Shown here piece by piece: positions 1-23,101 of a stretch of DNA of 23,101 nt. Numbering within the stretch: position 1 is the first letter of the stretch; each line of letters starts with the position of its first letter. The stretch is from positions 1-23,101 of the IMG/VR virus record IMGVR_UViG_3300042306_001316, one strand, 5' to 3'. Origin of the DNA: a virus. Under the pieces are notes generated by a model. The model was not told where the DNA came from and did no database searches. It saw only the letters and a program-made list of their open reading frames with translations. The translations under genes and the position numbers were made by a program.

Positions 1-25
1 GGAGAGTTACTTGAATTGTTTTCAT
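1..25 (-). CDS. Start of a possible next gene (partial)
   Basis: An ATG on the minus strand at 25-23 opens a frame that stays open to the window edge and begins MKTIQVTL. It lies 13 nt after the stop of the small membrane protein gene at 39-215, in the same orientation and at spacing typical of this genome. Only eight codons are visible, so neither function nor reality can be judged. Confidence 0.35.
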
Positions 26-38
26 TACATGCTGAGTA

Positions 39-215
39 TTATAGGATAGGGTAGAAACAGTTAATAATATATAGAGCAATTAATACCTGTAAACCTCCCC
101 AAAACCATCCATTCTCTTTTATGTTGAAGATTACCCCTAGTACTATAATAGGAAAAAAGAACACCATAAGAAGAATACCCCAGATTGTTAAATTACCTCT
201 TAATCTATCAGTCAT
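39..215 (-). CDS. Small two-TM membrane protein
   Basis: A 58-residue hypothetical protein, MTDRLRGNL at its N-terminus, with two hydrophobic stretches (about residues 9-29 and 37-57) separated by a short loop KENGWFWGG, so probably a two-pass inner membrane protein. The frame is open upstream to 272, but that extension is a translation of the promoter at 237-273 (it reads RIFRY, as does the same artefact at 3317), so the start at 215 is chosen. The 26-nt gap between the -7 box and this ATG matches other genes here. The upstream bases are A-rich with no Shine-Dalgarno sequence. No family recognised. Confidence 0.7.
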   Translation of the reverse strand: MTDRLRGNLTIWGILLMVFFFPIIVLGVIFNIKENGWFWGGLQVLIALYIINCFYPIL

Positions 216-236
216 AATTTCTATTGTTTTAATTAT

Positions 237-273
237 ATACCTAAATATACGAATAAATACTACGGTAGGCAAC
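237..273 (-). promoter_or_regulatory. Promoter P1 (TTG-N20-TATATTTAGGTAT)
   Basis: On the minus strand TTG (272-270) is followed by exactly 20 nt and TATATTTA (249-242), then GGTAT. This is the shared promoter of the window and resembles the Bacteroidota -33/-7 consensus. It sits 26 nt before the ATG at 215, after a 745-bp gene-free stretch. Confidence 0.75.
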
Positions 274-329
274 TTTTTTTTAATATTTTTTTAACCCCTT
301 CTCCCCTGGAGGGGAAACAGCAAAAAGGA

Positions 330-488
330 CAGGTACAGGGAAAGGGTTTTTGAAACGGGTCTCAATCGGGTCACTAGACGGGTTGCTAGCCCGGGTTACC
401 AAACGGGTCTCTAATGGGTTCCGGAACAGGTTTCTAGGAGGGTCTCTATATATAAAACGGGTCTATAGAACGGGTATCTAGCATAGGT
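330..488 (+). repeat. CGGGT repeat array 1, about 12-bp period
   Basis: Thirteen degenerate units begin at 330, 343, 356, 367, 379, 392, 404, 415, 427, 439, 458, 471 and 484. Each starts with CGGGT or a one- to two-base variant (AGGGT, TGGGT, CAGGT, TAGGT). Spacing is 11-13 bp except one 19-bp gap (439 to 458). The best units follow CGGGTnTCTAnA. The mixed 11/12/13 spacing rules out a coding tandem repeat. The period is too short for CRISPR. It resembles iterons or partition-site repeats in form only. Confidence 0.8.
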
Positions 489-671
489 TTTCTTTATTAT
501 AGAAAAAAACTATTAAGGAGACACACACCCCTCATTTTTCCTATCCTTATTCTACCATCCCTATCTCCTTTTTTTACACATCATATATACTATACAGTAC
601 CTTTTAATACTAAGTACTATATGTCTTTATACTCTTCCATTCCTTTTACTACTCTTTATGTTTAACCAAAG

Positions 672-736
672 TCCTACCTATTTCCTATGTATTTCCAGTA
701 GTTCTCCCTATGTCTCTCCTTATATCTCTCCAGCTC
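672..736 (+). repeat. TCC-phased pyrimidine repeat leading into array 2
   Basis: TCC triplets recur at 672, 683, 694, 705, 717 and 729, i.e. 11 or 12 bp apart, several inside CTCTCC or TTTCC. The rhythm continues through 741 (CGTAT) into the CGGGT units that start at 753, so this block and array 2 share one phase. On the minus strand it is a GGA-phased purine tract. No ORF covers it. Confidence 0.55.
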
Positions 737-752
737 TATACGTATGTATAAA

Positions 753-827
753 CGGGTAATAGGCCGGGACAGAAACGGGTAATTGGACGGGTATGAAATG
801 GGTATCTAGCCGGGTCTCTCAACGGGT
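753..827 (+). repeat. CGGGT repeat array 2, 11-12 bp period
   Basis: Seven units begin at 753, 765, 776, 788, 799, 811 and 823 (spacing 12, 11, 12, 11, 12, 12), each CGGGT, CGGGA or TGGGT, mostly followed by (A/T)nTCTA-like bases. Same orientation and unit as array 1, from which it is separated by 265 bp. Confidence 0.8.
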
Positions 828-960
828 TTCTATACAATATTCTCTATAGGATTGTCCACTGTCTTTATAACGTCTTCTTTATTATCCTATATAGTATTCT
901 TATCTATTATATTGCTGGAGATATTATTTCTTTCTATAGTATTTACCCCTCTACGGATAC

Positions 961-1086
961 TTATACCTTTTTCTTTTTAGATTGTTTTCTTTTAGGTCTT
1001 GGAGGCATAGGGATTCTTCTTCCTCCTCTCAATCCAATACTACCTGTCATTCCTAATACAAGTAATAGCCAAATAAAGAACATCAT
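961..1086 (-). CDS. Tiny TM protein with lysine/arginine-rich tail (41 aa)
   Basis: A 41-residue protein starting MMFFIWLLLVLG: one hydrophobic segment (residues 2-12, perhaps to 19), then a GRR/PMPPRP stretch and a very basic C-terminus (KRKQSKKKKV). The ATG at 1086-1084 overlaps the TGA of the upstream gene as ATGA, which implies translational coupling and supports the call. A short N-terminal membrane anchor with a cationic tail is seen in some phage membrane peptides, but no family is recognised. It is the last gene before the repeat-bearing gene-free stretch. Confidence 0.6.
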   Translation of the reverse strand: MMFFIWLLLVLGMTGSIGLRGGRRIPMPPRPKRKQSKKKKV

Positions 1087-1277
1087 ATCTCTTCCAATGT
1101 TAGTATTGATATACAATGTGGAAAGTTATCATAGTCTCTTAGGATGATTAACCCTTGTTCCTTTACTACCTGGACAGCTATTCCTTCTATAATCCTTCCT
1201 ACACCCTTTCTAGAGTTGAAAGCTATTTTACTTCCTCTATACTTTTTATGATATAATACTACGTCTTCAATTTTCAT
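1083..1277 (-). CDS. Hypothetical protein, 64 aa
   Basis: A 64-residue protein beginning MKIEDVVLYHKKYRG with alternating hydrophobic residues that suggest a small beta-rich fold (for example GVGRIIEGIAVQVV then GLIILRDYD). No signal peptide, TM segment or known motif. It overlaps the preceding 34-aa frame by 11 nt and the following 41-aa gene by ATGA, so it is part of a coupled run of tiny genes downstream of promoter P2. Function unknown. Confidence 0.65.
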   Translation of the reverse strand: MKIEDVVLYHKKYRGSKIAFNSRKGVGRIIEGIAVQVVKEQGLIILRDYDNFPHCISILTLEEI

Positions 1278-1371
1278 CTTCTATAACTAAATAAGGTTTA
1301 TCATTCTCTGTCTTCTTTATTGTACCCCTTTGTATCAATTCCTGAGTACCTTGAGGATCTTTCTGAGACAT
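1267..1371 (-). CDS. Tiny hypothetical protein, 34 aa
   Basis: Starts MSQKDPQGTQELI and ends VIEDEN, hydrophilic. The chosen ATG at 1371 has GGAGG about 12 nt upstream; in-frame ATGs at 1392 and 1407 would give 41 or 46 residues. It overlaps the 64-aa gene by 11 nt, consistent with coupled translation. The frame stays open upstream to 1524 through an unusually GC-rich stretch, which makes the start uncertain. No family recognised. Confidence 0.45.
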   Translation of the reverse strand: MSQKDPQGTQELIQRGTIKKTENDKPYLVIEDEN

Positions 1372-1440
1372 TATTAGGATTGTCTCCTCCATATAGATTA
1401 CTTTCATATTACTTTTATTTAGATTTTTACCTCCTACAAC

Positions 1441-1510
1441 CTGGAAGGTTGGGAGAATTTGCGCGTGACACCTTCGGTGAGGAGGTTTTGGCGCCCCCTC
1501 CTCCCCTAAG
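1441..1510. other. GC-rich, inverted-repeat-rich island
   Basis: This 70-bp segment is far richer in G and C than its surroundings. It can fold as nested stems: GGGAG (1451-1455) with CTCCC (1501-1505), GCGC (1461-1464) with GCGC (1491-1494), and CACC-TTC-GGTG near 1469-1479; an alternative is GAGGAGG (1479-1485) with CCTCCTC (1497-1503). No T-run follows on either strand, so it is not a simple terminator. It lies between the 34-aa and 32-aa genes. Confidence 0.4.
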
Positions 1511-1513
1511 TCT

Positions 1514-1612
1514 CTAGATTGAATCTATTTGTTCCTGTGTTAAACTATCTCTCCATTCATTGATGTAAGTCTCTTCCTCATCAAGTAATGCTTGTAATTC
1601 CTCTTCTGTCAT
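1514..1612 (-). CDS. Tiny acidic protein, 32 aa
   Basis: A 32-residue frame beginning MTEEELQALLDEEE, acidic and predicted helical. It is supported by context more than by sequence: promoter P2 lies 26 nt upstream and the leader ends in AAAGGTTATG, the same initiation context used by five other genes here. It is the first gene of the P2 unit. No family recognised. Confidence 0.6.
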   Translation of the reverse strand: MTEEELQALLDEEETYINEWRDSLTQEQIDSI

Positions 1613-1633
1613 AACCTTTATTTGTTTATTTCT

Positions 1634-1670
1634 ATACCTAAATATACGAAATTAATCCTTAGGTTCCAAA
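1634..1670 (-). promoter_or_regulatory. Promoter P2 (TTTG-N20-TATATTTAGGTAT)
   Basis: Minus-strand TTTG at 1670-1667, 20 nt, TATATTTA at 1646-1639, then GGTAT. Its -33 box lies inside the 3' end of the upstream coding sequence (stop at 1654-1652). It serves the tiny-gene run 1612-961. Confidence 0.75.
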
Positions 1671-2260
1671 CTATTTGGGAAATAAAGTAGTGTAGGATTC
1701 TTCTTTTGAATATCTATCTCTGGATGTTTTTTACTAAATTCCATTATATCAAATCTCTTAGTAATTAAATGTACTCCGTTCTTTGTTGGAATATGTGTAA
1801 TAATTTTAGCTCCTTCTGGTTTACAAGAATGAATAGTTCTAGCTACATCATACAGCACCTCAGTATCTTTAGTATCAATATCAACAATCCATCTCTTCTC
1901 TTGAGTCTTTATTTGTCCTACAACAGAATCAAATAAACCTTTTTGATTGTTACTTCCGTTTTGAATACGTTGTGCTAGTGCAGACATCATACTCAGAGAT
2001 ACATCAAAGTGATTTTGTTTCTGTACATGAATATAAGCTCTTGCTTTAAACATCTCACATAGTTGGATTATTTCATCATAGCGTCTCTCTAAATGATCAA
2101 TACTCTCTATGCAGTAAGTCTTAATTGTTCTTACTGATTGATGATTATCTCTCTCTCCTTCCGGTTGATCTTTCTTACGCTTGAATACATACAGCATATA
2201 GAAGTCTCCTTTGTTCTCGTAATTAAGCAATGGCTTAATCAATTCTATATTATTTATCAT
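1652..2260 (-). CDS. Phage protein with primase-like motifs (202 aa)
   Basis: A 202-residue soluble protein, N-terminus MINNIELIKPLLNYE. Recognisable points are RAYIHVQ (74-80), VDID (126-129), PTKNGVH (158-164) and NPTLLYFP (188-195). The order hhhDhD then s-x-G-x-H resembles motifs I and II of archaeo-eukaryotic-type primases and I recall similar proteins in other Bacteroidota phages, but the third carboxylate motif is not obvious, so this is only a suggestion. The start at 2260 lies 1 nt after the upstream stop; the longer frame to 2320 would overlap the upstream gene by 59 nt and is rejected. Translation is probably coupled to the upstream gene from P3. Confidence 0.75.
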   Translation of the reverse strand: MINNIELIKPLLNYENKGDFYMLYVFKRKKDQPEGERDNHQSVRTIKTYCIESIDHLERRYDEIIQLCEMFKARAYIHVQKQNHFDVSLSMMSALAQRIQNGSNNQKGLFDSVVGQIKTQEKRWIVDIDTKDTEVLYDVARTIHSCKPEGAKIITHIPTKNGVHLITKRFDIMEFSKKHPEIDIQKKNPTLLYFPNSLEPKD

Positions 2261-2261
2261 C

Positions 2262-3263
2262 TTATTTCTTTTTAAATTGTTTAAACCATTCTTCGTTTTC
2301 TTCCATATCATCTTTATCAATATATTGATAAATAAAAGATTCTAAATAAGAAGTATGATGATTTAAAATTTCTAAAACCTCTTCTTCACTATACATTTTC
2401 TTGTCTTGTTCTTGTTGCCATTTTATAGCCATATCCCAACCGTTTCCAAAATCTACTGCTATGCTATTTTTATCAAAATCAGATAGTTTTAAATGATTAT
2501 AACCACACAACCAATTATTAACAGCATTATTCTTGGCAGCTTCTTCAAGTGTTTCTTGTTTATTTACTCCTATTAATGATGTCAAATTACCTTTAGGTAT
2601 ACCTAACTCATCTTTATTAATAGTGTTTGTAAGTTTAGGTTTTTCTTCTGGAGGAAAACCACATTTCCTACAACTACCTGTAAAGCAATTTGGATCAAAA
2701 CTCATACAAGTACATCTCATATTAGCAAGTGTAGGTTCTTCATCCTCTTCTTCATAGCAACGTGTACATTCAGAATTTGTGCAAACATAAATACTATTAT
2801 CAGGTAACAAATACATATAGCCACCACACATATTACATTCAACTTCATCATCCATAGAATGTAATTCTTCTTTTGGAATGATGATTATTGGATTATGATT
2901 ACCATCATTCCAAATTTCTAATCCAACTCTAATAAACTCACAACTTGGATTCTTAACAAACCATTCAAGAAACTCATCATCAATAGCTTGTACACCATCT
3001 TTGATTAAGTCTGGGTCTGTTGTTAGGATGATTTTAAACCTGTGGATTAAACTTGGATAAGCTTCTCTTTTTTCAAAGTATCTTTTTACTTTTAATTTAT
3101 TTTCATCAAAATACCAATCCCCATCTTTAATTTCTTCATCAGAAGTGATGTAGATGTCTATTCTTGGAAATAGAGTTGTTGGAATTGGATGTAATCCGAC
3201 AACATCGTCATTTTTATATAACCTACTTGGTCTATCTGTTGGTAATATGTGTATGTTTTTCAT
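2262..3263 (-). CDS. Conserved Bacteroidota-phage protein with inserted Cys clusters
   Basis: A 333-residue protein. The N-terminus (MKNIHILPTDRPSR), the central block around TTDPDLIKDG/DDEFLEWFVKNPSCE (81-109) and the C-terminus (SEEEVL then WFKQFKKK) match a modular protein family I recognise from flavobacterial phages; its function is unknown. Between the conserved blocks lie two cysteine clusters: C143, C146, C161, C166, C169 and C184, C186, C193, C198, C201, the first resembling a zinc ribbon. The start at 3263 has the AAAGGTTATG leader and promoter P3 23 nt upstream; the longer frame to 3317 merely translates the promoter. First gene of the P3 unit. Confidence 0.8.
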   Translation of the reverse strand: MKNIHILPTDRPSRLYKNDDVVGLHPIPTTLFPRIDIYITSDEEIKDGDWYFDENKLKVKRYFEKREAYPSLIHRFKIILTTDPDLIKDGVQAIDDEFLEWFVKNPSCEFIRVGLEIWNDGNHNPIIIIPKEELHSMDDEVECNMCGGYMYLLPDNSIYVCTNSECTRCYEEEDEEPTLANMRCTCMSFDPNCFTGSCRKCGFPPEEKPKLTNTINKDELGIPKGNLTSLIGVNKQETLEEAAKNNAVNNWLCGYNHLKLSDFDKNSIAVDFGNGWDMAIKWQQEQDKKMYSEEEVLEILNHHTSYLESFIYQYIDKDDMEENEEWFKQFKKK

Positions 3264-3281
3264 AACCTTTGTCTTTAAATT

Positions 3282-3318
3282 ATACCTAAATATACGAAAA
3301 AAGGTTTGAATAAACAAA
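3282..3318 (-). promoter_or_regulatory. Promoter P3, overlapping a terminator
   Basis: Minus-strand TTTG (3318-3315), 20 nt, TATATTTA (3294-3287), GGTAT. The TTTG is the end of the 5' arm of the terminator hairpin at 3299-3324 and the terminator T-run falls in the 20-nt spacer. It serves genes 3263 and 2260. Confidence 0.75.
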
Positions 3319-3324
3319 CCTTTT
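3297..3324 (-). terminator. Intrinsic terminator after the CCA gene
   Basis: On the minus strand AAAAGGTTTG (3324-3315) pairs with CAAACCTTTT (3308-3299) across a 6-nt loop and runs into a T-tract (to 3297). It lies 5 nt past the stop of the CCA-adding enzyme gene. The 10-bp stem is perfect. Confidence 0.8.
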
Positions 3325-3329
3325 CTTAC

Positions 3330-4064
3330 TTATTTTTCAAATGTTGGCTTCAGCCACATATCTTTTCCGAATACAACCTCCATAAATCTAGGCTCTATTT
3401 TATCTATTTCATTAAATAGTCTTAGAGTCTTTACAGTATCAGCTTGCATCATCTTAATAACTTCTTCTCTTATCCTCTCTCCACTTACCACTTCCTCTAG
3501 TTTATTAATTAGAGTTGGAAAAAATATAGCTGACCATACTTTTGGAGCTATTACAAATCCTTTAGTAATAGAGAATCTAAGTGCTCTTAACATTCTTAAT
3601 GGATCATCTAGAAATGTTTGAGCTGGATCTAATGGTGTTAATAGCATTCTATTCTCCAAAGCCCACATTCCGTCAAATAAATCGATAAGATTTCCATCCT
3701 CATCTTCAGCCATAGCATTGACTGTAAAGTCTCTACGAACCAAATCATCCTCCAATGTTCCTAATTCTAGTATTGGACGTCTTGTTCCTTCTACATATCC
3801 TACTTCTTTTCTTGCCATTACAAAGTCAGCATCTAATTTAGCAAACTTATGATCACTTGGAAATTTAGCTCTGATAGTAAACATCTCTGGAACTGAAAGG
3901 AATATTGTAAATCCTTCATCAATCATCCATTGTTCCATCTCTTTGAATCCTTCTTCAACTGTTTTGTTTAGATCATCTAATACAAATGTGAAGTCGATAT
4001 CTTTTGTTTTTACTCCTAGGAGTCCATCTCTGACACATCCTCCTACTTTAAATATTTTTGGCAT
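3330..4064 (-). CDS. CCA-adding enzyme / poly(A) polymerase head (class II)
   Basis: A 244-residue nucleotidyltransferase of the class II tRNA CCA-adding/poly(A) polymerase family, which adds or repairs the 3' CCA of tRNA. Seen: GGCVRDGLLG (8-17) with DID (22-24), the catalytic carboxylates; a likely third carboxylate at LDAD (77-80); RRDFTVNAMA (110-119); and LDDPLRMLRALRF (152-164), the ribose/base-recognition region. The protein ends after the head, neck and a short helical part, whereas cellular enzymes are usually about 400 or more residues, so the tRNA-binding body/tail is largely absent. It follows the 2-TM gene by 6 nt with the AAAGGTTATG context and is closed by a terminator. It may repair host or phage tRNA ends; specificity (CCA versus A-addition) cannot be read here. 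Confidence 0.9.
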   Translation of the reverse strand: MPKIFKVGGCVRDGLLGVKTKDIDFTFVLDDLNKTVEEGFKEMEQWMIDEGFTIFLSVPEMFTIRAKFPSDHKFAKLDADFVMARKEVGYVEGTRRPILELGTLEDDLVRRDFTVNAMAEDEDGNLIDLFDGMWALENRMLLTPLDPAQTFLDDPLRMLRALRFSITKGFVIAPKVWSAIFFPTLINKLEEVVSGERIREEVIKMMQADTVKTLRLFNEIDKIEPRFMEVVFGKDMWLKPTFEK

Positions 4065-4070
4065 AACCTT

Positions 4071-4301
4071 TTATTTTTCTTTTAATTTTAATAATATATC
4101 TAATCCTTTTCCTAAGTAAATTAAAATAAGACCTATTGGAGGAGTCATTATAATGTTAATTATAAAAAAATCTGGGAATTCAAATATAAAGTGTTTATTA
4201 ATTAAGAAGTAAATTAAATCTAAAGTACTTAATGTTACTCCTATTACTGATGTAAGCAGGAACCAAACTACTACTGCTATTGTTAATATTCTCTCTATCA
4301 T
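4071..4301 (-). CDS. Small two-TM membrane protein, 76 aa
   Basis: MIERILTIAVVVWFLL starts the first hydrophobic segment (about 5-33); a second lies at about 45-67 (FFIINIIMTPPIGLILIYLG), followed by a basic tail LLKLKEK. Probably a two-pass inner membrane protein. It lies between an unknown gene and the CCA enzyme, with 5- and 6-nt gaps, so is co-transcribed from P4. No family recognised. Confidence 0.7.
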   Translation of the reverse strand: MIERILTIAVVVWFLLTSVIGVTLSTLDLIYFLINKHFIFEFPDFFIINIIMTPPIGLILIYLGKGLDILLKLKEK

Positions 4302-4306
4302 AATAC

Positions 4307-4690
4307 CTATTTTAATGTTTCTCTTAATTTAACTAATATTTTCTTCAAGTGTCTTGTATTGTCATAGTTGTTTATAAAGCTACCTGAGATTTCACTTGCT
4401 GTAAATAATGTCTTTGTAATATAGCCTTCAAAGAATCTAGAACGACATTCTTCTAATATCTCAGGACATTTACTCTCACTTGTCATCAATCCACATACCC
4501 AAAAGCCATCTCTCTTCTCCAATAGAATGTATGGATGATTAAATATTGTATGCATGAAAACATCTCCTACTTTATGAAATTTAGGCTTTCTAGTAGCTGA
4601 TGATCCTGGTAAGCAACCTATCCATGACATTAATTGCTGATGGTTGTATTTACCTTCCTTTACTTTCTCTATTAATTGAAACTTATCCAT
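4307..4690 (-). CDS. Hypothetical soluble protein, 127 aa
   Basis: A 127-residue protein beginning MDKFQLIEKVKEG, with a core KVGDVFMHTIFNHPYILLEKRDGFWVCG (about 41-67) that looks like a small beta-barrel and a basic helical C-terminus. The first gene of the P4 unit: promoter 25 nt upstream and the AAAGGTTATG leader set the start. No family recognised with confidence. Confidence 0.75.
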   Translation of the reverse strand: MDKFQLIEKVKEGKYNHQQLMSWIGCLPGSSATRKPKFHKVGDVFMHTIFNHPYILLEKRDGFWVCGLMTSESKCPEILEECRSRFFEGYITKTLFTASEISGSFINNYDNTRHLKKILVKLRETLK

Positions 4691-4710
4691 AACCTTTATT
4701 TTTAATTTCT

Positions 4711-4747
4711 ATACCTAAATATACGAAAAAAGAGCTGCGCTAGCAAC
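4711..4747 (-). promoter_or_regulatory. Promoter P4, overlapping a terminator
   Basis: Minus-strand TTG (4746-4744), 20 nt, TATATTTA (4723-4716), GGTAT. The TTG lies in the 5' arm of the terminator hairpin at 4728-4753. Drives 4690, 4301 and 4064. Confidence 0.75.
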
Positions 4748-4753
4748 TCTTTT
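4726..4753 (-). terminator. Intrinsic terminator after the SPFH gene
   Basis: On the minus strand AAAAGAGTTGC (4753-4743) pairs with GCAGCTCTTTT (4738-4728), one G-T wobble, 4-nt loop, followed by T residues. It is 24 nt past the SPFH stop. Confidence 0.8.
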
Positions 4754-4777
4754 ATCAATTATTTTTAAAATATTTTA

Positions 4778-5617
4778 CTATTTTAATCCGTATAATACAC
4801 TAGTACCTGATCCTAATTGTGTTGTTGGTACATTACCTTTCCACTTCTCAATCCATTGCTGTTGTATTAACATTGGAGTTAATGTTTGTTGTCTCAATCT
4901 ATTTGATTCAGCTTCAGCTCTTGCATTCGCTAGTAAGGCTTCGGCATTACCATTTGCTGTTGCTACTTTAATTTTAGCTTCAGCCTCTGCTTGCTTAACT
5001 TTATTCTCTGCCATTAAAGCTGACTGTACTGCATTGTTCTTAGCATTAATAGCTTTCTTAAATGAATCTGGATAGATTAAATTTGATGTGAATTGATTTA
5101 GTATGAATCCTTCTTTCTGTAATTGTGATACTAATATTCTTCTTACTTCAACCTCAAATATTTCTCTATTTGAAATCAATCCATCTGCTGTATACTTATT
5201 TGCTGCTAATCTAAAAGCATCGTACACGGCCGTTTTTAAGAATCCTTCTTCAATTTCTGGTAAGCTTCTTCTATATTTTGCAAAGATAGCTGGTACTTTA
5301 TCTCTCTGTACTGAGTAATTCATAATAGGTGATACACTGAATTCAGATCCATCTTTACTATTTACAATGAATGAATTGTCTCCTTCTTCTGATTTCTTAT
5401 ACTCTTTATGTTGAATATAAGTTGGAAATTCATAAATCTTTGTTGACATTGGATTATAAAATACTAATCCAGTACATTCTGTAACATCGCTTACTCCTTT
5501 ACCTGACCCATATAGATTTACTTTTACACCTACATGCCCGGCATCAATACGTTCACATGAGAATACTCCCACTACCAATAACACTACTAATCCTAATACT
5601 ACTAAAATTCTGTTCAT
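4778..5617 (-). CDS. SPFH / prohibitin-like (Band 7) membrane protein
   Basis: A 279-residue SPFH-domain protein; the family forms large membrane-bound rings that organise membrane microdomains and regulate proteases. The N-terminus is a hydrophobic anchor (4-20) followed by the SPFH core from about residue 24 (DAGHVGVKVNLYG) through a typical YPDSFKKAINAKNNAVQ (183-199) and a long alanine/glutamate-rich coiled coil with repeated AEAEAK/ANARAEAE. The end of the anchor, VFSC (18-21), resembles a Bacteroidota lipobox, so it might be a lipoprotein instead of a simple TM protein. Prohibitin-like genes are known in some phages of cyanobacteria and Bacteroidota; their role is unclear. It is transcribed from P5, just after three small membrane-protein genes, and closed by a terminator. 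Confidence 0.88.
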   Translation of the reverse strand: MNRILVVLGLVVLLVVGVFSCERIDAGHVGVKVNLYGSGKGVSDVTECTGLVFYNPMSTKIYEFPTYIQHKEYKKSEEGDNSFIVNSKDGSEFSVSPIMNYSVQRDKVPAIFAKYRRSLPEIEEGFLKTAVYDAFRLAANKYTADGLISNREIFEVEVRRILVSQLQKEGFILNQFTSNLIYPDSFKKAINAKNNAVQSALMAENKVKQAEAEAKIKVATANGNAEALLANARAEAESNRLRQQTLTPMLIQQQWIEKWKGNVPTTQLGSGTSVLYGLK

Positions 5618-5660
5618 AACTTGTTGTTTAAATTTGATTTATAATTAATTATTTATTATT

Positions 5661-5697
5661 ATACCTAAATATATGAAATATATTCTTAGGAGGCAAC
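5661..5697 (-). promoter_or_regulatory. Promoter P5 (GTTGCC-N-TATATTTAGGTAT)
   Basis: Minus-strand TTG (5696-5694), 20 nt, TATATTTA (5673-5666), GGTAT. The TTG directly follows the TAG stop (5699-5697) of the upstream gene. The leader of 48 nt before the SPFH ATG is the longest of the set. Confidence 0.75.
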
Positions 5698-6086
5698 TAA
5701 TCCAGCCCTAATTTTTTTCTTTTATCTGTTTTATAAGTAGAATTTTCAATGTTATCTTTAAATAACTTTTTAACTCTACTGTAAGCTTTGCTCCATATTG
5801 GAATTACTCCTACATCTGTAATGTGATATGGAAATATCAATGAGTACTGTGTTTGAAAAATGGAAGGATTATTTCCATGTCTGACTGTATATCCTTTTAC
5901 ATTTAAAACAAACTTATCATTCCATCTTTTAGTTACTCCGTTTATAAGATTTTCATTTTCAATTCTATCTAAATAATCTGAAATGTCTTTATCTGAGATT
6001 GGAGATCCTAGCTCACATGTTGTAACAGTTTCTATAATTCCTAAAACTACTAAACCTGCAATTAATAATATTAATAACACTACCAT
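5697..6086 (-). CDS. Membrane-anchored hypothetical protein, 129 aa
   Basis: An N-terminal hydrophobic segment (MVVLLILLIAGLVVLGII, 1-18) followed by a roughly 110-residue polar domain ending in a basic tail (KTDKRKKLGLD). One-pass membrane protein with the bulk on one side; orientation not determined. It is 2 nt after the preceding membrane gene. Its TAG stop abuts the -33 box of P5. No family recognised. Confidence 0.7.
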   Translation of the reverse strand: MVVLLILLIAGLVVLGIIETVTTCELGSPISDKDISDYLDRIENENLINGVTKRWNDKFVLNVKGYTVRHGNNPSIFQTQYSLIFPYHITDVGVIPIWSKAYSRVKKLFKDNIENSTYKTDKRKKLGLD

Positions 6087-6088
6087 AA

Positions 6089-6313
6089 CTATTCTTCTTT
6101 TTCTTGTTTAACTTCTTCTTTCTCTGGCTTAATTATCTTCATCAGATATAGTCCTAAGTATCCAAATGCTACAAACACTACTCCAAATAATACTATTCCA
6201 ATATTAAATAAGTAAGTATCTTCTTGATTCATCAAATAAAATACTAAGTCTACTAACTGAACTAATCCTAATCCTAAGAATAGCCCTACTAAAACTTTAA
6301 TAACTGTTTTCAT
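6089..6313 (-). CDS. Small two-TM protein with acidic/basic tail, 74 aa
   Basis: Two hydrophobic segments (about 4-26 and 36-60) with loop MNQEDTYL, then a charged tail KPEKEEVKQEKEE. The start overlaps the stop of the preceding gene by one base (TAATG), implying coupled translation. Part of a block of membrane proteins upstream of the SPFH gene. Function unknown. Confidence 0.7.
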   Translation of the reverse strand: MKTVIKVLVGLFLGLGLVQLVDLVFYLMNQEDTYLFNIGIVLFGVVFVAFGYLGLYLMKIIKPEKEEVKQEKEE

Positions 6314-6513
6314 TATTTACTTGAGCTAGTATTTCTAAATAAAATTCCACATAGGATATTAATTCCTAATGCTTGCCAAAAGCCAATTGGATTGAATCCA
6401 TCTGCTGCTCCTACTAAAGCGTTATTCCAAAGCCATTGTGTTGGCCATGCTAATAAAATCGCTACTACAACTAGCGTTCCTAATGCCGCTAGTACTAATC
6501 CTAATTTCTCCAT
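6313..6513 (-). CDS. Small phage-type membrane protein, 66 aa
   Basis: MEKLGLVLAALGTLVVVAILLAW forms the first hydrophobic segment; the second is IGFWQALGINILCGILF (about 43-59). The pattern of a short TM, WPTQWLWNN, then a G/F-W-QA-G-hydrophobic stretch resembles small membrane proteins common in Bacteroidota phages. Preceded by a 2-nt gap and followed by a TAATG overlap. Function unknown. Confidence 0.7.
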   Translation of the reverse strand: MEKLGLVLAALGTLVVVAILLAWPTQWLWNNALVGAADGFNPIGFWQALGINILCGILFRNTSSSK

Positions 6514-6515
6514 AA

Positions 6516-6752
6516 TTATAATTCGTTTTCTGGTGTTCCTGTTACTGCGTCAATTTCTGTATACCTTGAGTTAACTTGCTCTTTAAGAACCTCTCTAAGG
6601 TATTTTATATTCTCTACTCCTACCGATCGTACTGCTCTCTGAGGATCTTTAAACAATTTGTCGTGAGTCTTTCCATTCTTTTTAATTACTTGAATGTAAT
6701 TTCCTTTTAAGTCTGCCATCAATTCCTTTGGTGTTTTTACTTTGCCTTCCAT
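6516..6752 (-). CDS. Hypothetical protein, 78 aa
   Basis: A basic soluble protein beginning MEGKVKTPKELMADLKGNYIQVIKKNGKT, then a helical second half (ENIKYLREVLKEQV). No membrane segment or known motif. It is 3 nt after the previous stop, so co-transcribed from P6 with the DUF932 gene. Function unknown. Confidence 0.7.
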   Translation of the reverse strand: MEGKVKTPKELMADLKGNYIQVIKKNGKTHDKLFKDPQRAVRSVGVENIKYLREVLKEQVNSRYTEIDAVTGTPENEL

Positions 6753-6755
6753 GTT

Positions 6756-6995
6756 TTAATTTATGTATAATAAGTTTCCTTGTTGATCTTCTATCTTTGT
6801 TACTTCCATTTTCTTATCCAGATAGTCTAGAATAATACCTCCGTTCATTTGAAAGTACATATTAAAGGCCTGATGAAAAGCTTCAAAGGGAGGAGTCATT
6901 CTATTCTCATCCTTATGCTTTAAGAAGTATTCGTAAAACCAAGCCAGATCATACTGGCCTGATTTTCTCATCTCTATATATTTAGCTCTATCCAT
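6756..6995 (-). CDS. Hypothetical protein, 79 aa
   Basis: A small soluble protein beginning MDRAKYIEMRKSGQYDLAWFYEYF, rich in aromatic residues, ending VTKIEDQQGNLLYIN. The start shares one base with the DUF932 stop (TAATG). No family recognised. Confidence 0.7.
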   Translation of the reverse strand: MDRAKYIEMRKSGQYDLAWFYEYFLKHKDENRMTPPFEAFHQAFNMYFQMNGGIILDYLDKKMEVTKIEDQQGNLLYIN

Positions 6996-7813
6996 TAGTT
7001 AACCAATGCTGTAGCTAATTTAAAAAGCTTTTGATTAACTTCTAGATCTTTCTCGAATGATTTAATCTTTCTAACCTTTCTTACTTTAGCACCATTTAAT
7101 GCTGCTGAATATCCTCCTTGAGTAATCTTCTCTTGGATTACATTAAATACTTTCCAAAGATCATTTCCTTTATCAGCATCTCTTACAGGAGTTAAAACAT
7201 CTTGAATAGTCTCTTCATCCCATTCAGCATCGATTCTATTGGTTCTCAATTGCATTGCATCGATTGCTAACTGTCTTTGCTCAGCCGGAGTCAATTCTCT
7301 TAACTGCATTTTGTTAAGAATATCTACCTTGTTAGGAAGATCAGCTACTGCTTGAGAGACTACTCCTCTTAATTCTTCGAAGGTATATCCTGTATGTCTG
7401 ATTCTGAATGCTGAGAATTCTTCATCAGCTACTACTAATCCATTTGAGCATACTAATCTGTAGATTCCAATTCTGAATTGAAAAGAATTAAATCCATCAT
7501 GAGAGTTCGTTAAAATGATTCTTGGGAAAGCATCATCACCATTCTTACCTTTGATCATAAGATCTGGATTTTGAAATGATACCATATGTTTTGAGAAGAT
7601 TGTATCTTTACCTCTAGACTTTCTCTGTGAAGCTGTTACTGGCTTCCATCCTAACTTTTCTAAGTCATCGATGATAGTCTCAGTATTAACATGTAAATAT
7701 TTACCACTTACTTTAGTACTTGTTGGTGCTGTAGCGAATGCTACTGGTGCTAAAGCTTTTACTTGATCTTTTGAAAGGTAAGAATCTAAACCTGTAGTGA
7801 ATTTTGATAACAT
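6995..7813 (-). CDS. DUF932 family phage/plasmid protein
   Basis: A 272-residue protein of the DUF932 family found in phages and plasmids. Supporting features: the N-terminal half with YLHVNTETIIDDLEKLGW, the central FQFRIGIYRLVCSNGLVVADEEFSAFRIRHTG (about 113-145), which is the family hallmark, and a C-terminal tail with a basic stretch GAKVRKVRKIKSFEK. Biochemical role is not established. It is first in the P6 unit, with 30 nt between -7 box and ATG and no Shine-Dalgarno site, and overlaps the next gene by one base. Confidence 0.88.
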   Translation of the reverse strand: MLSKFTTGLDSYLSKDQVKALAPVAFATAPTSTKVSGKYLHVNTETIIDDLEKLGWKPVTASQRKSRGKDTIFSKHMVSFQNPDLMIKGKNGDDAFPRIILTNSHDGFNSFQFRIGIYRLVCSNGLVVADEEFSAFRIRHTGYTFEELRGVVSQAVADLPNKVDILNKMQLRELTPAEQRQLAIDAMQLRTNRIDAEWDEETIQDVLTPVRDADKGNDLWKVFNVIQEKITQGGYSAALNGAKVRKVRKIKSFEKDLEVNQKLFKLATALVN

Positions 7814-7838
7814 AACTTATTGTTTTTAATTGATTTCT

Positions 7839-7875
7839 ATACCTAAATATATGAACTATATCTTTGGTAGGCAAC
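7839..7875 (-). promoter_or_regulatory. Promoter P6 (GTTGCC-N-TATATTTAGGTAT)
   Basis: Minus-strand TTG (7874-7872), 20 nt, TATATTTA (7851-7844), GGTAT, then ATG of the DUF932 gene 30 nt on. No terminator hairpin was seen between it and the upstream stop at 7898. Confidence 0.75.
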
Positions 7876-7897
7876 TAATTTACAAACTTTTTTTAAT

Positions 7898-8149
7898 TTA
7901 TTTTACTAATCCTAATGCTTTGGCTCGGTAATAGCTTACCTCTTTACCTGTCTTAGGATTTAAGAACATTTGTTTTGTTTTCGGAAGATTCTTTTGATAT
8001 TTTTCCTTTTTATTGAATTCTTCTAAATATCCTTTAGGGTATTCGAACTCTGCTTTTTCTATGCCACTTGTAATACTATGTGTGCGATAGGTATAAGTTG
8101 TAACAATTCCTGTATGTTCGCAAGTAAAAACTGATACTAATTTTTTCAT
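7898..8149 (-). CDS. Hypothetical protein, 83 aa
   Basis: Begins MKKLVSVFTCEHTGIVTTYTYRTHSIT and ends in a basic, lysine-rich region (KTKQMFLNPKTGKEVSYYRAKALGLVK). Soluble, no clear motif. Start overlaps the previous stop as ATGA. Last gene of the P7 unit. Function unknown. Confidence 0.7.
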   Translation of the reverse strand: MKKLVSVFTCEHTGIVTTYTYRTHSITSGIEKAEFEYPKGYLEEFNKKEKYQKNLPKTKQMFLNPKTGKEVSYYRAKALGLVK

Positions 8150-8448
8150 AGTAATTTCTCTTTTATACTTTTGATTAATAAATATGTATCAATTGCTTCA
8201 TCAGCCATTTCCCACTCCTGATAATGCTTTAGACAATTCTCTAAAGCTGTAGTCCATTCTTTAATCGGAAGAGATATTTCAAAAGAATTTTCTAGACCTT
8301 CTATACATATTTCAAATAACATAGCTGTTTTTTTCTTATTATCGAAAGCTTCTTGAATACCTTCTCTAATGTTATTTGTCATATCAACTGATCTTTCTCT
8401 AAAGATAGCTTCTAATTCCTGTAAGTCTTCTATTTGTAATTTTCTCAT
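8146..8448 (-). CDS. Hypothetical helical protein, 100 aa
   Basis: A mostly helical acidic protein beginning MRKLQIEDLQELEAIFRER, with no TM segment and no recognised family. ATGA overlaps link it to both neighbours, so it is translated as part of the P7 unit. Confidence 0.7.
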   Translation of the reverse strand: MRKLQIEDLQELEAIFRERSVDMTNNIREGIQEAFDNKKKTAMLFEICIEGLENSFEISLPIKEWTTALENCLKHYQEWEMADEAIDTYLLIKSIKEKLL

Positions 8449-8774
8449 ATACGATTGCTATTTTCTAATGATTTTTGATTGACTGGCATCTCTGGATTAG
8501 TTACAATTGTTTCTGTATCCATTCTGATTACTTCTATGTTTGATTGTACAATATAAACTGGACCATTATAATCATATGTATGCATAGGAACATTGAACAT
8601 ACTATCTCCTAAGCCTGGCTGTTTGATAGGCTCAGTTATTCTTCTCTTTCCATCAAATGATCTGAATTCTCTAGCTGTAGTACGGTACCAATTACCTTTT
8701 ATACAAACCTCACATACTCCTGAAGTATTAAAATCATATAGGAGCTTTGCGGTATTACCTGTCTTCTCTGCCAT
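8445..8774 (-). CDS. Hypothetical protein, 109 aa
   Basis: Starts MAEKTGNTAKLLYDFNTSG; contains VCEVCIKGNWYRTTAREFRSFDGKRRI (about 20-46) and a beta-rich middle. The two cysteines (C21, C24) are too few for a zinc site on their own. First gene of the P7 unit with promoter 22 nt upstream and the AAAGGTTATG leader. No family recognised. Confidence 0.72.
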   Translation of the reverse strand: MAEKTGNTAKLLYDFNTSGVCEVCIKGNWYRTTAREFRSFDGKRRITEPIKQPGLGDSMFNVPMHTYDYNGPVYIVQSNIEVIRMDTETIVTNPEMPVNQKSLENSNRI

Positions 8775-8791
8775 AACCTTTATCTTTTTAT

Positions 8792-8828
8792 TTACCTAAA
8801 TATACGAATAAAATCTTTACCAGGCAAC
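8792..8828 (-). promoter_or_regulatory. Promoter P7 (GTTGCC-N-TATATTTAGGTA)
   Basis: Minus-strand TTG (8827-8825), 20 nt, TATATTTA (8804-8797), GGTAA. It starts 4 nt after the upstream stop codon. Drives 8774, 8448 and 8149. Confidence 0.75.
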
Positions 8829-8831
8829 TTT

Positions 8832-9206
8832 TTATTGAAGAAGTTTAATTCTTGTATACCCGTCAATATGTATTTGATTTTCACCTTCACCAGATGCTCC
8901 TTTAATAGGAGTAAATAAGTGCCCATGCTCTATTCTTAGTCTACGTACAATATTCTCAAACAAATACTTTTGTACATGTTTGTTATCTACAGGAAAATCG
9001 TATGCAAAAATATCATCATTATAATACCCTCTCATAGTCTCTATTGTAGGTACTTTAAAGATCAGTACTTTATTTTTAAAGAGCTTCTGAATATAGTAGT
9101 CAATTGCTCTTGTGGTATTTCCATACCTTCTAATACTTACATACTCTATCTCCTTAGCTCTTCTCTTAATGAAGTCTTCTACGTCTGCATTTATTAAATA
9201 TTCCAT
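8832..9206 (-). CDS. Hypothetical protein, 124 aa
   Basis: A soluble protein beginning MEYLINADVEDFIKRRAKEIEYVSIRRYGN; charged and mixed alpha/beta, with a glycine-rich turn GASGEGENQ near residue 103-111. Own promoter P8 24 nt upstream and the AAAGGTTATG leader; the P7 box begins right after its stop, so it may be a single-gene unit. No family recognised. Confidence 0.72.
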   Translation of the reverse strand: MEYLINADVEDFIKRRAKEIEYVSIRRYGNTTRAIDYYIQKLFKNKVLIFKVPTIETMRGYYNDDIFAYDFPVDNKHVQKYLFENIVRRLRIEHGHLFTPIKGASGEGENQIHIDGYTRIKLLQ

Positions 9207-9225
9207 AACCTTTATCTTTTTATTT

Positions 9226-9262
9226 ATACCTAAATATATGAATAAAGATTCATACTGGCAAC
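9226..9262 (-). promoter_or_regulatory. Promoter P8 (GTTGCC-N-TATATTTAGGTAT)
   Basis: Minus-strand TTG (9261-9259), 20 nt, TATATTTA (9238-9231), GGTAT. The TTG directly follows the TAG stop of the 42-aa gene at 9262. Drives gene 9206. Confidence 0.75.
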
Positions 9263-9390
9263 TATTTATTAAACAATTTCCAAAAAGAATTACTGATTGT
9301 TTTCTCTCTCAGCTTTTCATTCTGTTCAGATTGCTTTACTAATTGATTGGCTACAATTCTTTCTCTGGAAGGTTTAGTCTTCTTTTTCAT
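9262..9390 (-). CDS. Tiny basic protein, 42 aa
   Basis: A 42-residue frame beginning MKKKTKPSRERIVAN and ending SFWKLFNK: basic, helical, no TM. It overlaps the 3' end of the HNH-like gene by 17 nt and its TAG stop abuts the -33 box of P8, the same arrangement as the real genes ending at 5697 and 10492. Without it there would be a 110-nt hole in an otherwise gap-free unit. No family recognised. Confidence 0.6.
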   Translation of the reverse strand: MKKKTKPSRERIVANQLVKQSEQNEKLREKTISNSFWKLFNK

Positions 9391-10027
9391 TCCTCTTAAA
9401 GTTTTCTGAGATGTATTGTGAACCATCTGTAGGCTCTTCTTTCCAAAGACCTAATGATTCTAGATGTTCCTTCATTGCATCATCCACCTCCCAATCAAAA
9501 TCAGCTACTTGTTTATCAACAGAGTCTTCCATTGCAATGACTTGCTTGTCGGTAATAGGTGATACCGAGTACAGGAAAGAACAATTGTAACACATAAGTT
9601 CAATATTGGTAAGCTCGTAGTTGACTTTGTTCTTATCCTTGAATTGAAGTATCAAAGGTATCTTATGATCTGTTACTCTCTCTTCATGAAAGCCACATCG
9701 ACTGCATTCCTCTTTCAAGTACCCTTCAAAGATTAATCTCTGTTTGATTTTGGCTGGCTCAAAAGAAGCAACTGATATCTTTCCTTCAATCAATTCCTTA
9801 AGAGGTGCTTGCTTTCCTTTGTTAGGAAGATATTTAGGAATACCTATACCGGCTGGATTCTTATGAACCTCCCATAAAGATATTCCTTCTTCATTCACAT
9901 AAGTCTTAGCATACTTTTTGTAATGGACAAAGCTACAACGAAGAAATCGAGCTGCTCCTCTATTACTTCTAGTATTGGCCATTGCTCTTAAGCAATCATC
10001 TTTGGATATAAATTTAGCTGGAGGCAT
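9374..10027 (-). CDS. HNH-like zinc-finger DNA-binding protein, 217 aa
   Basis: Two visible parts. Residues about 8-45 resemble a helix-turn-helix (DDCLRAMANTRSNRGAARFL). Residues 108-152 look like an HNH/zinc domain: C108-x2-C111, DHKIPL (120-125), N141 in LTNIEL, and C146-x2-C149. The usual histidine after the last CxxC is a serine (CYNCS), so the nuclease site may be degenerate. I recall similar proteins in other large phages, where the function is unproven; a DNA-binding or structural zinc role is as likely as cutting. The start shares one base with the previous stop (TAATG). Confidence 0.75.
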   Translation of the reverse strand: MPPAKFISKDDCLRAMANTRSNRGAARFLRCSFVHYKKYAKTYVNEEGISLWEVHKNPAGIGIPKYLPNKGKQAPLKELIEGKISVASFEPAKIKQRLIFEGYLKEECSRCGFHEERVTDHKIPLILQFKDKNKVNYELTNIELMCYNCSFLYSVSPITDKQVIAMEDSVDKQVADFDWEVDDAMKEHLESLGLWKEEPTDGSQYISENFKRNEKED

Positions 10028-10434
10028 TAATCGTCGTCTTCGTCTTCTAGGTCTACATCTTCAACGTCCTCTAGATCTTCTAAGTCTTCTTCTACCTCTT
10101 CGACTTCTAATTCATCGTCTAAGGCTTTTTCAATAACAGCATCTAATGCTTTAGCATCATCTGTTACTTCATCTTCGTCATAGTTTAAGATCTCTAATGG
10201 AACATTTCTAACCCCTCTTGCAGTATTCTCCATCTCTTGAAGTCTTCTAGCTGTGTCTTGATCTAAGATATCAAGTTCAGTGACTGTATAGTCTCCTTCT
10301 CCTACTACTCTAATACGTCCTACTTTAGGCTTTACATCTGAGCAGCTAACACAGAAATCGTATCCGAATTTCTCTAATCGGAGCTTTGGCATATCATTGC
10401 CACATCTTGTACAAGGAATCATTTCTAAATTCAT
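10027..10434 (-). CDS. Zinc-ribbon protein with acidic tail (DksA/TraR-like finger)
   Basis: A 135-residue protein with one four-cysteine finger at the N-terminus (C8-x2-C11 and C28-x2-C31, within CTRCGNDMPKLRLEKFGYDFCVSC), similar to the finger of TraR/DksA-type phage proteins. A middle section carries GEGDYTVTELDILDQ, and the last ~45 residues are almost all D/E (from DDAKALDAVI onward). Such tails can mimic nucleic acid or bind basic proteins; that is inference. First gene of the P9 unit, leader 26 nt ending AACGGTTATG, and coupled to the HNH-like gene by TAATG. Confidence 0.78.
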   Translation of the reverse strand: MNLEMIPCTRCGNDMPKLRLEKFGYDFCVSCSDVKPKVGRIRVVGEGDYTVTELDILDQDTARRLQEMENTARGVRNVPLEILNYDEDEVTDDAKALDAVIEKALDDELEVEEVEEDLEDLEDVEDVDLEDEDDD

Positions 10435-10455
10435 AACCGTTTTTATTTATTAATT

Positions 10456-10492
10456 ATACCTAAATATAAGAACAAAGATTCGTTCTAGCAAC
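10456..10492 (-). promoter_or_regulatory. Promoter P9 (GTTGCT-N-TATATTTAGGTAT)
   Basis: Minus-strand TTG (10491-10489), 20 nt, TATATTTA (10468-10461), GGTAT. The TTG directly follows the TAG stop (10494-10492) of the upstream gene. Drives 10434, 10027 and 9390. Confidence 0.75.
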
Positions 10493-10827
10493 TATTTCTT
10501 AACTTCTTTTATACTTGTTATTACATTCCAGACCTGCTCTGGTGTTTCAAAGTCAACTGTAATCATATCCTTTCCATCTGAAAGATCTATCTTTCCATCC
10601 CAGTCCATAAGTGTTGGTACTTGGTAGATATAGTATTGTATTAAAGCAAATTGTTCTTTGCTGAAGTGTATCTTAAATAGGTTTTCTATAATTTGTAAGA
10701 ACTTCTCCTCATAGATTGACATATCTAATCCAAGTTCTTCTTCCATGAAGTCTCTCCTGTCTTCTATTTCTCTTAAAAGGATAATATTTTCTATGAAGAG
10801 CTTCTTTTCGATTACATCTCTTGCCAT
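10492..10827 (-). CDS. Hypothetical helical protein, 111 aa
   Basis: Starting at MARDVIEKKLF, a helical protein with FALIQYYIYQVPTLMDWDG in its second half. The frame extends to 10902 (136 residues), but that would overlap the upstream gene by 53 nt; the ATG at 10827 is preceded by the purine-rich AAAGGAAAAGG and lies 22 nt after the upstream stop, so it is preferred. The longer form cannot be excluded. No family recognised. Confidence 0.65.
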   Translation of the reverse strand: MARDVIEKKLFIENIILLREIEDRRDFMEEELGLDMSIYEEKFLQIIENLFKIHFSKEQFALIQYYIYQVPTLMDWDGKIDLSDGKDMITVDFETPEQVWNVITSIKEVKK

Positions 10828-10849
10828 ATCCTTTTCCTTTATCCTAACG

Positions 10850-11062
10850 CTAGCCTTTAAGAAGCTGCTTAGTGTTTTCCGCAATTCCTTCTTGTGCACC
10901 ATACGTGTAATTCTTTACTTCAAAAATTGTTAGAAAATCGTTAACTGGTAACTGTTTTGATAATGAGAAGAATTTAATTGCTTCTTCTCTACTTGCTGCA
11001 TGCAATACTCCTACTGGTTCCTGTGTAGGATTGTTCTTTGAATAAAAACAAAACTGTGGCAT
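10850..11062 (-). CDS. Hypothetical protein, 70 aa
   Basis: Begins MPQFCFYSKNNPTQEPVGVLHAASREEAIKFF, a short beta-beta-alpha-like pattern seen in small phage proteins of unknown role. No TM, no metal site. It follows the previous stop by 11 nt. Confidence 0.68.
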   Translation of the reverse strand: MPQFCFYSKNNPTQEPVGVLHAASREEAIKFFSLSKQLPVNDFLTIFEVKNYTYGAQEGIAENTKQLLKG

Positions 11063-11073
11063 AATTAATTTAT

Positions 11074-11424
11074 TTAGTCGTTACTTGATTGTGCTGCTTG
11101 ATTTAATGCATTGATAATAATCTTATTCAAATACTCTATGTAGATAAAGAAGCCTATAATCGTCTTATCCTTTAATTCTCTGTCTCTCTCAACAGCTAAC
11201 CCTAAAGACGATAGTCCTTGATTCAACTTAGCTCCTAACTCCATAGCAATGTCATCTTGTTCTTTCTTAGACATACCTGTGAATGTGGTTGGAAGGAATT
11301 GTACCTTCACTCCTTTTTTATTTGGATCTTCATTCACATCGATCTTAAGTACAAATTTATGTCCTTTGAAGTTTACTTTTGTTACTTCTGAAAGTATTTG
11401 TTTTATTTCGTTTAATAAGTTCAT
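11074..11424 (-). CDS. Hypothetical protein, 116 aa
   Basis: A soluble alpha/beta protein beginning MNLLNEIKQILSEVTKVNFKG, with a central KIDVNEDPNKKGVKVQFLP and a C-terminal helix. No known motif. It lies 22 nt downstream of the last glycosyltransferase, so may be the next gene in the P10 transcript, but nothing in it suggests a sugar-related role. Confidence 0.7.
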   Translation of the reverse strand: MNLLNEIKQILSEVTKVNFKGHKFVLKIDVNEDPNKKGVKVQFLPTTFTGMSKKEQDDIAMELGAKLNQGLSSLGLAVERDRELKDKTIIGFFIYIEYLNKIIINALNQAAQSSND

Positions 11425-11446
11425 ATCTGTTTTTATTATAAATAGT

Positions 11447-12631
11447 TTAATTTTTACATACTATCAGATCATTCTGATATTCTGTTAGAGAGTTAATAGT
11501 TATTTTAAATACATCTAATTCAAACTCTCCTACTTCTCCGCTCTCTTTTATAATCTCTGGAAGTTGTTGAATGATATTAAATGATTGTTGATCGAACTTT
11601 TTCATATCAAACTCTACTACGATATCGTTTTCTAATTTAGGATCATTATACTCTAATGTATAAATTCTTTTTGATAAATCAAACTTAGTATTTGACTGCT
11701 CTTTATCGATGTAATGTGATGTAATCACCTGCATAGTGTCATCGATATAAATCCTATCACACCAAGGCTCTAATAATTCTAAGATCTCCGAAGTACAGTG
11801 CTTAACCATAAAAGCAATATTGTATTTTGGATCAAGTATTGGATACTGAAATTCATCGTTTTTAATCCAACTTCCCCACTTTCTTAGATACTCTTTTCTA
11901 CATCTATTCATTGTTGCTTCATAGTCAGAATTAACAATTCCAACTCCCCTATTCCACCTATGTCCTCTACAGGTCATATGGTAGCAGAGTGCATCTCGAG
12001 ATTGTACTATTTTATACCCTCTTAATATCCATCGGTTAAATATGTCTGAGTCTTCGTACCCGTATGGTGTAAATTTTTGATCATGACCTCCTATTTCTAA
12101 ATGATCTTGCTTATAGAGCATCCAAGGTGCAAATATTCCCTTTGTAGTTTTCCCTTCTGATTCTATTAATTCACCAGTAACAAAGTGTTCAAAAGCATCC
12201 CATTTAAAAGTGTCTGCTTCGTCTCCAAAATCAATAGTAATCTTCTCCTTTCCGGCAGGATGTATAGGCGGTTCAATACGAGTACCGCATACCACAGTTC
12301 CTGGTTTTAAGTGCTTTAACATATTATCAAAATACTTAGGACCTATTATCATATCAGAATGTAGTATTGAAACTACTTCTGTTGTGGACATTCTCATTCC
12401 CTCATCATACCAGTATGTATGCCCTCTTCTTTCGGGAGAGATTACGACTGTAAGATTACTTGCTTTTAAAGTCTTTAAGTATTCGGCTGTACCGTCTTGA
12501 GATGCGTCGTCGATTATTATAATCTCAACATCACCTCCATGCTTTATTAAGCTGTTGTATGTATTCTTTAGGTGGGAAAGAGTATTATAACTTGGTATTA
12601 TTACAGTATGTTTAGTATTCTGGTTTTCCAT
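11447..12631 (-). CDS. GT2-family glycosyltransferase with C-terminal extension
   Basis: A 394-residue protein. The N-terminal ~240 residues form a GT-A domain of family 2: VIIPSYN (10-16), IIIIDDASQDGTAEYL (37-52), the DXD-like metal site HSDM (91-94), and a GYEDSDIFNRWILRGYKI block (about 195-212) that holds the likely catalytic ED. The last ~140 residues are an extra domain of unknown role. No membrane segment, so likely cytoplasmic, using a nucleotide sugar. The start overlaps the preceding GT gene by 31 nt. Donor and acceptor cannot be inferred. Confidence 0.88.
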   Translation of the reverse strand: MENQNTKHTVIIPSYNTLSHLKNTYNSLIKHGGDVEIIIIDDASQDGTAEYLKTLKASNLTVVISPERRGHTYWYDEGMRMSTTEVVSILHSDMIIGPKYFDNMLKHLKPGTVVCGTRIEPPIHPAGKEKITIDFGDEADTFKWDAFEHFVTGELIESEGKTTKGIFAPWMLYKQDHLEIGGHDQKFTPYGYEDSDIFNRWILRGYKIVQSRDALCYHMTCRGHRWNRGVGIVNSDYEATMNRCRKEYLRKWGSWIKNDEFQYPILDPKYNIAFMVKHCTSEILELLEPWCDRIYIDDTMQVITSHYIDKEQSNTKFDLSKRIYTLEYNDPKLENDIVVEFDMKKFDQQSFNIIQQLPEIIKESGEVGEFELDVFKITINSLTEYQNDLIVCKN

Positions 12632-13587
12632 AATTCAGTATTGAAGTATTTTTGATAGTTTAGTTTTGCATTAGAACTGCATTTATTGTAAAATTCCTTA
12701 TCTGTCTTTAATCTTTGAGCTAGTAACCGAGCAGACTCTACATCTTCTACATCGACAGAAAGCTCTGGAAAGCATATATTCTGAGTATCTACTAATTTAT
12801 TTCCTATACATGGAATACCGAAGTAGGCACAATTTAAGCTAAAGGTACCTGCAGCTACTGTTGGCATTAAGTGTATTGCGTATTTGAAAGTTGAAAGCTC
12901 TTTCATCCAATCATTCCAAATCAATCGAGGAAAGTGTTGCAGATCTGGAAGTTGATCCTCTCCAGGACGCTTACAGTGAGATTCTTGAGCCCATATTGGA
13001 TTACTAAACTCCTGTGCTACCATATAACTTTGAAATCCGCCGTACCAGTGTGCAAAGTTTCCTCCTATGATTGTTTTATCCTCAGGTTTTGTCTGTAAGT
13101 CTTTTATATAAAAGTCTCTCATTAATGTTCCTATAGGCTGTACTAGCTTGTTAGGAAAAAGTCCTTTATAGAATTTAACATCATGAATATTGTGAGTTAA
13201 TATTCCATCGAAAGAATGTAATTGATTATAGAAATTAATTTGATCTACTATTCCGTAATCATTAAACCACCAGGTAGGGCCTTCTTGTATGTAGAAGATC
13301 TTTTTATTATTCTTAGATTTTAAGTACGTTGTAAAATCGAAGGAAAGTATATCGCTAATTGGATTTACTCTATCTGATAATATTTCACCTCCATCGGAAC
13401 TTAGGAAGACTCTTCCTTTAGGTAGAATTAAAAATACGGCATCGTAGTTCTGTACTCTTTCTAATTTTCTAAGGTTAAAATGATCGGACTGTAGAGCGTT
13501 CATCCAAGCGAACTCAGTTCTCATATTAGGATGATGGTCTGGGATCTTCCCTTCAAATTCCATTTCAGTTAAGAATGCTGTCTTCAT
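12601..13587 (-). CDS. GT-B-like glycosyltransferase, 328 aa
   Basis: Starting at MKTAFLTEMEFEGKIPDHHPNM, a protein with Rossmann-like pieces (KIFYIQEGPTWWFND, DGILTHNIHDVKFYKGLFP) and a C-terminal half with TAAGTFSLNCAYFGIPCIGN, where a GT-B nucleotide-sugar site would lie. It lacks a clear EX7E. It ends with the helix EFYNKCSSNAKLNYQKYF typical of GT4-like C-termini. The frame continues to 13620, but that start would overlap the upstream gene by 23 nt, so 13587 (10-nt gap) is preferred. Assignment as a GT rests on fold-like pattern and context. Confidence 0.7.
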   Translation of the reverse strand: MKTAFLTEMEFEGKIPDHHPNMRTEFAWMNALQSDHFNLRKLERVQNYDAVFLILPKGRVFLSSDGGEILSDRVNPISDILSFDFTTYLKSKNNKKIFYIQEGPTWWFNDYGIVDQINFYNQLHSFDGILTHNIHDVKFYKGLFPNKLVQPIGTLMRDFYIKDLQTKPEDKTIIGGNFAHWYGGFQSYMVAQEFSNPIWAQESHCKRPGEDQLPDLQHFPRLIWNDWMKELSTFKYAIHLMPTVAAGTFSLNCAYFGIPCIGNKLVDTQNICFPELSVDVEDVESARLLAQRLKTDKEFYNKCSSNAKLNYQKYFNTELWKTRILNIL

Positions 13588-13597
13588 CGTGATATTA

Positions 13598-14575
13598 TTA
13601 TATAACTTTTGTGCTTCCATCAGAATATACGTACCTAGTTCCTCGAATACAATTCTCTCTTATAGACCTATAAGGGCATAGTATTATTGCATCAGTTCCG
13701 TTACCTAGACATACATCTGTTACTCCTGCTTGATAGCCAGTGTTGAATAGTGCTTTTTGTTTAATATATAGTTGCTGCCTTAGAGTGATTCCTAATTTAT
13801 CAAAGTGATATTGATCTGGAAAGTATTTGTTCCATTTAGTTCCGGTTAAGTCTCTATCAGTATATAGGAACACAGGTTTATTTTTATATTTCTCTAAATA
13901 TTCAAATAAGTACTCTTCTCCTTCCCATTCTCTACTCTTAAATCTCTCTAGTCTAGATGCTAATAGTATACATCCGTATTCTTCACTACCTACGTACTGT
14001 TCTATTATTGCTTCTGAACTCTCTATCTCTTCTGGTGTGAAGTATAGTTTGGGAGTTGAAGGTATGTCTGTAAGGTCTTTATCTGTAAATCCAAACCTTC
14101 TCAATATTTGTTCTGCTAAAGGTTCATCACAGGACCTAATCATCTCTCCGTCATGAATCAATGACGTATATGATCGGTCATGATCTGTAAATATCGAATC
14201 AAACTCTCCAGGACCAAATGCTTTATCAATATATGGATTGTTAGCCATAATAGTTTCAATATTAGAAAAACCTGTGGTTGACTTATCATAGTCCCACTGA
14301 TTTGCCCATCCTGGTCCGAATATGTGATCAGTATACTCAGGAGAAGCAAAAGCTATTTTTATTTTAGGGTATTTTATTTTTAAAGCTTCAAATATTCCCG
14401 ATGTTATACCTAAGTCCCCAAGCGAGTAACAACATCTCATAAACGGGAACCACCCGTCATAATCCTCCGGCAATGTGCCTACTTCTTTATTTTCGATCTT
14501 ATGATAAGGAACTCCAAGGTAATCTACTTCACCTGCAGAATATAACCTATCCTCTTTAATGTACCACTGTTGCAT
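13598..14575 (-). CDS. GT9-like (heptosyltransferase-fold) protein
   Basis: A 325-residue protein. SLGDLGITSGIFEALKIKYP (51-70) matches the N-terminal signature of GT9/ADP-heptose transferases (a glycine-rich GD turn, then a helix and a KYP-type ending). Near the C-terminus QQLYIKQKALFNTGYQAG then GNGTDAIILCP corresponds to the family's nucleotide-binding region. So a GT-B enzyme, cytoplasmic, moving a sugar from a nucleotide donor; that it uses heptose is not implied. 2-nt gap to the upstream gene. Confidence 0.68.
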   Translation of the reverse strand: MQQWYIKEDRLYSAGEVDYLGVPYHKIENKEVGTLPEDYDGWFPFMRCCYSLGDLGITSGIFEALKIKYPKIKIAFASPEYTDHIFGPGWANQWDYDKSTTGFSNIETIMANNPYIDKAFGPGEFDSIFTDHDRSYTSLIHDGEMIRSCDEPLAEQILRRFGFTDKDLTDIPSTPKLYFTPEEIESSEAIIEQYVGSEEYGCILLASRLERFKSREWEGEEYLFEYLEKYKNKPVFLYTDRDLTGTKWNKYFPDQYHFDKLGITLRQQLYIKQKALFNTGYQAGVTDVCLGNGTDAIILCPYRSIRENCIRGTRYVYSDGSTKVI

Positions 14576-14577
14576 AG

Positions 14578-15246
14578 TTATTTAATTATGGGTTGTATTA
14601 ATAACGGTTTATTAATATCTCCGTATAGGTTGATTACCTTATTATCGTCTCTGAACTCTGTATAACCTATATCTACGATGTCAGGAAATATAAAGTCTTG
14701 AGATTGGTACTCCTCTAGGAATCTCTTTTGTGCAGTATTTCCTACTTGATATCCTGTGCCTGTTACATTACTAAAAATTCTGTCAGGATTGGATAGCCTA
14801 TTGTTAAAAAGTCCGTTAGCTATTGCAGCGTGATCGTCTCTAAATAATGAACTTACAAATATACTTTTTTCTGTAATTTTAGATTTAAAATAATCTAGGA
14901 AATCATTCTGTACAGGTATGTAATCGTCCTCTATTAAGAAAGAGTATTCAAATTTATTTCTAGTCTCATGTATAATATCTCCCCAAGCACCGTAAGAAAG
15001 TCCTTCGTTAGGCCTTCTTACTATACTGTACGTCATAGGTAAGTTAAGGTTCTCTAAACTTACTAAAATGTCCTCCTCTTCAGGGTGATTACTTTCATTA
15101 AAAACAAAAGTAGCATGAGTAATCCCTTTTGGGCTAGTTTTTAGAAATTCGATATGCTTAACTAAAAATTCCCTAATTGGTGAATATATTCCGTAATGTC
15201 TCCGTAAACCTCCGTAAAAAGCTACTATGTAGTTGGTCGTTTCCAT
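14578..15246 (-). CDS. GT-A-like glycosyltransferase, 222 aa
   Basis: Features of a small GT-A enzyme: THATFVFNESNH (43-54), RRPNEGLSYGAWGDIIHE (77-94), and FLIEDDYIP (103-111), where EDD (106-108) is the likely DXD-type metal site. Then GTGYQVGNTAQKRFLEEY and DIGYTEFRDDNK. It overlaps the GNAT gene by 22 nt. The set is consistent with a glycosyltransferase, family uncertain (GT2-like or a phage-specific group). Confidence 0.68.
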   Translation of the reverse strand: METTNYIVAFYGGLRRHYGIYSPIREFLVKHIEFLKTSPKGITHATFVFNESNHPEEEDILVSLENLNLPMTYSIVRRPNEGLSYGAWGDIIHETRNKFEYSFLIEDDYIPVQNDFLDYFKSKITEKSIFVSSLFRDDHAAIANGLFNNRLSNPDRIFSNVTGTGYQVGNTAQKRFLEEYQSQDFIFPDIVDIGYTEFRDDNKVINLYGDINKPLLIQPIIK

Positions 15247-15650
15247 ATCATTTTTATATAACCTATTCCTCTAACATCCTTTTTTTCATGAGTAGGAGTA
15301 AAGCCCAGTTTCTTATACATCTCTAAAGCAAAATTATTCTCGAATACCCACAACTCTGCCTCATGCTTATCTTGGAGGTACAGTTTATATGCAGAAGTTG
15401 CATAACCTTTTTTTCGATATGCTGGATGAATATCGCACCCTACTTCTGCTTTACCATCTGTTCTAATGTACCCTATATCTTCTCCTCCTACTTCAACAAT
15501 AAACCATACAGGGTTTGTTCTGTTGTACCATTCTTTACATTCTTCATAAGTAAATACTGAGTCATTTTCTAAAAACCTACGAGTAGTTTCATGATTTCTT
15601 ACAGATAGTAAAAATGGTAAATCATTAAGAGTCAGTTTTCGCAATTTCAT
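15225..15650 (-). CDS. GNAT-family N-acetyltransferase
   Basis: A 141-residue acetyltransferase using acetyl-CoA. Seen: the motif A pyrophosphate loop R79-K-K-G82-Y-A84 within HPAYRKKGYATSAYKLYL, the motif B segment NFALEMYKKLGF (106-117), and an N-terminal MKLRKLTLNDLPFLLSVRNHETTR as in amino-sugar and RimJ-type acetyltransferases. The start at 15650 is 1 nt after the aminotransferase stop; the longer frame to 15692 would overlap that gene and is rejected. Its place immediately after a DegT aminotransferase suggests it acylates the amino group made by that enzyme; this is inference. Confidence 0.85.
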   Translation of the reverse strand: MKLRKLTLNDLPFLLSVRNHETTRRFLENDSVFTYEECKEWYNRTNPVWFIVEVGGEDIGYIRTDGKAEVGCDIHPAYRKKGYATSAYKLYLQDKHEAELWVFENNFALEMYKKLGFTPTHEKKDVRGIGYIKMIWKRPTT

Positions 15651-15651
15651 C

Positions 15652-16851
15652 TTACTTGTGAAAGTTCTTAATACAGTTGACAATATATTCACGATCCTCT
15701 TCAGTGACCCAATATCCGACAGGTATACTTAGCATTGTCTTTACTGCCTGATCTACACCAGGGAGTTCAGTTCTATACGGCAAAGTGCACGTATGTTTAT
15801 CATTTCTCTCATGTACTCTAGAAGATTTTATTCCATGTTGGTCTAAGTAGTTCATCAACTCATCACGTCTAGTAGTGTGGAAGGTATATAACCAGTAAGC
15901 AGAATCTGCTCCCTCTACTTGAGGAATAGTAGTAATCCCAGGAATATTACTTAGTTCTCTGTTGTAAAACTCTCCATTAGCTTTATTAGTTCCTATGACT
16001 TTACTAGCATCCTGTAAGTTAGCTAACCCTATAGCTGCTGATATATCATTCATATGGTACTTATACCCAGCTTCTACTACATCTGTTTCACATCTAAAAT
16101 CAGTTCTTGGACTATCTCTATCAATACCGTACCATCTTAGAAGTCTGAAATCTTTAGAAACTGATGCTGATGGACATACCACAAAGCCTCCATCTCCTGT
16201 GGTAATATGTTTAATTGCCTGTAGACTGAAGGTTGAATAATTTCCCGTAAACCCTACACTTACGCCTTTGTACATTGAACCCAGAGCATGAGCACAATCT
16301 TCAACTATTAAGATCTCTCTACCGTACTTTTTCTTAGCATCACTAACAATCTGAGCTAGTCTGTCTAGGTCTATAGGATTTCCTCCCCAATGTACTACTG
16401 TAACAATACGAGTTTTTTCATTTATAGTCTTCTCTAAAGCATCTAAACTCATATTACAAGTTAATGGATCTACATCTACCCATCTTAGATTTAAACCTTC
16501 TGTAATGATTGGCCAGTTAGTTGCAGTACATGTTAACGGAGTTGATAATACTTCGTCATCAGCTTTTAATCCTTCCCACTTCATAGTACTGTATGCTACC
16601 CCTGGTATCTCGTGGTTGATTATTTCTCTATCCTTTTTAAAATAGGCATATATTAAATGTTCTGCAGAAGTAGCAGAATTTACTGTTATTATATCTACAG
16701 CATCGCTTGAAGTAGTAAAGTACTTGTGAAGTGAATGTTCTAATTCCTTCACCTTTGGCCCTTCGCCGATAAATCCGCTATCTAATACCTCACCTACGTT
16801 TATCTTAGCTTGAGGAGACATATAAACTTTAAATAATGGGATTGTTTTCAT
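15652..16851 (-). CDS. DegT/DnrJ/EryC1/StrS-type sugar aminotransferase
   Basis: A 399-residue PLP-dependent enzyme of the family that converts a nucleotide-linked keto sugar to an amino sugar. Seen: N-terminal GFIGEGPKVKELEHSLHKYF (26-45), an SATSA cofactor-binding segment near 59-63, PLTCTATNWPI (105-115), the PLP-pyridine aspartate D185 in VEDCAHALGSMYKG, and the Schiff-base lysine K214 in FSLQAIKHITTGDGG. Length is near the family norm of about 370-400. It is followed by a GNAT gene and flanked by glycosyltransferases, so an N-acylated amino sugar is likely. No sugar epimerase/dehydratase is in the window, so its substrate probably comes from elsewhere in the genome or from the host. Confidence 0.93.
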   Translation of the reverse strand: MKTIPLFKVYMSPQAKINVGEVLDSGFIGEGPKVKELEHSLHKYFTTSSDAVDIITVNSATSAEHLIYAYFKKDREIINHEIPGVAYSTMKWEGLKADDEVLSTPLTCTATNWPIITEGLNLRWVDVDPLTCNMSLDALEKTINEKTRIVTVVHWGGNPIDLDRLAQIVSDAKKKYGREILIVEDCAHALGSMYKGVSVGFTGNYSTFSLQAIKHITTGDGGFVVCPSASVSKDFRLLRWYGIDRDSPRTDFRCETDVVEAGYKYHMNDISAAIGLANLQDASKVIGTNKANGEFYNRELSNIPGITTIPQVEGADSAYWLYTFHTTRRDELMNYLDQHGIKSSRVHERNDKHTCTLPYRTELPGVDQAVKTMLSIPVGYWVTEEDREYIVNCIKNFHK

Positions 16852-16873
16852 ATTATAGTTTTTTAGAGTGTTA

Positions 16874-17107
16874 TTATTTTTTATTATCTACTAATTTTTC
16901 TTCAAAGATTTCTATACAATCCACATTTTTATCGTTTACCATTATAAGTGTACCATCCTGTTGGTATAGTTTTGTAAATTGTCCCTGCGATATCGTAGAG
17001 GATATTATATTAGCAAATGTTCTTTTGTTACCCCCGCTAAAATGTATAATTTGTGTTACAGTCTCTCCTACTGTATTTGTGGTACTTTTTAGATTTATTC
17101 TACTCAT
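16874..17107 (-). CDS. Hypothetical protein, 77 aa, within the sugar cluster
   Basis: A 77-residue soluble protein beginning MSRINLKSTTNTVGETVTQIIHFSGG, beta-rich, with GTLIMVNDKNVDCIEIFEEK. The start overlaps the GT2 stop as ATGA. Short beta-rich proteins like this could be small binding or structural proteins, but no family is recognised and its place in a sugar cluster may be incidental. Confidence 0.7.
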   Translation of the reverse strand: MSRINLKSTTNTVGETVTQIIHFSGGNKRTFANIISSTISQGQFTKLYQQDGTLIMVNDKNVDCIEIFEEKLVDNKK

Positions 17108-17721
17108 AATGTGTCATAGTAATTATTCTGTCTTTCTTGCCTATCGATTGTTTTTGGGTGGTATAAGCAATATTCTTCTTCAGCTGGTAGTAGTGTAGAG
17201 GTTTTATGTCCTTCTAATACTTCATGTACTTTATTTTTCCATTTAATGTTAGGAGTGTTTCTATAAATTCTCCATTGGTAATCCGGAAAGTTTACCCAAC
17301 CTTTCTCATTCACCATCCATCTCCATTGACGAATATGCTGCTGTGTTAATCCTTCTACTGTATTAATTCTTGGTACAAGGAATACATCTACTTCTTGATT
17401 AACTTCTAAGATGTAAGGAAGACTATTAATAAGGCTTTCTGTTGGCATCTCATCAGCATCTATCTGGAAGATATAATCTCCTGAACAGTATGATGTAAGT
17501 TGATTTTTCCAATCTGCAAAATGCCCTTCGAATTTATCTCTATTAAGCTTAATATTAGAAGGTAGTGTTAATAGGTACCTATATACTTCATCTTTACCAT
17601 TTGAATGGTCTAATAGAATAGTAATTTCATCTTCTTGACGTTTGTTAGATTGAAGGAAGTTGACTAGTCTTTTCACCTCCTCCAATTCATTACAAACTGT
17701 TATTGCATAACTAATTTTCAT
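17104..17721 (-). CDS. GT2-family glycosyltransferase, 205 aa, near-leaderless
   Basis: A compact GT2 enzyme: MKISYAITVCNELEEV at the start, ITILLDHSNGKDEVY, and the DXD metal site DAD (88-90) in FQIDADEMPTESL; then WRWMVNEKGWVNFPDYQWRIYRN and CLYHPKT, as in small lipopolysaccharide-type GT2s. Length fits one GT-A domain. The ATG lies only 3 nt after the -7 box of promoter P10, so its transcript from P10 is expected to be leaderless. The next methionine is residue 92, so this start is required. Confidence 0.88.
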   Translation of the reverse strand: MKISYAITVCNELEEVKRLVNFLQSNKRQEDEITILLDHSNGKDEVYRYLLTLPSNIKLNRDKFEGHFADWKNQLTSYCSGDYIFQIDADEMPTESLINSLPYILEVNQEVDVFLVPRINTVEGLTQQHIRQWRWMVNEKGWVNFPDYQWRIYRNTPNIKWKNKVHEVLEGHKTSTLLPAEEEYCLYHPKTIDRQERQNNYYDTL

Positions 17722-17756
17722 ACTTAAATATATGAACTTTATTCTTGAGAAGCAAC
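17720..17756 (-). promoter_or_regulatory. Promoter P10, abutting the start codon
   Basis: Minus-strand TTG (17755-17753), 20 nt, TATATTTA (17732-17725), then AGTATG where ATG is the start of the GT2 gene. Spacing and boxes match the other promoters; only the distance to the start codon differs (3 nt versus 20-48). The TTG lies within the last codons of the zinc-ribbon gene. It would drive the long run 17721-10492. Confidence 0.7.
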
Positions 17757-18197
17757 TTCTACATCAAAGAAGTTGATAGCATCTAATGCTTCCATGAAGT
17801 CTTCTTTCTCAAAATGCTGGATGTTTTTCATATCCATCTTGGTTGTTTGACCTTTTGGAAACTTAGATCTCTCTTCTTCTAGAATCTCTACAGACTTAAC
17901 TGCAGCCCATCTCCAATTGTCTTTTGAATTTCCATCTAGGAATACCATTCCTTTTTCAGGAAGAGTAACTGTAGAAGGGAACCATACTTTCTTATTTTCG
18001 TCAATGAACATAAGATCTTTGTACAATTCTGGTGATGCTTCTAGAGTTTTATTCACTAATTCTCCTCCTTCAACCATTAGAGTTGAAGTTGAATACCCAC
18101 AACCAAAGCAAAAGCTTGTTGTTACTTCTTCACTTATTACTTGCTCATAGCAAGCATTTCCTCCACAATGTGGACAGATTGACATTTTTTCTTCCAT
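17739..18197 (-). CDS. Zinc-ribbon protein, 152 aa
   Basis: N-terminal four-cysteine zinc ribbon: CPHCGG (C8, C11) and CFGCGYSTS (C30, C33). The rest is an alpha/beta domain with WFPSTVTLPEKGMVFLDG and a long acidic C-terminus. I recall similar short zinc-ribbon proteins among orphan genes of large phages, with no assigned role. Starts one base before the end of the GT4 gene (TAATG overlap). M1 versus M5 as start cannot be settled; M1 is chosen for the overlap. Confidence 0.75.
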   Translation of the reverse strand: MEEKMSICPHCGGNACYEQVISEEVTTSFCFGCGYSTSTLMVEGGELVNKTLEASPELYKDLMFIDENKKVWFPSTVTLPEKGMVFLDGNSKDNWRWAAVKSVEILEEERSKFPKGQTTKMDMKNIQHFEKEDFMEALDAINFFDVEVASQE

Positions 18198-19492
18198 TAT
18201 TCTACTTTTTTAAGCTTTGGTAATTCTATTTTCTTAAGCTGTGGCAGCTTTAATTGAACTTGCTTTGGAAACTCAGGAATGTACTGTGTTAGAAGAGTGT
18301 CTACCGTCTCTCTCATCTTTTCGTATGAGAATTGTGTTCTACTCTTATGTCCTTGTCTCTTGGCTAAGTCCTTATACTTGTTGTAATTTGTATAAACATC
18401 TTTCAATGCCTGACCTATTTGAATTGGATCTGCTGAGAACCATTGACTTTCTTTTAAGAGCATCTTTTCAACTGCTGCTGAAGGATGTACGTTTGTTAGA
18501 TTTCCTCCTATATATTTTACAAATTCATTATCTAAGAAATCAACATGACCTGACCAGTATGATGCTATGATTGGTTTATTTACTAAACTGAATTCAAGTA
18601 ACGGTCTTCCGAATCCTTCTCCTTTTGTTAGAGAGATCATTGCTTTTACCTTACCGTGATTGTATAGTTCGTTTACTTCTGCATCAGTCATATCTCCATG
18701 AAGAAGATAGATGTTTGGTAAGTCTCCTTTTACAGTACTTCTTATTGCATCAATTTTATTCAATACAGCTTCTCTATCCATAATAGATGTTCCTGAACCT
18801 GCTTGTACTTTTAGTAGAAGGGCTGGTCTTTTTCCTTTAGGCTTATTTTTAAATGTTTCTAAGAACGATTTAATAGTATAGCCTATATTCTTTCTATCCT
18901 CTCCTATTTCTCCTGGCAGCCAATGTCCCACTACTAAGTAACAAAACATCTCATCTATCTCATCCAATTGTAGCTTTGTTGGCCAAGCTAGTGGTCCGTA
19001 TTTATTTACATCTACTCCTTCAAATAATACTTCTACTTTTGTCTGAAGCTCTACTGTACCTGTTATTTGTCCGGTTTGATTATCCTGCATATTGAATTTA
19101 GAATCTTCAAATACTTTCTTAGCATGCTCAGAAGATACTAAAACTAAATCCATATTGTTACATCCTTGAATCCAAGAAGGATCACAAAGTGTAGTTTCAA
19201 TTCCTGCTGTTACTCCGATACTGTATTTACCTACCTTTTGAAATTCATTAGGTACTGTAATTTGAATCCAGATGTCTGGCTGTTGTGTTAGTTGAGGTAT
19301 AATTCTAGAGGCTAAAGACTCGTTACTATGATCTTTTAAGTATCCAAATCTAGTTCCTCCCCATCTCTGTGATAATATTTTTACATCATACTTATCTGTA
19401 TCAATGATTGACTGTACAAAGTCTCTTGCTCTTGCTCCATATCCTGAGTAAGTATCAATTGGACAACTTACTACTAATGTAGGTTTACTCAT
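18197..19492 (-). CDS. GT4-family glycosyltransferase, 431 aa
   Basis: A GT-B enzyme. N-terminal Rossmann half: VVSCPIDTYSGYGARARDFVQSI (7-29), the glycine-rich donor/acceptor loop typical of GT4; C-terminal half: VVGHWLPGEIGEDRKNI (187-203) and the catalytic EX7E motif E292-GFGRPLL-E300. The C-terminal tail is lysine/leucine-rich (LKLPQLKKIELPKLKKVE), perhaps membrane- or partner-binding. Spacing of 2 nt to the upstream GT4. Donor and acceptor unknown. Confidence 0.9.
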   Translation of the reverse strand: MSKPTLVVSCPIDTYSGYGARARDFVQSIIDTDKYDVKILSQRWGGTRFGYLKDHSNESLASRIIPQLTQQPDIWIQITVPNEFQKVGKYSIGVTAGIETTLCDPSWIQGCNNMDLVLVSSEHAKKVFEDSKFNMQDNQTGQITGTVELQTKVEVLFEGVDVNKYGPLAWPTKLQLDEIDEMFCYLVVGHWLPGEIGEDRKNIGYTIKSFLETFKNKPKGKRPALLLKVQAGSGTSIMDREAVLNKIDAIRSTVKGDLPNIYLLHGDMTDAEVNELYNHGKVKAMISLTKGEGFGRPLLEFSLVNKPIIASYWSGHVDFLDNEFVKYIGGNLTNVHPSAAVEKMLLKESQWFSADPIQIGQALKDVYTNYNKYKDLAKRQGHKSRTQFSYEKMRETVDTLLTQYIPEFPKQVQLKLPQLKKIELPKLKKVE

Positions 19493-19494
19493 AA

Positions 19495-20937
19495 CTAGTA
19501 TATTAATTTATGTGTTATACGTTTTTTAGGTCTGTCTGTAATTTTATGTAATTCGAATCTTTCTCTTGGAGTAAACTTCTCAAATGATTCATCCATTGCA
19601 TCAATTACATTCTCACACATCTGTCTTGCTGACATTCCTGACTCGTCAGATGTTACCCACTCTCTTGCTTTCAATCCTTTAGCATCTCTTTCTTCTCTTG
19701 GCATGTTATATGCTTGTAAAATTTTAAGAGCTACATCTTCTGGTCTACATCTATCGTCAAAAATATAAGGAGTTGGAACTGAGCCTACCATTGAAATGTT
19801 TGAAGGGAATACAGGGATTGCCCACTCTCCACACTCCTTATATGTTCCTCTATGATTGGAAGGGAAATCAGAGCTAAAGTCAATCCACTTACCGTCCTTG
19901 TCTGTAAACCTCATTTGATCTTGCATACCTCCAGTTACATTGGCAATGATCATTCTACCTGCCATCATAGTCTCTGTTAGAGATAATCCCCATCCTTCAT
20001 TTGAAGTAATAAGTAATCCTATATCAGCTGCATTGTAAAGTAGATTCATTTGAGGAGTATCTAATTTCTCCTGAGAGAAGAATACATTTGTATTTTCATC
20101 ACATAAAGCCTCTCTTACTGCATAAAGATCTGTTCCATTTTCATCCACAGCTTGTGTATGCATTACAAGGGCACATTTCTTAGCTCTCTCTTCTCCGATT
20201 AAATCACAGAATAGTTTGTATGAAAGGATTACATCTCCTGGAGATTTTCTTCTGATGTTTCTAGAATTAAATAATACTACAAAGTCAAATTCTTTTCCTT
20301 GAAACATATTCTTTTTAAACTCTTGTAGTAGTCCAAAGTTCTCATGACCTTCTCTAATAGGGAAGAAATACTTATCATTTATTCCATGAGGGACATATTT
20401 GATAATTTTATCCTTAGCAGACTCTCCTAAAACTATTTCGTTAATATTTTTAGTTTGTTTTGAGATTGCCATTAATAAGTCACATGACTCGTAATAAGAT
20501 TTATTGTATAAAGGTGCTGGAAGATCATCCCAGATGTTTAAATAATGGATTGGAATTTCGTTTCTAATCTCTCTTTCGATTTCAAACAACCAAGTCCAGT
20601 ATCTTGGATCAGTGAAGATAAAAATAGCGTCTGGTTTTTCTTGAGCAATTAAGCCTCTAATTTGCATTGCATCTCCATAACCGTTGTTAGGAAGTACTCT
20701 TACCCAGGCATCTTCTATGTCAGCTAACTTATTCACCTCTGCTGAGATATCAAATCCTTTTCCTGCTTCAGGGTGGTTGATTGCTGCTCCTAGATTAATC
20801 CAGTTGAAGTGGTGAGATGTTCCGATAACAATCTCTCTGGCCATAGTTGCGATACCGGAATGCATCCTAATATCATCGCATAACAAAAGAATCTTTTTAC
20901 GATCCTCTTTTTTAACATAACGAAATTTTTCTTTCAT
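19495..20937 (-). CDS. GT4-family glycosyltransferase, 480 aa
   Basis: A GT-B enzyme: N-terminal half with LLLCDDIRMHSGIATMAREI (17-36), VPHGIN (182-187), a nucleotide-binding core VLFNSRNIRRKSP (221-233), and the EX7E motif E314-GWGLSLT-E322 followed by MMAGRMIIANVTGGMQDQ. A C-terminal helix region carries GLKAREWV. The two GT4s are adjacent but differ clearly in length and sequence, so not a recent duplication. 4-nt gap to the ribbon-helix-helix gene. Confidence 0.9.
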   Translation of the reverse strand: MKEKFRYVKKEDRKKILLLCDDIRMHSGIATMAREIVIGTSHHFNWINLGAAINHPEAGKGFDISAEVNKLADIEDAWVRVLPNNGYGDAMQIRGLIAQEKPDAIFIFTDPRYWTWLFEIEREIRNEIPIHYLNIWDDLPAPLYNKSYYESCDLLMAISKQTKNINEIVLGESAKDKIIKYVPHGINDKYFFPIREGHENFGLLQEFKKNMFQGKEFDFVVLFNSRNIRRKSPGDVILSYKLFCDLIGEERAKKCALVMHTQAVDENGTDLYAVREALCDENTNVFFSQEKLDTPQMNLLYNAADIGLLITSNEGWGLSLTETMMAGRMIIANVTGGMQDQMRFTDKDGKWIDFSSDFPSNHRGTYKECGEWAIPVFPSNISMVGSVPTPYIFDDRCRPEDVALKILQAYNMPREERDAKGLKAREWVTSDESGMSARQMCENVIDAMDESFEKFTPRERFELHKITDRPKKRITHKLIY

Positions 20938-20941
20938 GTAA

Positions 20942-21124
20942 CTATTTTAATTTAATATTTGTCTGTGTGTGAAGCTTTTGTTTAAACCCCTCTTCTGTAA
21001 GATATAAAAAAATTGCTCTGTCTACAAGCTTCTGTAGAGAAAATTTATGCCTTACGCATTGCTCTTTAAATTCCTGTAGAAGATCTTCTTCTACTTTAAC
21101 CGATGTTAGTTTTTTAGTGTTCAT
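20942..21124 (-). CDS. Ribbon-helix-helix DNA-binding protein (CopG/Arc type)
   Basis: A 60-residue protein with the classic layout: beta strand LTSVKVEED (6-14), helix A LLQEFKEQCVRHKF, helix B SLQKLVDRAIFLYLTEEGF. Small dimeric RHH proteins bind operator DNA by the paired strands. It sits between the nuclease and the sugar genes, so could regulate this unit; the target is not known. A TATATTTA box (minus strand, 21156-21149) lies 24 nt upstream, but the matching -33 position reads ATG rather than TTG. Confidence 0.78.
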   Translation of the reverse strand: MNTKKLTSVKVEEDLLQEFKEQCVRHKFSLQKLVDRAIFLYLTEEGFKQKLHTQTNIKLK

Positions 21125-21148
21125 TGTTTATATAATTATATGTATATA

Positions 21149-21180
21149 TAAATATACCCTTATCCTAAAACACCTGCATG
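21149..21180 (-). promoter_or_regulatory. Possible weak promoter of the shared type
   Basis: TATATTTA on the minus strand at 21156-21149, followed 24 nt later by the RHH start codon, with ATG instead of TTG 20 nt upstream. The -7 box matches; the -33 box and the GGTAT extension do not. Listed as possible only. Confidence 0.3.
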
Positions 21181-22101
21181 GCAGTGCTCTGTTCCTTTAA
21201 ATTCACAGAACATACAGTTTGATCTTGAAGGAGTCTTATCATACTCTTTATCAATATACTGTCCATGGCTATCAAAGGCATCGTTAATGAATTTAGAGAG
21301 TGCAGTTGTTGCTTGACCTCTCTTAATCTTTCCTGAAGGAGGAATAAATTCTTGAACTCTTCTTCCCATTACTGCAAACTCTGGATTGGCAGGTACTTTT
21401 CTTTTAACAATAAAGTACTTTACATCTACCTTATCAACATCTATATCGAATTGTCTTGCTAGGAATTCTTTATAGAGTAGTAGTTGTGCTAGCTTTTTAT
21501 CATCCTTTTTTGCATAATCATTCCATCCTGATGTAGATGTTTTGATATCTAAAATGATATACTTATCATCCTGCTCATCATAAAGTACAATATCAATATA
21601 CCCTTTGAAGAAAACATTCTCAGCTATCTTATGTACTAGTGGAATTTCTACTCCAACAAGCCTATAGTACTTGGTACCGAAGTAAACAGAGCGTTTCTTA
21701 CGAACGTATTGTAATATTTCAACTCCATCATTATGGAACTCAGAAAGCTCTTGAGAGGTAGAGAAATGTTTTCCATACTTTTCTTTCTCTTCAGCATAGA
21801 TACTAAAGATTTTTTCCTGTAACATCTGCTTGAAGTCCATTTCATTTGACTTCTTTACTGTTCCTTCATAGAGTTCTGTTAACCATTCCTGCATTACTTC
21901 GTGTACTGCTGTACCAAAGACTGTGTGAATGGAAGGCTTATACTCTTGCAATCCTTTAACATATTTTAATGCCCATTGATGTGGACAGGTATTATATGCT
22001 AAGGTCTGACTATAAGATATGGATTTGCTGATATTATAATCAATAACTGGATTACAGAAGTCTCTTATCAGGCTTACCTGCTTAAGAACTTTTTTTGCCA
22101 T
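21160..22101 (-). CDS. PD-(D/E)XK nuclease, RecB/Cas4-like with Cys cluster
   Basis: A 313-residue PD-(D/E)XK nuclease of the RecB/Cas4/AddB type. Visible: SYSQTLAYNTCPHQW (29-43) with C39; H67 in GTAVHEVMQEW; E152 (GVEIPL); D170 in GYIDIVLYD; D185-I-K187 in YIILDIKTS; QLLLYKEF (motif QxxxY). The C-terminal cysteines CMFCEFKGTEHC, with C39, could bind an Fe-S cluster as in Cas4/AddB. The family's known role is exonuclease/end-processing in recombination or adaptation; in phages it is often paired with replication-recombination genes. It starts 20 nt inside the DUF3310 gene. No CRISPR array was seen. Confidence 0.9.
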   Translation of the reverse strand: MAKKVLKQVSLIRDFCNPVIDYNISKSISYSQTLAYNTCPHQWALKYVKGLQEYKPSIHTVFGTAVHEVMQEWLTELYEGTVKKSNEMDFKQMLQEKIFSIYAEEKEKYGKHFSTSQELSEFHNDGVEILQYVRKKRSVYFGTKYYRLVGVEIPLVHKIAENVFFKGYIDIVLYDEQDDKYIILDIKTSTSGWNDYAKKDDKKLAQLLLYKEFLARQFDIDVDKVDVKYFIVKRKVPANPEFAVMGRRVQEFIPPSGKIKRGQATTALSKFINDAFDSHGQYIDKEYDKTPSRSNCMFCEFKGTEHCHAGVLG

Positions 22102-22351
22102 CTTTTAAGTTTTTGATTTCTCTTTCTAAATACCATAAAGCTTTTTCAAGCTCTTGGACTGTAGCATCTTTCTTTCCAGCTCTGGCAATATACTTAACGG
22201 TATTACCTAAGCAGAATCCTAAGTTCCAGGCTTCGATGACTTTTATGGCTTCGTATGGATTATCCTTTCCTCCGTAGTGTTGAGGATGGTTGACTAATTC
22301 TTTTTTGAATTCTTCTTTATCAATAGTAAAGGTTGCTTCTCTATCGTTCAT
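22082..22351 (-). CDS. DUF3310 phage protein, 89 aa
   Basis: Matches DUF3310, a small phage family: NHPQHYGGKDNPYEAIKVIEAWN, then FCLGNTVKYIARAGKKD and the final helix LEKALWYLEREI. Family members are of unclear function. Start codon preceded by promoter-like P11 with a 20-nt gap. Its 3' end overlaps the nuclease start by 20 nt. Confidence 0.9.
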   Translation of the reverse strand: MNDREATFTIDKEEFKKELVNHPQHYGGKDNPYEAIKVIEAWNLGFCLGNTVKYIARAGKKDATVQELEKALWYLEREIKNLKDGKKSS

Positions 22352-22366
22352 AATAACATTTTTATA

Positions 22367-22403
22367 TAACTATAATATATGAAAAAAGGCCTGTAAAAAC
22401 AAG
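22367..22403 (-). promoter_or_regulatory. Promoter P11 variant, fused to a terminator
   Basis: Minus-strand TTG (22402-22400), 20 nt, TATATTAT (22379-22372), then AGTTATATAA. The -33 TTG lies in the 5' arm of the terminator hairpin at 22386-22407. The -7 box differs from the others by two bases and the GGTAT extension is absent. Drives the DUF3310, nuclease and RHH genes and the GT4s. Confidence 0.6.
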
Positions 22404-22407
22404 CCTT
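22382..22407 (-). terminator. Intrinsic terminator after the spanin-like pair
   Basis: On the minus strand AAGGCTTGT (22407-22399) pairs with ACAGGCCTT (22394-22386), one wobble, loop TTTT, then a T-run to 22382. It follows the stop of gene 22415 by 8 nt. Confidence 0.8.
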
Positions 22408-22414
22408 AATTTAT

Positions 22415-22813
22415 TTATTTTACAAAAAATACTGTTGTGGATAAACTCACAAAAGCTAGTACCTTATACCAGAATGTTTTATTCCTCTGACTTTTTAATT
22501 CTTTCTTCAAGTCATCAGTCATTCCTTTATACTCTCCAATTTGAACATCTTTCTGACCAATAATAAATTGATTGTTTTTATCTTTAACAGTTAAGAAGTT
22601 GATAATAGTATCTTTCTGTACTTCTCTTTCTTGTAATTTAATTACTTTGTCCTGAGTAAGCTTTAACTCTAACTTACATCCATCATAGCGAACTAAATCT
22701 TTTGCTGCTAGTCTTACTACCTTAGTTGGTAGAGTTACTTTCGTTGTATCTGTTTGTGAAAAAGAATTCAAGCTCAGCATTAGAAAACTTATCAACAGTA
22801 TTAATTTTTTCAT
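22415..22813 (-). CDS. Secreted coiled-coil protein with C-terminal TM; spanin-like partner
   Basis: A 132-residue protein with a signal peptide (MKKLILLISFLMLSLNSFSQ, 1-20; FSQ is a typical Bacteroidota cleavage end), a roughly 85-residue helical region with predicted coiled coil, and a C-terminal hydrophobic stretch (TFWYKVLAFVSLSTTVFFVK). The gene begins 92 nt inside the upstream coiled-coil TM gene in another frame, as Rz/Rz1-type spanin genes do. A lysis role is an inference; no holin or endolysin was found nearby. Confidence 0.7.
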   Translation of the reverse strand: MKKLILLISFLMLSLNSFSQTDTTKVTLPTKVVRLAAKDLVRYDGCKLELKLTQDKVIKLQEREVQKDTIINFLTVKDKNNQFIIGQKDVQIGEYKGMTDDLKKELKSQRNKTFWYKVLAFVSLSTTVFFVK

Positions 22814-23075
22814 CTGTTTGTTTTTTTACAATTGTTATGGTATTATCTATGTGATGTATTTCTTTTGTAATAGAAATTACATTTTCTTTTACTGAATCGA
22901 TTTTAACATCGATTTGTTTATTAATTACTTGTGCTGAATCTATTTTAGTTTGAACTGAGTCAATTCTCATTTCATAACCTTTTACATCAGTTCTAATACT
23001 GTTTGTAGTAAAAATGTTATAACCTAATAGTGCAATAACAATTAATATAAGAATGTTTTGTTTATTTAGCAACAT
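22722..23075 (-). CDS. N-terminal TM coiled-coil protein; possible i-spanin-like
   Basis: A 117-residue protein with one N-terminal TM (ILILIVIALLGYNIF, 8-22) and a long periplasmic-type coiled coil rich in D/K/Q/I (IDSVQTKIDSAQVINKQIDVKIDSV and similar), then NAELEFFFTNRY near the C-terminus. This layout matches inner-membrane spanin subunits. It has an AAAGGAG sequence 6 nt before ATG, one of few Shine-Dalgarno sites in this window. Overlaps the next gene by 92 nt. Alternative: a generic phage tail or structural coiled-coil protein. Confidence 0.7.
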   Translation of the reverse strand: MLLNKQNILILIVIALLGYNIFTTNSIRTDVKGYEMRIDSVQTKIDSAQVINKQIDVKIDSVKENVISITKEIHHIDNTITIVKKQTDEKINTVDKFSNAELEFFFTNRYNESNSTN

Positions 23076-23101
23076 CTCTATCTCCTTTGTGTTTATCTAA
23101 C

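Follow-up and report, generated by a model that had tools for sequence, protein, structure and literature searches.

What function could a long array of CGGGT-like pentamers serve in a non-coding stretch of a phage genome? The array (array A) occupies positions 330 to 488 of the 23,101-bp stretch of DNA that we analyzed, referred to here as the window, in which nearly all genes lie on the minus strand. It consists of 12 to 13 CGGGT-like units on the plus strand, all in the same direction and separated by steps of 11 to 13 bp, with a single 19-bp step (439 to 458). This count agrees with an earlier sequence-only reading of the same DNA, which described 13 units at 11- to 13-bp spacing with one 19-bp gap. 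The units start at the following positions:

356, 367, 379, 392, 404, 458, and 471, plus strand: exact CGGGT units
330 (CAGGT), 343 (AGGGT), 415 (TGGGT), 427 (CAGGT), and 439 (AGGGT), plus strand: variant units
484, plus strand: weak last unit, TAGGT

The longest chain in array A at spacings of 10 to 14 bp comprises 10 units. Shuffled controls reached 3 units at most, whether the whole window (300 dinucleotide shuffles) or only the region 251-900 (2000 dinucleotide shuffles) was randomized. The shuffle control proposed in the sequence-only reading therefore gave nothing comparable, ruling out a chance origin of the array. That reading had also placed the array in a gene-free region and dismissed both a coding repeat and a CRISPR array, and these points hold. 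No open reading frame (ORF) of at least 60 aa in the window's ORF list covers array A, and this absence, together with the mixed 11/12/13-bp spacing, rules out a coding repeat. The array has a 5-bp core at a 12-bp pitch, whereas CRISPR repeats are ~23 to 50 bp long and are separated by unique spacers.

By blastn, the nearest relative of the window is Flavobacterium phage immuto (MW353175; 160,410 bp; Immutovirus), a cultivated phage of Flavobacterium sp. LMO8 that is T4-like in its portal (gp20) and capsid (gp23) proteins. Window positions 233-751 align with immuto 66,992-66,462 at 81% identity, and a second array aligns separately. Indeed, immuto carries both arrays in the same arrangement, with CGGGT clusters at 66,317-66,411 and 66,770-66,889 on its minus strand. 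The second array (array B) is absent from the sequence-only reading, as are the conserved spacer of ~265 bp between the arrays and the opposite-strand early promoter at 235-273. Array A is one half of a conserved, probably cis-acting DNA module that also includes array B and the spacer between them. The module is ordered as early promoter, hairpin, array A, spacer with an inverted-repeat core, and array B. Its features and neighbors in the window are as follows:

1-25, minus strand: first codons of a conserved gene for a basic peptide of 45-50 aa, cut by the window end (immuto 67229-67378)
39-215, minus strand: small early gene behind the promoter; its family differs among relatives
235-273, minus strand: early-type promoter (GTTGCC ... 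TATATTTAGGTATA) that drives the gene at 39-215 and adjoins array A; the same consensus precedes dozens of immuto early genes
274-315: T-tracts and a short C4/G4 hairpin that separate the promoter from array A; most, not all, relatives have the hairpin
330-488, plus strand: array A
489-752: conserved gene-free spacer between the arrays, from blastn to immuto and a 15-locus alignment
515-525, plus strand: conserved island AAGGAGACACA, inverted relative to 711-719
575-581, plus strand: TACACAT, invariant in the 15-locus set and containing the TNCACA half of a DnaA box
592-622: most conserved core, an imperfect inverted repeat (ATACAGTACC / AGTACTATAT)
711-719, plus strand: conserved island TGTCTCTCC
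753-835, plus strand: array B, seven direct units 11-12 bp apart with the motif and orientation of array A, conserved in relatives
1083-1277, minus strand: gene for a conserved 64-aa protein, near array B in most relatives

The ORFs annotated in immuto as genes 121 (31 aa) and 122 (40 aa), which overlap the arrays, are probably spurious. Without them, 678 bp separate the terminator hairpin of gene 120 from the promoter of gene 123, and this gap is, by inspection, the largest gene-free region of the immuto genome. The early promoter consensus of immuto is GTTGC, ~20 nt, and TATNTTTAGGTATA, and the late promoter consensus common to its late genes is TATTTATA; neither consensus occurs inside the immuto module. 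Between 60 and 76 kb of immuto, the early promoter recurs in front of nearly every single early gene (about 25 copies in 16 kb).

Beyond the module, a GC-rich, hairpin-like non-coding element is common to window 1456-1507 and immuto 42442-42493 (85% identity, in a genome of 33% GC). A gene cassette at window 1652-5617, which encodes a tRNA nucleotidyltransferase and a lipoprotein-like protein, lacks a match at the DNA level in the syntenic region of immuto; its nucleotidyltransferase matches Cellulophaga phages phi4:1 and phi17:2.

The sequence-only reading made its case depend on whether related phages carry the array, and both immuto and environmental contigs do. Searches with the array pattern and the spacer core found the module, complete or as far as the stored piece extends, in immuto and at least about 20 IMG/VR contigs (L014, L032, L086, L097, L127/L133, L128, L130-L132, L134-L144, L155, L156, and L158), a count that is a lower bound and includes some near-duplicates. 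The module is also present on a 3.3-kb contig from a lake metagenome bin (L160). All spacer-core matches carry arrays. Among the relatives, array A has about 6 to 14 units and array B has 5 to 9 (up to ~23 over the two blocks); without exception the units share one direction, against that of the flanking genes. The 15 aligned loci have a highly conserved core inverted repeat, which is replaced in L155 and was not seen in L095. Together with L015, L095 represents a more divergent version of the module that has about five units and portions of the spacer. In 8 of 15 loci the distance from the core to the start of array B is 152 to 154 bp, and most exceptions contain an inserted hairpin or a deletion. 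Each of the eight records searched for copy number, including those of 150 to 167 kb, has one module. The first genes on either side vary in family among relatives, indicating that conservation of the module does not depend on the genes directly around it.

Some loci have been rearranged. In L158 (near 10260-10700), a promoter-hairpin-array segment is duplicated, and array A is split by a gene cassette that has its own promoter and is located between the two copies of the array. Hairpin inserts (for example, ACAGAGTA..TACTCTGT, flanked by GTCGAAGA) break the spacer or the arrays in immuto (66425-66461), L137, L142 (twice), and L014, and these look like small mobile hairpins.

Outside this group, the same array is absent from Microcystis phage Mel-JY01, LR756508, Cellulophaga phi4:1_13, RM378, and T4, and among annotated phages only immuto isolates gave convincing spacer matches. 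The TAACTGA heptamer arrays of Beggiatoaceae (PMC4679880) have another motif and occur at many loci per genome, beside start codons. In our literature searches we found no account of such arrays for this phage group, and immuto is not mentioned in a 2020 paper about Flavobacterium phages from the Baltic. The double-array module appears to have no prior description.

Taken together, 149 exact units show a pattern in which AA is preferred upstream of CGGGT, followed by two A/C/T-rich positions, a preferred C, and A as the tenth base. The 218 spacings across loci comprise 62 of 11 bp, 126 of 12 bp, and 30 of 13 bp, with a mean of 11.85 bp. Neighboring 11s and 13s tend to compensate for one another (lag-1 product, -0.12 versus -0.03 in shuffles; P = 0.0012), a statistic inflated by the common ancestry of the loci, which are related and not independent. 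In the divergent members L130 and L136, the pitch is almost strictly 12 bp. The spacing mean, the compensation, and these two members favor a rigid lattice of 12 bp (or 24 bp). A near-strict pitch with compensation is as expected for a rigid oligomer on DNA, and we infer that a protein binds the CGGGT units. As a step of 12 bp does not correspond to an integral number of turns of B-DNA, the bound proteins would wind around the helix.

Which process would such a protein serve? We tentatively favor a DNA-level iteron platform, most likely an iteron-type replication origin, a reading that we hold at somewhat less than even confidence. The sequence-only reading had offered an iteron array, a nucleoprotein platform, or an origin, and the form that it described stands: as in iteron origins, same-orientation direct repeats recur at a fixed pitch in non-coding DNA, and the module is conserved and present once in each record searched. 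Origin function goes a step beyond these features. If the module is an origin, its initiator, encoded by either phage or host, would occupy the CGGGT units of both arrays cooperatively, head to tail, at the ~12-bp pitch. Binding would put a loop or strain into the spacer or into the T-rich region on the promoter side, and loading of the helicase and primase of the phage would follow. Transcription from the adjacent early promoter may aid opening or priming. Immuto encodes its own DnaB, DnaG, and SSB and two PolA genes, and an annotated initiator is absent.

An iteron origin would be expected to have a cognate initiator gene of the Rep_3/RepA type; Rep_3, the initiator family covered by the search, had no match in four records that include the complete immuto genome. 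Full relaxed DnaA boxes do not form a cluster, and only 7 of 15 loci have one such match. T-tracts are present, and no strongly AT-rich unwinding element stands out. Detrended GC-skew maxima lie 6 to 8 kb from the module in three genomes, which is weak evidence for an origin. The skew shift falls where early genes give way to structural genes, so it may be compositional and proves nothing about an origin.

The nearest published analogue is oriE of T4, which is reported to contain evenly spaced 12-nt iterons with an ill-defined role and in which an early-mode promoter is implicated (PMC3016281). Both systems belong to large T4-like myoviruses and combine 12-nt repeats with an early promoter. 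In the T4 sequence, the only array found near the oriE annotation is a 24-bp (8-codon) coding repeat inside gene 5 (L145, 3427-3558). In contrast, the module is non-coding, with two arrays, another motif, and a conserved spacer; the immuto array is intergenic and is not a homologous repeat inside gene 5 with repEA and repEB. We found no sequence relation between the module and oriE, and since the repeats found there are coding, the resemblance is one of form only. The repeats near oriE coincide with these gene 5 coding repeats, a point relevant to their very status as replication iterons. The module also resembles P1-, lambda-, and R6K-type iteron origins in having direct, same-orientation, non-coding repeats at a fixed pitch, once per replicon. 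Iterons of those origins are typically 17 to 22 bp, whereas the module has a 5-bp core at a 12-bp pitch, no linked Rep_3 gene, and no clear DnaA-box cluster.

A promoter-adjacent array with a regulatory role would look the same as one at an origin. The arrays could be a platform for transcription control, bound cooperatively by a host protein or an early protein of the phage that turns the neighboring early promoter on or off, or they could insulate transcription units from one another. The early promoter lies beside array A in nearly all relatives and points away from the arrays, and array A is always directly upstream of this opposite-strand promoter. A precedent exists in pSM19035, whose repeat arrays overlap promoters and whose bound protein also represses (PMC5016525). 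However, dozens of early genes possess this promoter but no array, relatives differ in the family of the gene that the array-side promoter drives, and a conserved spacer of ~265 bp with array B ~500 bp away exceeds what a promoter switch needs. We consider transcription control unlikely, although it is the alternative that fares best.

The sequence-only reading also likened the array to the partition sites R1 parC and tubC. A small DNA-binding protein that coats both arrays might hold or position the phage genome, making the module a centromere-like or anchoring site. The analogy holds in form: two blocks of 11- to 12-bp direct repeats lie near a promoter, as in R1 parC, where ten direct repeats flank the promoter, and in the split tubC of pBtoxis (PMC5016525). 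Similarly, each parS site of pSM19035 has 7 to 10 short direct repeats that bind one protein and overlap promoters (PMC5016525). The two blocks of the module, however, are ~265 bp apart. The repeats bound by the omega protein of pSM19035 are contiguous 7-bp heptads, as opposed to the 12-bp units here, and no ParA-type partner was found here. The analogy fails at the level of partner genes. Neither ParM-type (PF17989, ALP_N, the one ParM-type family covered by the search) nor tubulin/TubZ-FtsZ-type (PF00091) proteins were matched in immuto and three long relatives, and no ParA-type ATPase (PF13614) was matched in these four records, of which immuto is complete. Further, no conserved operon begins at the array, the family of the first gene behind the promoter varying among relatives, and the annotation of immuto is neither temperate nor plasmid-like. 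We therefore regard a centromere as improbable.

An RNA element is likewise improbable. The module would then be transcribed from the window's minus strand as part of a 3' region and might act as a structured or repeat-bearing RNA, for example as a protein sponge or as a Rho-utilization site, with a C-rich ACCCG every ~12 nt. On that strand the arrays have more C than G, the spacer is slightly more stably folded than shuffled sequence (z, -2.2), and pairing in the core hairpin is stronger; most relatives also show no strong terminator separating the upstream gene from array B. In immuto, however, the module is preceded by an intrinsic terminator and contains no promoter consensus. On neither strand do the arrays fold better than their shuffled versions, and L155 and L095 have lost the core hairpin. 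A conserved RNA structure of the spacer was rejected: a hairpin and a long-range stem are present, but covariation is no better than in shuffles or slid structures, and RNAalifold found none of the compensatory base changes expected of a structured RNA. No Rfam match was found. The balance favors a DNA element over an RNA element.

A packaging (pac-like) site or a hotspot of gene-cassette exchange is very unlikely: neighboring genes are exchanged among relatives, the cassette in L158 splits array A, and several contigs end near the module, but the immuto terminase gene is 52 kb away, the module is mid-contig in long records (G001 and immuto), and contig ends at repeats or strain variation are expected assembly breaks.

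Returning to the iteron-origin reading, two further features accompany the module. The basic peptide encoded at the left end of the window contains the motif ..KSKKSYTRKDKHKKKG.., which is reminiscent of the ribosome-rescue factor ArfA; Pfam gave only a sub-threshold match to DUF7230. On the strand opposite its gene, just outside the left end of the window, is a strongly conserved small RNA candidate (L002, about 11467-11690; immuto 67525-67310, minus strand) with an early promoter, a conserved 5' domain (GGGGCCTGGCTTTGAAAGAGAGTCGGAAGAGTAGACGGGCCGGTAC), a variable number of ~18-nt tandem hairpins, and usually a terminator. The candidate has no match in Rfam. It is found beside the module in the 12 relatives checked and in the distant L095, and it is duplicated in L135 and L151. 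Contigs L150, L152-L154, and L159, which match a 17-base small-RNA pattern, are unrelated and were discarded. In nearly every relative with long enough DNA, both the basic-peptide gene and the small RNA lie beside the module, and their putative link to the arrays is one of co-conservation only. The two-array module, the co-conserved small RNA, and the basic-peptide gene could together form a new start system of large T4-like Bacteroidota phages. In this system, an initiator specific to the phage would fill both 12-bp-pitch arrays to build one nucleoprotein structure, whose activity the nearby RNA would set, as in plasmid copy control. We consider this broader proposal improbable.

How large lytic T4-like phages choose their origins is poorly understood, and even in T4 the role of the oriE repeats is ill defined (PMC3016281). 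As the double array is discrete, non-coding, single-copy, strongly conserved, and present in immuto, which can be cultivated on its host, origin, binding, and deletion experiments are possible. If the module is not an origin, it would still be a conserved DNA platform that needs an explanation. If it is one, it would represent a 12-bp-pitch iteron class outside plasmids and would provide a handle on the initiator.
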